Both the position numbers and the translations under genes were made by a program. From Chryseobacterium indologenes (GTDB lineage: Bacteria > Bacteroidota > Bacteroidia > Flavobacteriales > Weeksellaceae), in NCBI RefSeq assembly GCF_018362995.1, contig NZ_CP074372.1, positions 1,426,001-1,490,000 of the forward strand: a stretch of 64,000 bases of DNA. Direction: 5' to 3'. Under the pieces are notes generated by a model. The model did no database searches, was not told the DNA's origin, and was given only the letters and a program-made list of their open reading frames with translations. Below are positions 1 to 64,000 of the stretch, piece after piece; position 1 is the first letter of the stretch, and every line of letters begins with the position of its first letter.

Positions 1-435
1 GTAGAAAACACAACAGTAGTAAACATTAATAAAGTGTTGTATTCCGGTAACGTTGTAGTAACCGGAGGACGTAACGGAGAGGCTAAAAGCAGTGACGAAA
101 AACTGAACATTGAGTTGACGTCTCCCGGTGCGAAAGGAAACGGAACGAATCCGGAACAGTTATTAGCAGCAGGATGGTCGGCATGTTTTATCGGAGCTAT
201 GCATCTGGGTGCTGTTAAGATGGGAGTTACTCTTCCCTCAGACCTGTCTGTCAACACTTCAATAGATCTGGCGACTAATGATGACGGATTTTTTCTGCAG
301 GCTCATTTACAGATCATTTTACCGGGTCTTCCCGTAGATGAAGCCAGAAGAGTTGTGGAAACAGCACATGCTACATGTCCTTATTCAAAAGCAACCCGTG
401 GAAATATCAATGTGAAGATAGATGTTGTGGTGTAG
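1..435 (+). CDS. ohr: Organic hydroperoxide resistance protein (Ohr/OsmC family), 5'-truncated
   Basis: This is a thiol peroxidase of the Ohr/OsmC fold that reduces organic hydroperoxides in the cytoplasm. The reading frame is open from base 1, so the start codon lies just outside the window; a GTG at 34 would cut off residues that are also in frame. The two family cysteines are visible in the motifs AAGWSACF and ATCPYSKATRGN, and the N-terminal TGGRNGEAKS segment is typical of Ohr. Family length is about 140 residues, so only a few residues are missing. A hairpin terminator follows the stop. The family call is firm; Ohr rather than OsmC is inferred from the short length and the TGGRNG motif. 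Confidence 0.9.
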   Translation, partial: VENTTVVNINKVLYSGNVVVTGGRNGEAKSSDEKLNIELTSPGAKGNGTNPEQLLAAGWSACFIGAMHLGAVKMGVTLPSDLSVNTSIDLATNDDGFFLQAHLQIILPGLPVDEARRVVETAHATCPYSKATRGNINVKIDVVV

Positions 436-471
436 TTATCAGAATGTTCTTATAACGTTTTGATTGAAGAT

Positions 472-508
472 CTTCCTTGCTTTTTGGTAAGGAAGGCTTT
501 TTATTTTT
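472..508 (+). terminator. Rho-independent terminator after ohr
   Basis: CTTCCTTGC (472-480) pairs with GTAAGGAAG (487-495) across a 6-base loop, with one G-U pair, and is followed by a T-rich run. Confidence 0.75.
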
Positions 509-862
509 AATGAAAAGGAAGATATTCAAAACACAAATGAAATACCTAGAAAGAAATGATCTCTCCAGATATTTCATCCTTAGTCTTTAGAACCGATAAT
601 AATTAAATGCAATCAGGGATTTAATTTTAATCTTTAGTGTGTCTCCAAAGGTCTGATAATTAAGAAAAAAGACAAAACAGATTTTGTAAATATTCTAAGC
701 TTATTATGTAAAAAGAAATCTCAGGTATTGTAGATAAAATACTACTCAATATTACCATAAAAAAGAGCATATCTGCAATAAGATATACTCTAAAACTTAG
801 AAAAAAACAAAATTATAAACAACATTGCTTTAGTGGGAATGTGTTCTTCTCTTTATATTAAA
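509..862. other. Intergenic AT-rich stretch, no gene seen
   Basis: About 350 bases between the ohr terminator and the 3' end of the minus-strand helix-turn-helix pair. It is very AT-rich, with many stops in all frames. I see no RNA gene, repeat or convincing small ORF. Confidence 0.5.
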
Positions 863-1195
863 TTATATTAAAAATGTACGTTTCCATTTGGTCACCGTAT
901 TTCTGCTCAGCTTAAAGTGACTGGCCAATTGGGTGTTATTTAATCTGTGTGCTTTTTGATAGTCGAGGATTTCGAAAATAGCCTGTTTATCATAGGATTT
1001 GAATTTCTGGCTTTCGGATGATCCATCAAAAAAAATAATATTATTAATTTTCAGTACATCGGATACAGACAAAGTGTCCTTCGATAAAAACCCTTTGACA
1101 AATTTTCTTTTATCAGGACATTTTGCTTCTATAAAATCATGGTAAATCTGTTTATAATTGGGTCCTATATTTATGATCTGTATTTGCTTATCCAT
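863..1195 (-). CDS. Orphan helix-turn-helix protein (transposase OrfA-like), second of a pair
   Basis: A 110-residue protein whose last 45 residues form a transposase-type helix-turn-helix (NTQLASHFKLSRNTVTKWKR), like the OrfA DNA-binding segment of IS3-like elements. The first 65 residues are not recognised. No catalytic transposase domain, terminal inverted repeat or OrfB partner is nearby, so it looks like a standalone regulator or a domesticated remnant. Its start overlaps the end of the upstream helix-turn-helix gene by 25 bases, which implies translational coupling. Function unknown; the DNA-binding role is inferred from the motif. Confidence 0.7.
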   Translation of the reverse strand: MDKQIQIINIGPNYKQIYHDFIEAKCPDKRKFVKGFLSKDTLSVSDVLKINNIIFFDGSSESQKFKSYDKQAIFEILDYQKAHRLNNTQLASHFKLSRNTVTKWKRTFLI

Positions 1196-1590
1196 TTATT
1201 GAGCGTTGATTTTGGAATTCTGTATTGATTCATAATTTCTGAAGTTGTCATCTGCTTATTCTCCAGAAGTTCCAGCATAAAATCTATAATCTCTTTGGTG
1301 TATAAATTTTTCCTGAATTGAGGCAGCTGGGACTGTTTCTTTCTTTTATTGGGACTGGAAGCCGGAGCGTATAAAATCAAGTGATTGGAGTACAGCCGGA
1401 AAAAATCATATTCAAGCAGTTTACACCATTTTAAAAGTATATCTGCACCTACAGACTTCTGAGAATACATTTCTGTAACTTCCTTTTCTGTTTTCTGCAG
1501 AAATTTGCAGATTCTGTTTATTTCTACTTCTTCTTCTTTTACTCTTTTACACAGCAGATCTCCGATATGAATATCTTTTAAATTTTCCAT
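1171..1590 (-). CDS. Helix-turn-helix protein with XRE-like N-terminus and transposase-like C-terminus
   Basis: A 139-residue protein. Residues 5-70 resemble an XRE-type helix-turn-helix (IGDLLCKRV, followed by LLKWCKLLEYDFFRLYSNH). The C-terminal 40 residues form a second helix-turn-helix (TTSEIMNQYRIPKSTLNKW) of the transposase OrfA type. A basic linker (PNKRKKQSQ) joins them. It overlaps the next gene by 25 bases and starts 33 bases after the upstream membrane-protein gene, so the three may be one transcript. Similar proteins are, as I recall, common in Chryseobacterium and usually annotated only as transposase or HTH protein. Target unknown. Confidence 0.7.
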   Translation of the reverse strand: MENLKDIHIGDLLCKRVKEEEVEINRICKFLQKTEKEVTEMYSQKSVGADILLKWCKLLEYDFFRLYSNHLILYAPASSPNKRKKQSQLPQFRKNLYTKEIIDFMLELLENKQMTTSEIMNQYRIPKSTLNKWISKYRS

Positions 1591-1623
1591 CCTATATTAA
1601 TTTATTTACTGTTCAAAACACCA

Positions 1624-2094
1624 TTATCTCCTGTCGGAAATAAGCTCATCATCTTTCATGGTCATATTTTTCGTGATATCTTTGAAAAGTAAATTCACCT
1701 GATTTTCATTACAAAAGGTAATATCAATATCCGTTCTTAAAACCTTTCCTGAAGAACCCGAGAACAGAATAACCAGGTATTTTTTTAAAATGCCTTCCTT
1801 GATTTCAATATTTAAGATTTTCCTGTGTGGCATTTCAAAACGAGGTTTTTTACATCTTGAAAGCCATTGATAACTTTTTATGGAAAGGATCTCTCCTGAG
1901 TTTTCATATTCGAAGACAAACCTGTTTTTTAGTTTCCCGTATAGCAATACCAAAAGAGTAATAAAAACAAACAATATTGAAAGTAAATAATAATCAAAGA
2001 ACCTAAGCACAATAATGGTTCCTAAGAGTAACACAAATACCGTCAGCTGAAAAATCATATGATTCATTACTTTTTTCTTATTGCTTATTTTCAT
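1624..2094 (-). CDS. Small membrane protein of unknown function
   Basis: A 156-residue protein with two closely spaced hydrophobic segments near residues 13-32 and 36-52, then a soluble C-terminal domain of about 100 residues rich in beta-type sequence. The N-terminus is basic (MKISNKKK), suggesting that the C-terminal part faces the cytoplasm; the arrangement resembles bacterial PH-like membrane proteins. No family was recognised with confidence. It is the first gene of a possible three-gene unit with the overlapping helix-turn-helix pair downstream. Confidence 0.6.
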   Translation of the reverse strand: MKISNKKKVMNHMIFQLTVFVLLLGTIIVLRFFDYYLLSILFVFITLLVLLYGKLKNRFVFEYENSGEILSIKSYQWLSRCKKPRFEMPHRKILNIEIKEGILKKYLVILFSGSSGKVLRTDIDITFCNENQVNLLFKDITKNMTMKDDELISDRR

Positions 2095-2209
2095 TGAACT
2101 CTCAAATTGTGAAGATTGCTATGTTAATATATTGCTTTTTATAAAAAATAATCTGAATTCAAATGGCGGAATATTGCTACTCCGCTCATTCTAAAATGTA
2201 ATTAAAAAT

Positions 2210-3097
2210 TTAATTCTTGTAAAAACTATATCCTGTAGACTGTACTCCCCAGTTCTGTAAGAAAGAAGCATCTGTAATAGTAGCACGTGAAGACAGGTTT
2301 TCAATTCCGTATAGCAATTCTACTTTGTACTCAGAATCCGGATCAATACTAATCCCTGTTCCGTCCCCTACACTGTAATTGGCATATAGAAAATATCTAA
2401 AATTGGCATTCGTGGCACCCCCGATAGCATATGGATTACCTGCACTATCTAAATTAGCAGCATCAAAGAAATACGGTGAAATCTGTGATGTCTGCATCAC
2501 TACGGTTACTGTATTTTGTTCTGTCCAATCATTCACTCCAGGCCCTGTTTTTTTATAGAGTCTTGCATACGCTCTGCTATTGAACATTACAGGAACTTTA
2601 ATCTTTCCTGTTCCGCCTTCAATGGAAGTTTGGGAAAACGGACCTAAATCAGCGTAATTCATCTCAAACCATAATCCCCAGGATACAGTACCTCTTCGTA
2701 TAGAGCTTGCAGGAAATTTCAACCCGATTGTAGAATTGGGAACTACCCAGCAATTATTGGCGTCAATCTGAGGAGAACCTCCGTTTTGTGCATTATTTCT
2801 TATCGAAGTCAAAGCTACATTCCTGGAATCATTTTGTCTGATATTACTATCCAAATTATATACAATAAAATCATTGGGATTTACCGGCTTGAATATTCCT
2901 ATATTTCCGTTTGCATCAGCAACTACAGGAGTTCCTCCCGGAATGATAGGTAATGTCCGGGTACGCAACTCTCCGTTGATATCTAATGTTTTTGTAGGAG
3001 AAGTCGTATTGATTCCTACATTTCCGGTTTGTCCGGACACGGTAATGGATAGTCCAAGCATTACCATTGCTAAGGATGTAATTTTTCTATTTTTCAT
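2210..3097 (-). CDS. Secreted protein with tail-fibre-like N-terminal motif
   Basis: A 295-residue protein starting at the ATG at 3097, chosen because the signal peptide (MKNRKITSLAMVMLGLSITVSG) begins there; an upstream in-frame ATG at 3127 would add ten charged residues. The mature protein opens with VGINTTSPTKTLDINGELR, a motif common in flavobacterial surface proteins and related to phage tail-fibre head regions. The remaining 230 residues are beta-rich with many aromatics and Asn/Gly, probably a surface or matrix domain of unknown function. It is divergent from the sensor kinase gene to its right, so it could be a target of that system; this is inference only. Confidence 0.65.
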   Translation of the reverse strand: MKNRKITSLAMVMLGLSITVSGQTGNVGINTTSPTKTLDINGELRTRTLPIIPGGTPVVADANGNIGIFKPVNPNDFIVYNLDSNIRQNDSRNVALTSIRNNAQNGGSPQIDANNCWVVPNSTIGLKFPASSIRRGTVSWGLWFEMNYADLGPFSQTSIEGGTGKIKVPVMFNSRAYARLYKKTGPGVNDWTEQNTVTVVMQTSQISPYFFDAANLDSAGNPYAIGGATNANFRYFLYANYSVGDGTGISIDPDSEYKVELLYGIENLSSRATITDASFLQNWGVQSTGYSFYKN

Positions 3098-3127
3098 AAC
3101 CTTTGGTTTATTTTTTCTGACATTCAT

Positions 3128-3453
3128 TTGCTTATTGACTACCTGAATTTTAACAGAGGAGATCTGAGTCTCCCCTGTATAAACTACCCTGAAATTTTAC
3201 TTAAAATACGTGGGAACATATTTAACATTCATTGCTGAATCAGGTAATAAATTGTTGGGACAAAGATCAGATAACCCATACGGATGGTAAAATAATTATT
3301 GTAAAAATAGATGGTCATGATTGTAATTTTAAATTTAATAGTGTGTAGTTTAAAAATGACATTGTATACTTTTGCTGGCCGTTAATTTTTCCTAACTTTA
3401 TAATAATAATTCACTATATCTATTAAAAAAACACACATAATTATCAATACACA
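3128..3453. other. Divergent intergenic region upstream of sensor kinase
   Basis: About 325 bases between the secreted-protein gene (minus) and the sensor kinase (plus). Apart from the promoter near 3370-3400, I see no ORF, hairpin or repeat. Confidence 0.5.
3370..3400 (+). promoter_or_regulatory. Bacteroidota-type promoter of sensor kinase operon
   Basis: A TTTTG box (3370-3374) is followed after 18 bases by TAACTTTA (3393-3400), one base from the Bacteroidota consensus TTTG-N17-19-TAnnTTTG. The expected transcript start is near 3406, about 48 bases before the start codon. Confidence 0.55.
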
Positions 3454-6447
3454 ATGATGTCTTATAAAATCCCTCTTTTTATTCTATTATTCTGTATACC
3501 ACTCTGTTATAGCCAGCAGATAGCCTCTGTTTGGTATGATACAGACAACGGACTTCCGCAGAACAGTGTAAAGGATATTACTAAAGATAAATATGGATTT
3601 ATCTGGCTGAGTACAGAGAACGGACTTGTGCGTTATGACGGATATAATTTTGTAACCTTTAATCATCTTAATCTTAAGAATAACAGGTTTACCTTCTTTT
3701 TTGGAAATGCTGAAAAAGATTCTATTTATAACTTAACGGCTTACAGTGAAAACACTATTTTGCTTTCCAAAAGAAATATAACTGTACTTCAAAAACAAAC
3801 CAACTGTATCCGAAAAGTTTTGAGTGAAAGCAGGGCACATTCCATCTTTGTAAAAAACAGAGTATTGGACGAAGTTGAACATAGAAAATACTTTATTTAT
3901 TTAGACAGAAACAACTACTATCACCTTGCCAATGATGGTACAATTCAGTATAAACACGAAAATATAACTCCCGTCAAAGGCCTGCAAAAGAACTATATAT
4001 TGGATACTTTCTGTTTTGGACAGAACATTTTTATCACTTCAAGGACATTAAAAAAGATCATCAAAATATCCTCCAGAAAAGTAACTTACCTGGACGCACC
4101 TGATGTTTTTTTTCAAAAGAACGCCAAAATATACTGGAGCCAGATCAACAATCAGTCTTTTATCATTCATGACCGCATATTGTATAAGGTTCTATATGAT
4201 CAAAATGCCATCAATGTAAAGAAAATTGCGGTTTATGATCTGAATAAAAACTCCTTGTCCTCCATTTATCATGATGAGATCAATAATAAGCTCTATCTTG
4301 GAACCTTATCGGACGGCTTGAATGTCATTAAATTCAATAACTTTCATGTAGTCAACAAATTGGAAAAGTCTTATGATAATATTTTTTATTCCCCGCTTCC
4401 TTTCGGAAAAGACAAAGTAATCACCTCATCAGGGGACGTTTACAATGAAAATGGTTTGCTAAAACAATATCATTTCAATACTACCAGCAGGTATTTTTTA
4501 TTGTATGATAACAACAAAAACATCATCGTACAAAAGGACAAATCTCTGCTGCGCTATCTCAATGACACCGATTACTCTAAAAAAGAACAGCAGGATTTCG
4601 GGAAAACGGTATCTTATGTATGGAATATCAAAGATTATTATGCAGTGGTATTTCACCAGCCTTCGTTAAGATCTGAACTTGTTTTTTATAAGGATGCCAG
4701 CTTTAAAAAGTCCTTTCTGCAATTTTCCATCTCCAATATTGTGACCTCCGTGCAGGAATATGGTCATAATAAATGGCTGGTAGGAACCAGAGATGCCTTA
4801 TATTCCATAGAAGCCCCCTCTTTTACACCAAAAAAAATATCTTCAAAACCTTTGAATGTAAGGGAAATTGTAAAAACAAATGATGGTAATTTTTGGATTA
4901 TGACCCAGGGAAACGGCATTTTTCTTTACAAAAACAAGGAATTAATAAAAATGCCTGACGACAAAGATGGCTATCTTTTATTTTCGCACACAATTCTGGA
5001 AGATAAAAAAGGATTTTTCTGGATTAGTACCAATAACGGGCTATTCCAGGTGCTGAAAAACAACCTTCTGAATTATTCCAGGGATAGAAAATCTTCGGTG
5101 TACTATTACAGGTACAGCAAGGAAGATGGTTTCAATACGAATGAATTCAACGGAGGATGCTCTCCCAGCGCTGCAGTGCTGCAAAACGGAAGCTTTGTGC
5201 TGCCTTCGATAAAGGGACTCGTGTTTTTTGATCCCAACAAAATCAGAAGTTATTATCCGAAGAACTTCTTTATGGAACGGGTCGTATTTTATGATTCCAA
5301 AAGCAGCATAAAAGAGAATACCATCAGTCTGGAAAACAATTTTTATAAAGCTTTGATATTGGTAGATGTACCCTATTATGCCAACCGCGTAAACCTTGTC
5401 ATTGAAGCCAGGCTGAAAGGTTCTAAAAATGAAAAATGGGAGAAAGTAAGCAGCGACGGGAAATATTACATCACGAATCTCGATCCCGGAAAATACCAGC
5501 TTATCGTAAGGGTATTAGCTTCTCCAAAAGGAAAATACATTTATAAAACATTAAATATTGATGTAAAATATTTATTCTATCAAACATTGCTTTTTAAGTT
5601 TTTCATCATTTTAATTCTATCACTCATCTTATTAAAATTGGTCAAACTACGGATAAGAAGACAGGAATTAAAAAAAAGAGAACTGGAAAAAATCATTGAA
5701 ATAAGAACCCAGAAATTATTAAAAACAGTTTCTAAATTGGAATATACAAAGGAACAGCTCCGAAAAGAAAGTGTTCAGCAGAAAAAATTACTGGAAACGA
5801 TAAGCCATGACATTATCACTCCTATCAAATACCTGTCTATTGCGGCAAAGAAATTGTATGAAACAGATGAACACGATCATTATATACAAAAAAAGCATTT
5901 TGAAAGCTTTTATAAATCTTCCATAGAGTTCTACAACTTTGTAAAAACCCTGAAGGAATACGCTGAGATTTATAACATTTCCGAAAAAAAGGAAACTTAT
6001 AATATTTACGAAGTTATTGAATCCAAAAAGACTCTTTTTGAAGGAGCTGCCAGAGAACAAAGGACGCAGATTATTAACAATGTTAAAAACCCTACTTACT
6101 CCCAGATCAATCAGAATGTAGTAGCAGTTATTATTCATAATCTAATAGATAATGCGATAAAAAATACAACAAACGGAACCATAGAACTGTCCACCATTGA
6201 AGATGACAGCATCTTTTTTCTGGAAGTAAGAGATACAGGAAAAGGAATGAGTCCGGAACAGATGAAGTATTATGAAAAGCTTCAGAATAATATTGAAAAT
6301 GAAAAACTCATTTTACAAAAGTACAGTCTGGGGCTGCATCTTATTCTGCAATTACTCATGATGATCAACGGTAAAATAGACTTTAAAAACAATATCCCCC
6401 ATGGAACAATAGTATCAATTAAAATAAAAAAACAAAAATATGGATAG
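3454..6447 (+). CDS. Two-component sensor histidine kinase with beta-propeller sensor
   Basis: A 997-residue membrane sensor kinase. A signal peptide (1-20) leads into a periplasmic beta-propeller with regulator-propeller repeats, for example GFIWLSTENGLVRYDG near residue 50 and GFFWISTNNGLFQ near residue 525. A Y_Y_Y-type domain (about 640-705), one membrane segment (about 708-728), a coiled coil and the kinase core follow. The phospho-acceptor motif SHDIITPI places His at residue 785; the N-box NLIDNAIKN and G-box DTGKGM are intact. It ends in the kinase domain, so it is not a hybrid. It overlaps the response regulator gene by 8 bases, so the two are almost certainly partners. The ligand is unknown. 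Confidence 0.9.
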   Translation: MMSYKIPLFILLFCIPLCYSQQIASVWYDTDNGLPQNSVKDITKDKYGFIWLSTENGLVRYDGYNFVTFNHLNLKNNRFTFFFGNAEKDSIYNLTAYSENTILLSKRNITVLQKQTNCIRKVLSESRAHSIFVKNRVLDEVEHRKYFIYLDRNNYYHLANDGTIQYKHENITPVKGLQKNYILDTFCFGQNIFITSRTLKKIIKISSRKVTYLDAPDVFFQKNAKIYWSQINNQSFIIHDRILYKVLYDQNAINVKKIAVYDLNKNSLSSIYHDEINNKLYLGTLSDGLNVIKFNNFHVVNKLEKSYDNIFYSPLPFGKDKVITSSGDVYNENGLLKQYHFNTTSRYFLLYDNNKNIIVQKDKSLLRYLNDTDYSKKEQQDFGKTVSYVWNIKDYYAVVFHQPSLRSELVFYKDASFKKSFLQFSISNIVTSVQEYGHNKWLVGTRDALYSIEAPSFTPKKISSKPLNVREIVKTNDGNFWIMTQGNGIFLYKNKELIKMPDDKDGYLLFSHTILEDKKGFFWISTNNGLFQVLKNNLLNYSRDRKSSVYYYRYSKEDGFNTNEFNGGCSPSAAVLQNGSFVLPSIKGLVFFDPNKIRSYYPKNFFMERVVFYDSKSSIKENTISLENNFYKALILVDVPYYANRVNLVIEARLKGSKNEKWEKVSSDGKYYITNLDPGKYQLIVRVLASPKGKYIYKTLNIDVKYLFYQTLLFKFFIILILSLILLKLVKLRIRRQELKKRELEKIIEIRTQKLLKTVSKLEYTKEQLRKESVQQKKLLETISHDIITPIKYLSIAAKKLYETDEHDHYIQKKHFESFYKSSIEFYNFVKTLKEYAEIYNISEKKETYNIYEVIESKKTLFEGAAREQRTQIINNVKNPTYSQINQNVVAVIIHNLIDNAIKNTTNGTIELSTIEDDSIFFLEVRDTGKGMSPEQMKYYEKLQNNIENEKLILQKYSLGLHLILQLLMMINGKIDFKNNIPHGTIVSIKIKKQKYG

Positions 6448-7078
6448 AAAAATTATTATTGCGGATGATCATTTTGTGGTGAGATTGGGAACCACCCTTA
6501 TTTTGGAATCCCACTACAAAGATGTGAAGATTTCTTACGCGGAATCTTATACAGATCTGACAGATCAGTTACTCATTGAGAAATTCGACTTATTGATCCT
6601 GGATATCAATATGCCGGAGAGTAAGTATCTGAGCATGATTGGTGAAGTAAAAAAAATACAGCCGGATCTTAAGATTCTTGTGTTTTCCGTGTATGACAAT
6701 GATATTGCAGTACAGTATATCATTGAAGGGGCCGACGGATATATTAATAAATTATGTGATGAAAATAATATCCTGGAAGCTGTGGAAAGCATTTTTGAAA
6801 CCGGAACTTATTATTCCCCGGATATTGTAAAAAAACTGGTTTCTTCCGCTAAAAAAGACACTCCTGTCAACCCGATAGAAGCTTTATCCGAAAGAGAAAA
6901 AGAAATATTTGATTTACTGATAAAAGGTTACGGCAATATTGAAATCTCGAATGAACTGAACCTGCACCTTTCCACAGTAAGCACCTACAAAGCAAGGGTC
7001 TACAAAAAACTGAACATCAAAAACACAGTAGATCTTGTACGGTTAGGAGACAAAAACCAGGCACACAAATACAAATAA
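6440..7078 (+). CDS. Response regulator, NarL/FixJ type with LuxR helix-turn-helix
   Basis: A 212-residue response regulator and partner of the upstream sensor kinase, whose gene it overlaps by 8 bases. The receiver domain (1-125) has the acidic pair D9/D10, phospho-acceptor D55 in LLILDINMPE, and the GADGYINK motif with the conserved Lys. The C-terminal LuxR-type helix-turn-helix (about 145-205) reads LSEREKEIFDLLIKG then NELNLHLSTVSTYKARV. All key residues are present, so it should be an active transcription factor. Its targets are not visible from sequence. A strong bidirectional terminator follows. Confidence 0.92.
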   Translation: MDRKIIIADDHFVVRLGTTLILESHYKDVKISYAESYTDLTDQLLIEKFDLLILDINMPESKYLSMIGEVKKIQPDLKILVFSVYDNDIAVQYIIEGADGYINKLCDENNILEAVESIFETGTYYSPDIVKKLVSSAKKDTPVNPIEALSEREKEIFDLLIKGYGNIEISNELNLHLSTVSTYKARVYKKLNIKNTVDLVRLGDKNQAHKYK

Positions 7079-7121
7079 TCACGGACATTTTAATAAACAC
7101 TAAGATGTAATACCAAAATAA

Positions 7122-7160
7122 AATCCCCATCATCAGGTTGATGATGGGGATTTTTTATTT
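7122..7160. terminator. Bidirectional terminator between response regulator and ankyrin gene
   Basis: A perfect 14-bp stem: AATCCCCATCATCA (7122-7135) pairs with its complement at 7139-7152 across the 3-base loop GGT. It is flanked by T-rich DNA on the plus side and A-rich DNA on the other side, so it can serve both convergent transcripts. Confidence 0.88.
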
Positions 7161-7181
7161 TTAATCAGCAGATCAAAATTA

Positions 7182-7703
7182 TTATTTAATTGCTGATTCT
7201 CCCTGAAGCAATTTCACGGCTTCATCATTATTCTGCATTAGAGCATGCTGCAGAGCGGTGTTTCCTCTGTTATCCTTTATACTCTTATCAGCTCCTTTTT
7301 CTAAGAGCACTTTCAGGATTTCTGTTCTGCCAAAAACTGTGGCATAGATCAGAGCTGTTGCACCATTGTAATTTCTGGCATTTATATCCGCTTTAAAGGA
7401 AATGAGTAATGAAACCATTTCTTTGTATCCTTTAAAAGCAGCACCCATTAATGCTGTGTTACCGCTTTGATCCTGTAAATCAGGATTAGCTCCGTTCTCA
7501 AGCAGCCACTGAGCCGCTTTGTAATGGTTATGATATACAGCTAAAATTAAGGGAGTATAGCCTTCTGTGTTTTTAGAATCAATATCTTTTTTATATTGAG
7601 ACAGGGCTTCTGCATTGCCTGTCTTTGCATACGAAAAGATGTCTTGTGCGTTCATTCTGTCAATCGCAAAAAACAGAATGACAGCGGAAATAAGATATTT
7701 CAT
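7182..7703 (-). CDS. Exported ankyrin-repeat protein paired with catalase
   Basis: A 173-residue protein with a signal peptide (1-19, ending MNA-QD) and about four ankyrin repeats covering residues 45-165, recognised by TPLILAVYHNHYKAAQWLL, GNTALMGAAFKG, GATALIYATVFGRTEIL and GNTALQHAL. It starts 5 bases after the catalase stop, so the two are one operon. An ankyrin gene next to an exported catalase recalls the katB-ankB pair of Pseudomonas, where the ankyrin protein supports catalase activity. A similar accessory role in the periplasm is inferred from that neighbourhood. Confidence 0.88.
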   Translation of the reverse strand: MKYLISAVILFFAIDRMNAQDIFSYAKTGNAEALSQYKKDIDSKNTEGYTPLILAVYHNHYKAAQWLLENGANPDLQDQSGNTALMGAAFKGYKEMVSLLISFKADINARNYNGATALIYATVFGRTEILKVLLEKGADKSIKDNRGNTALQHALMQNNDEAVKLLQGESAIK

Positions 7704-7708
7704 TATTC

Positions 7709-9232
7709 TTATTTTGAAGATAATAAAGATTCCAGCTGCTGGCGGTCCATTTTAACATATTGTGCCAAACGTTTTCCATATTCTGAATCTGCCTGATAGA
7801 AGTAAGAGATCATTTTAGCCACTACCTTTTTATTGGTAACGCTGTTCAAAGCATCTCCAAGGTTTTTAATCAGGTTATCCTGATCCTTTTTAGAGAAAGA
7901 CCTGTACAGTTCTCCGGCCTGTTTAAAGTTATTTTCCTTATCTATTTTCGCCTGTACCGATGATGTACCTGCAGGAAAAACAGTCTGAGAATATTTGAAT
8001 TTTTTGTTATCGGTCACTTCCGGTTTACCTGCTGAAGGCTGATAATTGACTTCACCACTTTGAGGTCTCACAGACATGTACCCGTTTTGATTATATGTTG
8101 TCACTTCATTCTTTGATGCATTAACCGGCAATTGCTGAAAATTTCCTCCGATCCTGTGTCTCTGCGTGTCAAAATAAGAGAACAACCTTCCCTGTAGCAG
8201 TTTATCTTCTGACGGTTCTATTCCCGGCACAAGAGTTCCCGGAGAAAAAGCAGCCTGCTCTACCTGCTGAAAATAGTTCATCGGATTCTGATTAAGAGTC
8301 ATGGTTCCTGCTTTCACCGATTTTGCAATAGATTCCGGCCAAATTTTGGTCACATCTACCGGATTGAAATCAAGCTTTTCAAAGTCCTCTTTCTTCAGCA
8401 TCTGTACGTACAAATCCCACTTCGGAAAATTTTTGTTCTGGATAGCATTGTACAAATCTCTCGTAGCATGTTCTATCTGTGTAGATTGAATTTTATTGGC
8501 TTCTTCCTGGGTAAGATTTTTTTCACCTTGCTGAGGAACCCATTTATACTTCACATATGTTAATTCTCCTTTGGCATTGACCCATTTGAAGGCATGTACT
8601 CCATTTCCCTGCATTTCCCTGTAGTTGGCAGGAATTCCGTAATCTGAAAATAACCAGGTCAGCATGTGTGTAGCTTCCGGAATATTAACCATAAAATCAA
8701 AAACTCTGTTATTATCAGAAGCGTTATTGGTAACCGGAGAGGGTTTAAAAGCATGAACCATATCAGGGAATTTCATGGCATCCCTGATGAAGAATACTGG
8801 TAGATTATTACCCACTAAATCATAATTTCCCTGATCAGTATAAAATTTAACCGCGAACCCTCTTGGATCTCTGAAGGTTTCCGGAGATCCCTGCTGATGT
8901 ACCACTGTAGAAAACCTTACCAATACGGGCGTTTTCTTTCCTGCCTTTGATAAAAAATCAGCCACGGTAACCTCTGAAAAATCAGCATCTGCAACAAATT
9001 CACCAATAGCCCCAGCTCCTCTTGCATGCACTACCCTTTCAGGAATTCTTTCTCTGTCAAAAGCTGCCAACTTCTCAATTAAATGAATATCTTCCAGTAA
9101 AACCGGTCCGTTATTTCCTGCTGTTTTAGAATTCTGGTTATCTCCTACAGGGCTTCCCGTATTAGTTGTCAGTTGTTGAGAATACAGTGTAGACGTGATA
9201 AGAATCCCGGCTAAAAGCACATTTTTTTTCAT
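7709..9232 (-). CDS. Exported heme catalase (clade with N-terminal signal peptide)
   Basis: A 507-residue monofunctional catalase that disproportionates hydrogen peroxide. The N-terminus is a Sec signal (MKKNVLLAGILITSTLYS), so it acts in the periplasm. The distal His is H69 (RVVHARGAG), the distal Asn pair is N142/N143 (DLVGNNLPVFF), and the heme-ligating Tyr is Y353 (RLFSYFDTQRHR); all catalytic residues are present and the length is normal for small-subunit catalases. It is co-transcribed with the ankyrin gene. A TATATTTG -7 box lies just upstream. No Fur/PerR/OxyR site was recognised. Subtype symbol (katA/katB) is left open. Confidence 0.95.
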   Translation of the reverse strand: MKKNVLLAGILITSTLYSQQLTTNTGSPVGDNQNSKTAGNNGPVLLEDIHLIEKLAAFDRERIPERVVHARGAGAIGEFVADADFSEVTVADFLSKAGKKTPVLVRFSTVVHQQGSPETFRDPRGFAVKFYTDQGNYDLVGNNLPVFFIRDAMKFPDMVHAFKPSPVTNNASDNNRVFDFMVNIPEATHMLTWLFSDYGIPANYREMQGNGVHAFKWVNAKGELTYVKYKWVPQQGEKNLTQEEANKIQSTQIEHATRDLYNAIQNKNFPKWDLYVQMLKKEDFEKLDFNPVDVTKIWPESIAKSVKAGTMTLNQNPMNYFQQVEQAAFSPGTLVPGIEPSEDKLLQGRLFSYFDTQRHRIGGNFQQLPVNASKNEVTTYNQNGYMSVRPQSGEVNYQPSAGKPEVTDNKKFKYSQTVFPAGTSSVQAKIDKENNFKQAGELYRSFSKKDQDNLIKNLGDALNSVTNKKVVAKMISYFYQADSEYGKRLAQYVKMDRQQLESLLSSK

Positions 9233-9254
9233 AATTTTCTTATTTATTGTGGGG

Positions 9255-9262
9255 CAAATATA
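9255..9262 (-). promoter_or_regulatory. -7 promoter box of catalase operon
   Basis: TATATTTG on the minus strand matches TAnnTTTG and lies 22 bases upstream of the catalase start. No good -33 TTTG box is found at 17-19 bases, so an activator may be needed. Confidence 0.45.
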
Positions 9263-9476
9263 GACCGTTGATCTCCTGAAACCTTCTCAATAAATTCAAT
9301 TCTGAAAATTTACAAAATCTATTAAATCAAACAAAATCAATAGATTTAATCTACTTTATTATAAAAAAAATAAGACTTATAAAATGATAATTAGATCTGA
9401 TCTGTGACAATTTAATTTGCTGTTCCTGTAGTTTAATATCTACAACTTTGATTATTTATCAGATTAAAGAATTACC

Positions 9477-9484
9477 TAGTTTTG
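9477..9484 (+). promoter_or_regulatory. -7 promoter box that decides the start of the thioredoxin-like gene
   Basis: TAGTTTTG matches TAnnTTTG and ends 11 bases before the ATG at 9496. Transcription would begin downstream of the alternative TTG at 9448, which supports the ATG at 9496 as the start. Confidence 0.45.
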
Positions 9485-9495
9485 CAAAAAAACAA

Positions 9496-10017
9496 ATGAT
9501 AAAAAAAATAATACTAATGGTAATTATCCCAGCAGCAGCTATTTTTCTGGGATTAAAATTCATCAAAATAAGTACTGTTGATCCTCCTATAGTCAATCAG
9601 CTTAAAACAAAATTCTCCGGAAATATTGCAGACAGCCCTTTCCAAAAAGAATATCTGAATAAAGACGGAATCGTTGTGTTGAATGTTTGGGCCACATGGT
9701 GTAAACCCTGTATCCAGGAAATTCCTACTTTCAAAAAGATAAGTAAAGAGCATCCAAACATAAAGTTTGTTTTTTTATCTATTGATGAAGACCCTGAAAA
9801 ATTAAAAACTTTTCTCGCTAAGAATACAATAAATGATATTACCCTTCAGAATATGGAATATATGGATGCCATCAAAACCTTTTTAGGTGGAAATGGTCTG
9901 TTGGGATATAGTGCCATCCCATTAACTTTTATCATAAAAGACGGAAAAGTAATTGATAAAAATGTAGGCAGCATAGATTACACGGAGTTTACCACTCAAC
10001 TGAAAGAACTACAATAA
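9496..10017 (+). CDS. TlpA/ResA-like membrane-anchored thioredoxin
   Basis: A 173-residue thiol-disulfide oxidoreductase. One N-terminal membrane anchor (residues 4-21, KIILMVIIPAAAIFLGL) puts the thioredoxin domain outside the cytoplasm. The active site is WATWCKPC with C69 and C72, and the cis-Pro is in SAIPLTFII. The start was placed at the ATG at 9496 because the longer TTG form adds 16 hydrophilic residues in front of the anchor. It sits among peroxide and methionine-sulfoxide repair genes, which suggests reductive repair or electron delivery in the envelope. Its physiological partner is unknown. Confidence 0.88.
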   Translation: MIKKIILMVIIPAAAIFLGLKFIKISTVDPPIVNQLKTKFSGNIADSPFQKEYLNKDGIVVLNVWATWCKPCIQEIPTFKKISKEHPNIKFVFLSIDEDPEKLKTFLAKNTINDITLQNMEYMDAIKTFLGGNGLLGYSAIPLTFIIKDGKVIDKNVGSIDYTEFTTQLKELQ

Positions 10018-10269
10018 AACTCATCATTTAATCTAAAAATATAACATTCATATTAACTAACCGCTGGAAACCTGAGGATTACGGATGTTGAACAGCGGTT
10101 ATATAAGATAGGTGTACAGCTTATCTTTTTTAAGATCCCATCCACAATTAAAAATATCTTATTTTTTTTGAGATGCTTCCGGGCGGCAAATATTGAGACT
10201 TTTCATAATTTTTTTTAAAAAAATAGAAAAAAATAATTCAAAATAATGGGACTTTGAATCTTTTTTCAA

Positions 10270-10354
10270 TACATTTGCGGCTTGATTATCTCATTAATTT
10301 GAGTTTCATGGTTATTAGTTTTTATCCCCAGGACTTACTGGGGATTTTTTATTT
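10270..10354 (+). ncRNA. Candidate short RNA with own promoter box and terminator
   Basis: TACATTTG (10270-10277) fits the -7 consensus. A hairpin follows 47 bases later: ATCCCCAG (10324-10331) and CTGGGGAT (10338-10345), then TTTTTATTT. The expected RNA is about 60-70 bases. The best TTTG upstream (10253-10256) gives only a 13-base spacer, so the promoter is imperfect. Function unknown. Confidence 0.3.
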
Positions 10355-10454
10355 AAACCAATGCCTGCCCAACTCTGCTCCAGCAGCGCTCCAAAGACCT
10401 GATTAAGGAAAACCAATTTCTCACATTAAACCATTCATTTGCAATCTGATAGAA

Positions 10455-10492
10455 TATAAAAAAATCCATTTCCGGAAAATTCCGGAAATGGA
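10455..10492 (-). terminator. Terminator of the ferritin-like gene operon
   Basis: A perfect 13-bp inverted repeat, TCCATTTCCGGAA (10465-10477) with TTCCGGAAATGGA (10480-10492). On the minus strand it is followed by a run of eight T. Confidence 0.8.
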
Positions 10493-10519
10493 CACCACTT
10501 ATCATCATCCAAATCACAA

Positions 10520-11335
10520 CTAAACTATGAACAGGGAAGCAATAGTTTGTGCATCGCTGCCACTTAATATTTCATCATAAGCCGCAGAACCGGCTGCCAC
10601 TCCAAATAGAGTTCCTGTATTATAACCTGCCTGGTTTACATTGTCTTCTCCGGCATACACAGGATTGGTTGCGGATGGCATACTTCCTCCGTCTGCAAGC
10701 TCAATCCACCCTTTATTGGCTCTCATTCTTCTTACCTGTGAAGCATGTCTGGCTTCAACAGAGTGAATCTGTAATGCTGCCTGAAGCACTACTTTATTGG
10801 ACATTACATTTCCCGCCTGCCCTTTATAAGCTCTTACTCCCGTATCTTCAAAAGCCTGGGCAAGAATAAGAAACTGGCTATAATCTGTAAAAGGTGAAAA
10901 ATTTCCGCTGGCTGTAAAGTCAAAGGTTGGTTTATTTCCCGGCGTTGTTCCCAGAGAAGTCAGTGTACTTTTCAGAAAGCTGACATGAGCTGATTCGTGT
11001 TTTGAGATCTGCATAAAAACAGTTCTGTCTCCGGTGGGAATCAATCCTGGTGTGGATAATCCTATACTGTAGTATTCATTTTCAAGATATTCCAGAACCA
11101 ATGCCAGTTGTAAGGCATCGGTCAGGGTACTTTTTAAAGCATAACCGGTTAAATTCGTTTTCGTAGTTTCCGCTTTGGCAGAAGTGGCCATTAAAGTTCC
11201 CAATCCAAGCGGTATAGCTGCAGTAGCTGCCTTTTTCCCGAATAATGACATATTCGTAATGGTCTCCAGTCTTGAAGCTTCTGTAGTGAAAAATTTATCA
11301 TGAGAAAGCTTATCCAGTAATCTAAGAATATTCAT
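10520..11335 (-). CDS. Exported ferritin-like (Ferritin_2 type) protein 1
   Basis: A 271-residue ferritin-like four-helix protein. Iron-ligand motifs of the family are visible: EYLENEYY, an ExxH in KHESAHVSFL, AFEDTGVRAY, and a second ExxH in SVEARHASQVR. The N-terminal 57 residues contain a hydrophobic stretch ending in ATSAKAE, consistent with export, preceded by an unusually long hydrophilic leader. It lies 24 bases downstream of a second ferritin-like gene and is likely co-transcribed with it. A role in binding or oxidising iron in the envelope is inferred; substrate and activity are not known for this family. Confidence 0.85.
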   Translation of the reverse strand: MNILRLLDKLSHDKFFTTEASRLETITNMSLFGKKAATAAIPLGLGTLMATSAKAETTKTNLTGYALKSTLTDALQLALVLEYLENEYYSIGLSTPGLIPTGDRTVFMQISKHESAHVSFLKSTLTSLGTTPGNKPTFDFTASGNFSPFTDYSQFLILAQAFEDTGVRAYKGQAGNVMSNKVVLQAALQIHSVEARHASQVRRMRANKGWIELADGGSMPSATNPVYAGEDNVNQAGYNTGTLFGVAAGSAAYDEILSGSDAQTIASLFIV

Positions 11336-11359
11336 AATGTAATTTTTTAAGGTGAATGA

Positions 11360-12070
11360 TTAGTTAATGCCTCTTTCCTTCCAGGTAAAAGGTGTTTTGA
11401 TAAACGCTCCGGCAGCCATTACGATATCTTTAGGCTCTTTTGCCAGGTCAAGTCCGTTGGCATCTATCACATCATCTCCTGAAAAATCAGCAGATCCCGG
11501 ATTGATTAAATTTCTGATGGCAGAAGCATGTCTGGCTTCCACCGAAACTATTTTACCGGCAATCACCAGATAAGCAGGATTGGAAATATATTTTCCGGCT
11601 CCATTATAAGCTGCCACACCAGTGTCTTCCAGTGCTTTTGCTGTAGCTAAAACTGAATTACGGTCGTTAAAATTCACATTAGGATACTGGAATTCAAGCT
11701 TAGGAAGCACATGGTCTGTAGCACCGCTGATGGCTGCTTTAAAGAAATCCCTGTGAATGACTTCATGATGGTAGAGGTCTGTAAAAACCTGTTTTTCAAT
11801 ACTGGAAATTCCTGTATAGAAATTGTTTACCACTTTGGTATAGAAGTCAGCTTCCAGCTGTTCGAGTGCATAGGCGTAATTTAATACTCCTACATCACCT
11901 GTTCCCAAATCATATTTGGATTCCTCCATGATCTGAAAATCATCATTGTCATCACAGCCAATTATAGTAAGGCCTGCGATGGCTAATCCTACTCCACTTA
12001 ATTTTAAAAAGTTTCGTCTGCTGGTATCAAGGGTAGCACCCTGATTAGAAACCTGAATTGTCTTTTTCAT
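11360..12070 (-). CDS. Ferritin-like protein 2, Tat-exported lipoprotein
   Basis: A 236-residue ferritin-like protein paralogous to the gene downstream. The N-terminus has a Tat motif (SRRNFLK), a hydrophobic stretch and a lipobox (LTIIGC), predicting a folded protein exported by Tat and lipid-anchored at about C39. Family motifs are EQLEADFY, YHHEVIHRDFF (ExxH), ALEDTGVAAY and SVEARHASAIR (ExxH). Tat export suggests that the cofactor is loaded before export. Between it and the fasciclin gene is a hairpin that could attenuate readthrough. Confidence 0.88.
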   Translation of the reverse strand: MKKTIQVSNQGATLDTSRRNFLKLSGVGLAIAGLTIIGCDDNDDFQIMEESKYDLGTGDVGVLNYAYALEQLEADFYTKVVNNFYTGISSIEKQVFTDLYHHEVIHRDFFKAAISGATDHVLPKLEFQYPNVNFNDRNSVLATAKALEDTGVAAYNGAGKYISNPAYLVIAGKIVSVEARHASAIRNLINPGSADFSGDDVIDANGLDLAKEPKDIVMAAGAFIKTPFTWKERGIN

Positions 12071-12112
12071 ACTATTAATTTTTTTAGTGTTCGGATAAAT
12101 AAAAAGAAAGAA

Positions 12113-12135
12113 AACAGCATACTGAATATGCTGTT
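12113..12135 (-). terminator. Hairpin between fasciclin and ferritin-like genes
   Basis: AACAGCATA (12113-12121) pairs with TATGCTGTT (12127-12135) across a 5-base loop. On the minus strand the following bases are pyrimidine- and T-rich, so it may terminate or attenuate transcription from the fasciclin gene. Confidence 0.6.
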
Positions 12136-12152
12136 GGAAATCTTACAATTTG

Positions 12153-12722
12153 TTATGGCATTAAAACCGTATCTATTACATGAATTACTCCGTTAGACTG
12201 GTTCACGTCTGCAATAGTCACTTTAGCACTATTCCCTTTTGCATCTTTTATGTAAAGGTCTTTTCCTTTAGTCCAGAAAGTAAGTTCTTCTCCCTGCACC
12301 GTTTTCATCATGCTTTTTCCGTTACCGGCTTTTACAGCAGCCCAGATTTCTTTTGCACTGTATTTTCCCGGCAAAACATGGTAAGTCAAAATGCTGGTAA
12401 GCGTAGCTTTGTTTTCAGGTTTTACAAGATTTTCCACTGTTCCTTTCGGAAGTTTTGCAAAGGCAGCATCTGTGGGTGCCAATACAGTAAAGGGTCCTGC
12501 TCCCTGTAATGTTTCTACCAGGCCGGCAGCTTTCACTGCAGCAACCAGGGTTTTGTGATCTTTGGAGTTGACTGCGTTTTCAATAATGTTTTTGGATGGA
12601 TACATCGGTGCTCCTCCCACCATTACTGTTTTTTCTTTCATCGTTTGTGCTGTTACCTTCCCGCTAAAAGCAAATGATAAAACGACCATTGCCAAGACTG
12701 TGATTTTCGATTGTGTGTTCAT
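12153..12722 (-). CDS. Secreted fasciclin-domain protein
   Basis: A 189-residue protein with a signal peptide (1-25, ending KVTAQ) and one fasciclin (FAS1/beta-Ig-H3) domain at about 45-188. FAS1 motifs include GPFTVLAPTDAAFAKLP, LTYHVLPGKY-like TSILTYHVLPG, and the C-terminal NGVIHVIDTVLMP. Fasciclin proteins are small secreted adhesion-type proteins. In Mycobacterium the FAS1 proteins MPT70/MPT83 are controlled by SigK/RskA; here an ECF sigma factor and RskA-like anti-sigma are about 700 bases away. Upstream lies a promoter-like element shared with msrB. Confidence 0.92.
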   Translation of the reverse strand: MNTQSKITVLAMVVLSFAFSGKVTAQTMKEKTVMVGGAPMYPSKNIIENAVNSKDHKTLVAAVKAAGLVETLQGAGPFTVLAPTDAAFAKLPKGTVENLVKPENKATLTSILTYHVLPGKYSAKEIWAAVKAGNGKSMMKTVQGEELTFWTKGKDLYIKDAKGNSAKVTIADVNQSNGVIHVIDTVLMP

Positions 12723-12769
12723 TGCGTTATTTTTTAATTAATTATAAATAATTGTGTGTTTAATGTCAT

Positions 12770-12795
12770 TTACGAGGTTGGTTTTATTTTAGATT
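12770..12795 (-). promoter_or_regulatory. Putative ECF-type promoter of fasciclin gene
   Basis: On the minus strand AATCTA (12795-12790) is followed after 15 bases by CGTA (12774-12771), then AATGACATTAA. The same two boxes with the same spacing occur upstream of msrB. CGTA is a typical ECF -10 core. The start codon is 48 bases downstream. Confidence 0.55.
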
Positions 12796-12838
12796 GAAAA
12801 AAGCAAAATTTATTTTCAACTTACTGCAAATCAGTTTA

Positions 12839-13354
12839 TTATTTTTTAATTGGAATAAATTCAAGACATACAGAGTTCATACAGAACCGTTTTCCTGTAG
12901 GTTTCGGGCCATCATCAAAGACGTGTCCCAGATGAGAATCGCATCTTCCGCACAGTACTTCTGTACGTTCCATGTGATAAGAGGTATCTTTTCTGTATTT
13001 AACGCTGTTTTTACGGATAGGCTGATAAAAAGACGGCCATCCGCAGGTGGTAGCAAATTTTGAAGTTGAAATAAAAAGAGGATTCCCACATACTGCACAA
13101 TAGTAAGTTCCTTTTTCATCAAATTCATAATACTTTCCGGTAAAAGCGGTTTCTGTAGCTCCCTCTCTGGCCACCTGATAGAGTTCGGGTTTTAAAATCT
13201 TTTTCCATTCATTATTGCTTACTTTCAGTATGTTTTGTGCAGTGTGTGAGTAATATGGATTTTTACTTTTAAAAAGAGTGCTTTGTGCGTGATAAGTCCC
13301 GAAAGATAAGGCAATGCAAAAAGCAAGTATTGTTTTTGAAAATTGTGTTTTCAT
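12839..13354 (-). CDS. msrB: Exported methionine-R-sulfoxide reductase MsrB
   Basis: A 171-residue enzyme that reduces methionine-R-sulfoxide in proteins. A signal peptide (1-23, ending TYHAQ) directs it to the periplasm. The zinc-binding pairs are C86/C89 (CAVC) and C135/C138 (CGRC); the catalytic Cys is C158 (RFCMNS) and C104 (TTCGWPSF) is a likely resolving Cys. Length and motif order are typical of MsrB. It is divergent from the ECF sigma gene and precedes the fasciclin and ferritin-like genes on the same strand. Its thioredoxin partner may be the TlpA-like protein nearby (inference). Confidence 0.94.
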   Translation of the reverse strand: MKTQFSKTILAFCIALSFGTYHAQSTLFKSKNPYYSHTAQNILKVSNNEWKKILKPELYQVAREGATETAFTGKYYEFDEKGTYYCAVCGNPLFISTSKFATTCGWPSFYQPIRKNSVKYRKDTSYHMERTEVLCGRCDSHLGHVFDDGPKPTGKRFCMNSVCLEFIPIKK

Positions 13355-13388
13355 ATTGACTATTTTTAAATTATTTTCTTATTATCAT

Positions 13389-13414
13389 GTACGAAATAAA
13401 AGTTGTTGTAGATT
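13389..13414 (-). promoter_or_regulatory. Putative ECF-type promoter of msrB
   Basis: On the minus strand AATCTA (13414-13409) is followed after 15 bases by CGTA (13393-13390), then CATGATAATAA, matching the fasciclin upstream element in 13 of 17 bases around the -10 box. The expected start is near 13382, about 28 bases before the ATG. Confidence 0.55.
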
Positions 13415-13439
13415 TTGTTGGGAATTTGTTTTATTTTAT

Positions 13440-13447
13440 TACATTTG
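13440..13447 (+). promoter_or_regulatory. -7 promoter box of ECF sigma gene
   Basis: TACATTTG matches TAnnTTTG, with GTTG at 13417-13420 as a weak -33 box 19 bases upstream. The box overlaps the TTG at 13445, which questions that codon as the start of the sigma factor. Confidence 0.4.
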
Positions 13448-14014
13448 ACTAGAAAAATAAACGCTATTAAAACAACCTATTCGGAAGAGGAACTTATCGT
13501 TTTATTAAAAGAAAAAAACGAAACCGGTTTTCATTATCTGTATGACCACTATTCCGGTGCGCTGTACGGAATCATTCTCCGGATCGTTCAGTCTAAAGAA
13601 TACACTGAAGAAGTGATTCAGGATGTTTTTGTTAAAATATGGAACTCTATCCATCAGTACGACGCTTCCAAAGGGAGGTTTTATACCTGGATCATCAATA
13701 TTGCAAGGAATACGGCTATTGATTATTTAAAATCCAAAGGATTCCAGAACGAGCTTAAAAACCAACCACTTCCGGATTTCGTATATAATACTACAGAACT
13801 TTCAACGGTTAATAATTCCTCTGATTATATTGGATTTACCAATGTGCTTGAAGGGCTGGAAACGGACAAGCAGGAACTTATAAATCTTGCTTATTATCAA
13901 GGATATACCCAGCATGAAATCTCCGAAAAGCTGAAGATACCGCTGGGAACCGTGAAAACGAAAATGCGTAATGCACTGATGAAATTAAGAGATTTGCTAA
14001 AAGATTATCAATAA
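13445..14014 (+). CDS. ECF-type RNA polymerase sigma-70 factor
   Basis: An ECF sigma factor of up to 190 residues. Region 2 includes FHYLYDHYSGALYGIILRIV and EVIQDVFVKIW; region 4 has the helix-turn-helix QGYTQHEISEKLKIPLGTVKTKMRNAL. The GTVK-R pattern is typical of the SigK/RskA-regulated branch. No ATG is in frame before the conserved region. TTG at 13445 is given as the start, but it lies inside a promoter box; an ATT at 13466 (IKTTYSEEEL) would match the usual N-terminus of such proteins. The anti-sigma gene follows after 6 bases. Likely targets are the divergent msrB and fasciclin genes. Confidence 0.88.
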   Translation: MTRKINAIKTTYSEEELIVLLKEKNETGFHYLYDHYSGALYGIILRIVQSKEYTEEVIQDVFVKIWNSIHQYDASKGRFYTWIINIARNTAIDYLKSKGFQNELKNQPLPDFVYNTTELSTVNNSSDYIGFTNVLEGLETDKQELINLAYYQGYTQHEISEKLKIPLGTVKTKMRNALMKLRDLLKDYQ

Positions 14015-14020
14015 AATAAA

Positions 14021-14842
14021 TTGAACACAAAAGAATACATATCATCCGGAATTATAGAATCTTATATTCTAGGCCATGCTTCTCCTGAGGAAGCGGGGAT
14101 TTTGGAGTGTGTGATGAAGAATAATGCTGAAGTAAAAGCTGCTTTTGAAGAAGCACAAAAAACTTTGGAACATCTTGCTACCGCTCAGGCTGTAACACCT
14201 CCAAGTGATTTGAAATCTAAGATCTGGAATAAAATTCAGCAGGAACAGACTGTTGAAGAGGTAATTCCTTCTGTTTCTACAAATATTCCTGAAACAAAAG
14301 ATCACAGAGAAGCTACAGAAAGAGTAATTATTAAGGAAAATACACAATGGAAAACGTATGCAATAGCGGCTTCTGTATTATTCCTGATCAGTGTTGCCGG
14401 AAATTTGTTTATGGTGAATACACAGTCATCTGATAAAAAGGAAATGGCTTTGCTGGCTGCAGAAAAGCAAGCTCAGGATCAGGCAATGGAAAAAATGAAC
14501 CGTAAAATTGATATGTTCTCCAATCCTGATATGCAGATGGTAATGCTGAATGGGGTTGAAAAGCATACGGATTCTAAAGCAATGGTCTTCTGGGATAAGA
14601 AAACAAAAGAAGTCTATCTGAATGCGGAAAAACTTCCTAAAGCTCCTGCAGGAATGCAATATCAGCTTTGGGCTATCGAAGACGGACAACCTGTAAGTGC
14701 AGGAATGTATACCGAAGATAAGGACAGCAGAATTGCACTGGCCAATATTCCCAATGCTCAGGCTTTTGCCATTACCCTTGAAAAAGAAGGCGGAAGTAAA
14801 GTGCCTACCATGGAGAATATGTTTGTAATGGGTAAAATTTAA
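14021..14842 (+). CDS. RskA-like membrane anti-sigma factor
   Basis: A 273-residue anti-sigma factor with TTG start, 6 bases after the sigma gene. Residues 1-75 form the cytoplasmic sigma-binding part (ESYILGHASPEEAGILE); it lacks the HxxxCxxC zinc motif. One membrane segment lies at about 112-132 (YAIAASVLFLISVAGNLFM). The periplasmic C-terminal half is an RskA-type domain with MQYQLWAIEDGQPVSAGMY. Many Met residues flank the domain (MEKMNRKIDMF, MQMVM, MENMFVM), which could make it sensitive to methionine oxidation, fitting an MsrB-containing regulon; this is inference. It should hold the ECF factor inactive until an envelope signal. Confidence 0.88.
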   Translation: MNTKEYISSGIIESYILGHASPEEAGILECVMKNNAEVKAAFEEAQKTLEHLATAQAVTPPSDLKSKIWNKIQQEQTVEEVIPSVSTNIPETKDHREATERVIIKENTQWKTYAIAASVLFLISVAGNLFMVNTQSSDKKEMALLAAEKQAQDQAMEKMNRKIDMFSNPDMQMVMLNGVEKHTDSKAMVFWDKKTKEVYLNAEKLPKAPAGMQYQLWAIEDGQPVSAGMYTEDKDSRIALANIPNAQAFAITLEKEGGSKVPTMENMFVMGKI

Positions 14843-14851
14843 AATACTTCA

Positions 14852-16651
14852 TCAATTCCCAAAGTTTACAAAATGAGGAACATCTGTTGCAAAATTATTC
14901 ATTGGTAACAGATTATTTCTATTACTGTTAAAATCAAAAACCGAGTTATTATCAAACGGAACCCGTGGGTAATACATGAAAGAAATCTGAATTCTGTTGA
15001 AAACCAGGTACGGATTATTAATCAATACCCCAATCCCAATTTTTGTATTTGCTTTTGTTTTCAATAGTCTATCATCAGGCATTCCCAGCCATCCCACTGC
15101 AGTGGTTAAGTAAGGACTGAAGTGGAAATTCTTCCAAGTTTTATTAATAAACAATTGAAGCTGATATCTTAAAACCAGTTTTTTAGTCCCGATATAATCT
15201 GAATTGTAAACAGGAAACTCATCTGTGGAAGAAAGATTGATCCTGTCTTTATAAGAATAATTATGCTGTGGATTTCCTAAGGCAATCGTCGGAGAAAAGA
15301 AGTGTCTTACTTTGGCAAATTTCCAATCCATAAGATTCGTAAAGTATGTTCCATCCACACGGAAAGACTCGCGATTTTGGCTGTCTTCATTAAAAAACCT
15401 TCCAAACTGTCCTTTCACAGTAAAGTACCCCAATTTTGTAAAGGTACCATAAGAAGCAGAAATTCCCATATACGGGTTCACTTCTTTATTTCTAGATAAG
15501 CCTCCCGCAATAATGTTCACCGAATTACCATACGCAACATCTTCCGGCAAATCATATTGAAAAATATTTCTCTGAACCGAAAAGTTTCTGTGGATAAACC
15601 CAACAGACATCAGAAAACTGTTGTATGAACTAAAATATTTATACTGGTCTATCCCCGGACTGTCTTTATACTGATAATTCTGAAATCGTCCTATTATCGC
15701 AATATTACTGGATACTCTTTCGCTGGGATCCGCTGAAACGGGAATCTGATAACCACCCCACAAATCCTGGCTGTACACTTTGATCTGAACTTCCGGAAAT
15801 GCAGTATCGGTTTCTGTGGGAAGTAAAACCTTCCGCTTAAAATATTCAAATGTAAAACCACCCGCCCATCTCGTTAAAGGTGAGAAAAAGTCTCTTCTTA
15901 AGCTGAAATTAATTCTTTCATTTTTTGAAAAATCCCTTTCCCCAAGAAGCTGGGCATTGATATATGTCCCTAAAAGGTTATAGGTTGTATAGCTTCCCAA
16001 AAGATAATCCTGCTTTTCTTTGGAATCGTTTCTGTAAAGGAAATCAAGGGTATGGCCTAATCCCAGTACATTTTCTTCGGTAACTCCGAGACCGATTTTA
16101 CTTCCGGAATAGCTGATTCTCGGTTTCAGACTCCAGGAATCCAGAACTTTTACCACAACATCAATAGAATCTTTGCTGGAAGTACTGTCGGAAACACTGA
16201 TATTCACCCTGTTGACAAATGGCATTGCTCTAAGCAAACGCTCGGATTCATAAAGTTTCTGGGCATTATATTCTTCCCCTTCTTCAAAAAGTAAATAATT
16301 ATTAACGGTAGAATTTCTTGTATTGGCATGAAGATGATCTGCCACCCAATCATACCATCTGGCTTTTTCTTTAGTATCTTTAGAGCCGTATCCAAAAGGA
16401 TCAATGGTTTCGATCCTGATTTTTCTGATGTACTTTTTGTTGTAAGCTTCCTGCGACAGTTTTTCTGTCCTGGATTTCACGGAAGTAGAATCCGGCTCTC
16501 TACGAAATATAAGGCGGTGAATGAATTTGGTAACCTTTCTCTTATCCGAAAATTCTTCTATTTTGTAATACAGCGAGTCTTTCTTCTCCTGTGCATGTAA
16601 AAAGAAAAAACCACTTAAAAAGAAAATCAGAGTTACAGCGATTCTAGTCAT
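14852..16651 (-). CDS. Outer-membrane POTRA/beta-barrel protein (Omp85-like)
   Basis: A 599-residue protein with a signal peptide (1-20, ending FLHAQ). Residues 75-170 resemble a POTRA module (KYIRKIRIETIDPFGYG, then LLRAMPFVNRVNISVSD), and the remainder is a predicted beta-barrel with alternating aromatic strands ending in PHFVNFGN. The arrangement suggests an Omp85/BamA-TamA-type outer-membrane protein, smaller than BamA and with few POTRA repeats. Its role in the cell is not clear. It converges with the anti-sigma gene with only 9 bases between stops and no obvious terminator. Confidence 0.7.
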   Translation of the reverse strand: MTRIAVTLIFFLSGFFFLHAQEKKDSLYYKIEEFSDKRKVTKFIHRLIFRREPDSTSVKSRTEKLSQEAYNKKYIRKIRIETIDPFGYGSKDTKEKARWYDWVADHLHANTRNSTVNNYLLFEEGEEYNAQKLYESERLLRAMPFVNRVNISVSDSTSSKDSIDVVVKVLDSWSLKPRISYSGSKIGLGVTEENVLGLGHTLDFLYRNDSKEKQDYLLGSYTTYNLLGTYINAQLLGERDFSKNERINFSLRRDFFSPLTRWAGGFTFEYFKRKVLLPTETDTAFPEVQIKVYSQDLWGGYQIPVSADPSERVSSNIAIIGRFQNYQYKDSPGIDQYKYFSSYNSFLMSVGFIHRNFSVQRNIFQYDLPEDVAYGNSVNIIAGGLSRNKEVNPYMGISASYGTFTKLGYFTVKGQFGRFFNEDSQNRESFRVDGTYFTNLMDWKFAKVRHFFSPTIALGNPQHNYSYKDRINLSSTDEFPVYNSDYIGTKKLVLRYQLQLFINKTWKNFHFSPYLTTAVGWLGMPDDRLLKTKANTKIGIGVLINNPYLVFNRIQISFMYYPRVPFDNNSVFDFNSNRNNLLPMNNFATDVPHFVNFGN

Positions 16652-16850
16652 TAGTCATCAAAATTCAGTTCAGTTTGTAGTATCAATTTATACGCCAACA
16701 GGTCTTTAAAACAGGCAAAAATTAAGATTTTTATTTAATATTTAAATCTAAGTCAAGATTATCATTTCAATTTTTCAATTAAAATTGATGAATATAATTC
16801 AGCACTGAAAATTTTTTCCTTTTTTTGAATCGTATCAGCCTTAGCACATG

Positions 16851-16866
16851 TTACGGAATACCGTAA
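16851..16866. promoter_or_regulatory. Palindrome upstream of secreted-protein gene
   Basis: TTACGG-AATA-CCGTAA is a perfect 6-bp inverted repeat centred about 50 bases before the ATG at 16909, the right place for an operator. No T-run follows, so it is not a terminator. The binding protein is unknown. Confidence 0.35.
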
Positions 16867-16908
16867 TTGTATAGACGATAAAATGATTTTATTTGCAAAA
16901 AAAAATTT

Positions 16909-17301
16909 ATGAAAAAAATACTATTAATTCTATTCTGTAGTCTTTATTGTTTTATCTATTCACAAGAAACCCCAAAGTATGTTTATGCAGAAATTGTTGG
17001 AACCTCTAAATTTTTGAGTAAAAAAGTAACTGTAGAAATCGATTACGGTCAGGCAACAAGCTTTTGGGAAAGCAATAGAATGAAAAATCAAGATGGATCT
17101 AATAAAGAATTCAACTCTATGGTTGATGCTATGAATTATATGGGATCTTTGGGATGGGATTTTGAGCAAGCATATGTGGTAACAATCGGCCAGCAAAATG
17201 TCTACCATTGGCTAATGAGAAAAGAGTATGCTGAGCTTGATGCCGATATTAAAGAAGAGTTAAAAAAATCTTTTCCTACAAAACGTGACCTAAAAAATTA
17301 A
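16909..17301 (+). CDS. Small secreted protein of unknown function
   Basis: A 130-residue protein with a Sec signal (MKKILLILFCSLYCFIYSQ). The mature part has YVYAEIVGTSKFLSKKVTVEIDYGQ and a central GSLGWDFEQAYVV segment, a pattern seen in small Bacteroidota secreted proteins. No Cys occurs in the mature protein. I recognise no enzyme motif. It is preceded by a short palindrome and is apparently monocistronic. Confidence 0.65.
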   Translation: MKKILLILFCSLYCFIYSQETPKYVYAEIVGTSKFLSKKVTVEIDYGQATSFWESNRMKNQDGSNKEFNSMVDAMNYMGSLGWDFEQAYVVTIGQQNVYHWLMRKEYAELDADIKEELKKSFPTKRDLKN

Positions 17302-17487
17302 GTTTGAAATAATCGCTAACAAGCACCAAAATACAATAACGAAAAGCCTCTCAAAGAGAATGCTAAAACCAAGATCGTTTTATTTGTGTCCAGGATGTCG
17401 GCTGAAAAGCTAACTTAAATCATGAAAACAAAAGGATTTTAATACATTTTTTTTGTTATTTTTACTCATTATAAATAAAAATAAGAT

Positions 17488-17973
17488 ATGAGAAAAGTTA
17501 TATTCTCGGGAATAGCGGTTATTGGAGGTTTCCTAACAACAAGTGCACAGTGTAAACCGGTAGCAACCCTTGCAGAAAATTTTGACAGCTGGAAAGATAT
17601 TAATAAATGCTGGACTGCCCAGCCAGGAAAAGCCATGTTGTATGCGAGTGATAAAAGAGTTATTTTTTACTCAATGAACAACCCGGGAGAAAATATGTAT
17701 CTGGTAACTCCGGAAATAAAAGCCGGAACCTATACCCTTTCTGTTGATCTTTCAGATAACGGAGGGGAAACAACATTAGAACTTTTCTCAATAAACAGTC
17801 CTTCTGATGCAAAATCTTATGTTTCCATCACTAAGCCCTCAAAGATAACAGGAGATAAAAAAACATATACCATTTCTTTGAAAAAAGACTCACACCTGGG
17901 GCTGAAAGTTCTACTGAATGGGGTACATCAGGCTGTTTATATGGATAATCTATCTTTAACTCCAAAGAAATAA
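17488..17973 (+). CDS. Secreted beta-sandwich protein of unknown function
   Basis: A 161-residue protein with a signal peptide ending at SAQ (residue 20). The mature region (ENFDSWKDINKCWTAQPG, then YLVTPEIKAGTYTLSVDLSD and VYMDNLSLTPKK) has the jelly-roll pattern of carbohydrate-binding or CHU_C-like modules common in flavobacterial secreted proteins. No secretion-system sorting tail or catalytic motif was seen. It probably stands alone between two intergenic stretches. Confidence 0.65.
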   Translation: MRKVIFSGIAVIGGFLTTSAQCKPVATLAENFDSWKDINKCWTAQPGKAMLYASDKRVIFYSMNNPGENMYLVTPEIKAGTYTLSVDLSDNGGETTLELFSINSPSDAKSYVSITKPSKITGDKKTYTISLKKDSHLGLKVLLNGVHQAVYMDNLSLTPKK

Positions 17974-18059
17974 ACCGGTATTATCACGAATTATTTAACT
18001 TTTGTTTCCGCTCTACAAAATCTTCAGATTTAAATTAGAATACAAAGGTTAGATGAACA

Positions 18060-18100
18060 AAAAAAGAAGCTGCCTCCAACATTTGACAATAGGAGGCAGC
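18060..18100 (-). terminator. Terminator downstream of terpene synthase unit
   Basis: GCTGCCTCC (18069-18077) pairs with GGAGGCAGC (18092-18100). On the minus strand the stem is followed by TTC and a T-run. It lies after the candidate small ORF, so the terpene synthase transcript probably includes that ORF. Confidence 0.7.
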
Positions 18101-18185
18101 CTCTAAAAGTGATTGCTGAAGTAAATTCAAACGCGTTACTAAACACAGATGAACAGAATTGGTGTAATTTGTTCCTTAATGAAGG

Positions 18186-18290
18186 TTATTGCGTAATTAT
18201 TCCGTATTCTGGTTTAGGAAATTCACCTGGAGTTTTTGTATCTGGTGGAATTGCCTTATGATACCATGCTGCCAATCCTGAGATAATCAT
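18186..18290 (-). CDS. Candidate 34-residue small protein after terpene synthase
   Basis: The ORF begins MIISGLAAWYHKAIPPDTKT and ends GIITQ. It lies 74 bases after the terpene synthase stop and before the terminator of the same strand. A hydrophobic N-terminus and Pro/Lys-rich tail suggest a small membrane-associated peptide. The open frame extends upstream without ATG, so the start is uncertain. It may be non-coding. Confidence 0.3.
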   Translation of the reverse strand: MIISGLAAWYHKAIPPDTKTPGEFPKPEYGIITQ

Positions 18291-18364
18291 GGGCAGGGAT
18301 ATTGTAAAACAGGAACTTCTTGTTTCATCTTTAAAATTTAAAAGTTATTTTAAATTAATATTAT

Positions 18365-19366
18365 TTACAGACTTTTATTTGCTGCATGATCTTCAGGCCA
18401 GGCAAAACCGACTCCTCCATGCTTATATCTGTTTGTTTCCAGATAAAAAGTGTTAACTCCCTGCAGCCCAACACCGGCATAATAAACAAACTTGTCAACG
18501 TGTTCCTGATATTCACCGAATTCCCGATATTCTTTATGCAAGCCATTCAGACTGGCAAGTTCTTCATTATGAATACGCAAAGCCTCTGCACAAGCATCTT
18601 CCAAAGAAAGATGATACTCCTGCTGCAATACAAAAACCAGATTAAAGACCTCTGTTCCTTTCGCCATTTCTTTTGGCAGGGAGTGAAGATCATTTTGCCA
18701 GGCAACTACCAGAGTCATATGGGAAATCATTTTTTGTACTACTATATGCTCAAATATGTGTTCCGGCAGGACAAGCCCTGATTCAATCTCACCAAAGATC
18801 AGATAAGGACGCATCAGAACAGAATATTCTCTAATGGTTTTGTAAAGATTCAGTGATGGTGGGCGATGGGCTATTTTGTATGGATACTCCAATTCTATTC
18901 CGTATCTGAAAGATTGATAAAAATAGTAAACAAACCGTTCAAACCATAAATCTGGCATCAAAGCACGAAATTCATCCCGGATCATGGCCATATGATGATA
19001 GAGAGCATTTTCCTCTGGCATGGCGTGAGCGCCCCTGAGAATATCTGTACAGCGGATTCTTAGCTTCTGGATCTCTTCAAGGGACGAATGCTCCACCTGG
19101 TCATCGAGAGCAACATATTGAAGCATGAATCTATTGCATGGAATAGCCTGCTCATAAGTTAAGTGCGGCCACATACGTGCTGTACACATATGAAGTTCCA
19201 TTTTTTTATAAATTTTCCGTTGTTTTTCTGTCAGAAAAGTATAATCATTATCAATCCAGCCATCCATATCTTTCCCCATTTGTTCGGCATGTGGATTTAT
19301 AAGATCGGGCCATGGGTAACATCCCCGTGGTAAGTAATCTGCACTATTAAATTGTTCTGGTGTCAT
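18365..19366 (-). CDS. Class I terpene synthase 1
   Basis: A 333-residue class I terpene cyclase of the bacterial pentalenene/geosmin-synthase type, which ionises a prenyl diphosphate and cyclises it. The Mg-binding aspartate motif is D88-D89-Q-V-E92; the NSE triad is N225-D-L-H-S229-L-P-K-E233; the pyrophosphate-sensor Arg is R179, exactly 46 residues before N225; and the C-terminal RY pair is R313-Y314. All catalytic elements are intact, so it should be active. Substrate (farnesyl or geranylgeranyl diphosphate) and product cannot be read from sequence. A paralogue lies 76 bases upstream. No P450 or prenyltransferase is adjacent. Confidence 0.93.
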   Translation of the reverse strand: MTPEQFNSADYLPRGCYPWPDLINPHAEQMGKDMDGWIDNDYTFLTEKQRKIYKKMELHMCTARMWPHLTYEQAIPCNRFMLQYVALDDQVEHSSLEEIQKLRIRCTDILRGAHAMPEENALYHHMAMIRDEFRALMPDLWFERFVYYFYQSFRYGIELEYPYKIAHRPPSLNLYKTIREYSVLMRPYLIFGEIESGLVLPEHIFEHIVVQKMISHMTLVVAWQNDLHSLPKEMAKGTEVFNLVFVLQQEYHLSLEDACAEALRIHNEELASLNGLHKEYREFGEYQEHVDKFVYYAGVGLQGVNTFYLETNRYKHGGVGFAWPEDHAANKSL

Positions 19367-19442
19367 TTTATCTGTATTTTAAAATTATTGTACTTAAATA
19401 AACATCATCTGTTTAATGAAATGTCATAGTACTTGTTCAATT

Positions 19443-20465
19443 TTATTGAAATTGGTTGTGTCCCAATGTTTCTTTTAATTCAGAAACACTTGGAAAGTCT
19501 GTTTTGTTATAACGGTCAAGCTTAGTGGATATATTTTTCCAGCCGCTCAGTACCATACTCATATAGTGTACCCAATTGACCACAGCCTCATGCCACACAC
19601 CAAAGTCAGGAAGTGAGGACTGGAGGGTTACAAATTCTTTCAGATCTTCATTATGGAGGCGCAGATCTTCCAGGCAGGCTTCCTCTAGTGAGACCCTGCG
19701 CTCATTCTGGATAACCTTCACAATGTTATAATAGATACTATCCGTAGCTTCATCTTTTACGACTGACTGAACTTCATTGAAAAAAGTTACCAGATGACAG
19801 GCAAGTGCCTGAAGACGACGGATCACCGGATGGTCATGAATTTCCGGAGGCAGCGTAATACCGGTTTCAACCTCAGTAAGCTGCAGGAAAGGATACAGGC
19901 AGATTGAATCTTCCCTTAAGACAATGCACTCCTCTGTTGTAGGGAATATCTTATTCTTTTTGTATTCCTGTTCTTTTTTAAGGCCGTTAAAATATCTGCT
20001 GATCATCCGTGTGAAACGATGCATTGATTCCTCAGGGATAAACTGAAGCAATTCCTGTCTTAATGAGCCCAGCATAGAAGCCAAAGGTATCGTAGACTGA
20101 GAAGCAGAGATTCCACCATTCAATATAGCAATTGATTGAGCATGCACATCATCAATATCATCAGGCTTACTTTCTTCATACAGATCATCATTGTAGAGTG
20201 TCCAAAGCATCAGCCTGCAGATAGGCCGGAAACGTTCAGCAGAAGCAGTAGGAAACCATTGAGCAGCAATGTGGGCCGTTTTGGTTTTTTTGTACTTTTT
20301 ACGCAGATCAGGATTATTCTGATACAGCCACATATATTCCCCATCAATCCATTGATTTTCGGTGATGTCCTGCAACTGATCTGCATGAGGATTCTTTAAG
20401 GTTGGGAACGGATACCTGAACTTCGTACGAAGAAGCTCAAGAGGGTTAAAATTTTCATTACTCAT
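19443..20465 (-). CDS. Class I terpene synthase 2, variant NSE triad
   Basis: A 340-residue paralogue of the downstream terpene synthase, alignable through NPHADQL, the metal motif D93-D94-L-Y-E97, sensor Arg R184 and the C-terminal R318-Y319. The NSE triad reads N230-E-V-Q-S234-V-V-K-D238-E239: the third metal ligand is Asp in place of Glu, with a Glu next to it. The Arg-to-NSE distance of 46 residues is conserved. It is likely still active, but metal geometry may differ. Both genes probably form one transcript. Product unknown. Confidence 0.9.
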   Translation of the reverse strand: MSNENFNPLELLRTKFRYPFPTLKNPHADQLQDITENQWIDGEYMWLYQNNPDLRKKYKKTKTAHIAAQWFPTASAERFRPICRLMLWTLYNDDLYEESKPDDIDDVHAQSIAILNGGISASQSTIPLASMLGSLRQELLQFIPEESMHRFTRMISRYFNGLKKEQEYKKNKIFPTTEECIVLREDSICLYPFLQLTEVETGITLPPEIHDHPVIRRLQALACHLVTFFNEVQSVVKDEATDSIYYNIVKVIQNERRVSLEEACLEDLRLHNEDLKEFVTLQSSLPDFGVWHEAVVNWVHYMSMVLSGWKNISTKLDRYNKTDFPSVSELKETLGHNQFQ

Positions 20466-20821
20466 GATTGTATGTTTTAATGGTTTTTACCTTTTACAGT
20501 ATAATAGTTTTATTAAAATATATGGTACTTCATAAAGAAAGCAACCCTACTTTAAAAACATATCATACTAAATCCCAATAAGATACATTCATGAACAAGG
20601 AAATAAATGTACAAATTAATTTTATTAAATCATATAGAATTTTACCAGATGGCTTAACAAATCATAACCAATTGAAAATCAATAAAATAAAAACAAATTC
20701 CAATGATAACTCAAATTCATAATACAGATTACCAGACATTTAACGTTAAAAAAAATGAAGATTGTTGATCCGTTTTATCTACAATAATGAAATTACTCAT
20801 CACCTTTTATAGTGTAAACAA
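20466..20821. other. Intergenic region upstream of terpene synthases
   Basis: About 355 very AT-rich bases, which must hold the terpene synthase promoter (minus). No TAnnTTTG box with good spacing was found. A 43-codon plus-strand ORF (20591-20722) has Asn/Lys/Ile-rich low-complexity content and looks random. No repeat or RNA seen. Confidence 0.45.
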
Positions 20822-21292
20822 CTAAATAGCAGGGCTATCAATCAAATTGCTTTTATATTTCCTGATCTTCGTCTCATCAATCAGCATTTTAATATCTTCA
20901 GGAAAATTTTTTGCGATAGCCCTACCATAAATCAAATACCAGAAAGGAGATAAAATACCATGCATAGAAAGGGTAACAATAATTTCCACATCATCTTCCA
21001 GTTTTACATGATAATAAGAAATAAACAAATTGCTTAATGGAAATACCAGCAGATAAACCATTTTTTTCCCCATGTCATCTTTGTTAAAAACAACCATACC
21101 AGATTGTGGAAGTATTTTGCTTCTGTTCTTCATGTTAATTCCATTTCCGGAGGAAAAGCAACCATCTTTTGAGGAATATTCTATATTGAAATCCCAATGA
21201 TCCCACTTCCCTATTTCCATGATAAGCTGCCACATGTCATCAAGGGAAATTTTATTGGAAAATGATGAATACACGTTATCATCCATTTGCAT
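20822..21292 (-). CDS. SRPBCC/START-like protein
   Basis: A 156-residue protein that looks like an SRPBCC (polyketide cyclase/START-like) fold: it opens with SFSNKISLDDMWQLIMEIGKWDHWD, a typical first strand and helix, and ends with a long C-terminal helix (AIAKNFPEDIKMLIDE). Such proteins bind hydrophobic ligands in a deep cavity. It has no signal peptide. It starts 10 bases after the NDH-2 gene and is the last gene of the efflux operon. Ligand unknown. Confidence 0.65.
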   Translation of the reverse strand: MQMDDNVYSSFSNKISLDDMWQLIMEIGKWDHWDFNIEYSSKDGCFSSGNGINMKNRSKILPQSGMVVFNKDDMGKKMVYLLVFPLSNLFISYYHVKLEDDVEIIVTLSMHGILSPFWYLIYGRAIAKNFPEDIKMLIDETKIRKYKSNLIDSPAI

Positions 21293-21302
21293 TGATTTTT
21301 GT

Positions 21303-22607
21303 TTAAAATATAATTTCTGCCTGCCGCGAACTTATTTTTCGGGATGGCCGGATAATAAGCCTCAGCGGCTGATCTTTTGTAAAATAGGCTACACTCCAGT
21401 TGTAAAAGGTCTTAAGACGGTTTCTGTAATTGATGAGTGACATCAGATGCACAAATATCCATAAGAACCATGCGGTAAATCCTTTAAAATGTCTGTCTGA
21501 AGGTAAATCTGCAACGGCTTTATTCCTTCCTATAATCGCCATTGATCCTTTATCATTGTAGGTGAAAGGAATTCCGGGTAATCCAAGAGTCATTCTTTTA
21601 AAATTTTCTCCAAGGTTTTTCGCTTGCTGTATAGCAGGCTGGGCCATTTGAGGATGCCCGCCAGGAAAGTTTTGATCCTGCTGATATAAACAGATATCAC
21701 CAATAGCATAAACTTCATTTAAACCCGTTACAGCATTCAGTTCATTTACCAAAAGTCTGTTTCCTCTTCCGTATGACGTTTTGGGAATTCCTTCGATTAT
21801 ACTTCCTTGTACTCCTGCTGCCCAGATCAGGTTCTTACTTGATATTGAAGTTCCGTCTTTTAATTTAACTTCTTCTCCGTCAAAATCTGTTATCTGTGCA
21901 TTTAACTTAATTTTTACGCCTAATTTTTCCAGCGATTGATAAGTATAGGTTTGGGATTTTTCACTCATAGGAGCAAGAAGTGATTTTCCGCCATCAACCA
22001 GATAAATGTCCTGAAGCTTTTCAAATTGCTTTAATTCCGGGTATTCTTTTTTAAACAAAAACTGCCTTACTTCTGCCAGCATTCCTGCAATTTCCACTCC
22101 TGTTGGTCCACCACCGGCAACCACTATGGATAACATTCTTTTTTGCTCTTCTTCATCTTTTAATTTTACTGCATTTTCCAATCTTTGAAGGATAATATTT
22201 CTCATATTAAGAGCATCATCTAAGGTTTTCATGGGGATTGCATTTTTTTCAATATTTTCCATTCCAAAATAATTGACCACGGTTCCAGTAGCAAAAACCA
22301 GATAGTCATAGCTAAGCTCACCATTGGATAAGAGAATCTTCTTTTCATCTGAAATCAATTCCCGGAATTCTCCCATCCAGAAACTAAAGTTATGGTATAC
22401 GCTAAACAGTTTTCTAAAAGGAAAGCTTATACTGGAAGGCTCCAGAACCGAAGTGGCAACCTGATAAATCAAAGGAGGGAAGAAGTTATAATTATTCTTA
22501 TCCACCAGTGTTATATGATAATCGGGATGATTGGCAAGAGATCTGATGAGATTGATCCCTGCAAATCCACCACCAATGATTACGATATGTTTACTTCTTT
22601 TCGTCAT
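21303..22607 (-). CDS. NAD(P)/FAD oxidoreductase, type II NADH dehydrogenase-like
   Basis: A 434-residue flavoprotein with two dinucleotide-binding motifs: FAD site IVIIGGGFAGINL at residues 8-20 and NAD site IVVAGGGPTGVEIAG near 160. The motif YAIGDICLY near residue 290 binds the flavin. A C-terminal amphipathic/hydrophobic segment (AWFLWIFVHLMSLINYRNRL) suits membrane attachment as in NDH-2, which passes electrons from NADH to quinone without pumping protons. It lies 17 bases downstream of the TolC-like gene, an unusual addition to an efflux operon. The assignment as NDH-2 rather than another pyridine nucleotide-disulfide oxidoreductase is probable. Confidence 0.87.
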   Translation of the reverse strand: MTKRSKHIVIIGGGFAGINLIRSLANHPDYHITLVDKNNYNFFPPLIYQVATSVLEPSSISFPFRKLFSVYHNFSFWMGEFRELISDEKKILLSNGELSYDYLVFATGTVVNYFGMENIEKNAIPMKTLDDALNMRNIILQRLENAVKLKDEEEQKRMLSIVVAGGGPTGVEIAGMLAEVRQFLFKKEYPELKQFEKLQDIYLVDGGKSLLAPMSEKSQTYTYQSLEKLGVKIKLNAQITDFDGEEVKLKDGTSISSKNLIWAAGVQGSIIEGIPKTSYGRGNRLLVNELNAVTGLNEVYAIGDICLYQQDQNFPGGHPQMAQPAIQQAKNLGENFKRMTLGLPGIPFTYNDKGSMAIIGRNKAVADLPSDRHFKGFTAWFLWIFVHLMSLINYRNRLKTFYNWSVAYFTKDQPLRLIIRPSRKISSRQAEIIF

Positions 22608-22624
22608 GTAAAATTTCTTTTCAA

Positions 22625-23896
22625 TTAATACTCTCCTATTGCTTTTTTATAAGCGGCTTCATTGATCCTGTATTCTGTCTGTGCATCAATAATATCAGTA
22701 TTCGCCTGCTGCCAGAGAACCTGAGCTTTTAAAACTTCTTCTCCGATAACCGTACCTGCATCAAAACGATCCTGATTCAGCCTTAGGTTTTCTTCTGCCT
22801 GTTTTTTTGATTTTTCTGCCAATTCAATTTTTTTCACAGATTGATTGAGGGACAACCATGCGCTTTGTGCCTCCAGTTCAAGCATTTCTTTGGTTTCTTC
22901 CAATTCGTTTTTCTGCGCCTGGGTTTTATAATATTGTTCTTTTACTTTCTGTTTTCTGGCTCCCCAGTCGTAGATAGGAACGTTTACAGAAAGAACTCCC
23001 ACAAAACCTTTTACATGATCTTTTCCGTTGACCGGGTTGGCATGTTTACCCAATCCGGCAAAACCATATCCTGAGAGCGCAACTGTCGGTTTACGGTCTC
23101 CTTCCAGTAGCTTTTCCTGAATCTCATTCACCGATACTGATTTTGATAAAATTGAGACTTCCGGTCTCTTTTCAATTGAATTTTTAATATCAGCCTGACC
23201 AACCAAACCAAAATTACCATCAAGGGTATTGTCTATATCAAAATCCGGGTCTGTACTTCCGATAAGCTGGGCAAGATTTAATTTAGCCAGCGTTAATCCG
23301 TCATTGGCCTTGGTAAGATTAAGCTCAGCTTCATTAAGCTGGACTTCCACCTTCAACAGATCGTTTTTATACGTAAGGCCGGCATCATATACATTTTTCA
23401 GGTCTTTTCTCAATGAGTTCAGCAGGCGGATGTATTCTTTTGCCAGCGCTACTTTATTTTTCACATTAATAATCTGCCAGTAAGCGGTTTCAGCCTTTAG
23501 CAATACCTCATCTTCCGTAAGGTTTTTCTGATCTTTCTGAATATCCACTAAAACAGATCTCAATGCATTTGCATTTTTAACTTTTCCACCTGCATACAAT
23601 ACCTGAGTAACCGATAATGAGGCATTTCCCATTACTTCAGGAAAAAAAGCAGTGAGAGGTTCTGTAAAATAAGTTCCCATAACACTTCCTTCCAGCGTAG
23701 GTTTATTGGCAGCCTCTGCAGCAGCTTTTGCAGCCAACGCTGATTCTATATTATTCTGTGCTTTTTTAAGCTTTTTATTGTTTTGAATAACTAAAGATTT
23801 GATTTCTTCTAATCTTAGTTTTCTTTCTTGTGCCTTTACTGCTATAATTTGTCCAGAAACTATCAGAAAGACGAGCAAGATTTTTTTTATATTCAT
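22625..23896 (-). CDS. TolC-family outer-membrane efflux protein
   Basis: A 423-residue outer-membrane factor. The start is set at the ATG at 23896, where a signal peptide begins (MNIKKILLVFLIVSGQIIAVKA). Two outer-membrane efflux repeats with long coiled-coil heptads are visible (IQNNKKLKKAQNNIESALAA and SKKQAEENLRLNQDRFDAGT, the latter being the family signature). It completes a tripartite pump with the RND permease and adaptor encoded just upstream in the same direction. Confidence 0.92.
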   Translation of the reverse strand: MNIKKILLVFLIVSGQIIAVKAQERKLRLEEIKSLVIQNNKKLKKAQNNIESALAAKAAAEAANKPTLEGSVMGTYFTEPLTAFFPEVMGNASLSVTQVLYAGGKVKNANALRSVLVDIQKDQKNLTEDEVLLKAETAYWQIINVKNKVALAKEYIRLLNSLRKDLKNVYDAGLTYKNDLLKVEVQLNEAELNLTKANDGLTLAKLNLAQLIGSTDPDFDIDNTLDGNFGLVGQADIKNSIEKRPEVSILSKSVSVNEIQEKLLEGDRKPTVALSGYGFAGLGKHANPVNGKDHVKGFVGVLSVNVPIYDWGARKQKVKEQYYKTQAQKNELEETKEMLELEAQSAWLSLNQSVKKIELAEKSKKQAEENLRLNQDRFDAGTVIGEEVLKAQVLWQQANTDIIDAQTEYRINEAAYKKAIGEY

Positions 23897-23999
23897 TGGT
23901 TTAAATTTAATTTTGAAAATCTGCCCCACACCTGTTGTATCCGGCTATTTTCCAACAGGAAATGAGGCAGACTGAAAATAAAAGGAATCTTTAAAGCAT

Positions 24000-26900
24000 T
24001 TAATGAGCCGGCTTTGGTTTATACAGAATTTCATCTTCTCCGGGCTGATCTTCCGGAGCTTCTTCTTCTACTAAGGGAGCCTTAAGCAGTTTATAATACA
24101 TGACCGGCACTACAAAAAGAGTCAGGATCATTGAGAATATCAATCCGAAGGCTAAAACACTTCCTAACGGTGCCCACATCGGAGATTTGCTGATAATCAT
24201 GGGTACCACTCCCACTGCTGCGGCTGCTGAAGTAAGGAAAATAGGACGCATTCTTCTTTTTGCGGCGGCAATAGCTGCTGCTTTGTGCCTGTATCCATGT
24301 TCCCTGATCAGTTCGTCAGCGTAGTCAACCAGAATGATTCCATTACGTACCACAATCCCTATCAGACTGATAATTCCCATAAATCCGGTCATTCCTAAAG
24401 GGTTTCCTGTAATGTATAATCCGAAGAAGGCTCCGAACAGACTCAAAAGGAATGTACATAAGATGATCAATGATTTCCCAAGACTTCTGAACTGGAATAA
24501 AAGGGTCAAAAAGATCAGTATCAGACTGACACTTAACGACAAGCCCATTCCCGGTGCATTTTCTTCACTTGATTCCGCATCTCCTCCGTATTGAAGGGTT
24601 GTTCCTTCCGGAAGCTGTAAGGCATCAATTTTGGGCTGTATATTTTTTAAGATTCTTGAAGGTTTTATTCCCATTTGAGCTTCTGAATAAACACTCAATA
24701 ACTTTAGCCCGTTTCTTCTGATCAAAAGACCTGTATGCCATTCCGGTTCCAGGGAAGCGACTTCTTTGATTGGGATTTTAGTTCCATAGACAGAGGTGAT
24801 GTGTAAATTCTGAACAGCATCCAGATCTCTTCTGCTGATAGAGTCATATCTTACAAAAATATCAACAGGTTTGTCTCCTTCCCACATGGTGGATACGGAA
24901 TATCCTTTCAATCCTGCTCCTAACGTCTGGGTAATCATTTGACTTGTGATCCCCAATCTATTGGCCTTTACATCGTCAATATTCAGTTTTACTCCCATAT
25001 AATCAGACTCATTACTCAACCTTACATAGTTCGTCCCTTCTGCCTCTTCAAGAATTTTCTTTACATGAAGAGCCGTTCTTTTCTGGTCAGCTTCATTATC
25101 ACTTATAATCCTTATGTCAATCGGAGCGCCTTCCTGAAAACTCAGTTGTTTTAATTTAACAGCTCCATCCGGTACGAAATTTTTGAGTTTTACCAGATAT
25201 TCTTTTACCATCTCATCGGCTTCTTTACTTCCGGAAGTCGTGATGAAAACCTGTGCAAAATATTTTTTGGGAGTTTCAGGAGCATATGACGTATGGAATC
25301 TTGGAGAACTCATTCCTACAAAGCTTGTCATATTAACAACCCTTTTATCTTTCTTCAGAAGTTCTTCCAGCTTCTTTACCTGTGCTTCTGTTTTATCCAG
25401 TGAAGAACCGTTAGGCATCCAGACCTCCATATTAAACTGATTTCTTTCACTGATTGGGAAAAACTCACTGTCTACCTTATTTCCTGCTAAAAAGAATGCC
25501 GAAAGAACAGATAAAACACCTATAGCCATCGTTACTTTAGGCCATTTGAATGCCTTCTCCACTCCTTTATCAAAGATGGTTTGAAGATGATCCAAAAGGC
25601 TTTTCTTTAAAGGCCTGTCACTCATTTTATGCTTCAATCCCTTTTTAATAAAAATATAGCATGTATAAGGAGTGAAAAGAAGGGCAATAAACATAGAGGT
25701 TAATAATGCAATTGCTACTGTCAAAGGCAGCGAAACCATAAAATCTTTGGCAATTCCTTCCATAAAGAAAGCCAATGGCGCAAAGGCGAAAATAATAGCC
25801 ATTGTTGCCGAGAAGATAGGAATAGAAAGCTGTTGCGCAGCCTGCCAGGCCGCAGTCCATGGCGTTACTCCTTCGTCAAGTTTTTCTATATAATTATCTA
25901 CCACTACAATGGCATTATCCACCACCATTCCAAGGACAATAATCAATGCAGCCAATGTTACCTGATGAAGCTCCAGGCCTACAATCTGCATGATCCCAAA
26001 TGTAATGATGATTGAAATGGGGGCGGCAGCAGAAGCCACCGCAGCAACCCTGAACGGCAGCAGAAGCATAACTACAAGAACCACAGAACCAATTGCCATC
26101 CCAAATTCCACCATAAAATGGCTGATGCTTTCTCCTACAACTTCCGGCTGATTAACAATGGTATTCATCTTAATATCAGGAGGAAAAGCTTTCTGTATTT
26201 CAGCAATCCTCTCATCAACCTCTTTCCCGAAAGCTACAATATTGTTGCCCGGCTTCATATCAATGGTTAAAACCATTGCATTTTCATCTCCTACTTTTAC
26301 AAATGACGATTTTTCTTCAAAACGTCTTTCTAATTCAGCAACATCTTTAAGACGTACTACAGCCCCAGCAGGAGTAGTATAAACAATCTGATTCCCTATT
26401 TCTGTTTCATTTTTATACCTGCTGTTGGTATAAACAGGAACAATATTGTTGGATCCCATTGAAAGTTCACCGGAATATCCTGTAACATTCTGTTGCTGCA
26501 GGGCTCTCATTAAGGTTGAAACATCAAAACCATACTGCTGAAGCTTCTGATCATTGATTTTAACATAGACCTGCTGTCTCTGTCCCCCGGACCTGTTAAT
26601 TTTGGAAACGGTTGGAATCACTTTTAATCCGTCTTCCAGCTTATCAATATATTTTTCTATTTCAGCATAAGATCTTTCTTTAGAAGATACCGAAACAATC
26701 ATGGCTGTTACATCAGCAAAGTTGCTATTGATAAAAGGCCCGATAACGCCTGCCGGCAATTTGGAGCGAAGGTTCGCATCCATATCCAGCTGCAGGGTAT
26801 GCCAGAATTTCTTACGGTCTTTGACTTCTGCAAAAATTTCTACTGTCAGAAAAACCTGACCTTCTTTAACTTCTGTTTTTACCTTCTTCTTTTTGATCTC

Positions 26901-27140
26901 CTCAAAGGAAAAAAGATACTGTTCTATTTTTTTAGCTACTTCCTCTTCAGCCTGATGCTCATCAGCTCCCGGATAAAAAGCATATACCATGGCTGTTGGC
27001 ATTTCTATTCTGGGATTCTCACTTCTTGGCATATTTTTTAATGAAAATATCCCCATTATCATCAGCAGTACAACCAATACGATCACTACCTGCTTATGTT
27101 TCATAGCAGCTTCCAGAAAATGCATTTTTCTTTTGGTCAT
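24000..27140 (-). CDS. RND-family efflux permease (inner membrane)
   Basis: A 1046-residue AcrB-type RND transporter using proton motive force to extrude drugs or other amphiphiles. It has the usual duplicated layout: an N-terminal membrane helix, a large periplasmic loop, and a TM block with GMVVDNAIVVVDNYIE near residue 405. After a second loop comes the block GIISLIGIVVRNGIILVDY near 960. The proton-relay positions of AcrB (DD in TM4, K in TM10) read VDN and DYAD here, so this is a different RND subfamily. It is flanked by adaptor (21 bases upstream) and TolC gene (103 bases downstream). Substrate unknown. Confidence 0.94.
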   Translation of the reverse strand: MTKRKMHFLEAAMKHKQVVIVLVVLLMIMGIFSLKNMPRSENPRIEMPTAMVYAFYPGADEHQAEEEVAKKIEQYLFSFEEIKKKKVKTEVKEGQVFLTVEIFAEVKDRKKFWHTLQLDMDANLRSKLPAGVIGPFINSNFADVTAMIVSVSSKERSYAEIEKYIDKLEDGLKVIPTVSKINRSGGQRQQVYVKINDQKLQQYGFDVSTLMRALQQQNVTGYSGELSMGSNNIVPVYTNSRYKNETEIGNQIVYTTPAGAVVRLKDVAELERRFEEKSSFVKVGDENAMVLTIDMKPGNNIVAFGKEVDERIAEIQKAFPPDIKMNTIVNQPEVVGESISHFMVEFGMAIGSVVLVVMLLLPFRVAAVASAAAPISIIITFGIMQIVGLELHQVTLAALIIVLGMVVDNAIVVVDNYIEKLDEGVTPWTAAWQAAQQLSIPIFSATMAIIFAFAPLAFFMEGIAKDFMVSLPLTVAIALLTSMFIALLFTPYTCYIFIKKGLKHKMSDRPLKKSLLDHLQTIFDKGVEKAFKWPKVTMAIGVLSVLSAFFLAGNKVDSEFFPISERNQFNMEVWMPNGSSLDKTEAQVKKLEELLKKDKRVVNMTSFVGMSSPRFHTSYAPETPKKYFAQVFITTSGSKEADEMVKEYLVKLKNFVPDGAVKLKQLSFQEGAPIDIRIISDNEADQKRTALHVKKILEEAEGTNYVRLSNESDYMGVKLNIDDVKANRLGITSQMITQTLGAGLKGYSVSTMWEGDKPVDIFVRYDSISRRDLDAVQNLHITSVYGTKIPIKEVASLEPEWHTGLLIRRNGLKLLSVYSEAQMGIKPSRILKNIQPKIDALQLPEGTTLQYGGDAESSEENAPGMGLSLSVSLILIFLTLLFQFRSLGKSLIILCTFLLSLFGAFFGLYITGNPLGMTGFMGIISLIGIVVRNGIILVDYADELIREHGYRHKAAAIAAAKRRMRPIFLTSAAAAVGVVPMIISKSPMWAPLGSVLAFGLIFSMILTLFVVPVMYYKLLKAPLVEEEAPEDQPGEDEILYKPKPAH

Positions 27141-27161
27141 TTCTTCTATATTTTCGGTTAA

Positions 27162-28199
27162 TTAGAATGCTATTCTGCTGCCGTCTGTTAATTTGGTCTG
27201 TCCTTCAACAATAAGTTTATCACCTTGCTGCAAACCATTTGCGATGACTACTTCATTAGAACCGGCAGTTCCCGTTACCTCTACTCTTTTCTTAAAGGCT
27301 GTATGGTTTTCCTTAGCCAGATATACGTAGCTTACATTATCCGAATCCCGTACAACAGCTTGGGCCGGAATAATAATGGAGGGCATATTTTCTCCGGTGT
27401 TGAGATTCAGATCGGCAATCATTCCCGGCATCAGCTGTCCGCCGGGATTTGAAAGCCTTATTTTCACCTTATAAGTCTTGGAAAGATTATCTGCCTGGGG
27501 ATTAATAATGGTAACTGTTCCGTTCAGCTTTTTATTTAAAGCAGGAACTGTAATTTCTGCTGGTGTTCCAACCTTCAGGGTTCCTATTTCATTCTCGGTT
27601 ACAGATGCTGTAGCATATACATTGTCTGTTTTTACAATATTAAAAATGGGAACTCCCGGGGCAGCATATCCTCCGGCTTCGGTCAATTTCTGGGATATTA
27701 TTCCGGAGAATGAGGCATACAGTTTGGTATCCTGTAAATTTTTAATGGCAGATTCTCTGTTTGCTTTTGCCTGGGCAAGTGCGGTTTTAGCGGAGATATA
27801 ATCCCTTTCAGGAAGACTTTTTTTCTTATAAAGCTGATCCAGTCGTTTAAAATTGTCCTGTGCCTGTTCCAGACTGGCATTGGCAATGGCAAAAGCATTT
27901 GAATAGGTATTCTGCTCAATAACAGCCAGGAGTTGTCCTTTGTTGATCCGCTGTCCTTCCTGTACATTAATACTTACCACCCGTCCGGGAACGTTAAAGC
28001 CTATAGAAACAGAATTATCTGCCTCTATGTTCCCACTGTATGTTAAATTTTGAAGTTGGTTTGTTAATTGAACGGTTTGTATGGAAACCTGTTGTGAAGA
28101 TGCTTTTTTATCAGTCTTTGTTTTGTCACTGCTTTCGCAGGAGTATAACATCAATACAGAAAACATACTTAGTGAAATACTTCTTAAATTGATCACCAT
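27162..28199 (-). CDS. RND efflux periplasmic adaptor (membrane fusion) lipoprotein
   Basis: A 345-residue adaptor. The lipobox LMLYSC places lipid attachment at about C20. The biotinyl-lipoyl-like half-motifs (GRVVSINVQEGQRINKGQLLAVIE and LYASFSGIISQKLTEAGGYAAPG, cited here in part) flank a coiled-coil hairpin (SLEQAQDNFKRLDQLYKKK to ALAQAKANRES). Beta-barrel and membrane-proximal domains follow. It is the first structural gene of the pump operon, 157 bases downstream of an AraC-type regulator gene on the same strand. Confidence 0.93.
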   Translation of the reverse strand: MVINLRSISLSMFSVLMLYSCESSDKTKTDKKASSQQVSIQTVQLTNQLQNLTYSGNIEADNSVSIGFNVPGRVVSINVQEGQRINKGQLLAVIEQNTYSNAFAIANASLEQAQDNFKRLDQLYKKKSLPERDYISAKTALAQAKANRESAIKNLQDTKLYASFSGIISQKLTEAGGYAAPGVPIFNIVKTDNVYATASVTENEIGTLKVGTPAEITVPALNKKLNGTVTIINPQADNLSKTYKVKIRLSNPGGQLMPGMIADLNLNTGENMPSIIIPAQAVVRDSDNVSYVYLAKENHTAFKKRVEVTGTAGSNEVVIANGLQQGDKLIVEGQTKLTDGSRIAF

Positions 28200-28356
28200 A
28201 ATTTTTTTGAAATTTTATATTTACAAGTCAGCACAACTCTATTGGCTGATACTGCAAATATCCATCAGTAAAAAATCAAAAAAAAGGTTGCTTTTCTGCC
28301 AAAACTGGTCTATTTCGACACTAAAAGAATACATAATAATCGGGAAATAATCAGGC

Positions 28357-29253
28357 TTACAAAGTAGAATTTTGCTGTTTTCGAAATTCTTTGGGTGAGA
28401 TTTTCATTTTCTTTTTAAAAAATTTACCGAAAAACGACTGATCACTGAAATGAAGCTGATCTGCAATCTGAGCGACCGTCCATTCTGAGTTCTGAAGCAG
28501 ATTCCGGGCTTCTATAATCACAGCTTCTTCAATAATATTACTCGCTGTCTGTCCTGAAACTTCTTTTAAAACTTTGGAAAGGTATCCCGGAGTAACAGCT
28601 AACTGATCTGCATAGAACTGTACGGAACGTTCTTTCTTGCAATGCGAAGAAAGCAGGCTCATGAAGTTTTGAATCAGGGATTTTTGTCTGCTTGTTTTTG
28701 GTTGATAGTTTTCTTCCGCCAGACTGTGCAGCACCCTCAGCTCCAAAGCAAGTGAATTAAAATAATGATAAATTCTTTCCATGGCATGAAGCTGCTCACG
28801 GTCAGAATTCATTTTGTACAGATTATCCGTGAGGGTTACGATATTTCTGCTTTCATCCGGAGATAAAGAGATTACAAGTGTCCTGTTGTCCGAAAGCAAG
28901 CGTACAATATTGATATCATTATAATTTTTTAGGTTCGAAAAGGCAAAATCATCCGAAAAAGCTATCGCTACACATTTTATATGCTGCGAAATATTTATAA
29001 TGTGGGTATAGGACTGTGAAGGCAGGAAAATAATGCTGTTATTACGGATCTGATGTGTTTCCAGATTAACATTAATTTTCATTTCACCCTCCAGCAAAAG
29101 CAAAAGAGCTGAGTTATCAGTTTTATAAGGATATGAAATAGGGTTTTCTTCAAAGTACCGATCTATATAATGAACATGAAAATCACTGTGAGGATCATGT
29201 TCACCCAAAATTTCAAGAATTTCCTTGTGGCTGCGAAAGGTTGCTTTATCCAA
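28357..29253 (-). CDS. AraC-family transcriptional regulator upstream of efflux operon
   Basis: A regulator of about 298 residues with an N-terminal cupin-type sensing domain (SALLLLLEGEMKINVN, NNSIIFLPSQSYTHI) and a C-terminal AraC double helix-turn-helix (VQFYADQLAVTPGYLSKVLKEV, then TVAQIADQLHFSDQSFFGKFFKK). The start is set at TTG 29253 (LDKATFRSHKEI); the alternative TTG at 29271 lies inside a TAATTTTG -7 box, and there is no ATG. Adjacent to the RND pump genes in the same orientation, it likely activates them; AraC regulators beside RND operons are common in flavobacteria. Confidence 0.9.
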   Translation of the reverse strand: MDKATFRSHKEILEILGEHDPHSDFHVHYIDRYFEENPISYPYKTDNSALLLLLEGEMKINVNLETHQIRNNSIIFLPSQSYTHIINISQHIKCVAIAFSDDFAFSNLKNYNDINIVRLLSDNRTLVISLSPDESRNIVTLTDNLYKMNSDREQLHAMERIYHYFNSLALELRVLHSLAEENYQPKTSRQKSLIQNFMSLLSSHCKKERSVQFYADQLAVTPGYLSKVLKEVSGQTASNIIEEAVIIEARNLLQNSEWTVAQIADQLHFSDQSFFGKFFKKKMKISPKEFRKQQNSTL

Positions 29254-29268
29254 AATATTTCTTTGATA

Positions 29269-29276
29269 CAAAATTA
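29269..29276 (-). promoter_or_regulatory. -7 promoter box of AraC regulator gene
   Basis: TAATTTTG on the minus strand fits TAnnTTTG and covers the TTG at 29271. Transcription should start near 29263, which favours TTG 29253 as the start codon. Confidence 0.4.
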
Positions 29277-29420
29277 AATATTACAGCCATTATTCACTAT
29301 CATTTGCCATTTATATTTTGTACTATATCCTATACGGAAAAGAGTTTCTCCGATATTCACCGGAAAGATTTCCTCCCATTGGAAAAAACAAAAGTCAAAC
29401 TTCAATAGGTACACTCCATA

Positions 29421-29459
29421 AAAAGAACTCCTGTAGATTTTTTCAACAGGAGTTCTTTT
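29421..29459. terminator. Terminator downstream of PDZ-like secreted protein gene
   Basis: A perfect 14-bp stem: AAAAGAACTCCTGT (29421-29434) pairs with 29446-29459, loop of 11 bases. On the minus strand it ends in a T-run, so it terminates the 29491-31200 gene ahead of the AraC gene. Confidence 0.85.
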
Positions 29460-29490
29460 AATTATTTTTATTTTATATTCATTATGAATT

Positions 29491-31200
29491 TTAATCAATA
29501 ACCGGAAGTGACCCCAGCGTAAATTGCACGGTTTTTTCCTGATAAATATTTGGATTCATTGCATTGGGCACTACTAAAGTTAAATCGGTTCTTTCACCGG
29601 GCTCGTAGTTTTTTAAAGCATCTGTAAATGTTTGGGCATCATATACGGAATAAGAGCCCACTTTTTTAACAAGGGTACCAGCCAGTATATTATTAAGATG
29701 TAAAGCTCCGCCTACAGTTGTTGGACCTATTAATACTCCTTTTACATTCTGAAGAACGGTATTATATCCATTATAAACATACAGCTGTACATCCCATGGA
29801 ATAACATCTATAACTCCTACAGAAGCTCTGAACTTCACGTCTTCTTTGGCAATGACAGGTTGAGTAACCGCATGCTGCACCGATATTGTTTTCGTATGAC
29901 TGTAGTCTTCCACCGTTTTAGTCATTTCAGTACTGTTCAACACCCTTTTAAAGGAAGTGTTACCGCGGGCTGTATTATTCCCCCACCTTACTCCATTGGC
30001 TATAAATCCGATATAATCTTTTCTGCCAAGAGCGGCTACAGCAGCTTCGATATTGGGAGTGAGATTAGGATCATTTTTTTGCAATGACTCTGCAAACTGT
30101 AAATGTAAATTCTGCAATTTTTCATTTCCCTCCGCTTTTGCTTTTTCGGCTGCCTGAAGGTGATTTTTAAGGGCTTCTTCCTGAGAGATATCAGGAAAGA
30201 ATTTTTCTTCAAATTGATAAATCATATCATCATCCGCATCATACATTTCGATTCTTGTATTATTAATGTTTTCAGCATTATACTGGCTGTCAACCTGCTG
30301 ATTGAATGAAGACTTCATCGATTTTCTACTGCTTCCTAATCCAAGAAATGCCCATCCGCTTGATTTCTGGCTCACGCTGCTCTTTTGGGCATCACTTAAA
30401 AATTGGTTAACAATCGTACTGCCATCTATATGGGCATTAATATAACTGTTTTTAGAATTCTTAAATTTGTAACTGACAGAGATATCACCATTTCCGTTGG
30501 CCAACAGATTCTTAACATATTCCGTAGGATTTTCAATACTTATATTTTTAAAGCTTTTATTTCCAACAAGTGTTCCTGGGATGCGCTTGCTGTAAACGGT
30601 CTCCCCTCCTGCTTCTACAATGAATTCTACCTCGGTAGGTGAAATGATCTGGCTTTGAAAATTTGTATTATAATCTTTTATCAATTGGTCCTGAGGGGCC
30701 AGCATGGTTGTTTCATATTGCTTGGCTAAGGAAAAGAAATGATTGGTCAATCCCGGATTGGTCATCATGTAAGGCGTCAGCATTGGCTGTCCGTTCGTAT
30801 TTTTTAAAATTGGCGGGTAAAAAGCGGCTATTGTTGTACTTCTTATGGCAGCACAAATAGATGCTTTCTGGCTTTCATTGGGTAATGCCAGCTCCTGTGT
30901 TACCGGAATAATCAAAGTCCGGATCTGATCTGAACCCTTATAAGTTTCATTTCCTTTATTATCTATATATTTAATATTATTGACATCAAATTTAAGAATA
31001 GGCAATATAAACACCTTAGCAACAGTACCCTTAGCAACATTCTCATAAAAGCCGTGGGTATTGTAAAGCGCATATTTTCCTTTACTATCTATGGCTACAT
31101 AATTCTCGACTGAAAATTTGTTGGAATTCGGTGTCACTTGCGACCAGATAACTCCGGTATTGGCAAGCAGCAATACAATGGTTACATAAAAGTTTTTCAT
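29491..31200 (-). CDS. Large secreted protein with C-terminal PDZ-like region
   Basis: A 569-residue exported protein starting at the ATG at 31200, where the signal peptide (MKNFYVTIVLLLANTGVIWS) begins; the upstream ATG at 31248 would bury it. The N-terminal half is unrecognised. The middle has an Ala/Glu/Lys helix (EEALKNHLQAAEKAKAEGNEKL region). The last 110 residues (VKGVLIGPTTVGGALHLNN, GTLVKKVGSYSVYDAQTF, ERTDLTLVV) have the order of a PDZ domain. It has no protease motif. It is monocistronic with its own terminator. Function unknown. Confidence 0.7.
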   Translation of the reverse strand: MKNFYVTIVLLLANTGVIWSQVTPNSNKFSVENYVAIDSKGKYALYNTHGFYENVAKGTVAKVFILPILKFDVNNIKYIDNKGNETYKGSDQIRTLIIPVTQELALPNESQKASICAAIRSTTIAAFYPPILKNTNGQPMLTPYMMTNPGLTNHFFSLAKQYETTMLAPQDQLIKDYNTNFQSQIISPTEVEFIVEAGGETVYSKRIPGTLVGNKSFKNISIENPTEYVKNLLANGNGDISVSYKFKNSKNSYINAHIDGSTIVNQFLSDAQKSSVSQKSSGWAFLGLGSSRKSMKSSFNQQVDSQYNAENINNTRIEMYDADDDMIYQFEEKFFPDISQEEALKNHLQAAEKAKAEGNEKLQNLHLQFAESLQKNDPNLTPNIEAAVAALGRKDYIGFIANGVRWGNNTARGNTSFKRVLNSTEMTKTVEDYSHTKTISVQHAVTQPVIAKEDVKFRASVGVIDVIPWDVQLYVYNGYNTVLQNVKGVLIGPTTVGGALHLNNILAGTLVKKVGSYSVYDAQTFTDALKNYEPGERTDLTLVVPNAMNPNIYQEKTVQFTLGSLPVID

Positions 31201-31390
31201 GGTTTTATATTTTAAGATTGAGAATAAACCTGTTATTGATGATTCCATGGTAAAATTACATGTAAATCAGACCCGTGTCCATGGCACTTTTGTGTAATAT
31301 TTCAGCTGAAGGACTTCTTCATATGCCGTTGGATAATCGTTTATAATCATAGTGGCATCAATCTTACATCATTCTTTAAAAGAGTATTGA

Positions 31391-31516
31391 ATGGCTTTTC
31401 AGGGAATTATACATACTATAAATAAAATAATGGGCAAGCAAGTAAAAGACGACGCACTAATATTGGGAAAATGGAAAGCACTAAAATCTCAAGACCGGGA
31501 TATTTGTTATTATTAA
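31391..31516 (+). CDS. Candidate 41-residue basic small protein
   Basis: ATG to TAA reads MAFQGIIHTINKIMGKQVKD through LILGKWKALKSQDRDICYY. It is basic and shows amino-acid usage more like a gene than the AT-rich flanks. No recognised domain or clear promoter. It could also be a chance ORF or a gene remnant. Confidence 0.25.
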   Translation: MAFQGIIHTINKIMGKQVKDDALILGKWKALKSQDRDICYY

Positions 31517-31605
31517 AGCTAAAAACTTAATAATAACTCAAAATTAATGATAAAAACATAGTTATTTTTATATACATTTATATTAGTCTAATCAGGCTTC
31601 AAAAT

Positions 31606-31614
31606 AAGTACCTA
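31606..31614 (+). promoter_or_regulatory. Candidate operator word AAGTACCTA, copy 1
   Basis: AAGTACCTA lies 100 bases before the start of the AraC-type regulator and recurs at 33190-33198 in the -33 region of the major pilin promoter. It might be an autoregulatory site. The evidence is two copies only. Confidence 0.25.
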
Positions 31615-31714
31615 AATATCCTAATTATATCATATAGTTTGATCTTTAGGCTCATTTTAGCTGTATAATCCGCCATTATAGAAAAACTTTATCATTTTAT
31701 TGAAGCTTATTAAT

Positions 31715-32545
31715 ATGTACGTTATCACAGACCAATTGAAGAATTTAGGATTCAGCATCAACACATTAAATAACATTATACAGAGAAATAATAATAAAAG
31801 AAGTTTTAATACACTTGAGTATTTTTGCATCTACATCATTATAGAGGACATTACTTTGGAAGTTGAAAATATTCCACATCCCATAAAAGGTGGTCATATC
31901 GCATTTGTAGGCCCTCAAAAACAAATTGTATTTGGGGAAACCAAACGGGGCGAGGTTTATATCATTGCATTTTCTTCAAGCTTTTATGAAAGATCAGGAA
32001 AAGACAGCATGTTTATCAATTCAAGGCTTTTTTTCAATTATGATTCTGATATTTTTATAGCACCTTTTGAAAATATTAAAGAGATGAACGTTGTCTTTAT
32101 GGGAAGAATGCACAATTTTCAGCATAAGGATGAAAGTCTGTATGTTTCCGCTGCCCATAATGCTATTGAAAGATTAATTCTGGACGCATTTTTACATATC
32201 CCGGCTGAAACACTGAAAAAAGATATCAAATTTGATTATCTCCACTACGTCAATAGATTCAAAGTGCTTTTGCAGAGAGACTATAAAAAGGCTAAAAAGG
32301 TCTCCCACTACGCTAATGAACTCAATATCACGCCAAGAAAGCTCACTGAAATGACCGAGTATGTTTTGGGAAAGACGGCCAAACATATTATCATTGAAAA
32401 ACTGATCAATGAATGCAAAAAATCCCTTAGCTTCTCAGGCAACAATATTTCTGAAATTGCTTATGATCTGGGATTCAGTGATGAAGGAAATTTCAGTAAT
32501 TTTATTAAAAAACATACAGGAAAAAATCCCTCAGAAATGAAATAA
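31715..32545 (+). CDS. AraC-family regulator of the pilus-like cluster
   Basis: A 276-residue AraC-type transcription factor; start at the ATG at 31715 (MYVITDQLKNLG). The N-terminal 165 residues form a sensing domain with no strong family match. The C-terminal domain has two helix-turn-helices (VSHYANELNITPRKLTEMTEY, then NISEIAYDLGFSDEGNFSNF) and ends PSEMK. The gene is immediately upstream of, and co-directional with, the five pilus-like genes, the first of which starts 55 bases after its stop. It is the obvious candidate regulator of them; this is inferred from position. Confidence 0.88.
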   Translation: MYVITDQLKNLGFSINTLNNIIQRNNNKRSFNTLEYFCIYIIIEDITLEVENIPHPIKGGHIAFVGPQKQIVFGETKRGEVYIIAFSSSFYERSGKDSMFINSRLFFNYDSDIFIAPFENIKEMNVVFMGRMHNFQHKDESLYVSAAHNAIERLILDAFLHIPAETLKKDIKFDYLHYVNRFKVLLQRDYKKAKKVSHYANELNITPRKLTEMTEYVLGKTAKHIIIEKLINECKKSLSFSGNNISEIAYDLGFSDEGNFSNFIKKHTGKNPSEMK

Positions 32546-32561
32546 TGTAAAAATAATATTG

Positions 32562-32569
32562 TATTTTTG
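32562..32569 (+). promoter_or_regulatory. -7 promoter box before minor pilin-like gene
   Basis: TATTTTTG fits TAnnTTTG, 31 bases before the ATG at 32601. There is no matching -33 box at 17-19 bases. Confidence 0.35.
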
Positions 32570-32600
32570 GATAAATAACAGATCAGTGAAAAATTAATAT

Positions 32601-32966
32601 ATGTTAAAAAGATATATTTTTTCAGTAATTTTTCTTTTCGTTTCCATGAGTATCTATGCGCAGACAGATGATGTTCAGGTGAACGTAAGACTTTATCCTA
32701 CCCAAATGCTGGCGGTTGGAGGTGACAGCGAAATGGTTGATGATACTGATGAGAGTATCCAGCCGGAAATAAACTCTGTTATCATTTCAAGTCCATCAGG
32801 CTTTCAGCTGGGAATTCAACAGGATGATAAGGATGAGTATAATCTTATTAAAAGTCATGATGGAGTTATCGAAAAAAAATTCATGATAAATCAAAAAATA
32901 GATAAAATTATAAAACAGTTTAAAGATAAGTCTACTTTTATGATGTTAACTTTAATCTCTCAATAA
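32601..32966 (+). CDS. Minor pilin-like secreted subunit
   Basis: A 121-residue protein with a signal peptide (1-20, ending SIYAQ). The mature start DDVQVNVRLYPTQMLAV aligns with VTLNVRLKPIQTLIV of the next gene; SVIISSPSGFQLGI aligns with LSIYSTGGFQVKV; and both end in LISQ/IISQ. It is therefore a short paralogue of the major pilin-like subunit, about 50 residues smaller, with an acidic insertion after residue 42. It could be an anchor or a terminating subunit. It lacks Cys. Confidence 0.65.
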   Translation: MLKRYIFSVIFLFVSMSIYAQTDDVQVNVRLYPTQMLAVGGDSEMVDDTDESIQPEINSVIISSPSGFQLGIQQDDKDEYNLIKSHDGVIEKKFMINQKIDKIIKQFKDKSTFMMLTLISQ

Positions 32967-33266
32967 GCTGGTCTGAAGCTTATTTACTATGCATTTTATA
33001 TTATTTTTTTAAATTTCCAACCTTTTGTTTTTGGTAAATTGATAATAATATAACATTGATTTAACAATATTAACAATATTTTTAATTTTTAATTAACTTA
33101 AAAGTTTATTTCCCTTCATAAAATACTATTTTTCAGCAAGATTATTTCCAAAACCAAATTTACAAATCTTTAGTACTTTTTCACAAAACAAGTACCTATA
33201 CCTCTTTCTAAATTTGCACCTGAAAAAAAACAAGAAGTAATATACTATTAAAACTCCAGTTATTTT
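32967..33266. other. 300-base leader upstream of the major pilin-like gene
   Basis: AT-rich region with no ORF. It holds the -7 box and the AAGTACCTA word near its 3' end. The long gap suggests that the major subunit is transcribed separately from the minor one. Confidence 0.45.
33190..33216 (+). promoter_or_regulatory. Major pilin promoter: operator word plus -7 box
   Basis: TAAATTTG (33209-33216) is a perfect TAnnTTTG box. The normal -33 position lacks TTTG and instead carries AAGTACCTA (33190-33198), the word also found upstream of the AraC regulator. This fits an activator-dependent promoter. The start codon is at 33267. Confidence 0.45.
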
Positions 33267-33791
33267 ATGAAGAAATATATTGTAGCCTCAATGTCGCTAT
33301 TTGGTTTTGTTGCTTTAAAGGCTCAGCAAAATGTAACTCTAAATGTTAGATTAAAACCTATCCAGACTCTTATCGTTAATCCTGCTCAAAAGGTTGTCAA
33401 TTTAGACTATAAAACCAAAGATGACTATGCCAACGGAGTATCCTCTGTAAATGCTGATCATTTAAGCATCTATAGCACAGGAGGTTTCCAGGTTAAAGTA
33501 AAAGCTGCCAATGCAGTATTGCAAAGCGGAGCAAAGAATATCCAGGCTAATACTATTCAAATTAAGGCCAGTGCAGGAACTGAAGTTCTTAACGGAGCTC
33601 AGTATGCACAGAATGTACAGCTTTCTAATAACGATGCAATATTAGTCACCTCTGCAAACGGTGGTGTAGACAAAAAAATTAATATTGAATATAAAGGAGC
33701 AGGAGCTAATGCTTACCTTGACAATTATATTGCAGGTCAGGATCCTACCGTTTATACAACAGAGTTAACGTATACTATTATTTCTCAATAA
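33267..33791 (+). CDS. Major pilin-like secreted subunit
   Basis: A 174-residue exported protein (signal 1-19, ending LKAQ). The mature part has no Cys and is almost all predicted beta-strand, with QNVTLNVRLKPIQTLIV at the start, DYANGV at 53-58, and the last strand TVYTTELTYTIISQ. The same strands occur in the minor subunit and twice in the adhesin-like protein of this cluster. The final strand resembles the C-terminal strand of archaic pilins of the spore-coat-U type. A strong hairpin follows the stop and may raise the yield of this subunit. I infer that it is the main fibre subunit. Confidence 0.7.
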   Translation: MKKYIVASMSLFGFVALKAQQNVTLNVRLKPIQTLIVNPAQKVVNLDYKTKDDYANGVSSVNADHLSIYSTGGFQVKVKAANAVLQSGAKNIQANTIQIKASAGTEVLNGAQYAQNVQLSNNDAILVTSANGGVDKKINIEYKGAGANAYLDNYIAGQDPTVYTTELTYTIISQ

Positions 33792-33818
33792 GTAATTTAA
33801 GTATTATATAAACTACTC

Positions 33819-33853
33819 CAGATAAAGTGTTACAATTTGTAGCACTTTATCTG
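33819..33853 (+). terminator. Hairpin after major pilin-like gene (partial terminator or stabiliser)
   Basis: CAGATAAAGTG (33819-33829) pairs with CACTTTATCTG (33843-33853), an 11-bp perfect stem, and TACA/TGTA inside the loop can pair further. Only a weak T-rich tail follows. In pilus operons such a hairpin after the major subunit sets subunit-to-assembly-protein ratios. Confidence 0.65.
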
Positions 33854-33876
33854 TACTTTAATAGCAAAGTATAATA

Positions 33877-34680
33877 ATGAACCGATCTTATATCTTCATT
33901 TTATTCTCTTTATTCCTTTTCTGTTCTCAAATTAATGCTCAAACAGGTGTATCGGTGTCTCCACCCAGGCTTTATTTTGAATCTGATGCAGGAAAAAGCA
34001 TTACCCAGAAGGTAACTGTAACCAATGTAAGTGCAAAAAATTCTCTGGACATGGCTGTCAGTTTAGGTGACTGGGAATATAATGAAACAGGAGAAAACAA
34101 AATGTCTCCTGCCAATACGCTGCCAACATCCTGCGCCAGCTGGATATCAATAAAAAATGAAGATACCTATTTTACCTTAGCTCCGGGGGAAAGAAAGGAT
34201 ATTGATGTCACCATTACTCCTCCCGCTACATTATCAGATCAGATGTTGGCTCATACTGGTGTACTGTATGTGAGTCAGATGAATCCTGTGAATGATGTAG
34301 ATAACAAAGGTGCCAATATAAAAGTAAGTATCCGTTCAGGAATTAAACTCTTTCATAAGCTAACTGCCAAAGCCACCAAAAAAATTGAGATTCATAATCT
34401 TACTTTAGCTCAATCCAAAAAAGATCTTACCATCTTATTTGAAAATCAGGGCAATATATGGACCGATGGAAAAATACAAACGGAACTTGTCAATACAGAA
34501 AATGGCAATAAAGTATCGCTTGATCAGATTATTTTCTATACCATGCCCGGAAATAAAAGAGAATTGAACATCCCTCTTCCTGCAACACTTTTAAAAGGAA
34601 AGTATACTGCATCAGTAGTGATTGATTATGGAGACAACAATAATCTGGAGCTAGCAGAACTGAATTTTACACATGAATAA
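33877..34680 (+). CDS. PapD-like periplasmic pilus chaperone
   Basis: A 267-residue exported protein (signal 1-21, ending INAQ). Residues 23-150 form an Ig-like domain with chaperone hallmarks: VSPPRLYFESDAGKSITQKV, VTVTN, and FTLAPGERKDIDVTITPP. A second Ig-like domain spans about 155-267 (LTILFENQGNIWTDG). The two-domain layout and the N-terminal pattern match PapD/archaic fimbrial chaperones, which hold pilin subunits by donor-strand complementation. The stop overlaps the adhesin-like gene by 8 bases. Divergent; the assignment rests on motifs plus context. Confidence 0.72.
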   Translation: MNRSYIFILFSLFLFCSQINAQTGVSVSPPRLYFESDAGKSITQKVTVTNVSAKNSLDMAVSLGDWEYNETGENKMSPANTLPTSCASWISIKNEDTYFTLAPGERKDIDVTITPPATLSDQMLAHTGVLYVSQMNPVNDVDNKGANIKVSIRSGIKLFHKLTAKATKKIEIHNLTLAQSKKDLTILFENQGNIWTDGKIQTELVNTENGNKVSLDQIIFYTMPGNKRELNIPLPATLLKGKYTASVVIDYGDNNNLELAELNFTHE

Positions 34681-35698
34681 AAAACTGTGTCTTATCCTGC
34701 TATTGATCTCCGTGAGCTGCTTTTCACAAATTTCATACAGCTCATGGGTAAACAGCTATCTGCAGATTAATTCTTATAACGGCAATACAAATCCTGACGC
34801 ATACACGCTTACTTTAGCGGGGAACGGGAATATCAACATGCCTTATTGGAGAGTTTCGGTAAGATTGAAGCAGCCTATAATGTCCAATCAGGGGAATTAT
34901 ATTTTACCTGCGAATAAAATTTCTTTTCAGCCGGTTTCATCATCAGGAAAGGCCTACCCTAACCCGGTTCCGTCTATCCCGCAAATCGGGATGCCGCTTA
35001 ATGTGATTTTGAAAGAAAGTCAGGAGGTTTTCTTAATTCCTCAGTCAAATGCTGCATTATATAATCAGCCAGCACAACCGAATGGTTATTATAGCCTTCA
35101 GATTAAATACAGCATGAATCTGGCTGGAGGAACCTATCTCGGAGCCTATCCAGCCTGGATTACTTTTACAGCGCCATTACAGTTTACGGCCTATGATCAG
35201 TATAACAATATTATCGGTACTGTAGATCATAATTTCCAGTTTCAGATCGGCACGCTTTCAGGAACTCCTACGGATATTCCGGAGATGTCTATGAAATTTG
35301 GAGCTGCAGCCATGAACGGTAACCTGGAATTTAAAAACATGCAGGATTACGCAAATGGAGCCAGCGTAACTTATTCCAATGCTCTTATTGTAAAAAGCAA
35401 TACAAAGTATCAGATCAAATTGAAATCCCTTCAGACCCAGTTCAGTTCTTCTTCCGGCAACTTTCTGCCTCTTGATGCTGTACAGCTTAATCTGATTCCT
35501 ATTTCAGGCAACATGGGAACGGCGTATACTGTTTTACTAAGTACGGTGCCACAGCTTGTCGCTGCCGGTAATTCTACACAGAATGCTGATGTTTATTATG
35601 ACATGAAGTATTCCACCAAACCTAATGATGAAAGATTTATCAATGCCAAAGCAGAGGATTATACAACAACCCTTCAATTCGAGATTACGCCTCAATAA
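34673..35698 (+). CDS. Two-domain pilin-like protein, probable tip adhesin
   Basis: A 341-residue exported protein (signal 1-18). It is built from two pilin-like halves: domain A (about 20-195) with NYILPANKISFQPVSSSG and a final strand in PAWITFTAPLQFTA; domain B (about 200-341) with DYANGAS (225-231), NFLPLDAVQLNLIPISG, and final strand DYTTTLQFEITPQ. Domain B aligns with the major subunit (DYANG, then YTTELTYTIISQ). Two-domain subunits of this kind are tip adhesins in chaperone-usher pili. It overlaps the chaperone gene by 8 bases and precedes the usher-like gene by 6. Confidence 0.65.
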   Translation: MNKKLCLILLLISVSCFSQISYSSWVNSYLQINSYNGNTNPDAYTLTLAGNGNINMPYWRVSVRLKQPIMSNQGNYILPANKISFQPVSSSGKAYPNPVPSIPQIGMPLNVILKESQEVFLIPQSNAALYNQPAQPNGYYSLQIKYSMNLAGGTYLGAYPAWITFTAPLQFTAYDQYNNIIGTVDHNFQFQIGTLSGTPTDIPEMSMKFGAAAMNGNLEFKNMQDYANGASVTYSNALIVKSNTKYQIKLKSLQTQFSSSSGNFLPLDAVQLNLIPISGNMGTAYTVLLSTVPQLVAAGNSTQNADVYYDMKYSTKPNDERFINAKAEDYTTTLQFEITPQ

Positions 35699-35704
35699 TT
35701 TATA

Positions 35705-38503
35705 ATGCTTCATAACAGGCTGTTCAGGAAAATAATGTTTTTTATTCTGATCCCGTTTTCCGTTTGGATTTCGGCTCAAACTGGTACAGCTATAAGTATG
35801 GAGATCCGCAATGAACCCAATCGGGTTAATCCTAATATTGTAGAGATTCTGCTTGTTCTGAAAAACAATGAAAGCAAACATTTTAAAGGCAAAGTTGAAG
35901 TTAAGACACCCAAAGGTTTCAGAACAATTTCTGACAATAATGCTGAGATCGAACTGAACCCCGGCCAGAACCTGTTTATTCCCATCAAAATACTGACCAG
36001 CAACACGATCGTTTCCGGTAAAGCAGATCTCATATTTACCATTACTGATGAGAAAAATCAACAGGTCATAAAAAAGAGTCTCTCCTATGTGGTGACGGAG
36101 AATAACAATATGAAGGTGACAGCTGAAAATCCTGTTGTCTATATGGGAACATCTAAAGATTCTCTGGAAGTCCGGGCAAGGGTTTCCAATTTAGGAAACA
36201 AAAGGCAGCATGTTACCATTGTATTTAAAATTCCGGAAGCTACCCAAAAGAACCTTTTTATCGAAAAAAAAGGAACTATCGACGTGCAGAAAGATTCTGT
36301 ATTTGTTTTTCGCTTCCTGCCTTCCGGAAATCTGCTTAAGAGCTCTCAGTTTACGGTTAATATTGCAGGTTTCAGAGAACCGGACAAGGAAATTTTCGGT
36401 AATACTTCTATATCGGTACAAAATGTTTCTTCTACCCAGCGTTATCAGGATATGGAGTTCGATCTGTTTTCAAATTACAGTAAAAATACCATTACTGCCA
36501 GTTACAGGCGGGTCGGCAACAACACAGATATGTATCAGCTGATAGGATCAGGCGGCTTTAACCTTCCTTCGGGCTACATGTTTATCCGCGGTAATATTTA
36601 TACGCTGAACAATCAAAGTGACCCTGTTGTGAGCAATACCTATGTGTCTTATCATAGGGAACAAAATGAGTTCACCTTAGGGAATATCAGTAAAATTATG
36701 GAAGTTTCGTTATTTGGAAGAGGAGCAGAATATGCATACACTTCTCCGGATAAAGACAAGAAAATAGAAGTAGGTTTTGTAGATCAGAGTTTCAGCCTTA
36801 TTGAAAGGAATTCTTTTTTGAAATACGGATACGGGTTTTATGCCAGGGGAATAATGGGTGCTCAAAATGCCTCTAAAAATTTCTCAGCAACCTATGTTTT
36901 TAAAAATGACCCTTTTGAGAAAGCGGATCATCATGTATTCGGTACGGATATTCAGTATTCTTTCAACAAGGATTGGAAAATGAATTCCAAAGTATACAGC
37001 GGTCTGAGTTATTACGAAAATACACACCTTACCAAGCCTTCCCTGGCTTTGGAAACACAATATTCAGGAACCATTAAAAAAGTCAATCTGAATGGAAACT
37101 ACTTTTACAGCAGTGACTATTATCCCGGGAACAGAAGAGGAATGCTGCAAATACAACAGAATTTTTCAACCCCCATTTTTGAAAATCATTATTTGTATGC
37201 GAATGTAATGGTCTCTAACTTTTCACCAAAATTTTACTCTTATATCAATGATTTCAAATCCAATACGATAAGAGGAGATATTGGAATCAACTTCGCGAAA
37301 AGGAAAAATTTCGGATTTGCTGTCGGCACACAATATCAGGAGGAAAACTCTAACAGCTACAATAACTTTTTTGATACCTCAGGAAATCAGGAATTACAAA
37401 CACTGAAAGCCCTTAGGATCAGCCAGAATACAACATGGATCAGTAATAACAGAAAACACTCTACATTGCTTGCAATGGAAGCAGGAGCAGTTAATTATCC
37501 GGATGGCCACAATGCAGAATATCAGATGAAGATCACCGGAAACTACGGTTATAAATGGTTCAACATCAACGGAATATATCAGCATGGAAGCTATTATCTC
37601 TCCGAATTTGCTTCATCCAGAAATTTCAATGGAAACATCCTGTATAAGAAATTTTCAGTATCCGCCTTTGTTAACAAAAACCTGTTAAGCGAAAAGCTCA
37701 ATATTACTTCGGGATTATCTTATACTGATGATATTTTATATGGAAAGTCTCCTTCAGGATTTGTCAACCTGAAATATACAAAGGAAAGATATGGAGTATT
37801 CCTGAATTCTTCCTGGTTCAATTATTCTTCCAACAATTTCAGCAACAATTTTTTCACTGTTGAAGCAGGCGTCACACTGAATCTTCAGCCTAACAGACTT
37901 ATTGCCAGTAAAAAGGGAGAAATAACGGCATTTGTATTTTATGACAACAACAATAACAATGTATATGATGAGGGCGACCAAAGCGCTGAAAATTATATCA
38001 TTATGATCAATAATATTTCTTTCAAAACCAATCAGAGTGGTAAAATTGTATACAAAGCAATTCCGTATGGTAACTATATGCTCAAGCAGGTAATCCAGCA
38101 GGGATGGTATTACAACGAACTGGAGTTTGAAGTGAAAAAAAGCAGTTATTCTCTTCAGGTCCCACTCCATCAAAACGGAACCATGCTGGGAAAAATCGCG
38201 TATGAATTTGATCCTAAAAAAGCATTGGAATTTGAGCCTAAAACAGCGGGAATTATCTTCAACATCTATGATAAAGATAAGTTTTTACAGCATGTAGTTA
38301 CCGACGACAATGGAGAAATCGGGTCTTTCCTTGGATCTGGAAATTACAGAATTGAACTTGTAGAAAGTTCATTACCTGCCAACACCTATTCCGAGAAAAC
38401 AAACCAGGAATTCACAGTTCAGGCAGGAAAAATAATACATCTTGAACCGTTTGTCATCAAGGTTTCAGAGAAAAGGGTGCATGTTAAGAAGTTTGGAAAT
38501 TAG
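35705..38503 (+). CDS. Usher-like outer-membrane assembly protein
   Basis: A 932-residue exported protein (signal about 1-24). Residues 28-240 are two Ig/NEW3-like domains (VEILLVLKNNESKHFKGKV, VRARVSNLGNKRQHVTIVF). Residues about 245-745 are a large predicted beta-barrel rich in aromatic-ended strands. Then comes a prealbumin/SdrB-like domain (ITAFVFYDNNNNNVYDEGD at about 740-760) and a second small beta domain to the end. Alpha-type ushers (TcfC/CooC) also combine a barrel with such a domain. Chaperone, pilin and adhesin genes lie directly upstream. The N-terminal domains are not those of FimD, so usher function is an inference from context. Confidence 0.65.
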   Translation: MLHNRLFRKIMFFILIPFSVWISAQTGTAISMEIRNEPNRVNPNIVEILLVLKNNESKHFKGKVEVKTPKGFRTISDNNAEIELNPGQNLFIPIKILTSNTIVSGKADLIFTITDEKNQQVIKKSLSYVVTENNNMKVTAENPVVYMGTSKDSLEVRARVSNLGNKRQHVTIVFKIPEATQKNLFIEKKGTIDVQKDSVFVFRFLPSGNLLKSSQFTVNIAGFREPDKEIFGNTSISVQNVSSTQRYQDMEFDLFSNYSKNTITASYRRVGNNTDMYQLIGSGGFNLPSGYMFIRGNIYTLNNQSDPVVSNTYVSYHREQNEFTLGNISKIMEVSLFGRGAEYAYTSPDKDKKIEVGFVDQSFSLIERNSFLKYGYGFYARGIMGAQNASKNFSATYVFKNDPFEKADHHVFGTDIQYSFNKDWKMNSKVYSGLSYYENTHLTKPSLALETQYSGTIKKVNLNGNYFYSSDYYPGNRRGMLQIQQNFSTPIFENHYLYANVMVSNFSPKFYSYINDFKSNTIRGDIGINFAKRKNFGFAVGTQYQEENSNSYNNFFDTSGNQELQTLKALRISQNTTWISNNRKHSTLLAMEAGAVNYPDGHNAEYQMKITGNYGYKWFNINGIYQHGSYYLSEFASSRNFNGNILYKKFSVSAFVNKNLLSEKLNITSGLSYTDDILYGKSPSGFVNLKYTKERYGVFLNSSWFNYSSNNFSNNFFTVEAGVTLNLQPNRLIASKKGEITAFVFYDNNNNNVYDEGDQSAENYIIMINNISFKTNQSGKIVYKAIPYGNYMLKQVIQQGWYYNELEFEVKKSSYSLQVPLHQNGTMLGKIAYEFDPKKALEFEPKTAGIIFNIYDKDKFLQHVVTDDNGEIGSFLGSGNYRIELVESSLPANTYSEKTNQEFTVQAGKIIHLEPFVIKVSEKRVHVKKFGN

Positions 38504-38615
38504 ATCAAGAGAGATTCTTTTTTCATTCTAAAAAGATTTAAAAATAGTTTATATTGCCTGATTGTTGATTGAGAATTTAAGATTTTGTATTTTAACTAAA
38601 TTAAAAGATAAAACT

Positions 38616-38849
38616 ATGTTTGACCATGTAGAACTAACAAACACAAAGCCAGCAGAAAGCGGATACTATTTTGTTAAATGGAGTAAAAATGAAGAAATGC
38701 TCCTATTATACATCGATTATTTAATGAAGAATGGTGAAGAATTTTGGTGCTGGAGATACACAAAAAGTGATAATGACCCAAATGATATACATTTTGATAT
38801 TCAAAACCCAGAGTATCCTCTGTTTTCAGAAAGAATTCCAGAAAAATAA
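38616..38849 (+). CDS. Small conserved cytoplasmic protein
   Basis: A 77-residue protein starting at the ATG at 38616 (MFDHVELTNTKPAESGYYFV). Trp-rich segment GEEFWCWRYTK and KWSKNEEMLLLYIDY are notable. There is no signal peptide or membrane segment. Acidic, probably monomeric. No family recognised. It has its own terminator and stands alone between the pilus-like cluster and the tRNA gene. Confidence 0.6.
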   Translation: MFDHVELTNTKPAESGYYFVKWSKNEEMLLLYIDYLMKNGEEFWCWRYTKSDNDPNDIHFDIQNPEYPLFSERIPEK

Positions 38850-38851
38850 TA

Positions 38852-38881
38852 ATAGCTCCAGATGTTGGAGCTATATTTTTT
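38852..38881 (+). terminator. Terminator after small conserved protein
   Basis: ATAGCTCCA (38852-38860) and TGGAGCTAT (38866-38874) form a perfect 9-bp stem with a 5-base loop, followed by ATTTTTT. Confidence 0.85.
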
Positions 38882-38920
38882 CACAATTTCTATTGGGGGT
38901 AATATTGGAGGAGGTATGAA

Positions 38921-38949
38921 AACAAAAAAGCCCCTAAAAAAGGAGCTTT
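38921..38949 (-). terminator. Terminator of tRNA-Arg transcript
   Basis: On the minus strand AAAGCTCC and GGGGCTTT (38949-38942 and 38934-38927) pair, with one U-G, and are followed by a T-run. It lies directly after the tRNA 3' end. Confidence 0.8.
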
Positions 38950-38951
38950 GT

Positions 38952-39022
38952 GACCGCAGAAGGATTCGAACCCTCACTGTCGGAGCCGAAATCCGAAGTT
39001 CTATCCATTAAACTATGCAGCC
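38952..39022 (-). tRNA. tRNA-Arg, anticodon UCG
   Basis: A 71-base cloverleaf on the minus strand. The acceptor stem is GGCTGCA with TGCGGTC; the D stem GTTT/GAAC; the anticodon stem TCGGA/TCCGA with loop TTTCGGC, giving anticodon TCG (codon CGA); and the T arm GAGGG-TTCGAAT-CCTTC. CCA is not encoded. All stems pair, with a few G-U pairs. Confidence 0.93.
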
Positions 39023-39035
39023 GTATTCATAAGTA

Positions 39036-39080
39036 ATGAATGATAAGTAATGTTGAATTACAGGATTACTTATCACTCAT
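39036..39080. repeat. ATTACTT-type inverted repeat between tRNA and barrel protein gene
   Basis: ATGAATGATAAGTAAT (39036-39051) and ATTACTTATCACTCAT (39065-39080) are a 16-base inverted repeat with one mismatch. The heptad words ATTACTT/ATCATTC recur in the tract at 61552-61590. It may also terminate the minus-strand barrel gene. Confidence 0.55.
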
Positions 39081-39089
39081 ACTGATCAT

Positions 39090-40853
39090 TTAGAAAGTAA
39101 TTTTCACACCTCCCAGAATCTGTGCACCCAGGACTTTATATCCTTTGTACGTCTGGTATTTTGAGCTCAGAAGATTATTTCCGAGTGCGAAAATACTGAA
39201 ATTTTTGTGAATTTTATACTCTGCAGAAAGATTTAAATCAGCGTAACCACCAACTTTGTCGTTTGTATTCTCCGTAGACTGGAAGATTACATTTGGAGCT
39301 CCTACTCCTTCGATGGCATAAGAGTTTGTTGTTCTGTCACTTGCAAAGATTCCTTTAAATCCTAACAATAACTTTTTGTCAAGCATTGTATATTTTGCCC
39401 CGATACTCGCATTGAACAATGGAACGTTATAAATATTGTCGTAATTCTTAAGATCATACTTGGTGAACCTTAATTCTGCATCTAAAATCAGGTTTGCTAA
39501 CGGGAAATACTGTACGCTACCTTTGATATCGCTTACATTACCATCGTCATACACTGCAGAGAATGTATTGGCAAAATTGTAGGCAGAGCGATTAACAGAG
39601 GTATTATCAAAAAGACCGTTAGCCTTAAAGAACATAATATCTCTCATCTTTCCGTAACCTGCAGAGAAGTCGTATTTCAACGTTTCGTCAATATCTCCTC
39701 TCAATCCTACATAAAAATGATATTTAGTCTCTGTAGGCTTTAAAAACTGGTCAGAAAGGATGAATGGATTCGTCTGCAACATATCTCCATAAGTATTCAG
39801 TTTAAGACCTCCGTCTACCCCTCCATAGAATTTGAATTCTTTGGCTGCAGCAAACTGAAATTCTGCCTGCGGGAACCAATAGGTTTTGTTATTTTTCTGC
39901 TGTTCCAGCTGATCATTAGAGTTTTTAGCATTCAGGAAAGAGAATGAAGAACCTAATGTCAGATAAGAATCTCCTTTTCTGAACGTCACTTTCGGAGTCA
40001 GGCTGGTATTGAAGAAATTGGAAGAATTTTTATCTCTGATCGCAAAATCAGTCTTCACAGCATCTAATCCTACACCCAGATCAGCATTCAGATTGATTCC
40101 TGATTTTCCTAATTCCACGGCATGCTTGGAAAAGTTCGCAAGAATGGAAACCTGGTTTTCCTGAGCATCAAAATGATCTTTCAGGAATGATGATTTCACC
40201 CTTACATCATTTAAGATTTCATTGGAATAAAAATCATAGTATCCGTTTACTTTAAACTGATTAACCTTTTGTTTCAGATCAAGTTCACCAGTCGGCTGCA
40301 TCGCATAGATCCCGTAATAATTATAGTTATCTAAGCCATATTCAGCGTTGATATTGAATTTTCCTTTTTCTCCGTAAGAGTTCAGGAAAGCACCGATATT
40401 CGCCGAAGTCTGCCCGGATTTCCAGTCGTACTCTTTTTTAAGACCATTGGTAGAAAGCACATGAACATCTGCTCCTACTTCAAACTTATTCTCAAGGGTT
40501 TTGGATATGTTTCCATCTACTAAGACTTTACCGTAATTCCCCATTCCGAACTGGAAGTAATTATTCTGAGCGGTTCCATCAAATTTCGGAGCAACATCTT
40601 CCCCCTGAATCGTTGAAGTTTTGAAATCAGAAACTGCCGGAACATCCGTGATCGTATATTTCACAGGCGTCTGCGATTTCTCTTCCGGCGGATAGTTTTT
40701 AATGGTTTCCACAGAAGTCTTCTTCTTCTCGATCTTCTTCACCTCCGGCTCTCTCTTTTTGTTAAGAACCAGTTTTTCCTCCTTGATCTGGGAAAACGCC
40801 ACTGACGAAATTCCTAAAAATAATATGGATAATATTTGAATTTTCTTGTTCAT
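39090..40853 (-). CDS. TonB-receptor-like outer-membrane beta-barrel protein
   Basis: A 587-residue outer-membrane protein starting at the ATG at 40853, where a signal peptide (MNKKIQILSILFLGISSVAFS) begins. A Lys/Glu/Pro-rich stretch (residues 20-70) precedes a barrel with strands such as KVLVDGNISKTLENKFEVGADV and a C-terminal strand ending GGVKITF. A plug domain is missing or very short, so it is not a standard TonB-dependent receptor. It follows a lipoprotein and a 987-residue TPR protein on the same strand with short gaps; the three probably form one envelope complex. Function unknown. Confidence 0.7.
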   Translation of the reverse strand: MNKKIQILSILFLGISSVAFSQIKEEKLVLNKKREPEVKKIEKKKTSVETIKNYPPEEKSQTPVKYTITDVPAVSDFKTSTIQGEDVAPKFDGTAQNNYFQFGMGNYGKVLVDGNISKTLENKFEVGADVHVLSTNGLKKEYDWKSGQTSANIGAFLNSYGEKGKFNINAEYGLDNYNYYGIYAMQPTGELDLKQKVNQFKVNGYYDFYSNEILNDVRVKSSFLKDHFDAQENQVSILANFSKHAVELGKSGINLNADLGVGLDAVKTDFAIRDKNSSNFFNTSLTPKVTFRKGDSYLTLGSSFSFLNAKNSNDQLEQQKNNKTYWFPQAEFQFAAAKEFKFYGGVDGGLKLNTYGDMLQTNPFILSDQFLKPTETKYHFYVGLRGDIDETLKYDFSAGYGKMRDIMFFKANGLFDNTSVNRSAYNFANTFSAVYDDGNVSDIKGSVQYFPLANLILDAELRFTKYDLKNYDNIYNVPLFNASIGAKYTMLDKKLLLGFKGIFASDRTTNSYAIEGVGAPNVIFQSTENTNDKVGGYADLNLSAEYKIHKNFSIFALGNNLLSSKYQTYKGYKVLGAQILGGVKITF

Positions 40854-40887
40854 ATTTTCTTTATTTGAAAAAAATATATACCGGGTT

Positions 40888-41379
40888 TTATTTATTGGAA
40901 GCAATATAATTGCCTAATAAAGCTTTCCCTGACTGTTTTGAAAAAGTTCTTCCTAGTCTGAATATATTAAACAGCCAAAGGCTTTGATAAACTTGTAATT
41001 TGTATTGATAATTTTTCGTTGTACTGTTCTCCGCTACATCATAACTGTAAGAAATATCATACGGAAATCCTGAAGGCAACAACCCCACTGTAAGCATACT
41101 TCCTATCATAGGATTTCCACAAGGAGGTGTACGGGTCAGCATCGGATGCAGTGTGATTTTAGCTGCATGGGTACTGTCTTCCACGATTTCATAAATATCA
41201 GAATGTTTTAAAATTTCAAACTCTCTCTTAAGGTCTTTATTCACTACAAAAGCCTTTTGCTTAGGAAAATCAGCTTTCGCTCGGTTATACTCTTTAGGAT
41301 ATGCAGTGTACGATGGAATGCAGCTCCAGAGTGAAGCCGAAATTAAGAAAGAATAGATAGCAATTTTAAAACCCTTCAT
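40888..41379 (-). CDS. Small lipoprotein in TPR/barrel operon
   Basis: A 163-residue protein with a lipobox (SASLWSC, Cys at about 20). The mature part includes FEILKHSDIYEIVEDSTHAAKITLHP and a Gly/Pro-rich middle (PCGNPMIGSMLTVGLLPSGF). No family recognised. It lies 3 bases after the TPR gene and 34 bases before the barrel gene, so it is in the middle of the operon and likely anchored in a membrane facing the periplasm. Confidence 0.65.
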   Translation of the reverse strand: MKGFKIAIYSFLISASLWSCIPSYTAYPKEYNRAKADFPKQKAFVVNKDLKREFEILKHSDIYEIVEDSTHAAKITLHPMLTRTPPCGNPMIGSMLTVGLLPSGFPYDISYSYDVAENSTTKNYQYKLQVYQSLWLFNIFRLGRTFSKQSGKALLGNYIASNK

Positions 41380-41382
41380 GTA

Positions 41383-44346
41383 CTATTTCTTAATCTGTTT
41401 TTTAACTTCTTTTGCTTCTGCAACAATTTCAGGGAAATCCTTATAGTTTGCAATGATCTGATCACAGGTATAACTCGCCTGGTAATTATCCTTCAGACCG
41501 ATATAGTTTTTCGCCATCAATACCAACGCTTTTGCTCCCCAGAATTCTTCTGATGCATAGTTATTGGCTAGCTTAAAGATCGTCTCATTAGAAGACTTGA
41601 ATGCTTTCCCTTTGTTCTGATAGTATGCTTTTGCATATAAAGCTTCCGCAGCTACAGAAGTGTTGGATGATTTTTCAAGAGCAACATAGGCAGACTGTGC
41701 GTCTTTATCTTTTCCTGAATTCATCAGACTTCTTGCTTTGATCACTTTTGCAGTTTCAATAACAGCTGCTGAGTTTTTAGAATTGGCGATTACTGCATTG
41801 GCTAATTTTTCAGCTTCGGAGAAGTTATTTTCTTCTGCATACAGCTTCATTAATTCAACATTTGCATAATTTTTAATGCTGATATTGGAAGAATTCTTAA
41901 TGCCTTCAAGGTACTTTTTAGCTTCCGCTGTATTCCCTTGTGCAATAAAGATCTGAGCTAAACGAGTTTGTGCATCATCCTGGTAATCGTTCTGAATTCC
42001 AGCAACTTCCTGAAGCACAAGTAAAGCTTTAGTTGAATTATTGGTTTGGTAATAACTTTCTCCCAATTCATACTTCGCCTGGTACAATCCTTCTCCTGTC
42101 GGGTTCTGTGTAAGATACTTTTCGTAGTAAGAAATTGCGTTTTTATAATCTTTCTTTGCAAACAATTGTTTACCTGTTGACAGATTGATTTCATCAATTT
42201 CTGCAGTATCCACATTCACCCCAATATTTCTTGCAAAAGTTTCATATCCTGAAACATCCCCGTTTTTCGTGAAGATAGGTTTTGCAGCCTGAACAACTTT
42301 CTGAGCATAGGCTGTATTTTTATACTGCTCACCCAGAGATTTCAGTTCAGAAAGCGCTTTGTCATTCTGGTTCTGATCGATGTAGTTCTGTGCTCTGTAA
42401 ATTGAAGCATTAGCAATTAAATCTTTATCAGCAGATCCTTTAATCACTTTTCCGAAATAATCATTGGAGTTCGTAAAATCATCCTGAGCGGCATAAGCTG
42501 TTCCAATTTCGTATTGAGCATCATCGTAATATTCAGAATCCGGATATTTTGATAAAAGGTTTTTAAGGTTGTTAATCTTCGCCTGAGTATCTCCTTTGAA
42601 TCCTAAAGCCATTGCTTTCTGGTACAAAGTATAATCCGTTGCATCTTCGTTCTTATCATAGATGGCAATCGCTTCGTTCAGATCATTATTGGCATAATGA
42701 ATATCTGCAAGACGAAGTTCTGCATCATTTTTAAACTCCGGTTTCGGATTGGTAAGATATTGTTTGAAATAAGTAGCAGCCTGGTCAAATTTCTTGGATT
42801 TAAAATAAGCATATCCTAAATCATATGGCAGCTGCTGCTTTTCAGGGAAGTTTTCGGTAAGAAGCTTTTCATAACGGGTGATGGCAGACGGGTAATTTCC
42901 TTTCTGGTAATACACCTGTGCCAGCCAGTATAAAGCTCTGCTGTTAAATTCTTTATTAATATTGAAACCAAGACTTCTTAAGAAATATTTCTCAGCTTCA
43001 TCATAGTTTCCTTTGTTGAACTCTTCAGTCCCCAATAAATAAGAAACCTCCTGGTCTACCTTGTTGATCTCAGGAGTGGAACTCTGCAATCTGTCAATAG
43101 CGTTCAGAGTTTCTTTATAGTTTCCGGAATACAGATAAGATTTTACCAATAATGATCTCATTTCTGAATCATTGGCACCATTCTGATTTTCGTTGATATA
43201 ACTTTGAATAACCGCAGAAGGGCTTTCAAACGGGTTTCCGATATCGTAACTTAATTTAGCATACTGCTCATGAGCCAGCTTTTTCACTTTTGCATCATAA
43301 TCCATCTGATAAGAAGAACGGAATGCAGAAAGAGCTTCCTGTTTTTTACCTACTGCCAGATAAGCATTTCCCAACTGGTAGTAAGCATTCTGTGCCAGGG
43401 CTGAATTGCTGTTCAGAAGCTGGTTGTAATAAGAAACCGCTTCATCATATTTTTTCAGCTGTGCAGCCACAAATCCCATCTCATACAAATCATTTTCAGA
43501 AGGATTCTGCTGAACACTCAGATAGTCTTTCAAATGTGGATAGGCAGAAGTATAATCATTCTTCATGAAGTAACTCTCACCAATGATCTTATGAACTTCC
43601 GCTTTATAAGAATCTGAAATATTTTCGTTCAGTAGAGCAGTTCCTTCCGTAATTGCCTGATCGTATTTCTTATCATTATAATACATCTGTACATAATAAG
43701 GACGTACCAGCTTAGAGAACTTATCCTGATCCTTTATAGAATCAAAATACTGGAAAGCTTTATCATTTTGTCTGTTGCTGTAATATAAATGCCCCAGCAT
43801 ATACGCGATATCTCCTTTTTGAGACTGATCCGCTGTTTTGTAGGCTTCTTCCAGAGCATCAGTAGCTCCTTTAGAATCACCCGTCATGAATTTTGCATAT
43901 CCAAGCTTCAGAATATAATGTGTATTCTCTTCTTTTGAAAGCTGATACTGGTTTACTTTTTTCAAAGTCTCCAAAGCTTTATCAAAATCTTTTTTTGCCA
44001 GGTAGTAATCTGCCAATGGAAGATTAGCCTGTGCAAAATAAGCAGAATTCGGATATTCTTTCATGAAAGCTGTTAACCCTTCTTCAGCATGATTTTTCTG
44101 AAGAATCACGCCAATTACATTATCAAAAAATTGTGCGCCTTCCTTTTTTGAACGGGACAAATTCTGATTGTAGAAATATTGTCTTGCATATTCGTATTGA
44201 GAAGCGTTGTATATTTTGGTCTGATAAAGATTTTCGGCTAGATTAAACCTGTAATTTTCTTTCTGGGTAAAATATTGGGACTGTTGAGCATCGGAGATTC
44301 CGAAGTAAATGACCGCAGCCGCTAAAAGTATTTTTTTTGATTTCAT
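41383..44346 (-). CDS. Large periplasmic tetratricopeptide-repeat protein
   Basis: A 987-residue exported protein (signal 1-20, ending SDAQ) made almost entirely of TPR units, about 20 or more. Examples are ALYWLAQVYYQKGNYPSAIT, PYDLGYAYFKSKKFDQAATY and AKYELGESYYQTNNSTKALL. Such long TPR proteins in Bacteroidota act as periplasmic scaffolds for outer-membrane machines. It is the first gene of a unit with a lipoprotein and a TonB-receptor-like barrel, which supports a shared complex. The upstream region is divergent with the CocE-type hydrolase. Confidence 0.85.
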   Translation of the reverse strand: MKSKKILLAAAVIYFGISDAQQSQYFTQKENYRFNLAENLYQTKIYNASQYEYARQYFYNQNLSRSKKEGAQFFDNVIGVILQKNHAEEGLTAFMKEYPNSAYFAQANLPLADYYLAKKDFDKALETLKKVNQYQLSKEENTHYILKLGYAKFMTGDSKGATDALEEAYKTADQSQKGDIAYMLGHLYYSNRQNDKAFQYFDSIKDQDKFSKLVRPYYVQMYYNDKKYDQAITEGTALLNENISDSYKAEVHKIIGESYFMKNDYTSAYPHLKDYLSVQQNPSENDLYEMGFVAAQLKKYDEAVSYYNQLLNSNSALAQNAYYQLGNAYLAVGKKQEALSAFRSSYQMDYDAKVKKLAHEQYAKLSYDIGNPFESPSAVIQSYINENQNGANDSEMRSLLVKSYLYSGNYKETLNAIDRLQSSTPEINKVDQEVSYLLGTEEFNKGNYDEAEKYFLRSLGFNINKEFNSRALYWLAQVYYQKGNYPSAITRYEKLLTENFPEKQQLPYDLGYAYFKSKKFDQAATYFKQYLTNPKPEFKNDAELRLADIHYANNDLNEAIAIYDKNEDATDYTLYQKAMALGFKGDTQAKINNLKNLLSKYPDSEYYDDAQYEIGTAYAAQDDFTNSNDYFGKVIKGSADKDLIANASIYRAQNYIDQNQNDKALSELKSLGEQYKNTAYAQKVVQAAKPIFTKNGDVSGYETFARNIGVNVDTAEIDEINLSTGKQLFAKKDYKNAISYYEKYLTQNPTGEGLYQAKYELGESYYQTNNSTKALLVLQEVAGIQNDYQDDAQTRLAQIFIAQGNTAEAKKYLEGIKNSSNISIKNYANVELMKLYAEENNFSEAEKLANAVIANSKNSAAVIETAKVIKARSLMNSGKDKDAQSAYVALEKSSNTSVAAEALYAKAYYQNKGKAFKSSNETIFKLANNYASEEFWGAKALVLMAKNYIGLKDNYQASYTCDQIIANYKDFPEIVAEAKEVKKQIKK

Positions 44347-44604
44347 TCTTCTTGATATAAGAAAATTAGTCTAAATAAGTTAACGAAAATATTAAAAACT
44401 TATTGTTTAAGCAAGTTTTAACAGAATTATCAGGCTTAAATAGCAAATTAACAACGATGAAAATTTTCTCACCATTCAATGATAAAATTTACTACTTTCG
44501 TCTGATAAAATGTAAACAATTTTAATAATAAGTTATCAAAAACGTATTTTAAGTTGAATACTTTTTCAACAGCAGCTAAAAACATACCATAAACACCCCA
44601 TCAC

Positions 44605-46845
44605 ATGAAATTTAAGATACTTTTAGCATTAATTTTTGTCAACCTCATGCAGGCACAAAAATTTTACTTTCCAAAGACCGCTGTAACTGACTCTCTTATA
44701 CTGGAAAAACAGATGCCGGAACTTGCACAGCAAGTGATCCCCCAACTTCAATCCGAAAAAAATAAACCGGAAAACAAGGTCGACCTTCTGGATAATCTTT
44801 TCCGTTTACAGATGATAGCTCAGGATTATAAAAATTCTTTGGCTTCTCTGTCGGAAAACCGTAATCTCTTTGCTGATCACCATATGGGAGATTATAGGTA
44901 CATTGGGTTTGAATTGTACAGCATGGCTAAACTGGCACAAAAGGAAAACAATATCTCTTTTTCCAATGCTTTTGAGAAAGTATTTAACCAAAAATATGAA
45001 AGCCTTCCGGAAAAACTGATTCCCAGACTGCCTCTTGCGGTTGACGGCAATGTAAGAGAATCCAGAAAACAAATGAAGGTAATACTGGACGCGCAAAAGA
45101 ACAAAGACAGTATTGATTACAAAACCGCTCTATCATTATGTAAAAGTTATCTGAACTATAAAACCTATTCCAGCATCAAACCTCAGGTGATGAAGCTGCT
45201 GGCGTCAAGGGATAAGGAAAAATTCATTATTGAAACCAGAGATCTTAAGATAAAAAATGGGAATACCCTGACGATTACCATTGTCCGAAAAAAAGGAAAC
45301 ACTTCCCCGCTTCCAGTAATTCTTACCAATAATATTTATGCAGGTCTATTTGATGAATTCTTTGGAAAGAGAGCAGCTACTTATAATTATGTAGGAGCTG
45401 TTGTCAATACCCGCGGCAAGAGAAACAGTAATAATGTAAATGATCCCTTTGAGCATGAATCAGAAGATATCTATGAAGTGATAGACTGGGTAAGCAAACA
45501 GCCATGGTGCAACGGAAAGGTAGGAATGATCGGTGGAAGTTATTTAGGTTTCAGCCAATGGGCAGCTGTCAAAAAACTGCATCCTGCATTAAAGACAATC
45601 GTTCCGCAGGTTGCTGTAGGAATCGGGATCGATTATCCTGCTCAGAATAATATTTTTATGAGCTATATGCTTCAGTGGATACAGTATGTCACCAACAACA
45701 AACTTACGGATGAAGTAGACTTTGGTAATTTCGCAAAATGGAATTTAATCAATACAGAATGGTATAAAAGTGGAAAATCATTCAGAGCCTTGGACACGAT
45801 AAGCGGGAAAACCAGCAAAATCTTCCAGCGATGGCTGGATCATCCGGCATATGATGAGTACTGGCAGAAAATGGTTCCTTACAAAGAGGATTTTTCTAAA
45901 ATAAACATTCCTATTCTGACAACAACCGGATATTATGATGATGATCAGATAGGCGCACTGTATTATTTTAAGCAGCACCATCTATACAATAAAAATGCAG
46001 ACCATTATCTGGTAATAGGTCCTTACAATCATGGAGGGGCACAGAGTTTCGGTTTTACTTACGTGAACGGCAGCCCTATTGATCCGGTGGCCAGAATAAG
46101 CATTGATGACCTTGCTTTTTCATGGTTTGATTATATTTTGAAAGAAGGCAAAAAACCTGAAATTTTAAAAGACAGAATTAATTTTCAGGTGATGAATACC
46201 AATACGTGGAAACATGTTGCTGATCTGGATAAAATGCATACCTCAACTGTAAAATTCTACCTTCAGGACAAGAAAAATACAGCTTCAGTGTTTAATAAGC
46301 CGGAAACCCAAAGTTTCACAAAACAAATTATTGATTTCAAAAACAGAGATCAGAAGGACACCTATTACAAAGTCAGCAAAAAAGACAGTATAAAAACAAC
46401 GACTTCCATTATTTTTGAAAGTGAAGTACTGGATAAGGATATGATCATCAGCGGAAATCTGTCCGGATTCTTCAATGTTTCCATCAACAAAAAAGATTTT
46501 GATACGGATACTTATCTGTACCAGATTCAGCCGGATGGAAAATCTTCACTACTGTCCACTCATATTGTAAGAGCCAGCTATGCAAAGAACAATGAAGTAA
46601 GACAGCTTCTTGAGCCCAATAAAATGGAACAGATTCCGATTAACAACTCGTATGTTATGAGTAGAAAGATAGAAAAAGGAAGTAAACTGTTATTATTAGT
46701 CGGCGTTAATAAAAATCCTAACTGGCAGATCAATTACGGGACTGGCAAAGATGTAAGTGATGAAACGATAAAAGATTCCGGGGAACCACTGGAAGTAAAA
46801 TGGTATAACGACAGCTATGTGGAAATACCTGTTTATAAAGACTAA
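44605..46845 (+). CDS. Secreted CocE/NonD-family alpha/beta hydrolase
   Basis: A 746-residue exported serine hydrolase of the X-Pro dipeptidyl-peptidase S15/CocE family. Signal peptide 1-17. An unrecognised helical region (20-210) precedes the alpha/beta hydrolase core. The nucleophile elbow is GGSYLG with S312; the acid is probably D445 (TTGYYDDDQ) and the base H476 (GPYNHGG). The C-terminal 200 residues form the jelly-roll cap of the family. It should cleave an ester or a peptide (acyl-Pro) substrate in the periplasm. The N-terminal extension is longer than usual. Confidence 0.87.
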   Translation: MKFKILLALIFVNLMQAQKFYFPKTAVTDSLILEKQMPELAQQVIPQLQSEKNKPENKVDLLDNLFRLQMIAQDYKNSLASLSENRNLFADHHMGDYRYIGFELYSMAKLAQKENNISFSNAFEKVFNQKYESLPEKLIPRLPLAVDGNVRESRKQMKVILDAQKNKDSIDYKTALSLCKSYLNYKTYSSIKPQVMKLLASRDKEKFIIETRDLKIKNGNTLTITIVRKKGNTSPLPVILTNNIYAGLFDEFFGKRAATYNYVGAVVNTRGKRNSNNVNDPFEHESEDIYEVIDWVSKQPWCNGKVGMIGGSYLGFSQWAAVKKLHPALKTIVPQVAVGIGIDYPAQNNIFMSYMLQWIQYVTNNKLTDEVDFGNFAKWNLINTEWYKSGKSFRALDTISGKTSKIFQRWLDHPAYDEYWQKMVPYKEDFSKINIPILTTTGYYDDDQIGALYYFKQHHLYNKNADHYLVIGPYNHGGAQSFGFTYVNGSPIDPVARISIDDLAFSWFDYILKEGKKPEILKDRINFQVMNTNTWKHVADLDKMHTSTVKFYLQDKKNTASVFNKPETQSFTKQIIDFKNRDQKDTYYKVSKKDSIKTTTSIIFESEVLDKDMIISGNLSGFFNVSINKKDFDTDTYLYQIQPDGKSSLLSTHIVRASYAKNNEVRQLLEPNKMEQIPINNSYVMSRKIEKGSKLLLLVGVNKNPNWQINYGTGKDVSDETIKDSGEPLEVKWYNDSYVEIPVYKD

Positions 46846-46912
46846 AACCTTTTGTTTGAGCATTTTTGCCTAAATGTTCTTAACAACTGTTAACATCAAA
46901 ATAAAAAATCAT

Positions 46913-46920
46913 TACATTTG
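46913..46920 (+). promoter_or_regulatory. -7 promoter box of amino-acid permease gene
   Basis: TACATTTG matches TAnnTTTG, 29 bases before the start codon at 46950. The -33 box is weak. Confidence 0.4.
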
Positions 46921-46949
46921 CTTTTTTTCAAATCAAATATAGTTATTGA

Positions 46950-48632
46950 ATGAGTCAACTTTTTAGAAGAAAAATCTATTCAGATACAGACACTTCAACG
47001 GGGCTTTTAAGAGTCTTGGGAGTATGGGACATTGTATTTTTTGGTATTGCGGCTATTATTGGAGCTGGAAGTTTCAGCAGTTTGGGAGAAGCCGTTTTCA
47101 GAGGGGGTCCCGGTGTCATCCTTTTATATTTGATTTGTGGTTTTGCCTGTGGGTTTACTGCTTTATGCTATGCTGAATTTGCCAGCAGAATACCTACCGC
47201 AGGTTCTGCCTACACGTATGCCTACGCCAGTTTTGGTGAACTGATTGCCTGGATAATCGGCTGGGCTCTGATCATGGAATATTCTTTCGGAAATATTTAT
47301 GTAGCATTTTCGTGGTCAGATTACTTCACGAGTTTCTTAGGTCGCCTCGGAATGCATATCCCTGATTATCTGACCTGCAGCTATACAGAAGCAAGGAAAG
47401 CCGTTCAATATGGTTCAGAAAACAAAGAACTGTTAAATGCATGGAAAACAGCACCATTGATAGGAAGCTTAAAATTTATTGTAGACATTCCCGCATTGGT
47501 AATCAACGGTTTAATCACATGGCTTTGTTATGTAGGAGTAAAAGAAAGTAAAAACTTCAACAACTCTCTGGTAATCTTAAAACTGGCAGTGATCATATTG
47601 GTAATTCTTGTAGGCTGTGCCTATGTAAACACTGAAAACTGGACCCCAATAAGCCCAGCTACCGGAACACCTTCCTTTATGCCGAACGGTTTTGCCGGGG
47701 TAATGAGTGCAGTATCCGGAGTATTCTTTGCTTATATTGGATTTGATGCCTTGAGTGTACTTTCCGAAGAAACTAAAGATCCACAAAAAACCTTACCAAA
47801 AGGGATGATCATCTCTCTTGTATTATGTACGGTAATTTATATTGCATTAACACTCGTACTTACAGGAATGGTAGATTATAAAAAGTTTGACGGCGTGGGA
47901 GATCCACTTTCATTCATCTTTGAAAAAACAAATGCTAATGTAGCCTGGATGGAGCTTGTTGTTTCCTTTGTTGCTATTGTTGCTATTACCACAGTATTAT
48001 TGGTTTTCCAGATGGGACAGCCAAGAATCTGGTATGCGATGAGCCGTGACGGACTGATGCCCCAGAGATTCCAGAAGGTACATCCAAAATATAAAACCCC
48101 TTCTTACGCAACTGTTGTTACCGGAATTGTAGTAGGTATTCCAATTCTATTCACAGATAAAACATTTATCCTGGATTTTACGAGTATCGGAACTATTTTC
48201 GCATTCGTATTGGTATGTGCGGGAGTACTTATGCTTCCTGCGAAAGAGAAAATCAAAGGCAGATTTCACCTTCCGTATGTGAATGGTAAAATTATTTTCC
48301 CTGTTGTTTTCATCGGTGGCTTACTAGCCTTCTACAAATGGCAGCCGGAATTTTTTGACAACCTGATGAACTGGTCAGATCCTAGCGAAGGAGAATTCAG
48401 AGCTTCTATTTTCTTCTTTATCATCATCAACCTTATCTTATGTGTGGTAGCTTTTATCAAGAACTTATCATTGATTCCATTGGTTGGGTTAAGCTCATGC
48501 CTGTATCTTCTAACGGGAATGAGCCATGAAAACTGGTTCTGGTTCGGAATGTGGTTCCTGATCGGTATGGTTATTTATTTCTGCTACGGATACAAAAACA
48601 GTAAACTTGGAAAAGAATTAAAGAATAGCTAA
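46950..48632 (+). CDS. Amino-acid permease, APC superfamily
   Basis: A 560-residue inner-membrane transporter with about 12-14 membrane helices. TM1 carries the substrate-binding glycine motif (FFGIAAIIGAGSFSSLG), and FAYIGFDALSVLSEETKDPQKTLP is the TM6 and following cytoplasmic signature of APC cationic/neutral amino-acid carriers. The sequence AYTYAYASFGELIAWIIGW is TM3. The extra C-terminal helices resemble the CAT subgroup. It likely imports amino acids by proton symport. Specificity is unknown. A hairpin terminator follows. Confidence 0.92.
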   Translation: MSQLFRRKIYSDTDTSTGLLRVLGVWDIVFFGIAAIIGAGSFSSLGEAVFRGGPGVILLYLICGFACGFTALCYAEFASRIPTAGSAYTYAYASFGELIAWIIGWALIMEYSFGNIYVAFSWSDYFTSFLGRLGMHIPDYLTCSYTEARKAVQYGSENKELLNAWKTAPLIGSLKFIVDIPALVINGLITWLCYVGVKESKNFNNSLVILKLAVIILVILVGCAYVNTENWTPISPATGTPSFMPNGFAGVMSAVSGVFFAYIGFDALSVLSEETKDPQKTLPKGMIISLVLCTVIYIALTLVLTGMVDYKKFDGVGDPLSFIFEKTNANVAWMELVVSFVAIVAITTVLLVFQMGQPRIWYAMSRDGLMPQRFQKVHPKYKTPSYATVVTGIVVGIPILFTDKTFILDFTSIGTIFAFVLVCAGVLMLPAKEKIKGRFHLPYVNGKIIFPVVFIGGLLAFYKWQPEFFDNLMNWSDPSEGEFRASIFFFIIINLILCVVAFIKNLSLIPLVGLSSCLYLLTGMSHENWFWFGMWFLIGMVIYFCYGYKNSKLGKELKNS

Positions 48633-48651
48633 AAAATAGTAGCAAACTGCG

Positions 48652-48720
48652 AAAAGGCAAAATGGCAAAAAAGTTGAACATCTGAAGAGACTGATTTGCG
48701 ATTTTGCCTTTTTTGTTTTT
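48652..48720 (+). terminator. Terminator after amino-acid permease
   Basis: AAAAGGCAAAAT (48652-48663) pairs with ATTTTGCCTTTT (48701-48712) across a 37-base loop, followed by TTGTTTTT. The long loop and the words GCGAAAAGGC/TTTGCGATTT suggest a REP-like origin. Confidence 0.6.
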
Positions 48721-48783
48721 ACGCTCTAAAAAATCGGCCGAATTATTGCTTTAACTTCAATAGAATCAATAAACTAACCTACC

Positions 48784-49122
48784 ATGGCTGAAAGAATTAA
48801 AACCTACAGAGAATTTTACCAGTTTTACCTTACCGAACACAGTAAAACAGGAACCCGGATTTTTCATTTTATCGGAACACTGCTCGTATTTTTCGTTATA
48901 GGATATGTGATCAGTTCCGGAAAGGAAAGGTTTCTCTGGTATATTCCGATTTTCGGATATGGATTTGCCTGGTTCAGTCATGCTGTGATTGAGAGAAACA
49001 AACCTGCCACTTTCAAGTATCCGTTGTGGTCTTTAATTTCGGATTTCAGATTGTTTTTTGAACTGCTGATTGGTAAGCAGAAATTCATAATGCCTAATAA
49101 TAAACCTCAGAATCAGGAATAA
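48784..49122 (+). CDS. DUF962/Mpo1-like membrane protein
   Basis: A 112-residue protein of the DUF962 (YGL010w/Mpo1-like) family. In yeast the relative Mpo1 is an iron-dependent dioxygenase in fatty-acid alpha-oxidation. Family motifs are FYLTEHSKTGTRIFHFIGT and GFAWFSHAVIERNKPATF, which supply the conserved His residues. Two hydrophobic segments (about 30-46 and 52-68) and the tail KYPLWSLISDFRLFFELL complete the pattern. Function in bacteria is not established. Confidence 0.87.
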   Translation: MAERIKTYREFYQFYLTEHSKTGTRIFHFIGTLLVFFVIGYVISSGKERFLWYIPIFGYGFAWFSHAVIERNKPATFKYPLWSLISDFRLFFELLIGKQKFIMPNNKPQNQE

Positions 49123-49165
49123 TTTTACATTTTTTCCTTTATTTTTTTGCTCAAAATTATTGAGT

Positions 49166-49414
49166 GTTGGGAAACGCAAAGGCGCAAGAGTTTATGTGTT
49201 GCGTATATTTTAAGACGCAAGAACATTTCTACTTCGCTCAATATTAGATTTTCAGCAAAATTATACGAGATCAATTTTATCGAAGATAAAATCCTTGCGT
49301 CTTACATGCACATGCTTGTAAGAATCTTAGCGGCTTTGCGTTTTCCAACCTTCTATGTTGAGATTGCTTCACCTTCGGTTCGCAATGACTATAATGGTTC
49401 GCAATGACTATAAT
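49166..49414. repeat. Composite REP-like palindromic element
   Basis: A large imperfect palindrome: GTTGGGAAACGCAAAGGCGC (49166-49185) faces GCGGCTTTGCGTTTTCCAAC (49330-49349), with inner arms AAGACGCAA (49212-49220) and TTGCGTCTT (49295-49303). A second module follows, GATTGCTTCACCTTCGGTTC, ending in a 19-base tandem repeat GGTTCGCAATGACTATAAT at 49377-49395 and 49396-49414. The repeat runs into the 3' end of the next minus-strand gene. Open frames across it look accidental. Confidence 0.75.
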
Positions 49415-49872
49415 TCCGTGGGATTTTGTTTATTTGGATAAAGCTTCTTCCCTATCAGATATCCCAATGAGGGCAGAATAAAAGACAATATCACAGGAAA
49501 TAATAATGACAGACCGGAACCCTCAAGAATAATCGTTAGAGGAAAAAGATATCCATTATAAACAATGAGTGCCAATGTAAAAAGAAAACTGTCACTATTC
49601 CCGGTAGAAAGAATATTGAAATCGCTTCCAAACTGATCGAATAGGCCGGAACAAACTAATAAGAATACATTCACAAAAAACACCCACAGTACCGTTCTGT
49701 AGATCATTCCCTTTCTTGCATTCAGATATCCGGCAAAGATCAGAAGCAGAGATAAAATTCCTGAAACAAAAAAGTCTATACCAGAAACATCCGTCTCACC
49801 GCCAATTCTTCCAAAGAAATACATCGCATAGAGAACAATATTAAGGAGATAGGTTATCGTTACATAATTCAT
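49408..49872 (-). CDS. Small integral membrane protein
   Basis: A 154-residue protein with about five hydrophobic segments (for example FFVSGILSLLLIFAGYL, VLWVFFVNVFLLVCSGLF, and LLFPVILSFILPSLGYLIG). It has no recognised family. Its last codons and stop lie inside a 19-base tandem repeat of a REP-like element, so its C-terminal end (KQNPTEL) may have been replaced by repeat sequence. It follows the lipocalin-like gene by 24 bases and may be co-transcribed. Confidence 0.6.
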   Translation of the reverse strand: MNYVTITYLLNIVLYAMYFFGRIGGETDVSGIDFFVSGILSLLLIFAGYLNARKGMIYRTVLWVFFVNVFLLVCSGLFDQFGSDFNILSTGNSDSFLFTLALIVYNGYLFPLTIILEGSGLSLLFPVILSFILPSLGYLIGKKLYPNKQNPTEL

Positions 49873-49896
49873 ACATCAAAAGTTTACTATTGGCCG

Positions 49897-50352
49897 TTAG
49901 TATTTTTTCTCAAGGATATCGTAGTGGATGGTGTTTACCATTTTTTCAGCAACAGCATTTCCTTTAACTTTAATTGGGTTGGGAATATAACTTGAAAAAG
50001 TCATTGTGCTATCTTTATTCAGGATTACTTCCACTTCTTCAAGAATATTCTGCTCATCTACATAAAACTGAATTCTGTTTTCTATGATTCTCCAAAAAGA
50101 AAGTCTTGGCTCAGATGGACTGCAGTCGCCTGTTTTCCCTTCTATATAATTATAAATGGCATATCCGTCTTCCCTGATGGCATAATTTCTCATCAAGCGG
50201 CAGTTATCAAATTCTTTTACCACTTTCTTTTTATTTTCATAAAACCCGGCTTCCTTCAGTTTCCAAAACCCAGTAACGTCTTCTTTCTTTAATTTCTGGG
50301 CATTAATACAAGAAACTGCCATAAGAAAAGCAAGAGAAAATATCTTTTGCAT
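49897..50352 (-). CDS. Secreted lipocalin-like protein
   Basis: A 151-residue exported protein starting at the ATG at 50352, where the signal peptide (MQKIFSLAFLMAVSCINA) begins. The mature start KKEDVTGFWKLKEAGFYE resembles the first strand of lipocalin-like domains (G-x-W motif), and alternating beta-strands follow with two Cys (NCRL, GDCSPSE) that may pair. It may bind a small hydrophobic ligand; no further evidence. Upstream is the GC-rich hairpin that terminates the preceding gene. Confidence 0.62.
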   Translation of the reverse strand: MQKIFSLAFLMAVSCINAQKLKKEDVTGFWKLKEAGFYENKKKVVKEFDNCRLMRNYAIREDGYAIYNYIEGKTGDCSPSEPRLSFWRIIENRIQFYVDEQNILEEVEVILNKDSTMTFSSYIPNPIKVKGNAVAEKMVNTIHYDILEKKY

Positions 50353-50409
50353 AGATAAATTTGTATGTGTTTTTTTATATGATTTTAAACGAATATACAA
50401 TAATTAGAA

Positions 50410-50465
50410 TAAAGCAAAGAGTTTCAGCGGGCGGCTTCGCCGCCCGCTGAAACTCTTTGCTTTGA
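50410..50465 (-). terminator. Very strong GC-rich hairpin terminator
   Basis: A perfect 25-bp stem (50410-50434 with 50438-50462) around a 3-base loop; the core is GCGGGCGGC/GCCGCCCGC, far above local GC. On the minus strand it follows the transglutaminase-like gene stop at 50475 by 12 bases and ends TTTATT. It may equally be a REP-type repeat doing terminator duty. Confidence 0.75.
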
Positions 50466-50474
50466 ATCCAGTTT

Positions 50475-52496
50475 TTATTTAAATTTCTTCTTAAAACTAA
50501 ATTTAAGCCTGTTCATCAGCCCCCGTTCTATGATGTCAATTCCAATTCCGAAATTGCTGTCTGCAACAGTATGATGGTCTGTTCTGAACTTTTCAAACTC
50601 ACTTTGCGGAATTTCAAGATTGATCAGAGGATTGTATTCAATGTATACACTTGCTCCGTTCTTGCTTACTTTTTTACGGCTTTTATAATCAAAATACGGA
50701 TTGGCAATGGTGCATTCCTGAACCGTATATTTTTCTTCGGTATCAATTTTCTGATCTGTATAGAGATTAATCTCATACTTTTCGGTATCGAAATTATGCC
50801 AGAACGATAAATCTTTATGCATAAAATCCCTTGCGCTGGCCTTTATAACATTTCTGTCAAAATACATAAGGAAGCGGTTGTTCTGCGGATCTACATAGTA
50901 AGGATTCTCAATGATAGCGGTATATTGAATCTTCACTTCATTTAGTTTTTTATCGTCGCTTACTACATCAATGGCTGCATCTTTGAATACATTTCGTACA
51001 TCTGTACCATTTCTGTCGCCTGAGTAATTCAGAGCATAGAAAAGGAAATTATTCCAGCTGTCTATAATTTCTCTTTTGTTGGTACTTTTAAAATACCTTC
51101 TCATGGCATTGGCCCTGCTTCCTTTGTAGGTTGTTGACAAAGTAAACCTCCCAACATTTCCCTGTGCATTAAAATCTACTTTTTCATCAATACAGAAATA
51201 AGGGAATCGATAGGGTTTTCTTACCTGAAGCTCCTGATCTTTTTTCACTTCCAGATAATGCATAAAATACATAAATCCTCTGTTTTCGATCAATCCGAAT
51301 TCATCACGGATCGTAGCATCAATAAAGTATTCCTGACCTTTGTAATTCACTTTTACAACAACATGATTGAAGCTCAGCAGTGACGGAAGATAATATTTGA
51401 TATAATAATCTGTATTAAAATTCACCAGTACAACAGAAGCATCCACACCAATATAATCAAGGATCACTTTTAATAAAACGGATTTCGCTTTACAGTCTCC
51501 CTGCTTGTTTTCATAGGTTACAGAAGGTGCCTGAGGCTTGTGCCCATTCATTTCATCCGCATTGAAGATATAATAGATATGGTTCTGAACATATTCTATG
51601 GCAAACTGAAGTTTTTCACCCTGATCCGTAATAGCATCCAGCTTTTCAATCAGATTCGGAGCAAAATCCTTCAAGGAAGAGCTATTGAAAACCTCATCAT
51701 AAAGAGGCACAATATAATTGGAAAGATCTTTCCAGCTGCTTTCTGTAGCAAAATCCACATAAGGGAAAATTTCTCTTCCGGAATCTACAGGATTAATATA
51801 ATTCTGCTCTTCTATTACAAATCTTTCTCCTTTTTTCAAATGATTCGTTTCCGGCTCCAGAACATTTCCCTGCTCGTCTCTGAAGAATGTCTTTTTATAG
51901 GCAATCGTCTGTTCACGTTCATTGATAAAAGTGAATTTAAAACTACCATACGCCCAGTAATTATCCGGGCTTACCCACACATATTTTGAGAATTCCTTTC
52001 TCAGGAAATCCCGGTCTGTAAATTCTTTAATCCTGGAATCTTCCAAGATCAATACATCATACAGCCTGAGATCTTTGATAGTAATATTGATTTTTTTATT
52101 ACTGCTCAAAACACCTCCGCTGCTCTGGTTTTCGCTGTCAAGAACTTTAATATTCGTATCCGGAATTTTATCGATCAGCACCCCGTCTCTCAAAACACTG
52201 ATCCTGTGAATCTGATAGACTTCATTTTCTTCCACAATGACATCAGACACGGAAGCTCTCTCCAGATTTCCCGGCTCGTTCAGTGTATACGCCATGCAGA
52301 CATATTCACTGTTTTCCGTATTGCTGGTATAGTATTGTTTCTCTAAAAAGTAGCAGTAGTCCCGGCCTTCATCAATTTGTTTTTTGGCAAATTCGGAGTC
52401 TTTGATTCTGTTTTTTATTTCCTCATCCCCAATATTTCCTGCCCACATTTCAGGTTTTTGAATCCTGTAATTTTCAACTTGCATTTGATTTTCCAT
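50475..52496 (-). CDS. Transglutaminase-like domain protein (DUF3857-type)
   Basis: A 673-residue protein. Residues 55-260 form a beta domain like DUF3857; 275-400 form a transglutaminase-like papain fold with intact triad C335 (NKQGDCKAKS), H378 (SFNHVVVKV) and D393 (YFIDATIRD); the rest is beta-rich. The pair is common in Bacteroidota. No signal peptide is found at the assigned start, so unlike most relatives it appears to be cytoplasmic. Substrate is unknown. Its terminator is the GC-rich hairpin at 50410-50462. Confidence 0.82.
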   Translation of the reverse strand: MENQMQVENYRIQKPEMWAGNIGDEEIKNRIKDSEFAKKQIDEGRDYCYFLEKQYYTSNTENSEYVCMAYTLNEPGNLERASVSDVIVEENEVYQIHRISVLRDGVLIDKIPDTNIKVLDSENQSSGGVLSSNKKINITIKDLRLYDVLILEDSRIKEFTDRDFLRKEFSKYVWVSPDNYWAYGSFKFTFINEREQTIAYKKTFFRDEQGNVLEPETNHLKKGERFVIEEQNYINPVDSGREIFPYVDFATESSWKDLSNYIVPLYDEVFNSSSLKDFAPNLIEKLDAITDQGEKLQFAIEYVQNHIYYIFNADEMNGHKPQAPSVTYENKQGDCKAKSVLLKVILDYIGVDASVVLVNFNTDYYIKYYLPSLLSFNHVVVKVNYKGQEYFIDATIRDEFGLIENRGFMYFMHYLEVKKDQELQVRKPYRFPYFCIDEKVDFNAQGNVGRFTLSTTYKGSRANAMRRYFKSTNKREIIDSWNNFLFYALNYSGDRNGTDVRNVFKDAAIDVVSDDKKLNEVKIQYTAIIENPYYVDPQNNRFLMYFDRNVIKASARDFMHKDLSFWHNFDTEKYEINLYTDQKIDTEEKYTVQECTIANPYFDYKSRKKVSKNGASVYIEYNPLINLEIPQSEFEKFRTDHHTVADSNFGIGIDIIERGLMNRLKFSFKKKFK

Positions 52497-52645
52497 ATTT
52501 ATTGTAAGAATTATGTTTTGTGGTTAGTGTTTAAAAACTTCAAATTAAATGATTAAAAAAATAAAAAGCAATAGCAGAAGTACTACAAATCCAGAAAAGC
52601 CAGTTCGGCATGGTAATTGCGAGGTATGGGAAAAAAATCAAGTTT

Positions 52646-53260
52646 ATGAAAAGTATCGCAACAATTCTAAAAGGGGCAGCACCCGCATTAGCATTATTCG
52701 CAATGACGCAATGTACAACAGCAGCAAGTGCATCGGCAGGAGATGAAACAACTTTCATCGTAGGACCACAAACCGCAGACTGTACTGGCGTAGCTCCTAT
52801 GAAATGTCTGCAGGTAAAAGAAAACGTTTCCGGAGACTGGACCAATTTCTACAGCAATATTGAAGGGTTTACCTATGAACCAGGTTACGAATATGTTTTA
52901 AAAGTAAAAACAGAAAAAATAGCCAATCCACCCGCTGACGGATCCTCTATAAAATACACTTTGGTAAAGCAGGTTTCTAAAACAAAAAAGAAAGAAATGG
53001 CATCCAATGAAAAAACACTTATTGTAGGCGCACAAACTGTAGACTGTTCTGCAGGAGCAGGGCGAATGAAGTGTCTGCAGGTAAAAGAGAATGCTTCTGA
53101 AAGCTGGACCAATTTCTACAGCAACATTGAAGGGTTTACCTATGAACCGGGTTACGAATATGTTTTAAAAGTAAAAACAGAAAAAATTGCGAATCCTCCA
53201 GCTGATGCTTCTTCCATTAAATATACATTGATAGAACAGGTTTCTAAAACGAAAAAATAA
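52646..53260 (+). CDS. Lipoprotein with two tandem DUF4377 domains
   Basis: A 204-residue lipoprotein starting at the ATG at 52646 (MKSIATILKGAAPALALFA), lipobox FAMTQC with Cys at about 23. Two DUF4377 domains follow with a period of 89 codons; each has MKCLQVKEN, W-TNFYSNIEGFTYEPGYEY and VLKVKTEKIANPPAD. The DNA of the second halves differs at only a few positions over about 85 bases, showing a recent duplication or gene conversion. DUF4377 is a small domain of unknown function often found in secreted stress (HslJ-like) proteins. Hairpin terminator follows. Confidence 0.85.
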   Translation: MKSIATILKGAAPALALFAMTQCTTAASASAGDETTFIVGPQTADCTGVAPMKCLQVKENVSGDWTNFYSNIEGFTYEPGYEYVLKVKTEKIANPPADGSSIKYTLVKQVSKTKKKEMASNEKTLIVGAQTVDCSAGAGRMKCLQVKENASESWTNFYSNIEGFTYEPGYEYVLKVKTEKIANPPADASSIKYTLIEQVSKTKK

Positions 53261-53262
53261 CA

Positions 53263-53298
53263 AAAAAAGCTTCTGAAAATTTCAGAAGCTTTTTTATT
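53263..53298 (+). terminator. Terminator after DUF4377 lipoprotein gene
   Basis: AAAAAAGCTTCTGAAA (53263-53278) pairs with TTTCAGAAGCTTTTTT (53280-53295), a nearly perfect 14-16-bp stem ending in T-run. Confidence 0.88.
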
Positions 53299-53415
53299 AT
53301 TTAGAATGGAAGCAGGAAGAATGAAGCTCGAAGTTACTTTTGATCAACTAGGAAAAGTCAACAAATGATTCACCTTTACGCTTTTATTTCGCTCTTACTT
53401 ACAACTTCTCTTTGT

Positions 53416-54354
53416 TTAAAATCCAGATTCTTTTTGAGGTGGATCCGGATATTTACCTTTACTGGCCTCTCCTACTGTATTTGCAGTAGTCATAGCTACT
53501 ACAAGATCATTCAGCATGCTGCTGGCTGCCGTTGGTGAATTGGGAAGAAGAACCAGATTGCTTCTGTTACTTGCCCCTATGGAATGTAATGTGTCATAAT
53601 GCTGTGTCACAACGATAAGTGCTGATGCTTCGTGTGAATTGATCTCTACATTATTCAGCATTCTTACAGACTCTTCAAGTCCTTTTGCAATCTCTCTTCT
53701 CTGGTCGGCAATCCCCTGTCCCTGCAGTTTTTTAGATTCAGCTTCTGCTTTTGCAACGGCTACAATTCTGATTCTTTGTGCTTCTGATTCATATTCTGCT
53801 GCAGTTTTTTCTCTTTCCGCGGCATTAATTCTGTTCATGGCATGTTTTACCTGTTCATCAGGATCAATATCGGTAACCAAAGCTTTGATAATATCATACC
53901 CATAGCTGTTCATAGCCTCCTGAAGTTCACTTTTTACAGCAATCGCCACATCATCTTTTCTTACAAAAACGTCATCCAGTTTTAGTTTCGGAACCTCAGC
54001 TCTTACCACATCAAAAACAAATGAAGTAATTTGATTTTCAGGATTTTCCAGGCGATAATAAGCATCTCCTACCTGACTTCTGATAACCTGATACTGAACG
54101 GAAATTTTCATTTTGATGAAAACATTGTCTAATGTTTTGGTATCAATCATTACATCCAGCTGTTGAATTCTAAGATTCAATCTTTTAGCAATCTGATCTA
54201 TGATAGGCAGCTTAAGATGAAGCCCGGAATGCTTTACAGCCTTGAATTTCCCAAAACGTTCAATAATCGCTGCGGTTTCCTGCTTAACGACAAAGAACGA
54301 AGCGAATAAAATGATTAGCCCGAAGAAAATAACGGGCGCTAAATATATTCCCAT
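53416..54354 (-). CDS. SPFH/band-7 (stomatin/prohibitin-like) membrane protein
   Basis: A 312-residue protein starting at the ATG at 54354 (MGIYLAPVIFFGLIILFAS), with one N-terminal membrane anchor, then an SPFH domain (VVKQETAAIIERFGKFKAVKHSG-type start, shown in part) and a coiled coil rich in Ala/Glu (AAEREKTAAEYESEAQRIR). The tail (LVVAMTTANTVGEASKG) is flexible. SPFH proteins oligomerise at membranes and often work with NfeD-type proteases, but no NfeD gene is adjacent. Role likely in membrane microdomains. Confidence 0.9.
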   Translation of the reverse strand: MGIYLAPVIFFGLIILFASFFVVKQETAAIIERFGKFKAVKHSGLHLKLPIIDQIAKRLNLRIQQLDVMIDTKTLDNVFIKMKISVQYQVIRSQVGDAYYRLENPENQITSFVFDVVRAEVPKLKLDDVFVRKDDVAIAVKSELQEAMNSYGYDIIKALVTDIDPDEQVKHAMNRINAAEREKTAAEYESEAQRIRIVAVAKAEAESKKLQGQGIADQRREIAKGLEESVRMLNNVEINSHEASALIVVTQHYDTLHSIGASNRSNLVLLPNSPTAASSMLNDLVVAMTTANTVGEASKGKYPDPPQKESGF

Positions 54355-54522
54355 AGTTTTTAATTTTTTGATAGGTCGTAACAAATCATGTTTTGTTAAA
54401 CATCTTTATTGGTATCTGCTTAAATATATGAAAAATAAATGTAATATTTAATCATTATCCTCCAATAATAAAGCTTGCGAATGAGTCAAAATTTTTAAAT
54501 TAAAATTATTCCGAAAAAGACT

Positions 54523-54530
54523 TACTTTTG
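54523..54530 (+). promoter_or_regulatory. -7 promoter box of Crp-family regulator gene
   Basis: TACTTTTG matches TAnnTTTG, 17 bases before the ATG at 54548. A -33 TTTG is not evident. Confidence 0.4.
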
Positions 54531-54547
54531 AATATTCATTACACATT

Positions 54548-55120
54548 ATGGCTGATTCCAAAGAAATATTAAAAGATCATATCTCAAAATTTGCTACTCT
54601 TACAGAAGAGCAGTTTGATTATGTTTTTGGGCATTTTAATCTGATTAGTTTAAAGAAAGGACAAAGTCTGATCTCGGAAGGTGATTTTGTAAATCATGAA
54701 TATTTCGTTCTGGAAGGCTGCCTGAAAGCTTTTTATCTTAATGACAGCATGAAAATGTTTATTCTTCAGTTTGCTATGCCTACCTGGTGGGTGACAGATT
54801 TTGATTCGCTTTACAGTAAAACAAGGGCTACCATTAATGTAGACTGCATTACCAACGCCATTATTCTTTCTATTTCCAACGAAGACAGGGAAAAAATCTG
54901 CAGTGAAATTCATGAAGTTGAACATTTTTTCAGATGGAGAACCAACAAAGGTTATGTAGCAGCACAGAAACGTTTGCTTTCTTTTATGAATAATGATGCT
55001 AAATTCCGGTATGAGGAACTTTTAGCCATGTATCCCCAACTGTACAATCTGGTTCCTAAACACCTGATCGCTTCTTATCTTGGAGTAACCCGGGAAACCC
55101 TGAGCAGGCTTCATCAATAA
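54548..55120 (+). CDS. Crp/Fnr-family transcriptional regulator
   Basis: A 190-residue regulator with an N-terminal cyclic-nucleotide-binding-like beta-roll (LKKGQSLISEGDFVNHEYFVLEG, in part) and a C-terminal winged helix ending VPKHLIASYLGVTRETLSRLHQ. The recognition helix keeps R182-E183 and R187, the three residues by which E. coli CRP (R180, E181, R185) reads TGTGA. No Fnr-type Cys cluster is present and the cAMP-phosphate Arg/Ser signature (RxxS) is not obvious, so the effector is unknown. A TGTGA-N6-TCACG palindrome lies 35 bases after its stop, before the YceI operon, which is the likely target. Confidence 0.9.
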   Translation: MADSKEILKDHISKFATLTEEQFDYVFGHFNLISLKKGQSLISEGDFVNHEYFVLEGCLKAFYLNDSMKMFILQFAMPTWWVTDFDSLYSKTRATINVDCITNAIILSISNEDREKICSEIHEVEHFFRWRTNKGYVAAQKRLLSFMNNDAKFRYEELLAMYPQLYNLVPKHLIASYLGVTRETLSRLHQ

Positions 55121-55155
55121 TCAACATCTTACAGCCGTTTATCTCCATCCTATTT

Positions 55156-55171
55156 TGTGAGGTACATCACG
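55156..55171. promoter_or_regulatory. CRP-type palindrome upstream of yceI operon
   Basis: TGTGA (55156-55160), six bases GGTACA, then TCACG (55167-55171), one base from the perfect TGTGA-N6-TCACA. Its centre is about 43 bases before the transcript start expected from the GAACTTTG box (55194-55201), close to a class II activator position. Confidence 0.65.
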
Positions 55172-55193
55172 TAACTTTTTCTTTCGATCGGCT

Positions 55194-55201
55194 GAACTTT
55201 G
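55194..55201 (+). promoter_or_regulatory. -7-like box of yceI operon promoter
   Basis: GAACTTTG differs from TAnnTTTG at its first base. Expected transcript start near 55207, leader about 19 bases. The TGTGA palindrome is just upstream. Confidence 0.4.
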
Positions 55202-55225
55202 TGTCATTAATTAAACCCAATAAAA

Positions 55226-55759
55226 ATGGACACAAAAAATTTTAAAGTCAATAATGAAAAAAGTACGATCGACTGGATTGGAAGAAAAATAACCGGAGCC
55301 CACAACGGAACAATCGGTATAAAAGAAGGAAACTTCAGATTTGAAGACGGAAAACCAGTATCCGGAAAATTCATCATTGATACCCGCGCCATCAAAATCC
55401 TTGATATTGAGGATGCTGAAACCAATGCCCAGTTTGCAAGTCACCTAACTTCAGACGATTTCTTTAATTCTGATCAGTTTCCTGAAGCTGTTTTCGAAAT
55501 CACTCATGCTGAACCAGGTGATCAGAATCTGTATTACGTCACTGGAGATCTTACCATAAAAGGTATTACTCATTCTATCAGCACAAGCCTGCATATTGTA
55601 ACAACGGATGATACCGCTGTTTTAGAGGCTAAAATTGTAGTCGACAGAACGAAATTCAATATCAAATTCAGATCTTCCAATTTCTTTACCAATCTTGGTG
55701 ATACGTTGATCTACAACAATTTTGATTTAAATATTCATCTTGTTGCAGAAGCAAACTAA
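55226..55759 (+). CDS. YceI-family protein
   Basis: A 177-residue YceI-type lipocalin-like protein that binds isoprenoid or other amphiphilic molecules in relatives. Typical motifs are STIDWIGRKITGAHNGTI, GKFIIDTRAI, HLTSDDFFNSDQFPEAVFEI and GDLTIKGITHSI. There is no signal peptide, so it is cytoplasmic, unlike E. coli YceI. First gene of a run of five co-directional genes (YceI, tautomerase, SDR, NTF2-like, nitronate monooxygenase) with short gaps. Probably regulated by the Crp-type protein encoded just upstream. Confidence 0.92.
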   Translation: MDTKNFKVNNEKSTIDWIGRKITGAHNGTIGIKEGNFRFEDGKPVSGKFIIDTRAIKILDIEDAETNAQFASHLTSDDFFNSDQFPEAVFEITHAEPGDQNLYYVTGDLTIKGITHSISTSLHIVTTDDTAVLEAKIVVDRTKFNIKFRSSNFFTNLGDTLIYNNFDLNIHLVAEAN

Positions 55760-55798
55760 TGAAACTCAAAAATCAGTTAACCCTAAAAATTTACCATC

Positions 55799-56017
55799 AT
55801 GCCATTCATAAAAGTAGATGTGCTTCGCGAAGATCTTAACCGCGAAAAAAAACAACAATTAATCAGAAAAATAAGTGAAGCTGTAACTTCAGTTTTGAAT
55901 AAGGATCCTCATTTGACCCATATCGTAATCAACGAAATCGAAGATGATAACTGGGGATATGCCGGAGAACAGGTTTCAGTGTTAAAAGAACAAGGATTTT
56001 CAACAGAAAAAAAATAA
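55799..56017 (+). CDS. 4-oxalocrotonate tautomerase-like protein
   Basis: A 72-residue tautomerase of the MIF/4-OT fold. After Met removal the catalytic Pro-1 is exposed (M-PFIKVDVLRED), and the segment EKKQQLIRKISEAV is the family helix. It is slightly longer than classical 62-residue 4-OT. It probably tautomerises an enol/keto compound; the substrate is unknown. It sits 39 bases after yceI and 7 bases before the SDR gene. Confidence 0.88.
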   Translation: MPFIKVDVLREDLNREKKQQLIRKISEAVTSVLNKDPHLTHIVINEIEDDNWGYAGEQVSVLKEQGFSTEKK

Positions 56018-56024
56018 ACAGACA

Positions 56025-56759
56025 ATGAAAAAACAAACCGTAATCGTAACAGGAGCCTCGTCAGGAATAGGATTAGAAACAGCACGCTATTTCTTAGACA
56101 GAGGTGATAATGTCATCATCAATTCACAAACGGTATCAAAACTAGAGGATGTTTACAATGAACTCGGAGCCGGCGAAAATCTGGCGATGGTTCCCGGAAA
56201 TGTATCAGAGAAAGCAACGGGAGAAGCTTTGGTAAAGACAGCACTTGAAAGGTTCGGGTCAATTGACGTTCTGGTCAACAATGCCGGAATTTACGAAAAC
56301 AAACCATTCCTGGACGTTACCGAAGATTACCTTGACCATTTTTTAACAACGAATTTAAAAGGAACATTCTTTACAACCCAGGCGGTGATCCCTCAAATGA
56401 TCAAACAAAATGACGGTGTGGTAATCAATGTAGGAACGCCATTGGTGTATCATGCTATTGCGCAATCTCCTTCTACAGCACCTATTTCAAGCAAAGGAGC
56501 GATCCATGCTCTGACATTGCAATTGGCTGCTGAGTTTGGAAAAGATAATATCAGAGTCAATACGATTGCCCCTGGATTGATCAGAACTCCGATGCATGGT
56601 GCCGGTCTTGATAACAATGCAGGAATGCACCTCCTCAACCGTATCGGGGAGCCTGAAGAGGTTGCTCAGATGATTCATGCTGTTGCTAAAAATAAATTAA
56701 TTTCCGGAGCCATCATCAATGTCGACGGCGGAATGGGCGCCGGGCATTCTTTATCATGA
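56025..56759 (+). CDS. SDR-fold oxidoreductase lacking catalytic Tyr
   Basis: A 244-residue short-chain dehydrogenase/reductase-type protein. The cofactor motif TGASSGIG (10-17) and structural NNAG (VLVNNAGIYEN) are intact. At the active site INVGTPLVYHAI stands where INISS is usual, and the YxxxK motif reads APISSK, so the Tyr is replaced by Pro while Lys remains. The end PGLIRTPMHG and DGGMGAG is typical. Such proteins form a subfamily with altered or no oxidoreductase activity. It overlaps the NTF2-like gene by 4 bases. Confidence 0.9.
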   Translation: MKKQTVIVTGASSGIGLETARYFLDRGDNVIINSQTVSKLEDVYNELGAGENLAMVPGNVSEKATGEALVKTALERFGSIDVLVNNAGIYENKPFLDVTEDYLDHFLTTNLKGTFFTTQAVIPQMIKQNDGVVINVGTPLVYHAIAQSPSTAPISSKGAIHALTLQLAAEFGKDNIRVNTIAPGLIRTPMHGAGLDNNAGMHLLNRIGEPEEVAQMIHAVAKNKLISGAIINVDGGMGAGHSLS

Positions 56760-57208
56760 AACTATTATTAATCTTTGCATGGCTGTTCAGTTTTCCATTG
56801 AACGGCCATGCACAAAATAAAAAGGATATGAAAACCAGCCCAACATCAGAGACTGAAATAAGAAACGTCATTGAAAATTATTATTTCAAAGGAATTTATG
56901 AAGGAAATACAGAACTTCTTAAAAAAGCTTTTTATAAAGGAGCTTTGCTTTTCGGAGATGTAGATGGAGTTCCCTATTTCAAAACGGCAGATCAATATAT
57001 TGAAGGAGTTGGAAACCGTATAAGTCCCGACAAATCCGGAAAAGATTTTAAAGCAGTGATTCTTTCTGTTGATATCATTAACTCGATTGCTACAGCGAAA
57101 TTAAATGTAAGAATGTATGATTTTAATTACTATAATTTCATAACTTTCAATAACATCGACGGAGAATGGCTCATCGTGAACAAGACATTGACCAACGTAC
57201 ACCCTTAA
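56756..57208 (+). CDS. Exported NTF2-like (lumazine-binding type) protein
   Basis: A 150-residue protein with a signal peptide (1-20, ending GHAQ) and an NTF2-like alpha+beta barrel: EIRNVIENYYFKGIYEGN, LLKKAFYKGALLF, YFKTADQYIEGV and the last strands FNNIDGEWLIVNKTL. The same fold is known as Lumazine_bd_2. It is the only exported product of the operon. Its start overlaps the SDR stop by 4 bases (ATGA). Function unknown; likely a ligand-binding protein. Confidence 0.8.
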   Translation: MKLLLIFAWLFSFPLNGHAQNKKDMKTSPTSETEIRNVIENYYFKGIYEGNTELLKKAFYKGALLFGDVDGVPYFKTADQYIEGVGNRISPDKSGKDFKAVILSVDIINSIATAKLNVRMYDFNYYNFITFNNIDGEWLIVNKTLTNVHP

Positions 57209-57238
57209 TTCAAATTTTAATTAAAAATCAACAAAATC

Positions 57239-58315
57239 ATGTGGAATAAAAATAGAATTACAGAATTACTGGGTATAAAATATCCTATTCTGCAAGGTCC
57301 TTTTGGCGGAGATCTTTCTACGGTTGAACTGACCTCAACAGTGAGCAATCTTGGCGGATTAGGCGGATTTGGGGCTTATACTTTGTCACCGCAGGAAATT
57401 TATGACCTTCATAAAGAAATACAAACGAAAACAGATAAACCTTACAATCTTAATCTCTGGGTCAGCGATCACGATATTATTGATGAAGAGCATACAAAAG
57501 AACAATATCAGAAGGCAATTGAAACTTTCAGGCCTTATTTTGATCTTTTAGACACAGATATTCCTGCCCTTCCACCCTCTTTTGAATCAAGATTCCAGAA
57601 TCAGTTGAATGTTATTTTTGATATTAAGCCTAAAGTTTTCAGCTTTATGTTTGGATTGATGGACGAAAGTATCATTGAAGATCTTCACCAGCAGGGAACT
57701 ATTGTTTTGGGAAATGCAACCACCTTGAATGAAGCAATTGCGCTGGAAAAAACCGGAGTGGATATCATTGTAGCTTCCGGCTTTGAAAGTGGCGGCCACC
57801 GACCTTCATTTCTGGATCAGGCTGAACTTTCTACAACGGGAACTTTTGCTTTGATCCAACTGATAAAAGATCGTGTAAAAATTCCTGTAATTGCGGCTGG
57901 CGGTATTGCTAACGGCCGTGGAATTGCCGGTGCTTTTCAACTGGGCGCAGAAGCAGTACAGATTGGGACAGCATTTCTGGCTACTGAAGAATCCGGAGCT
58001 TTACCAATACATAAAGAGTTTTTATTTTCCGATGCTGCAAGATCCACCACGCTTACCAGAGCGTATACCGGAAGATTAGGACGCGGAATTACCACAACAA
58101 TATCACGAGATGTATTGGCTGCCACCGACAAAACATTACCATTTCCGTTGCAGACTCATTTTATGGGTGCACTGAGAAAGGCAGCTTTAGAACAGAAAAA
58201 GAATGATCTGGTATTTTTCTGGGCAGGTCAGATTGCTCCGCTTTTAAAGCATAAAAAAGCCTCCACTTTAATGAAATCATTAATCGAAGAGGCTTCTGAA
58301 TTATTGAATAAATAG
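57239..58315 (+). CDS. Nitronate monooxygenase (NMO/2-nitropropane dioxygenase type)
   Basis: A 358-residue FMN-dependent TIM-barrel enzyme that oxidises alkyl nitronates to carbonyl compounds and nitrite. Motifs: YPILQGPFGGDLST (phosphate/FMN entry), GNATTLNEAIALEKTGVD, the catalytic-His segment SGFESGGHRPSF, and the FMN-phosphate loop VIAAGGIANGRGI with LGAEAVQIGTAFL. Length is normal. Last gene of the yceI-led operon; it converges with the dGTPase gene 3 bases away. Related enzymes such as FabK share the fold, so the exact substrate is uncertain. Confidence 0.9.
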   Translation: MWNKNRITELLGIKYPILQGPFGGDLSTVELTSTVSNLGGLGGFGAYTLSPQEIYDLHKEIQTKTDKPYNLNLWVSDHDIIDEEHTKEQYQKAIETFRPYFDLLDTDIPALPPSFESRFQNQLNVIFDIKPKVFSFMFGLMDESIIEDLHQQGTIVLGNATTLNEAIALEKTGVDIIVASGFESGGHRPSFLDQAELSTTGTFALIQLIKDRVKIPVIAAGGIANGRGIAGAFQLGAEAVQIGTAFLATEESGALPIHKEFLFSDAARSTTLTRAYTGRLGRGITTTISRDVLAATDKTLPFPLQTHFMGALRKAALEQKKNDLVFFWAGQIAPLLKHKKASTLMKSLIEEASELLNK

Positions 58316-58318
58316 AAT

Positions 58319-59677
58319 TTACACCGTCATTCCGATGTCTATTCCTTTAATTTTTCTATATAAATCGGTAGCATAATTATCCGTCATCCCTGAAACGAAA
58401 TCAATGACTCCGAGAACTTTCTGGTAATCGGTACCGTCATCGTAAATAAATTGCTTTGGAATTAATTTCAAAGCTTTTTCATCATAGGATTTTCTCTTAT
58501 CTTCCGGTTTCAGAATGGAAGGAATAAAATGATCCAGCAATTCATACATTACATTATATCCTGCATTTTCAATTTCTACAACCGCTTTGTGATTATAGAT
58601 TTTTTCTACGGAGAAACTTGCAATATCCTGTAATGCTTTATTTTCTTTTTTATAGATATCCAATAGACCGTTGCCAAGATTTCCTTCAAGAATTGTCTCA
58701 AAGTTGTATTTGTACATCTCAAGCGATTTATTAATTAAAGCATTGATTACTTTTGCTCTTAAGTAAGAAATCTGTTCGTTTTCGTTGGAAATAGAATTTA
58801 GCTTCGTTTCAATTCTCTGAACATCGTCTGTCTCAGATTTTACCAGTTCAAAAAATAAGTTTTTGCAGTCCGCGGTAGAAACAATTCCCAATCTGTGGGC
58901 ATCTTCCATATCAATGATATTGTAGCAGATATCATCTGCCGCTTCTACCAGCCATACAAACGGATGTCTTTTGAAAATATGAGGTTCTTCACTTTCAGAA
59001 ATAAGATGGGTTCCTTTAGCAATTTCCAGGAAAATATCTTTTTCATTCTGGAAAAAACCGAATTTCTTTCTGTGAATAATTCCTTTTTTCTTGGCTACAG
59101 CCTCACACGGATATTTTGCAATACTTGCCAATGTGGAGAAAGTAAGCTGAATACCTCCCGCATCTTTCCCTTGCTGCTGCTGTGCCAGAACTCTGATCGC
59201 ATTGGCATTTCCTTCAAAGTTGACCAGATCCGCCCACTCCTTTTCATTGAATTTTGACTTCAGGTCTTTTTCATTCCTTTCAAAATAGCTTGCAATGGCA
59301 TCTTCTCCGGAATGTCCGAAAGCCGGGTTTCCCACATCATGACATAAACATGCTGCGGCAATTACGTTCCCTAAATTATAGAGATAAAAATTCTTTGAAT
59401 CTTCAGTAAGCTCATTTTTAAAATCTTCAGCAATGAATTCACCGATAATACTTCCTAAACTTCTTCCTACAGATGATACTTCCAGAGAATGCGTAAGCCT
59501 GTTGTGTACAAAAACACTTCCGGGAAGAGGAAAAACCTGCGTTTTATTCTGCAGTCTTCTGAAAGCAGAAGAGAAGATAATTCTGTCGAAATCCCTTTGA
59601 AAATCAGTTCGTGAAGCCTTAGTCTGTGGATTGTTTCCTGTACGTTGATTGGTGAAAATCTGGTTTAAATTCATCAT
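58319..59677 (-). CDS. dgt: Deoxyguanosinetriphosphate triphosphohydrolase (dGTPase)
   Basis: A 452-residue HD-domain enzyme that removes triphosphate from dGTP and controls dNTP pools. The N-terminal signature FSSAFRRLQNKTQVFPLPG, the metal motif VHNRLTHSLEV (His) and CLCHDVGNPAFGHSGEDA (HD motif) are present, as is a third acidic segment in LVEAADDICYNIIDMEDA. Length fits the long bacterial dGTPase group. Start at the ATG at 59677 or the next codon (MM). Monocistronic, convergent with the nitronate monooxygenase gene. Confidence 0.94.
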   Translation of the reverse strand: MMNLNQIFTNQRTGNNPQTKASRTDFQRDFDRIIFSSAFRRLQNKTQVFPLPGSVFVHNRLTHSLEVSSVGRSLGSIIGEFIAEDFKNELTEDSKNFYLYNLGNVIAAACLCHDVGNPAFGHSGEDAIASYFERNEKDLKSKFNEKEWADLVNFEGNANAIRVLAQQQQGKDAGGIQLTFSTLASIAKYPCEAVAKKKGIIHRKKFGFFQNEKDIFLEIAKGTHLISESEEPHIFKRHPFVWLVEAADDICYNIIDMEDAHRLGIVSTADCKNLFFELVKSETDDVQRIETKLNSISNENEQISYLRAKVINALINKSLEMYKYNFETILEGNLGNGLLDIYKKENKALQDIASFSVEKIYNHKAVVEIENAGYNVMYELLDHFIPSILKPEDKRKSYDEKALKLIPKQFIYDDGTDYQKVLGVIDFVSGMTDNYATDLYRKIKGIDIGMTV

Positions 59678-59804
59678 TTTTCAAAATTACTCCAAATTTT
59701 AATTGTACGGAATAGTATTTAGATTTTTATTAAACAGATCTGTCATTCAAAAAATCTATTATAGTAAACGTTTTTTAGGGATCGGAAAGATTAAAGAAAT
59801 ATTC

Positions 59805-59812
59805 TACATTTG
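59805..59812 (+). promoter_or_regulatory. -7 promoter box of methyltransferase gene
   Basis: TACATTTG matches TAnnTTTG, about 66 bases before the ATG at 59879. Confidence 0.4.
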
Positions 59813-59878
59813 ACGCAACTAATACAACCGAAGAATACTTATCATTCTTCTTTATCCAAATTTTAAAATTCTTTTACA

Positions 59879-60508
59879 ATGACGGACAACACATGGCTCA
59901 ACAGATGGGACGAAAGGTATAGCAGCGAAGAGTTTGCCTACGGGACAGAACCCAACAATTACCTGAGAGAACAACTTAGTAAATTACAACCAGGCAAAAT
60001 ACTGTTTCCTGCAGAAGGAGAAGGCCGGAATGCGGTTTTCGCAGCAACACAGGGATGGCAGGTCTCCGCTTTTGATATCAGCGCCAATGGCAGAAATAAA
60101 GCGTTACAGCTTGCGGAACAACTGGGAACCACAATTGATTATCAGGTTGGAGAACTTTCAACGTTGAATTATCAGAAACAACAGTTTGATGCTATTGCTC
60201 TTATTTACGCTCATTTTCCGGGAGATATTAAATCTTCCATCCATCAAATGCTGAATCAATATCTGCGTAGAGGCGGTTTTGTTATTTTTGAAGCTTTCAG
60301 TAAAAATCACCTTGAATATATTGCGAAGAATGAAAAGGTAGGCGGCCCAAAAGATATTGAATCTCTATTCTCTATTGAAGAAATCAAGGCAGATTTTCCT
60401 GATTATGATCGTATTGAATTAACAGAAACAGAAATCGAGCTCAATGAAGGATTGTTTCATAATGGAACGGGCTCTGTGATTCGTTTTGTAGGACAGAAAT
60501 TGGTCTAA
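59879..60508 (+). CDS. Class I SAM-dependent methyltransferase (TehB-like)
   Basis: A 209-residue methyltransferase. The N-terminal [16 protein letters not shown] pattern, SAM-binding [18 protein letters not shown] (motif I with GEGRN) and acidic loop VSAFDIS place it in the thiopurine/tellurite-resistance-type group. No substrate-binding domain is added. Substrate unknown; TehB-like relatives methylate tellurite or thiols. It stands alone with a typical promoter box. Confidence 0.85.
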
Positions 60509-60599
60509 AGATATTTAAAACAGGTTTGTTTTGGGATAAAAAATTAAGATTTCAGATAGCTATGGAATATTATTTGAATCTTTATCCCAAAACAAACGT

Positions 60600-61334
60600 A
60601 TGCCTGAAGGTCCATCCATCATATTAATGAAAGAAAACCTGCAGCCATTTGCAGGTCAGCAAGTGACAGAAGTTTCAGGAAATGCCAAATTCGAGAAAGA
60701 AATTTTCATTGGCCAATCCCTTCTGGAAATCCGAACTTTTGGAAAACAAACTTATCTGGTTTTTGAAAAAGCAGCGATCCGGATTCATTTATTAATGTTT
60801 GGTTCTTACAGCATTGATGAACAGACCAAGCCGGATAAAAGTTTACGTTTAGCATTATTTTTTTCCACCGGAAGCATCTATTTTTACACCTGTTCTGTAA
60901 AATCCGTAGACCTTGAATTTCTCTCCACAATTGATTGGGAAGCCGATGTAATGAGTGATCAGTGGGATCCAAAAAAAGCAGAGAAAAAATTGAAATCGAA
61001 TCCAAAAATGATGGTTTGTGATGCATTGATGAATCAGGATATTTTTTCCGGTGTCGGCAATATTATTAAAAACGAAGTACTTTTCAGAATCGGAGTGCAG
61101 CCGGAAAGTTTGTTGGGGAATCTTCCTGCCAAAAAAAGAAAAGAGCTTATTGCTGAAGCCAGGAATTACAGTTTTGATTTTCTGAGATGGAAAAGAGAAT
61201 TTATATTAAAAAAGCATTGGCTTGTTCATACTAAATCTATATGTCCGGTTTGTGGACAGAAATTGATCAAAAAACAAACGGGTGTAGGGAAAAGGAGGAG
61301 CTTCTATTGTGAAAAAGATCAGAAGCTTTATTAG
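60600..61334 (+). CDS. Fpg/Nei-family DNA glycosylase with altered zinc finger
   Basis: A 244-residue bifunctional DNA glycosylase/AP lyase for oxidised bases. The N-terminus M-PEGPSI supplies catalytic Pro (after Met removal) and Glu; the H2TH region contains DALMNQDIFSGVGNIIKNEVLF. The C-terminal finger has C215 and C218 (ICPVCG) and C237 (FYCEKD), but the fourth ligand is D240 where Cys is usual. Length is short (Nei about 260). PEGPS rather than PELPE favours endonuclease VIII type. Activity is likely but zinc binding may be unusual. Confidence 0.88.
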   Translation: MPEGPSIILMKENLQPFAGQQVTEVSGNAKFEKEIFIGQSLLEIRTFGKQTYLVFEKAAIRIHLLMFGSYSIDEQTKPDKSLRLALFFSTGSIYFYTCSVKSVDLEFLSTIDWEADVMSDQWDPKKAEKKLKSNPKMMVCDALMNQDIFSGVGNIIKNEVLFRIGVQPESLLGNLPAKKRKELIAEARNYSFDFLRWKREFILKKHWLVHTKSICPVCGQKLIKKQTGVGKRRSFYCEKDQKLY

Positions 61335-61397
61335 ATCCATATTATTTTAAGTTTTGGCTAAAGCCGTTGAAGGGTTTATTTATCTAAAGACCATTTT

Positions 61398-61479
61398 TTG
61401 TCATTCTGACGAAGGAAGAATCTTACTGATGGTAAAACATGAGATTCTTCACTACATTTCATTTCGTTCAGAATGACAA
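61398..61479. repeat. REP-like nested palindrome
   Basis: TTGTCATTCTGACGAA (61398-61413) faces TTCGTTCAGAATGACAA (61463-61479) with one extra base, and inside it GAAGAATCT (61415-61423) faces AGATTCTTC (61442-61450). It lies between convergent genes and may also act as a terminator. Confidence 0.7.
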
Positions 61480-61551
61480 TTCTGATCTATTTTCTTACAG
61501 ATTTTCACAGTTGACAATATCTACTTTTTTGCATCACGAATCCTGCAAAAA

Positions 61552-61590
61552 CTATTACTTATTACTCATTGCTCATTACCTATTACTTAC
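61552..61590. repeat. Heptanucleotide repeat tract (consensus YYATTAC)
   Basis: The tract reads CTATTAC TTATTAC TCATTGC TCATTAC CTATTAC TTAC, five heptads and part of a sixth, just past the 3' end of the LytTR regulator gene. Related words occur inverted at 39036-39080. Confidence 0.65.
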
Positions 61591-61593
61591 ATT

Positions 61594-62319
61594 CTAATCT
61601 GAATTCAGGAGTCCTCCTGCAAATCTTGTAAAGAATTCAGCGCGGTATACTTCTCCAAGAGGAATCTCAGAGTCTTCAATGTATATATTATGATTATCAA
61701 ATGAATCAATATAATTCATATTGACAACGTAGGATTTACTTACTCTGATAAAGGTTTCTCCGGAAATTTTCTGATGAATGGTTTTCAGATTCATTGCAGT
61801 AATAAGCTTTTGCTGCTTTGTATGAATGACTACATAATCTTTAAGCCCTTCTATGAATTTAATATCTGAAAAACTGATTTTATAGAATCTTCGTTCTGCT
61901 TTGATAAATAAAAAGTCTGCAGTATTGGTTTCTACCGTATTTTTCACGGTGTCTTTAGACAAGAGTTCGGTATAAAGTATGGCTTTCTCAACAGCCTTTT
62001 TCAGTCTCTGGGGGTCAATAGGCTTCAACAGATAATCTACTGCTTCCAATTCATAGCTCTTCAACGCATATTGAGAATAGGCTGTGGTAAAGATGATCAG
62101 TGATTTTTTGGGAAATATTTCTGCAAACTCAAGGCCTGTCACCATAGGCATTTCTATATCGAGAAAAATAAGGTCTACATCATTATCTTTAAGAAAATCA
62201 AGAGCAGATGGTGCATTGGAAAATTCGCCAAGGATATCAATATTGGAAATTTCAGCGATCAGTGATCTCATTTCGGACCTTGCCAAAGGTTCATCATCAA
62301 CTATAATACAATTCATCAC
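61594..62319 (-). CDS. LytTR-family response regulator
   Basis: A 241-residue response regulator. Receiver domain (1-120) has acidic D8/D9 and phospho-acceptor D54 (LIFLDIEMPMVTG), with conserved Lys in YLLKPIDP. The C-terminal LytTR DNA-binding domain (about 140-238) shows FLFIKAERRFYKISFSDI, GETFIRVSKSYVVNMNYID. It overlaps the sensor kinase gene by 4 bases, so the two are partners. Targets in this family are often surface or cell-wall genes, but none is evident. Confidence 0.92.
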   Translation of the reverse strand: MMNCIIVDDEPLARSEMRSLIAEISNIDILGEFSNAPSALDFLKDNDVDLIFLDIEMPMVTGLEFAEIFPKKSLIIFTTAYSQYALKSYELEAVDYLLKPIDPQRLKKAVEKAILYTELLSKDTVKNTVETNTADFLFIKAERRFYKISFSDIKFIEGLKDYVVIHTKQQKLITAMNLKTIHQKISGETFIRVSKSYVVNMNYIDSFDNHNIYIEDSEIPLGEVYRAEFFTRFAGGLLNSD

Positions 62320-63392
62320 ACGGGAATTTTTAAATTTACAATATATTCTTTTTCACCTGATTCTATTTGCAGATCAAAAGTGTTGTTATAGAGAAGCTCC
62401 AGCCTTCTGGTGATATTGGCAAGCCCAAGCCCACTGTTTTTTTTGTCCGAGACAATATAACCCACACTCCTTGAATTGACACACATAAAGTGAAGTTGCT
62501 TATTCTCAATATTGATCTCAATTTTCACATAAGATTCTCCCCCACTGAGATCTACACTGTGTTTGACCGCATTTTCAACGAAAGTAGTAAACAAATTCGG
62601 TGGAATAAATGTACTGCTGCTGATTCTTTTATCAACATCAGTTTGAATATCAAAAGAGAAATTATCACGTCTTATTTTTTCAAGGTTTAAAAAATTGGAC
62701 AGGAAATCAATTTCTGAAGCCAGTAGCGTTTTCTCTTCACTGTTTTCATACAGCTGATATCTGAGAAATTCTGAAAGCTTTACAATCACTACTGAAGCTT
62801 TTGCGGGATCTGTTCTGATCAATGCTTTTACATTATTCAGCATATTAAACAGAAAATGTGGATTGATCTGATTCCGAAGCTCATTCAGTTCCATATTCAG
62901 GGTAAGATTGCTCAGTTCACTGATCCTTTTATTATCACTGATCCATTTTTGGAGAAGTTTTATGGTGGTAGTCGTAAGAATAATCGGGATACACATCAGA
63001 ATACCTTCATAGATTCCTCCTCTTTCGTTATCCTTAGGAATATATTGTGTTCTGAAATCCTCAAAAAGATGTCTGAAACTATAGCCAATGAAATTAAGCC
63101 CTACAACTCCCATCAGAACAAGCAATACAAGATAGGTAAGGTATTTTGTTTTAAAGAAAAACCGGGGAACCAATACATATATATTAATGTAAACCATTGC
63201 GATCAGAATAATATACACAAAGAATAAGACATAGTATTGATATATTCCCGAATACCAATGCCAGAATCTCGCACTGTACAGCAGAAAGAAAAAGAAGATG
63301 AGAAACAGCAGATGCCTTCGGAACCCATACTTCGCTTCCACCAAAAAATCCATTACAAAGGTTTCTTCAAATTTCTGCGGACTGTATTTCAT
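62316..63392 (-). CDS. LytS/YehU-type sensor histidine kinase
   Basis: A 358-residue membrane kinase with four membrane helices (about 27-42, 52-70, 83-105, 128-146), no extra sensor domain, and the His_kinase module with H179 (LRNQINPHFLFNMLN). The HATPase part has FTTFVENAVKHSVD (N-box) and KKNSGLGLANITRRLELLY. It is a standard partner for LytTR regulators. The start could be the ATG at 63392 or 63353 (MDFLVEAKYG). Divergent from the unrecognised gene at the window end. Confidence 0.9.
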   Translation of the reverse strand: MKYSPQKFEETFVMDFLVEAKYGFRRHLLFLIFFFFLLYSARFWHWYSGIYQYYVLFFVYIILIAMVYINIYVLVPRFFFKTKYLTYLVLLVLMGVVGLNFIGYSFRHLFEDFRTQYIPKDNERGGIYEGILMCIPIILTTTTIKLLQKWISDNKRISELSNLTLNMELNELRNQINPHFLFNMLNNVKALIRTDPAKASVVIVKLSEFLRYQLYENSEEKTLLASEIDFLSNFLNLEKIRRDNFSFDIQTDVDKRISSSTFIPPNLFTTFVENAVKHSVDLSGGESYVKIEINIENKQLHFMCVNSRSVGYIVSDKKNSGLGLANITRRLELLYNNTFDLQIESGEKEYIVNLKIPV

Positions 63393-63586
63393 ACGATAGG
63401 CTCATTTTTATCATTAACAAAAATAGACAATAACGGAATTTACAACTATTTTATTATACGAAACCTGTATTTTATTATACCAATTATTACACTCCCGGTT
63501 TTTGTATAAAATCCCGGCCATTTTGTATAAAAACAAATTCACGCTCTGTTTTTCTCTATTCCTTTGTGCCTGTAAAATGAACACAT

Positions 63587-64000
63587 ATGGAATTAACAGC
63601 TTTTCACGAATTGACTCAGGAAATATCATTGGAATGTTTCTTTATGACAGAATCTCAGCAGGAAGAAAAAGTAATACAGCTTATTGATTTACACCATTTT
63701 GTAGAATGTTTTGATCCGGAAATTAAAATCCTCAGCTATCTCCACCATCCTATTAATATTATAGAACATCAGGGAGATACAATTGGAATTCTGTTTTGTG
63801 ACCTGAAACATTCTGCTGTGCCTGACAGCAATGCTTCAGAAGAATTCAGAAAGAGATATAAGCTTTCGGAACTCTGGTTTGTTTTTGTAGAGGAAACTTA
63901 TATTCCGGATGCAGCCGGCTATGCAGACGCAATTATTGAAAACAGCCTGGATATCTTCTATGAGAGGATTTTTACATTCAATTTTTTCCAATCCATCATT
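63587..64000 (+). CDS. Unrecognised protein, 3'-truncated by window end
   Basis: An open frame of 138 codons from the ATG at 63587 (MELTAFHELTQEISLE) to the last base with no stop. It contains many aromatic and acidic residues (LSELWFVFVEETYIPDAAGY, RIFTFNFFQS) and no signal peptide. I do not recognise a family; it could be a cytoplasmic regulator or enzyme subunit. It is divergent from the LytS-type kinase gene. The C-terminus lies outside the window. Confidence 0.65.
   Translation, partial: MELTAFHELTQEISLECFFMTESQQEEKVIQLIDLHHFVECFDPEIKILSYLHHPINIIEHQGDTIGILFCDLKHSAVPDSNASEEFRKRYKLSELWFVFVEETYIPDAAGYADAIIENSLDIFYERIFTFNFFQSII

Follow-up and report, generated by a model that had tools for sequence, protein, structure and literature searches.

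A Bacteroidota gene cluster that very probably encodes a chaperone-usher-type pilus with an unusual usher

Type V pili are the usual kind in Bacteroidota, and the locus analyzed here raises the question of whether a member of this phylum also encodes a chaperone-usher-type pilus. In the window, a stretch of 64,000 nucleotides of the Chryseobacterium indologenes genome, the initial annotation had placed five same-strand genes behind an AraC regulator and interpreted them as a chaperone-usher-type fiber cluster. Every reading frame was found as described, the five co-directional genes occupying positions 32601-38503 downstream of the AraC-type regulator gene. The regulator was likewise recovered, with one correction: the start given for it, 31715, is the first ATG, and the TTG start lies at 31700.

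31700..32545, + strand: AraC-family regulator (HTH_18, E 6.6e-16; TTG start)
32601..32966, + strand: minor pilin-like subunit, 121 aa (family in 42/76 loci)
33267..33791, + strand: major pilin, 174 aa (alignments A4 and A10; A10 matches PDB 9ikk/9ikj)
33877..34680, + strand: PapD-like periplasmic chaperone, 267 aa (hhalign probability 96.7%, E 4.7e-10, compared with nine K-12 chaperones)
34673..35698, + strand: putative two-domain tip adhesin, 341 aa (AlphaFold2 pLDDT 91.6)
35705..38503, + strand: usher-like outer-membrane protein, 932 aa (AlphaFold2 pLDDT 85.7; Foldseek)

Very probably, the product of the cluster is a pilus of the chaperone-usher type, belonging to a Bacteroidota branch and with an unusual usher. 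Two outcomes that speak against a fiber cluster, the lack of a barrel and scattered neighborhoods, were looked for, and neither was seen, which supports the original interpretation. On a third, subunits with complete Ig folds, the predicted fold covers the adhesin, and for the pilins the point of evidence is an N-terminal segment that the pilin domain of the adhesin lacks. In 72 of the 76 homologous loci (a count that excludes L001, L002 and the window itself), the usher gene is preceded on its own strand by an adhesin gene and, before that, a chaperone gene, with a major pilin gene within 6.5 kb, so that the order is pilin, chaperone, adhesin, usher; the four exceptions all lie at contig ends, and the arrangement is present in all 69 loci whose upstream sequence is 5 kb or longer. 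Given this conservation of gene order, the cluster is not a chance assembly, and the survey of relatives proposed in the initial annotation thus finds that the genes stay together. Clustering of pilin, chaperone, usher and adhesin genes is the organization of a chaperone-usher pathway. The family search nevertheless yielded no Pfam match to PapD_N, Usher or SCPU in the window products: the parts are so altered that standard family models miss nearly the whole set.

In 50 of the 69 relatives that offer 5 kb or more of upstream sequence, an AraC-type gene lies upstream on the same strand, and the regulator is likely to be the activator of the pilus genes. A conserved module was detected in the alignment of the region ahead of the major pilin gene, not via the sigma-70 scan, the result of which (9 sites versus 5.2, sd 2.3, in shuffled sequences) was left unused, as was that of the terminator scan (0 sites versus 0.4 in shuffled sequences).

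33162..33217, + strand: conserved promoter module, a pair of ACAA half-sites at a distance of 21 bp, followed by the -7 element TANNTTTG

The module lies 50 nt upstream of the major pilin ATG. In a pattern search, it has a single match in the 5.0-Mb genome, where a control pattern has none, and is present in 37 of the 76 loci (reverse strand, 0), including 25 of 30 hold-out loci that carry the minor pilin gene. Thirteen aligned sequences underlie the pattern, 12 being from relatives; one of these 12, L018, does not itself match. The -7 element of the module fits the Bacteroidota -7 consensus in PMC6847099. The 21-bp direct repeat is the probable site of action of the regulator.

For the chaperone, the PapD-like assignment of the initial annotation holds: besides the hhalign match to the K-12 chaperones, the equivalents of both R8 and K112 are aligned. 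In the same comparison, the adhesin and pilin profiles reach 0.6% and 0.1%, respectively.

33967..33969, + strand: chaperone R31, aligned with FimC precursor R44 (which we take to be mature R8)
34312..34353, + strand: chaperone G1-like strand, residues 146-159 (I148, V150, I152, K157), with K157 aligned with FimC precursor K148 (presumably mature K112)

R31 and K157 are kept in 73/73 relatives, although not in more distant ones, and positions 148, 150 and 152 are I, L, M or V in 73/73. With this arginine, this lysine and an alternating hydrophobic G1 strand, the protein is, judged by its sequence, a PapD-like chaperone. NCBI and JGI name its relatives "fimbrial biogenesis chaperone" and "P pilus assembly chaperone PapD", and the chaperone of one relative, L106, stands at the PF00345 cut-off; elsewhere in the genome that carries the window, PF00345 finds only one weak match (C1:1983116, E 0.247).

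The subunits share strands, as had been noted before, and the relation extends to homology: in the 341-aa family, the C-terminal domain matches the 174-aa pilin family with an hhalign probability of 98.4% (E 7.6e-15, 136 columns).

33327..33359, + strand: candidate donor strand, major pilin residues 21-31, QNVTLNVRLKP (from conservation and alignment limits)
34730..35260, + strand: adhesin N-terminal beta-sandwich domain, residues 20-196 (model)
35279..35695, + strand: adhesin pilin domain, residues 203-341

This alignment begins at pilin residue 32, so that segment 21-31 falls outside it: the major pilin has an additional, donor-like N-terminal segment without a counterpart in the pilin domain of the adhesin. 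Within the segment, Q21 and L29 are invariant, and V23, T24, L25 and N26 are at least 90% conserved (40 sequences). The minor pilin profile also retrieves major pilins. Of the 10 best Foldseek matches of the adhesin model, 6 are chaperone-usher pilins or adhesins. Its N-terminal domain, presumed to be receptor-binding, matches EcpA, CfaB and the UcaD lectin domain, with GH123 and integrin domains scoring similarly; its pilin domain has 9ikj/9ikk as the best structural match.

These two entries, TLP-1a and TLP-1b, which we take to be fibrils of unknown source recovered from pond water (CryoSeek), are 16-chain cryo-EM assemblies. The pilin alignment A4 (the window pilin, 38 of 81 major pilins and L002), searched against PDB sequences, ranks a virus capsid fragment (E 0.049), taken as a chance match, above TLP-2 (E 0.16). 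Profile A10, a wider, hand-picked pilin set built after the TLP-2 lead and thus chosen with the answer in view, matches TLP-1b and TLP-1a with E 2.5e-8 and 7.7e-8; the single pilin of L109 (E 4.9e-9 against PDB) and a genome search serve as a check on this choice. The wider pilin family is thus homologous to solved assemblies, distant relatives that, at 236-237 aa, differ in length from the 174-aa window pilin. Since A4 alone gives only E 0.16, the link from the window pilin to the TLPs runs through intermediates. PDB sequence searches with the usher, chaperone and adhesin alignments A1, A2 and A3 (the last comprising the window protein and 61 of 74 adhesins) gave no trustworthy match.

The same components might instead make up a secretion unit that is chaperone-usher-like but puts on display a short adhesive tip, or a single adhesin complex, with no long fiber. 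Just one or two pilin genes lie upstream of the chaperone gene in the family of the window, and the adhesin gene adjoins the usher gene in 72/76 loci, as such a unit would have it. We consider this improbable: the pilin retains its conserved donor-like segment and has a promoter module of its own in the 37 loci mentioned above, and its distant relatives form 16-chain assemblies.

For the 932-aa protein, the large barrel that the initial annotation had proposed is predicted, with roughly 26 strands.

35792..36442, + strand: two N-terminal beta domains, residues 30-246 (model)
36485..37885, + strand: beta-barrel, residues 261-727, 26 strands as a count of DSSP elements (model)
37913..38464, + strand: two C-terminal beta domains, residues 737-834 and 851-920, CTD1/CTD2-like (SpaA, model)

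For the N-terminal part, the NEW3-like assignment was not borne out (no NEW3 family match; only FixG_C at E 0.15, below the cut-off). As for the SdrB-like domain, SdrD_B itself falls below the cut-off (E 0.01) and SpaA lies above it (E 1.7e-7), both in the C-terminal region. Foldseek ranks 1-8 for the model are all FimD or PapC chains (E 9.6e-16 to 4.0e-10), and the protein is, as modeled, a barrel of the outer membrane that resembles ushers and carries C-terminal domains. From residue 259 to about 730, it aligns with PapC, FimD, LptD and porins alike; in the VIA comparison, LptD and porins tie with PapC against the 932-aa model. That the barrel is instead an LptD- or porin-like protein that exports no fiber, with the Ig proteins belonging to another surface complex, is very improbable, given that the best FimD E-value is about seven orders of magnitude ahead of the best LptD-type match (4q35, presumably LptD; 1.1e-8), that the PapC and FimD alignments continue through the C-terminal domains to residues 918-921, and that the barrel gene is constantly linked to that of a PapD-like chaperone.

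The pilin precursor of type V systems carries a lipoprotein signal. A type V pilus, lipoprotein-based and protease-assembled, is the type expected for the phylum and would suit the cysteine (S-V-S-C) near the end of the adhesin signal peptide, but is scarcely credible here and was rejected on the pilin signal peptides, both of which (32601 and 33267 products, judged by eye) end in Ala-Gln without a cysteine; the adhesin cysteine is itself absent from some relatives, and the window encodes a large barrel and a chaperone of the PapD-like kind, neither of which is known to be included in type V systems.

For the chaperone-usher-type pilus, we infer donor-strand exchange and export through the barrel. 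Signal peptides would direct the products into the periplasm, where the chaperone, with R31 and K157 as anchors, would cap each incomplete pilin through donation of its G1-like strand (I148/V150/I152). The barrel of the usher-like protein would take up chaperone-subunit complexes and export the fiber tip first, with the 341-aa two-domain protein, which lacks a donor segment, as the probable tip adhesin. The major pilin would polymerize with the N-terminal VTLNVRL strand of each subunit inserted into the one before it, and the 121-aa pilin may terminate the fiber or anchor it as a base subunit.

Compared with classical Fim/P pili, the window shares a PapD-like chaperone with R8/K112 equivalents, a two-domain adhesin, pilins, a large barrel with two C-terminal domains, and the gene cluster itself. 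Conversely, its adhesin gene is ahead of the usher gene, its usher has two N-terminal domains (in the model), and in direct comparison neither usher nor pilins resemble their K-12 counterparts in sequence: alignment A1 (the window protein and 60 of the best 120 of 123 matches) reaches an hhalign probability of 1.0% against 7 K-12 ushers, and the pilin profiles show no relation to 13 K-12 pilins. The K-12 sample covers eight regions with 9 chaperones, 7 ushers and 13 pilins, and omits the yfcU pseudogene, the pilins ycbV, yadK-M and yfcP-R, and further clusters. PF00577 has no match in the window protein (E up to 1) or its genome (E up to 0.001). In classical, alternative and archaic ushers, a plug domain is inserted in the barrel; a plug-sized insertion is absent from the barrel predicted here, in which the longest inter-strand stretch is 20 residues (628-647, model only). 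Archaic Csu/CupE pili differ in that neither the SCPU nor the Usher family finds a match in the window.

Other ushers of the phylum appear partly to bridge the sequence gap to K-12. Sets A7 and A8 comprise 11 ushers and 12 chaperones of another family (f24), selected by position. The f24 ushers reach 79.3% (E 1.6e-5) against the K-12 ushers, and A1 reaches 96.2% against A7, over the C-terminal domains only. Chaperone set A2 (the window protein, 32 of 73 chaperones and L002) matches A8 with a probability of 98.8%, and the chaperone profile matched 8 of the 12 f24 chaperones. The pilin profile matched one f24 small gene, so these small genes are called pilin-like by appearance.

Among the open-access matches listed, no description of a Bacteroidota chaperone-usher system was found, in line with the "possibly undescribed" of the initial annotation; that wording is to be tempered, because NCBI and JGI name the chaperone relatives and PDB holds distant relatives of the pilin. 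The available passages of PMC10104325 place archaic chaperone-usher pili in proteobacteria, cyanobacteria and Deinococcota. If the chaperone-usher interpretation is true, the range of such pili would come to include a phylum that the literature passages at hand do not mention as having them. A natural plug-less usher would also offer a test case for pore gating, and solved assemblies that we take to be of unknown source would be tied to a genetically tractable assembly machine. Evenly balanced, in our view, is the broader proposal that the cluster represents a further, Bacteroidota-wide chaperone-usher class, in which the plug would have been lost here, the N-terminal domains would gate the pore, and the pathway would also assemble TLP-1-type assemblies.

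A final comparison concerns DUF4402 (PF14352). For the window pilins, a Pfam search at E 1 gives no match, whereas two of the four small proteins of L098 have weak DUF4402 matches that stay below the cut-off (E 0.00097 and 0.068), and DUF4402 is the UniRef name of some proteins closely related to the pilin.

The cluster lies in a genome of 5.0 Mb in a single contig from Chryseobacterium, a genus placed by database taxonomy in the Weeksellaceae, Bacteroidota; the window spans positions 1426001-1490000 of that contig. The open frames were confirmed at the positions assigned to them in the initial annotation:

31700-32545, forward strand, AraC-type regulator (TTG start; the initial annotation began it at the first ATG, 31715)
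32601-32966, forward strand, putative minor pilin
33267-33791, forward strand, major pilin
33877-34680, forward strand, chaperone
34673-35698, forward strand, putative adhesin
35705-38503, forward strand, usher-like protein of 932 aa

Pfam matches over cut-off in the cluster are confined to two products, the regulator, with HTH_18, and the 932-aa protein, with SpaA at its C-terminus; the chaperone-like protein gave Ig/Fn3-type matches, all under their cut-offs, and NCBIfam yielded no further match over cut-off for the cluster products. Because matches were so few, the earlier description was treated as a reading of patterns that needed testing. The analyses described here indicate that the cluster is highly likely to work like a chaperone-usher pilus.

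One scan of genome contigs identified 76 distinct homologous loci, the closest named relatives being Chryseobacterium species (identity up to 97%). The named genera are Chryseobacterium, Flavobacterium, Myroides, Paenimyroides, Weeksella, Mesonia, Sinomicrobium, Arenibacter, Niabella, and Sphingobacterium; the locus is also present in one Sphingobacteriaceae strain and in metagenome-assembled genomes named Leadbetterella, Proteiniphilum, and Weeksellaceae. In 72 of the 76 loci, the chaperone and then the adhesin precede the usher-like gene on the same strand and a major pilin lies no more than 6.5 kb away, and each of the other four has less than 2 kb of contig upstream; the expectation that relatives keep this neighborhood was thus borne out, apart from loci near contig ends. 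The flanking genes vary among groups of relatives, so that the cluster behaves as a unit. Beside the regulator, 29491-31248 on the opposite strand encodes a 585-aa protein with a signal-like N-terminus and no Pfam family over cut-off. Right after the usher-like gene, a 95-aa frame (38562-38849) weakly matches the Thoeris inhibitor Tad5 (E = 0.017, under cut-off), probably by chance.

A profile of 34 chaperones aligned with one of nine Escherichia coli K-12 chaperones over 215 columns (hhalign probability, 96.7%; E = 4.7e-10, which, like the other profile-pair E-values, refers to a single comparison and not to a database search), and the K-12 profile scored 0.6% and 0.1% against the adhesin and pilin profiles, respectively. 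R31 and K157 of the chaperone align with R44 and K148 of the FimC precursor, which are invariant in all nine K-12 chaperones and which we take to be R8 and K112 of the mature protein. In pilus chaperones, R8 and K112 grip the C-terminus of the subunit. Both residues are unchanged in 73/73 chaperone relatives, in which positions 148, 150, and 152 are always I, L, M, or V; the source-database names of relatives also fit a pilus chaperone.

In the AlphaFold2 model of the 932-aa protein (pLDDT, 85.7; pTM, 0.63), a barrel spanning residues 261-727, in which we count 26 strands, lies between two beta domains at the N-terminus and two at the C-terminus. FimD and PapC chains occupy Foldseek ranks 1 to 8 (E = 9.6e-16 to 4.0e-10), followed by a serine protease of streptococcal origin along with two chains from axonemes (6.0e-10 to 1.9e-9) and then by 4q35, which we take to be LptD (1.1e-8), and LptDE entries. 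The alignments with PapC and FimD reach residues 918-921, spanning the C-terminal domains. The Foldseek matches superpose poorly (TM by query, 0.21-0.29), and in VIA, LptD (16.0), PapC (15.7), and maltoporin (15.6) are tied. The predicted barrel contains no plug-sized insertion; as modeled, the protein lacks one domain that defines ushers. Compared directly with the ushers of K-12, a profile of its family (the window protein and 60 of 120 listed hits, 123 found) showed no similarity in sequence (1.0%), and by the tests run, the protein does not belong to the PF00577 usher family.

Upstream of the major pilin, 13 aligned minor-major pilin spacers share a module consisting of ACAA, 13 bases, TTTNACAA, 22 bases, and TANNTTTGC. 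With the spacer widened to 18-25 in the search pattern, the module occurs once in the genome, at 33162-33217 of the window (reversed control, 0). It is present in 37 of the 76 loci, never on the opposite strand and each time 35-54 nt upstream of an in-frame major pilin ATG; these include 25 of the 30 minor-bearing loci outside the defining set and 1 of the 34 loci without a minor pilin. The half-sites lie 21 bp apart, equal to two helical turns, and such a spacing is typical for AraC-type sites. The element TANNTTTG corresponds to the -7 element published in PMC6847099. As judged from sequence, this very specific, conserved putative promoter module combines an AraC-like direct repeat with the -7 element of Bacteroidota. 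In five of the 37 module-bearing loci, an AraC-type gene is missing upstream on the strand concerned, which argues against a simple pairing of module and regulator; in two of the five (L066 and L074), an AraC-type gene lies just downstream.

Among 394 sampled Bacteroidota genomes, none matched PF00577 over the cut-off and four matched weakly, all from one family, f24. In the f24 loci (L096-L105, L107, and L108), a chaperone-like gene is accompanied by an usher-like one, 994-1505 codons long, and by as many as four small genes called pilin-like by appearance; a protein of about 620 aa is next in line in some. In one locus compared with Pfam, 2 of the 4 small proteins weakly matched DUF4402, and the usher scored 20.1 bits against PF00577, under the cut-off. 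The f24 ushers align with K-12 ushers along the first half of the barrel (79.3%, E = 1.6e-5), presumably including the plug region, and their C-terminal domains align with the window's usher-like family (96.2%); a profile of eight other Bacteroidota ushers matches them from the barrel end onward (96.1%). The f24 chaperones match the window's chaperone family at 98.8% versus only 65.0% for K-12 chaperones. The chaperone profile matched 37 of the 394 genomes, four of them solely in frames of 541-1584 codons, which are unlikely to be chaperones, and the usher-like profile matched 31, of which only 8 were near full length, many others being C-terminal domains alone. Given these matches, together with those of families f24 and f18, chaperone-usher-like sets are scattered over the phylum, with the window's family as one branch. 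In f18, a chaperone (L106:2094-3050) whose score of 23 bits against PF00345 equals the cut-off lies beside repeated small pilin-like genes.

The window's genome carries a second, diverged set at 145437-148955 of the same contig (L002), encoding a pilin (181 aa), a chaperone (266 aa) with His at the K157 position, and an usher-like protein of 934 aa that is 22% identical to the window's; in a relative (L113), the set is completed by two pilins and by a 478-aa protein that the pilin profile matches. The R31 position holds Arg in 0/12 f24 chaperones, few of which have Lys at the K157 position. Several distant chaperones (L110, L111, and f24 members) carry Thr, Lys, Asn, Ala, or Ser at the R31 position, and the classical Arg is therefore not universal in the phylum.

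In the excerpts considered, archaic pili are placed in proteobacteria, cyanobacteria, and Deinococcota (PMC10104325), or in many unnamed phyla, with classical and alternative pili limited to beta- and gamma-Proteobacteria (PMC9452303); the survey in PMC4793230 excluded the chaperone-usher pathway, and the excerpts of PMC3796261 name Bacteroidetes with type IX secretion only. No Bacteroidota chaperone-usher system was found among the matches listed in the open-access literature.

A wider, hand-picked set of 25 Bacteroidota pilins matched two PDB entries over 65 of 172 positions (9ikk, E = 2.5e-8; 9ikj, E = 7.7e-8), titled "Cryo-EM structure of TLP-1a" (9ikj) and "TLP-1b" (9ikk); presumably these are fibrils from pond water, source unknown. 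One L109 pilin, as a single sequence, matched the same assemblies at 4.9e-9, and the window's closer pilin family reached 0.16 only. When the 394 Bacteroidota genomes were searched with the part of the PDB protein that matched, one genome (G320) was found, where both matches are the two pilin genes adjoining a chaperone and an usher-like gene. A pilin relative, L109:822-1418, is missing the N-terminal donor-like segment that the neighboring pilin keeps, and its product may therefore be a tip or other special subunit.
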